This document shows positions 1 to 5,494 of a stretch of 5,494 bases of DNA, one piece after another (position 1 is the stretch's first letter; each line of letters opens with the position of its first letter). This DNA comes from Aquificaceae bacterium. GTDB lineage: Bacteria > Aquificota > Aquificia > Aquificales > Aquificaceae. The notes beneath the pieces were generated by a model. The model saw only the letters and a program-made list of their open reading frames with translations. It was not told where the DNA came from and ran no database searches. The stretch covers positions 1 through 5,494 of the forward strand of contig WFOY01000161.1 in NCBI GenBank assembly GCA_015487835.1, read 5' to 3'. The translations under genes were made by a program, and so were the position numbers.

Positions 1-1301
1 CCTATACCGAACAGCCAGGGTACATACTTGGCCACGCCGTAGAAGGCTATCTTCTTCCTGAAGAGCAGAGGTATGAGATAGTAGGTCACGCTCATAAAGG
101 CAAGTGCTGTTCCCCCAACGACAGCACCCTTGAAGTGCCCAGGAACGGAGAGGGTGTTGTGGGCTATGATGTTAGTCTGCTCCATTCCGTTCACGACACC
201 TGTGATACCACCTATGAAGCCGAAGATTATCATCGAGAGCATGAGTCCCGAGAAGGCGGGATTACCCCAGGGTGCACGCTTCAGCCACTCGAAGAGTCCC
301 TTGGTGTAACCCCTCTTCCTCTGGGCTACCTCGATGGCCGAGGGAACGGCGAAGGCGTGGATCATAGAGGCGAAGACCGCAAGGTACATCACGTAGCTCG
401 TGTTCCAGACCTTCCATACGGGGCTGACCGCTGGGTCAACGAGGAGGTGGTGGGCTGAGGCGACGTTAATGGCAACTACGTAAAGTATGAAGGCGAACCT
501 GCTTATCTTCTCGTTTATCGACTGACCCCCGACCGTCAGGAAGGCAAGAAGATACCAAACAGCTACGTGGGCTGAGACGTTTATCTGCTGGGAGGGGTGT
601 CCCAAACCCCACCACACGAGCTTGTAAACCGCAGGGTCTATGTCCTTTATTATCCCGAGTGACCAGAGGAAGGTGGGTACGTATATGATCGCTCCTGAGA
701 CTATGGTTATCACAGCTATGATCGCTGCGGCCATAAGCCCGTAGACGAACAGAGGGAGGGACTGTCCTGGGTTCTCCCTCCTCCAGATCATCAGGTTGGC
801 GAAGAAGGTAGAGACTATGAGCAGAGCTCCCACCGCAAAGAGTATCATCCCAAGATAAAAGCCCGGATGAGCTTTGAGTGGCGCGTAGGAAGTCATCAGG
901 ACGTCCGCGTTGCCCGTGAGGATCATGTAGTTGACGAGCAGAAAGCCAACGATCGCCAGTCCTGTTCCTAGCCAACCTACAAAGGGTGACGACATCCTGG
1001 TGTTCAGAAAGACGGTGGATGCGAATACCAGAGCTGCAAGCTCGAAGAAGATTATCCAGAACACCAGAGCGTCGAGTCCGTGGAGGGTAAGGACCCTGTA
1101 GTACCAGTCAACGGGAAGGAGGTGGATCATCTGCCAGCGTGTAAGAACGAGAAGCAGGGCAGCTATCACCGCTATCAGGAAGGAGACGACGGCCATTACG
1201 GCGTTCACTTTGGCTATCTTCTCAGCTCTCGTATCCACCTTAAAGCCGGTGACGTCACATGTCCTGAAGAACTGCTCGCCACCATGAGTTGCCACAGCCA
1301 T
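1..1301 (-). CDS. Heme-copper oxidoreductase subunit I, B/ba3-like, probable nitric oxide reductase (3' partial)
   Basis: Catalytic subunit of a membrane heme-copper enzyme; 433 codons are present and the C-terminal roughly 100 or more residues lie beyond the window. The start is the ATG at 1301, with AAGGAGGTG (1316-1308) in front, 13 bp after the subunit II stop. Similarity to the Thermus ba3 oxidase is clear from memory: LTLHG in helix II (His74, low-spin heme), GHP (His235, CuB), AHH (His284/285, CuB), HNT...VPGHF (His389, high-spin heme). Two key positions deviate. GHP is followed by SQQ, so the residue four after His235, where oxygen reductases of the A and B families carry the cross-linked Tyr, is Gln239. 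HFH is HFK, so the second low-spin heme ligand is Lys391. The first suggests nitric oxide reduction rather than oxygen reduction (inference); the effect of the second is unknown. A divergent oxidase or an inactive paralog is possible. Family assignment is firm, substrate is not. Confidence 0.9.
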   Translation of the reverse strand, partial: MAVATHGGEQFFRTCDVTGFKVDTRAEKIAKVNAVMAVVSFLIAVIAALLLVLTRWQMIHLLPVDWYYRVLTLHGLDALVFWIIFFELAALVFASTVFLNTRMSSPFVGWLGTGLAIVGFLLVNYMILTGNADVLMTSYAPLKAHPGFYLGMILFAVGALLIVSTFFANLMIWRRENPGQSLPLFVYGLMAAAIIAVITIVSGAIIYVPTFLWSLGIIKDIDPAVYKLVWWGLGHPSQQINVSAHVAVWYLLAFLTVGGQSINEKISRFAFILYVVAINVASAHHLLVDPAVSPVWKVWNTSYVMYLAVFASMIHAFAVPSAIEVAQRKRGYTKGLFEWLKRAPWGNPAFSGLMLSMIIFGFIGGITGVVNGMEQTNIIAHNTLSVPGHFKGAVVGGTALAFMSVTYYLIPLLFRKKIAFYGVAKYVPWLFGI

Positions 1302-1307
1302 GACTCA

Positions 1308-1316
1308 CACCTCCTT
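1308..1316 (-). promoter_or_regulatory. Ribosome binding site of subunit I
   Basis: AAGGAGGTG on the minus strand overlaps the TAA stop of the subunit II gene (1317-1315) and lies 6 bases before the ATG at 1301. It fixes the start of subunit I and indicates translation coupled to subunit II. Confidence 0.8.
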
Positions 1317-1845
1317 ACTCCTCAACGATGATCTTGCCGATCATCATGTGGTGGCCTATCCCGCAGAACTCGTTGCAGACTATGTAGAACTCGCCTGCGG
1401 AGGTGGGTTTGAAGGTGAGGACGTAGTCGTACTTGGGATAGACCATGAAGTTCATGTTCACAGGTTGGAGAGAAAAGCCGTGAAGCACGTCTAGGGATGA
1501 TATGTGGAACCTGTACTCCTCTCCCTTCTTAAGCACGAGGACAGGCTCCCACCTGAACTGACGTGCCAGGAGAAATACGTCGCTGCCTGGAGGGGGCTTG
1601 ACCACTGGTATACCGTTCTCCTCACCCACCTTGTACTTCTCTATGAAAGCCTGCGTGAGCTGGTAGAACTCCTCGGGAGTTGTCTTGTAGGTAACGAAGG
1701 AGGGGTTCTGTTTGGCATAGACGTGCCAGATTATCATCCAGAAGAACAGAAACACGGACACCACGAAGGCAAGCCCCATCCAGATCTTCTCATCCCTGGC
1801 TACCTTCTGGTAAAACCAGCCTTCCTTCGGAGGCAGCAGTGCCAT
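1315..1845 (-). CDS. Heme-copper oxidoreductase subunit II with CuA site
   Basis: Electron-entry subunit of the complex, 176 residues. One membrane helix (about 22-43) anchors an extracytoplasmic cupredoxin domain (about 88-176). The CuA ligands are complete: His122 in DVLHGF, then C157-N-E159-F-C161, His165 and Met168. The enzyme should therefore take electrons from cytochrome c or another small periplasmic carrier rather than directly from quinol. DEKIW near the N-terminus (Glu19) lines up with Glu15 of Thermus ba3 subunit II, the mouth of its proton channel. The length is close to the short ba3-type subunit II (about 168) rather than the long A-type. The ATG at 1845 is preferred, with GGGAGG 8-9 bases upstream; a GTG at 1854 that overlaps the upstream stop would add three residues. 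It sits between the small subunit and subunit I, the order of the Thermus ba3 operon. It could equally serve an oxygen or a nitric oxide reductase. Confidence 0.93.
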   Translation of the reverse strand: MALLPPKEGWFYQKVARDEKIWMGLAFVVSVFLFFWMIIWHVYAKQNPSFVTYKTTPEEFYQLTQAFIEKYKVGEENGIPVVKPPPGSDVFLLARQFRWEPVLVLKKGEEYRFHISSLDVLHGFSLQPVNMNFMVYPKYDYVLTFKPTSAGEFYIVCNEFCGIGHHMMIGKIIVEE

Positions 1846-1850
1846 GACAG

Positions 1851-2024
1851 TCACCTCCCTAACAGAGCCTGCTTTATCTCCTCAGGTATGGGCGGGGTCC
1901 AGGCTATCTCTATCAGACCCCAGATGAGGTAAGAGACCGCGTAGATAGCCACGCCCAAAAAGAGGAGGAGTATAAAGTCATCGAAGACCAGCTGAAGGAA
2001 TGGGACCTTTTTCTCCTCACTCAT
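1851..2024 (-). CDS. Small one-helix protein, probable accessory subunit (IIa-like) of the heme-copper enzyme
   Basis: A 57-residue protein with a charged N-terminus (MSEEKK), one hydrophobic helix at about 15-40, and a short tail with TPPIPEE. The start is the ATG at 2024, with a strong GGAGGTGA (2038-2031) 6 bases upstream. The TGA stop lies 5 bp before the subunit II ATG and overlaps the ribosome binding site of that gene. Size, single helix and first position in the operon match the subunit IIa gene of ba3-type oxidases; in Thermus that subunit is only 33-34 residues. Assignment rests on position and topology, since such short helices carry no diagnostic residues. It likely packs against subunit I and stabilises the complex (inference). 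Confidence 0.8.
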   Translation of the reverse strand: MSEEKKVPFLQLVFDDFILLLFLGVAIYAVSYLIWGLIEIAWTPPIPEEIKQALLGR

Positions 2025-2030
2025 CTCTCC

Positions 2031-2038
2031 TCACCTCC
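2031..2038 (-). promoter_or_regulatory. Ribosome binding site of the small subunit
   Basis: A full GGAGGTGA lies 6 bases before the ATG at 2024. It is the strongest Shine-Dalgarno match in the window and supports the otherwise short 57-codon gene as real. Confidence 0.8.
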
Positions 2039-2061
2039 GTAAATGCTTATTCACTCACCTC

Positions 2062-2090
2062 TATATGTTAGTTTATGACCTCTTACTCAA
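2062..2090 (-). promoter_or_regulatory. Possible promoter of the leftward operon
   Basis: Read on the minus strand, TTGAGT (2090-2085) and CATATA (2067-2062) are separated by 17 bp and resemble -35 and -10 boxes, though the -10 is weak (3 of 6). Transcription would start near 2055, giving a leader of about 30 bases before the ATG at 2024. The -10 overlaps the TATAGAGGT repeat at 2057-2065. If the host is archaeal, the same AT-rich stretch could act as a TATA box instead. Confidence 0.35.
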
Positions 2091-2109
2091 TTTTCTATAA
2101 GAGGTTGTG

Positions 2110-2157
2110 ATGGAGATCATAAGAAATAATTATGATTTGCTTATCAATTATTCCTAA
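2110..2157 (+). other. Possible 15-codon leader ORF (MEIIRNNYDLLINYS)
   Basis: An ATG at 2110 preceded by AAGAGGT (spacing 4 bases) opens a 15-codon frame that stops at TAA 2155-2157. Its first four residues (MEII) and the bases around its start resemble the start of the cytochrome b fusion at 2209. It may be a translated leader, a relic of a duplicated gene start, or chance. It would be transcribed only if a promoter lies upstream of 2110. Confidence 0.2.
2116..2136. promoter_or_regulatory. Central dyad, possible operator
   Basis: ATCATAA (2116-2122) and TTATGAT (2130-2136) form a perfect 7-bp inverted repeat with a 7-bp spacer, close to the midpoint of the divergent spacer. Geometry suits a dimeric regulator. 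It does not match an FNR, NsrR or NorR consensus that I can recall, so no regulator is named. Confidence 0.4.
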
Positions 2158-2165
2158 TTTAATTT
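2137..2165 (+). promoter_or_regulatory. Possible promoter of the rightward operon
   Basis: TTGCTT (2137-2142) and TAATTT (2160-2165) are 17 bp apart, weak matches to -35 and -10 boxes, in the most AT-rich part of the spacer. The predicted start near 2172 gives a leader of about 37 bases. The AATTTATA run (2161-2168) could serve as a TATA box in an archaeal host. The rightmost repeat copy (2165-2173) touches the -10 and would let a bound protein control it. Confidence 0.3.
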
Positions 2166-2208
2166 ATAGAGGTTAGGTAAGTATGTAATTACTCTCGTAG
2201 GGAGCCCG

Positions 2209-4152
2209 ATGGAGATAATAGGTATAAGACCTACTTACAGGTTCACCCAGAGGATATCCTACGCTCTCAGCAGGTTTTACTCCTCCAGATTGAACCCTAT
2301 ATACTACCTGGGGGCCATCACCGTATTTCTGCTCATCATAGACGTAATATCAGGTATATACCTCTTCTTCTTTTACGAGGTGGACCCCAAGGAGGCCTAC
2401 AGTTCCGTGGAGGCCATCTCGTCCTCCTTCCTGGGGAGCCTGATGAGGAGCGTCCACAGGTACTCCTCGGACGGCCTGATACTCTTTGCCGTCCTCCACA
2501 TGATCCAGATGATCCTGACGGACAGGTTCAGGATGTTCAGGTGGGTGGCCTGGGTCTCCGGGGTGGCCACCCTGATAATCTTCTGGGCGATAGGGGTGTC
2601 CGGATACCTCCTCGTCTGGGACGAGAGGGCCCAGCTCATAGGTATCCTGACGGCTAAGTTCTTCACAGAGGTTCACATATTTGGCCACGCTCTGATGAGC
2701 GCCTTCCTGGGAACTGATATAAAGAATTTAGGTGGCCTCTTCAGGATACTACTGTTCGGTCACATAGCGGTGACCATCCTCCTCATATTCACCCTCTGGG
2801 TGCACGTCATGAGGATCTCGAGGCCGAGGATCTTCCCTCCCAAGTACCTCATGGTGCTTCTTACCTTATACGTGATCGTTATCTCCGTTGTGTTTCCTGC
2901 AAAGAGTGACCCTCCGGCGGATCTGGGTAAGGTCCCCTTCGGTATGTCCATGGACTGGTTCTACCTGACGGGTTACCCCCTGTTTAAGCTGCTGCCTATT
3001 GGCGTTAACTGGTTTATATTCGTGGGCTTCTTCGGTCTGCTCGCCGTGTTCCCCTGGATAATCAAGGGAAGGAGGAACCCCCCCGCGGAGGTGGTGGAGG
3101 AGAAGTGTGAAGGTTGTGAGCAGTGCTTTATAGACTGCCCCTACGAGGCCATATATATGAAACAGGTAAACGGGAAGAAGAAGGCGGTTGTGATACCGAA
3201 CAAGTGCGCAGGGTGCGGGATATGTATTGCTTCGTGTAATTACAACGCCAGCGCGATACCCACGGTCCCCTTCACAGAGATAGTGAGCAGGATATCGGAG
3301 GAGAAGCCCGATCTTGTGATCTTCAGGTGCCCCTTCTCGTCGGAAGTTGAAGAGAGGGAAGGGATCCTGGTCTTCACGCTTCCCTGTGCCGGTGCTGTGA
3401 ACGCCGTCTGGATGAGGGAGATCCTGAAGAACGCCGGGGGTGTGATGATCGTAGGGTGTGACGGTCCGGACTGCTACTTCCGGGAGGGTATCCAGTGGAC
3501 GGAGGAGAGGTTCCTCGGGAGGAGGAGGCCGAGGCTTCTCAAAACGTTACCGAGAGGGAGGGTAAGTATAGTTGAAGCACCGAACGTGGTCGATGTGAGC
3601 CATCATGTCAGCAGGTTCCTATCCCAGATAAGGGAGGGAAAGACGCCGGATGAGGTCAGCATATTCTCCCAGAACAGGGTTAATCACATACTCGCAGCGG
3701 GTGTCTTGGCACTTCCCTTCCTCACCTTCTACCCCCTTACGGTGGACAGGATGGACTTCTACCCTACCGACAGATCCTTGATCGTCCTCACCTTCAAGTA
3801 CAGGTCCTCTCCGGTCAAGAAGGCGGAGAAGGTTTACAGTAAGCTGAAGCACATGCAGGCGCTTAAGAACATAGTTTTGGAGAGGTCTCCCATAGAGGTC
3901 ACGCTCACCTTGGACGGCAGGCCGATCCTAAGGAAGGTTTACAACCCGAGAGGTCTGAGGAGAGACTCCTCAATATACGTTTACGAGGAGTTTCTGGTAA
4001 GCCCGGGTGATCACTCGTTAGAACTCTTGGTGAGAGAGACCACCCATCCGGAGAAGACCCACAGGTTCTTCCTGAGAAAGAGGATTGCACCAGCAACGAG
4101 CCTCGCCATGACCTACTCCGAGGATAGGGGCTTCTTTCAGATAGGGAGGTGA
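2209..4152 (+). CDS. Cytochrome b - ferredoxin - MvhD/FlpD fusion membrane protein
   Basis: A 647-residue fusion predicted to link the quinone pool to cytoplasmic iron-sulfur chemistry. Residues 1-290 are a diheme cytochrome b: His83/His97 in helix B and His185/His199 in helix D, each pair 13 residues apart as in bc1-type proteins, followed by two more helices. The Qo-site PEWY motif is replaced by MDWF (248-251). Residues 296-345 hold two [4Fe-4S] motifs: C300, C303, C306, C310-Pro and C333, C336, C339, C343. Residues 367-460 match the MvhD/FlpD domain (Cys374, 393, 417, 422; GCDGPDC), which passes electrons to HdrA in other systems. A seventh helix (about 491-509) leads to a beta-rich tail of unknown family. 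Helix counting puts the iron-sulfur domains in the cytoplasm and the tail outside. The start at ATG 2209 has AGGGAG 4 bases upstream. No Rieske protein or cytochrome c1 is seen nearby. Domain calls are firm; partners are inferred. Confidence 0.9.
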   Translation: MEIIGIRPTYRFTQRISYALSRFYSSRLNPIYYLGAITVFLLIIDVISGIYLFFFYEVDPKEAYSSVEAISSSFLGSLMRSVHRYSSDGLILFAVLHMIQMILTDRFRMFRWVAWVSGVATLIIFWAIGVSGYLLVWDERAQLIGILTAKFFTEVHIFGHALMSAFLGTDIKNLGGLFRILLFGHIAVTILLIFTLWVHVMRISRPRIFPPKYLMVLLTLYVIVISVVFPAKSDPPADLGKVPFGMSMDWFYLTGYPLFKLLPIGVNWFIFVGFFGLLAVFPWIIKGRRNPPAEVVEEKCEGCEQCFIDCPYEAIYMKQVNGKKKAVVIPNKCAGCGICIASCNYNASAIPTVPFTEIVSRISEEKPDLVIFRCPFSSEVEEREGILVFTLPCAGAVNAVWMREILKNAGGVMIVGCDGPDCYFREGIQWTEERFLGRRRPRLLKTLPRGRVSIVEAPNVVDVSHHVSRFLSQIREGKTPDEVSIFSQNRVNHILAAGVLALPFLTFYPLTVDRMDFYPTDRSLIVLTFKYRSSPVKKAEKVYSKLKHMQALKNIVLERSPIEVTLTLDGRPILRKVYNPRGLRRDSSIYVYEEFLVSPGDHSLELLVRETTHPEKTHRFFLRKRIAPATSLAMTYSEDRGFFQIGR

Positions 4153-4158
4153 TCTATG

Positions 4159-4174
4159 ATATTTGAGCAAATAT
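4159..4174. promoter_or_regulatory. Short perfect dyad between the cytochrome b fusion and the hemerythrin gene
   Basis: ATATTTG-AG-CAAATAT is a perfect 7+7 bp inverted repeat lying in the 43-bp AT-rich gap before the hemerythrin start. The 2-base centre is too tight for a full RNA hairpin, so a protein site or a shorter stem is more likely. It may mark an internal promoter or operator, and it has no U-tract to suggest a terminator. Confidence 0.3.
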
Positions 4175-4195
4175 TTACTTATGGAGGTCGGGAAC

Positions 4196-4630
4196 ATGTT
4201 TATAACTCAGTATCTTGCTGACGAACACAGGAAGTGTGACCAGTTTTACGCCGATGTGGAAAAGGCTGTCTCCGAAGGGAACTGGGAGGAGGCCGAGAGG
4301 CTGTTCGATCTCTTCAAGGAAAAGACCCTGCTCCACTTCAGAAAGGAGGAGGAGGTCCTCTTCCCTGAGTTCGAGATGAGAACGGGTATCACCATGGGAC
4401 CAACACAGGTCATGAGGTTCGAACACCAGCAGGCGAGAGACCTGATCCAGAGGCTCGAGGAGGCCCTGAAGAACAGAAACAAGGAGGAGTTTCTGTCCGT
4501 CGGAGAGTCCTTCATGGTTCTGATACAGCAGCACAATATGAAGGAGGAGCAGATACTGTACCCCATGTCAGACCAGCACCTTGATAGAGAAGAGGTGGTT
4601 ATGAAGCTCTCCGATCTGGGAGAGGTATGA
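4196..4630 (+). CDS. Hemerythrin-like di-iron protein with RIC/YtfE-type ligand set
   Basis: A soluble 144-residue four-helix protein with no signal peptide or membrane helix. The ligand pattern is His11, His47 with Glu51 (HFRKE), His77 (FEHQQA) and His113 with Glu117 (HNMKE): four His and two HxxxE glutamates, as in the di-iron domain of the repair protein RIC/YtfE, rather than the five His of classical oxygen-carrying hemerythrins. The N-terminal ScdA domain often found in RIC proteins is absent. RIC proteins restore iron-sulfur centres after nitric oxide damage (family knowledge), which suits the neighbouring genes; binding or sensing NO or oxygen is an alternative. The ATG at 4196 is chosen because GGAGGT (4183-4188) lies 7 bases upstream; a TTG at 4163 in the same frame has no such site. 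The stop overlaps the next start (ATGA), so the two are probably co-translated. Confidence 0.88.
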   Translation: MFITQYLADEHRKCDQFYADVEKAVSEGNWEEAERLFDLFKEKTLLHFRKEEEVLFPEFEMRTGITMGPTQVMRFEHQQARDLIQRLEEALKNRNKEEFLSVGESFMVLIQQHNMKEEQILYPMSDQHLDREEVVMKLSDLGEV

Positions 4631-5494
4631 CCGGGAATCTAAACCTTCTGTACCTGCCTCCCTTCAGCATAGTCGCAAGGTTCTTCCTCACAGCCTGTCT
4701 TTTCGGTGTGCTGGGCGTTCTTCTGGGCTTTTACATGGTTCTTGAGGGGAGGTTCAACCTGCCCGCCGTAGTCCACACCTACACCTTGGGCTTTGCGGGG
4801 ATGACTATGTTGGGTGCCCTCTTCCAGATGATACCCGTGGTGGCCGGAGGAGTGATAGACAGACCCACCCTTAAGGCCACGATCGTGCACGTGACGCTCA
4901 CACTCGGCGTGATCCTGTTCGTGTACGGCTTCATGACCGGAGATACCCTTCTGGTAGGTGGTCTCTTAGTCTTCTGTGCTATAGGTGCTGCCCTGGTCTT
5001 TATGATACCTCCCGTATTTAGGTTGAAGAGCCACACACCAACCTCCAAGGGTATCAAGTACGTCCTTGTGATGGCGGGCCTGGGAGCTGGGCTTGGTGTG
5101 GCTGTCCTTCTCGGTATATCCGGATACCTGACCCTAAACCTTCAGAGGATCATAGACCTTCACCTCGTCTTCATGCTGTTCGGGTGGGTCTCCCTGCTTG
5201 TGGTGGCCGTGGCCTTCCAGGTGATAGAGATGTTCTTCGTAACACCCACCTACCCCAGTCTGATCAGGGAGAAGTTTCCCTTCGCCCTCACGGTCCTCCT
5301 GGTGGCGAAGGTACTCTTTCCTGAAACTTACGCCCCCGACGTAGGTATATCTCTGCTTTTCACCACTTTCGCTCTGCTGACTATAAGGAACCTCAGGGCC
5401 AGAAAGAGGAAGGTGAGGGACCCCATAGTCTACCTCTGGTACATAGCCATGGTCCTACTCATAGCCTCGTGTCTGGTCTTTCCCCTTAGGAAGG
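4627..5494 (+). CDS. Polytopic membrane protein, NnrS / heme-copper subunit I-like (3' partial)
   Basis: At least 289 residues; no stop before the window end. The ATG at 4627 overlaps the hemerythrin TGA by ATGA, with GGGAGAGG just upstream. About eight membrane helices can be seen. Two segments resemble each other: VVHTYTLGF...GALFQMIPVV (48-72) and DLHLVFMLFGW...VAFQVIEMF (177-203). Each has a His near an LG(F/W) step and an FQ(M/V)I end, a pattern I associate with NnrS-like and subunit I-like membrane proteins found with denitrification genes. His50, His88 and His179 are candidate heme or metal ligands. NnrS helps cells tolerate nitric oxide in Vibrio and related bacteria (family knowledge), which fits here, but the match is from memory and the protein could be a different heme or transport protein. 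It is the last visible gene of the rightward operon. Confidence 0.6.
   Translation, partial: MTGNLNLLYLPPFSIVARFFLTACLFGVLGVLLGFYMVLEGRFNLPAVVHTYTLGFAGMTMLGALFQMIPVVAGGVIDRPTLKATIVHVTLTLGVILFVYGFMTGDTLLVGGLLVFCAIGAALVFMIPPVFRLKSHTPTSKGIKYVLVMAGLGAGLGVAVLLGISGYLTLNLQRIIDLHLVFMLFGWVSLLVVAVAFQVIEMFFVTPTYPSLIREKFPFALTVLLVAKVLFPETYAPDVGISLLFTTFALLTIRNLRARKRKVRDPIVYLWYIAMVLLIASCLVFPLRK

Follow-up and report, generated by a model that had tools for sequence, protein, structure and literature searches.

The window, the whole stretch of 5,494 nucleotides analyzed here, is a contig (C161) of an Aquificota genome of 1.33 Mb and 81.4% completeness, and its nearest named relatives are Aquificaceae MAGs at 98% identity (L002). 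It carries the genes for two subunits of a heme-copper enzyme that we assign below, as a prediction, to the eNOR family of nitric oxide reductases, together with a divergent gene for a cytochrome b/iron-sulfur fusion and genes for a hemerythrin-domain protein and a membrane protein (Table 1). Peptides related to the 57-aa peptide occur at the same place in many relatives, and in size and place it appears to resemble subunit IIa of B-type oxidases. The hemerythrin gene adjoins eNOR in Aquificota relatives, and one is also present in the eNOR cluster of Defluviimonas. Next to hemerythrin in Aquificota eNOR clusters lies a multi-helix protein of ~400 aa; neither the window copy nor a 401-aa relative (L081:2473-3678, minus strand) has a Pfam or NCBIfam match, and an NnrS-like label given to the window copy by eye was dropped, as no Pfam or NCBIfam family stood behind it. 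We also considered an in-frame TGA in subunit I of six Aquificota genomes as a case of recoding, and rejected it because the alignment had run beyond the start of subunit I into the stop codon of subunit II, which stands just before the true subunit I start in L109, L111, L113, and L115.

Table 1. Features of the window and, where a locus is named before the coordinates, of related loci.
Feature	Positions	Strand	Remarks
Predicted eNOR subunit I, heme-copper catalytic subunit	3..1301	-	433 aa (564 in the 98% identical P0001); 3' end lost at contig end
Predicted eNOR subunit II with CuA motif C-N-E-F-C-G-I-G-H-H-M-M at residue 157	1315..1845	-	PF00116 E 9.1e-7; ATG at 1845, listed start GTG 1854
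Single-helix peptide, 57 aa, upstream of subunit II	1851..2024	-	translation
Cytochrome b (two-heme) / two [4Fe-4S] / MvhD-type [2Fe-2S] fusion, 647 aa	2209..4152	+	divergent from eNOR genes
Hemerythrin-domain protein, 144 aa	4196..4630	+	PF01814 E 1.5e-24
Multi-helix membrane protein, start of ~400 aa	4627..5493	+	stopped by window end; no family match
His235 (CuB ligand position), Gln238, Gln239	585..599	-	His235 codon CAC 597-599; Gln238 588-590; Gln239 codon CAG 585-587
Lys391	129..131	-	codon AAG, motif PGHFKG; aligns with T. thermophilus ba3 His386
His315	357..359	-	Thr in 19/19 B-family rows
HCO-like neighbor of eNOR	L147:4357-5811	+	
HCO-like neighbor of eNOR	L148:7986-9449	-	
HCO-like neighbor of eNOR	L065:10916-12280	-	
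HCO-like neighbor of eNOR	L067:11637-12956	+	
HCO-like neighbor of eNOR	L076:2321-3694	+	
HCO-like neighbor of eNOR	L012:8662-9945	+	

Subunit I is a B-family-like heme-copper protein (PF00115, E 1.3e-53) whose best relatives in the PDB are subunit I of the Thermus thermophilus ba3 oxidase (E 2.9e-47) and 7deg (E 3.6e-44). The predicted model of its full-length relative P0001 (pLDDT 84.3) likewise has ba3 structures as its best matches, and the NCBIfam names returned for subunit I (CtaD/CoxA) lie below cut-off and are not specific. A sequence-only reading of this DNA had proposed that a glutamine takes the place of the tyrosine four residues after the CuB ligand His235, that the CuB and high-spin heme histidines remain, and that the site is remodeled rather than decayed, and our results bear out each of these points. 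GHPSQQ is encoded at 585-602 of the minus strand, giving His235-Pro-Ser-Gln-Gln239. Both Gln238 and Gln239 are present in all 120 nearest homologues (the best 120 of 7999 proteins passing the search) and in 119/119 new proteins among the matches listed in a second search from a Thermus relative. The two residues are likewise found in 100/100 aligned Gln-type loci, a set limited to frames of at least 480 aa (leaving out shorter ones such as L007, L102, L115, and L122) and partly duplicate, in that some of the L097-L114 contigs recur as L002-L012; position 239 is Tyr in all 19 B-family oxidases compared. The CuB ligand positions His284 and His285 and the high-spin heme ligand position His389 are each invariant in the best 120 of 7999 homologues. 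Gln-type proteins furthermore have an invariant set of their own, comprising Asn241, which is Trp in the B-family, His315, and Glu87 (100/100 loci for each). Because Gln238, Gln239, Asn241, His315, and Glu87 are invariant across homologues and loci, the alignments indicate that glutamine at the tyrosine position is a fixed and specific remodeling, neither chance nor a sequencing slip.

This residue also directs the family assignment. A family named eNOR has reportedly been purified from Rhodothermus marinus. Published descriptions are cited here by PMC number from excerpts of each paper. In one of them, Gln in place of the cross-linked Tyr is what defines subunit I of eNOR (PMC8756737); according to Table A4 of the same source, sNOR and CuANOR/bNOR have Asn there, gNOR has Asp, and cNOR/qNOR have Glu. 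bNOR and eNOR are described as biochemically characterized and related to the B-family (PMC11388526), and a ba3-a1 subtype, for which NO reductase activity with reduced cytochrome c is reported, has been renamed eNOR (PMC8879329); in 2019 the group was called degenerate B-family oxidases of unknown function (PMC6431628). The window enzyme has Gln at the defining position, not the Asn of bNOR/CuANOR and sNOR, the Asp of gNOR, or the Tyr found four residues after the CuB histidine in B-family oxygen reductases, and a CuA (cupredoxin) subunit II lies beside subunit I. In our trees, which were built without bNOR, nNOR, and purified-eNOR sequences, 35 Gln rows fall on one side of a branch (99/99), 21 Gln rows separate from Tyr-type B-family, A-family, C-family/cNOR, gNOR-labeled, and Asn-type rows (100/100), and 23 Gln rows separate from four B-family rows (100/100). 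The gNOR-labeled rows (Hydrogenothermaceae) and the Asn-type L180 fall outside the Gln clade on long branches, with their place unsure and their labels assigned by us. Thermus scotoductus, Caldilinea, Anaerolineales, Chloroflexi, and Hydrogenobacter thermophilus are among the 23-row clade, and Thermus, Anaerolineales, and Chloroflexi are eNOR carriers named in the excerpt of PMC8756737, a match by taxon name and not by accession. We file the window enzyme as eNOR because it has the defining glutamine and because the Gln-type proteins form a single clade; it is thus very probably a member of this known family and a predicted NO reductase. The earlier suggestion of a candidate CuA nitric oxide reductase is thereby supported by the glutamine, the CuA subunit, and the separate clade, and the grouping inside oxygen-reducing ba3 enzymes that would have spoken against it was looked for in the trees and not seen.

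As an eNOR, the enzyme would act on NO, forming nitrous oxide, and would not turn oxygen into water. A periplasmic c-type cytochrome would pass electrons to CuA of subunit II, and from there they would reach first a low-spin heme, whose ligands are likely His74 and Lys391, and then the heme/CuB site, which would join two NO molecules. The lost tyrosine would be the one that supplies an electron and a proton for O2 splitting, and a site that lacks it and has Gln238, Gln239, Asn241, and His315 may favor NO chemistry. NO would come from a cytochrome cd1 nitrite reductase, the gene for which is ~3-4 kb away in relatives, and the fusion probably carries electrons among quinone, an Fe-S donor in the cytoplasm, and the eNOR pathway.

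Alternatively, the protein may still be a B-family oxygen reductase that works with glutamine, or a degenerate oxidase serving a different role. This would agree with its fold, with the retention of all CuB and high-spin ligand positions, and with the partial retention of K-channel-like residues (Tyr250 and Ser312, each 100/100 in the loci), and the excerpt of PMC6431628 kept the function open. An eNOR would likewise have one proton channel, analogous to the K-channel. Other K-channel positions are changed, the Tyr244 equivalent being Val/Ile, the Thr312 equivalent His315, and the Ser261 equivalent mostly Asn263. A substitute tyrosine was sought at the C-family position, which we place on helix VII, six residues ahead of the HH pair; of the 100 Gln-type loci, 99 have Ile there and one has Leu. 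Tyr274 and Tyr303 are invariant in these loci and are Phe in 18/19 and 13/19 B-family rows, respectively, so it is possible that some tyrosine lies close to CuB. The separate clade with its own invariant residues, the nirS neighborhood of eNOR, and the reports of eNOR activity cited in the excerpts of PMC8879329 and PMC11388526 speak against an oxygen reductase or degenerate oxidase and make either improbable. Assignment to another Tyr-less family (bNOR/CuANOR, sNOR, gNOR, or nNOR) could draw on the cupredoxin or B-family relationship that these families share (excerpts of PMC11388526 and PMC8756737), but it is highly improbable given that the residue is Gln, not Asn or Asp, and that the gNOR-labeled and Asn-type L180 rows stand, however unsurely placed, outside the Gln clade.

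The proposed entry of electrons through subunit II is consistent with its sequence. The CuA motif is present in 80 of 84 loci, the misses being two cut contigs and two Thermus sequences with Asp for Glu. A C-terminal CxxCH follows the motif in 35 loci whose record titles all name Bacteroidota (L013-L016, L018-L030, L032-L040, L043, L046-L048, L051, L053, L054, L068, and L080); this would be the mark of a fused cytochrome c, and it fits with cytochrome c as the donor.

A further feature, which the sequence-only reading left unmentioned, concerns the second histidine position of the HFH motif on helix X, which we take to be a low-spin heme ligand: here it is lysine (Lys391). VPGHFH of T. thermophilus ba3 aligns with VPGHFK, such that His389 corresponds to His384 and Lys391 to His386; we take His386 and His72 (here His74) to bind the low-spin heme b in the ba3 enzyme. 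Position 391 is Lys in 71, His in 28, and unreadable in 1 of the 100 loci, and His in 19/19 B-family rows. It is Lys in 95 and His in 25 of the best 120 of 7999 homologues, and Lys in 23 and His in 96 of the 119 second-search proteins among the matches listed, of which 116 have His at the His74 position. Hydrogenobacter thermophilus P0017 has Lys391 as well. Rows with Lys form one Aquificota/Bacteroidota clade (29/29 rows, 100/100) and, separately, Thermus, so that well-supported branches force two label changes on the tree; in the best tree of 23 Gln rows, the protein of the HR23 bacterium accounts for one more change, making three, of which two are forced. The history may alternatively be one of an early Lys that was lost several times. 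Six histidines are given as the heme-copper superfamily signature in the excerpt of PMC3475470, and here we find five (74, 235, 284, 285, and 389) plus Lys391.

We consider it likely, from these alignments, that Lys391 and His74 form a natural His/Lys low-spin heme. The broader proposal, in which we place about even confidence, is that this is a natural heme-copper enzyme lineage with a His/Lys low-spin heme, that the change from His to Lys took place in the Aquificota/Bacteroidota eNOR clade and separately in Thermus (perhaps also in HR23), that it tunes the electron-entry heme, and that the enzyme is wired to a dedicated cytochrome b/ferredoxin/MvhD protein. It is possible, though we find it rather doubtful, that Lys391 is not a heme ligand. 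The low-spin heme would then be five-coordinate or bound by a different residue, or the lysine would just lie near it; the helix position of Lys391 indeed rests on alignment and on assumed ligand assignments. Against this, only His or Lys was read at position 391 in the loci, homologues, and second-search proteins, and among the other alignment columns none with His, Met, or Cys proved specific to both Lys clades. No mention of Lys391 or of the cytochrome b partner turned up in a very small literature check of excerpts that did not include the main eNOR paper.

The fusion encoded by the divergent neighbor of eNOR matches cytochrome b6 (2.4e-34), the ferredoxin part of HdrA (3.6e-17), and MvhD (5e-15) in a PDB profile search, and four histidines (83, 97, 185, and 199) and twelve cysteines are invariant in its 48/48 aligned sequences. 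In its model (pLDDT 87.7), the cytochrome b part contains six helices and is accompanied by Fe-S domains, a further helix at 493-512, and a C-terminal beta domain; a Foldseek search with the model returned cytochrome b of bc complexes. Of 80 loci, 75 have the gene next to eNOR; they fall into four arrangements (52, 19, 3, and 1), and the L074 match among them is weak, partial, and located where a contig ends. Three of the five loci without an adjacent fusion have the gene elsewhere in the genome (one as a frame with two stops); the genome of L057 is without it, and that of L004 is likely G018, which has the fusion on another contig. Among 136 Aquificota genomes the fusion (E < 1e-190) is present in exactly the 21 that have eNOR, and among 296 Bacteroidota genomes (E up to 1e-40) in exactly the eight that have an eNOR of at least 55% identity, which amounts to exactly 29 genomes with close eNOR relatives among 432 of the two phyla. 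Five of the 296 Bacteroidota genomes have Gln-type enzymes of 44-46% identity and are without the fusion; three of these five enzymes were read and have Gln239 and His391. Nor was the fusion found, within what was searched, in Thermus and Thermomicrobium, which have distant Gln-type enzymes. Because genomes with distant Gln-type enzymes lack it, the fusion is not needed by all eNORs. An open reading frame described in the excerpt of PMC8756737, RME88945.1, combines a c-type domain, cytochrome b6, a DMSOR-beta-like domain, and FlpD, an architecture like that of the window fusion.

The conserved ligands and strict co-occurrence suggest that the fusion is likely an electron-transfer partner of eNOR. 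Less probably, yet with some plausibility, the gene may be a hitch-hiker by linkage, or may serve assembly or NO defense instead of electron flow. Its adjacency in most loci means that its co-occurrence with eNOR is not independent evidence, and in the window it shares an operon with hemerythrin and the membrane protein, which are NO-stress-like in look. Linkage by itself would sit poorly, however, with the four relative arrangements and with the three loci for which the gene is found elsewhere in the genome, and the invariance of every redox ligand position argues for electron transfer.

L081, a 97% identical relative, encodes NirJ2-like, Usp, an Rrf2 regulator, the membrane protein, hemerythrin, and the cytochrome b fusion, and divergently from these the small peptide, subunit II, subunit I, the copper chaperone SCO (PF02630, 2.6e-7), NirS (PF02239, 5.9e-124), NirN/F-like, and a NirJ-like radical SAM protein. 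A clustering that put SCO proteins and subunit I together was left out of the counts. Among the 136 Aquificota genomes, 21 carry eNOR, two of which (G008 and G027) have it in fragmentary form. A full-length cd1 domain (E < 1e-110) is found in 17/21 eNOR genomes vs 33/115 other Aquificota, a comparison for which Fisher tests ignore genome kinship and serve as a guide only. nirS lies on the same contig as eNOR, 2.9-4.2 kb away, in 14 of the 21 (the G014 copy is partial) and on another contig in four; G013, G027, and G000 have none in full, G000 having a fragment. The heme-copper proteins found in the window's own genome are two A-family oxidases and eNOR only, and another NOR may be missing because the assembly is incomplete. 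Genes resembling nirF and nirN are also present in this genome, as is a nirS fragment on C239, and no NosZ was found above cut-off at 81.4% completeness. In the Aquificota genomes G024, G028, G036, G038, G045, and G046, nosZ shares a contig with eNOR at a distance of ~8-9 kb, and nirS, eNOR, and nosZ therefore form one denitrification region there.

Other heme-copper proteins accompany eNOR in some genomes. Three genus relatives with eNOR have a further protein of the heme-copper oxidase (HCO) superfamily, of 472-475 aa; because the copies in G009 and G015 look like cNOR NorB, eNOR is not always the sole NOR. Proteins of 472-484 aa with HLWVEATWE, which we take to be the cNOR NorB motif, are present at L177, L178, L179, and L181 (G009, G012, G022, and G015, respectively), and G012 and G022 are without eNOR. 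L180 (G015:C226) is a heme-copper protein with GHTLVN, that is, Asn at the tyrosine position, beside a CuA-like match, and is possibly an sNOR-, bNOR-, or nNOR-type enzyme. In several phyla an HCO-like protein of ~430-490 aa, 25-30% identical to eNOR and with a GH..Q motif, adjoins eNOR (Table 1). The CuB HH pair is absent from the Bacteroidota copies in L147 and L148, which have LAAPLL in its place, and the neighbor is possibly a heme protein without CuB derived from an eNOR-like gene.

Our findings bear on how such genomes are interpreted. Genes of the eNOR type are widely annotated as cytochrome c oxidases, judging by the names among the matches listed, and a predicted capacity to convert NO to N2O is therefore overlooked in these genomes. 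Heme ligation in heme-copper enzymes is usually taken as fixed; a recurrent change from His to Lys, if true, would be a natural experiment on the tuning of the electron-entry heme across the superfamily, and the co-occurring fusion offers a specific candidate for an electron route dedicated to an NO reductase.

Compared with known systems, the window enzyme is closest to eNOR, a B-family-derived enzyme (Hemp and Gennis 2008; excerpt of PMC8756737) with the same Gln, a CuA subunit II, and the B-family fold, and it differs in having Lys391 instead of His, the cytochrome b/ferredoxin/MvhD partner gene, and, in Aquificota, the adjacency of nirS. The bNOR/CuANOR of Bacillus azotoformans is likewise derived from the B-family, has a CuA subunit, and has lost the tyrosine (excerpt of PMC3475470), but it has Asn where the window enzyme has Gln, a distinction drawn from published description. 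The ba3 oxidase of T. thermophilus (1ehk) and the 7deg oxidase share the fold and the CuB and high-spin heme histidines, and have Tyr, Thr, and His in place of Gln239, His315, and Lys391. Cytochrome b6, the C-terminal ferredoxin of HdrA, and MvhD are matched by the fusion with their heme His and Fe-S Cys kept, whereas the fusion combines them, together with a C-terminal beta domain, in a single chain, and none of the best 60 PDB rows matches its full length.
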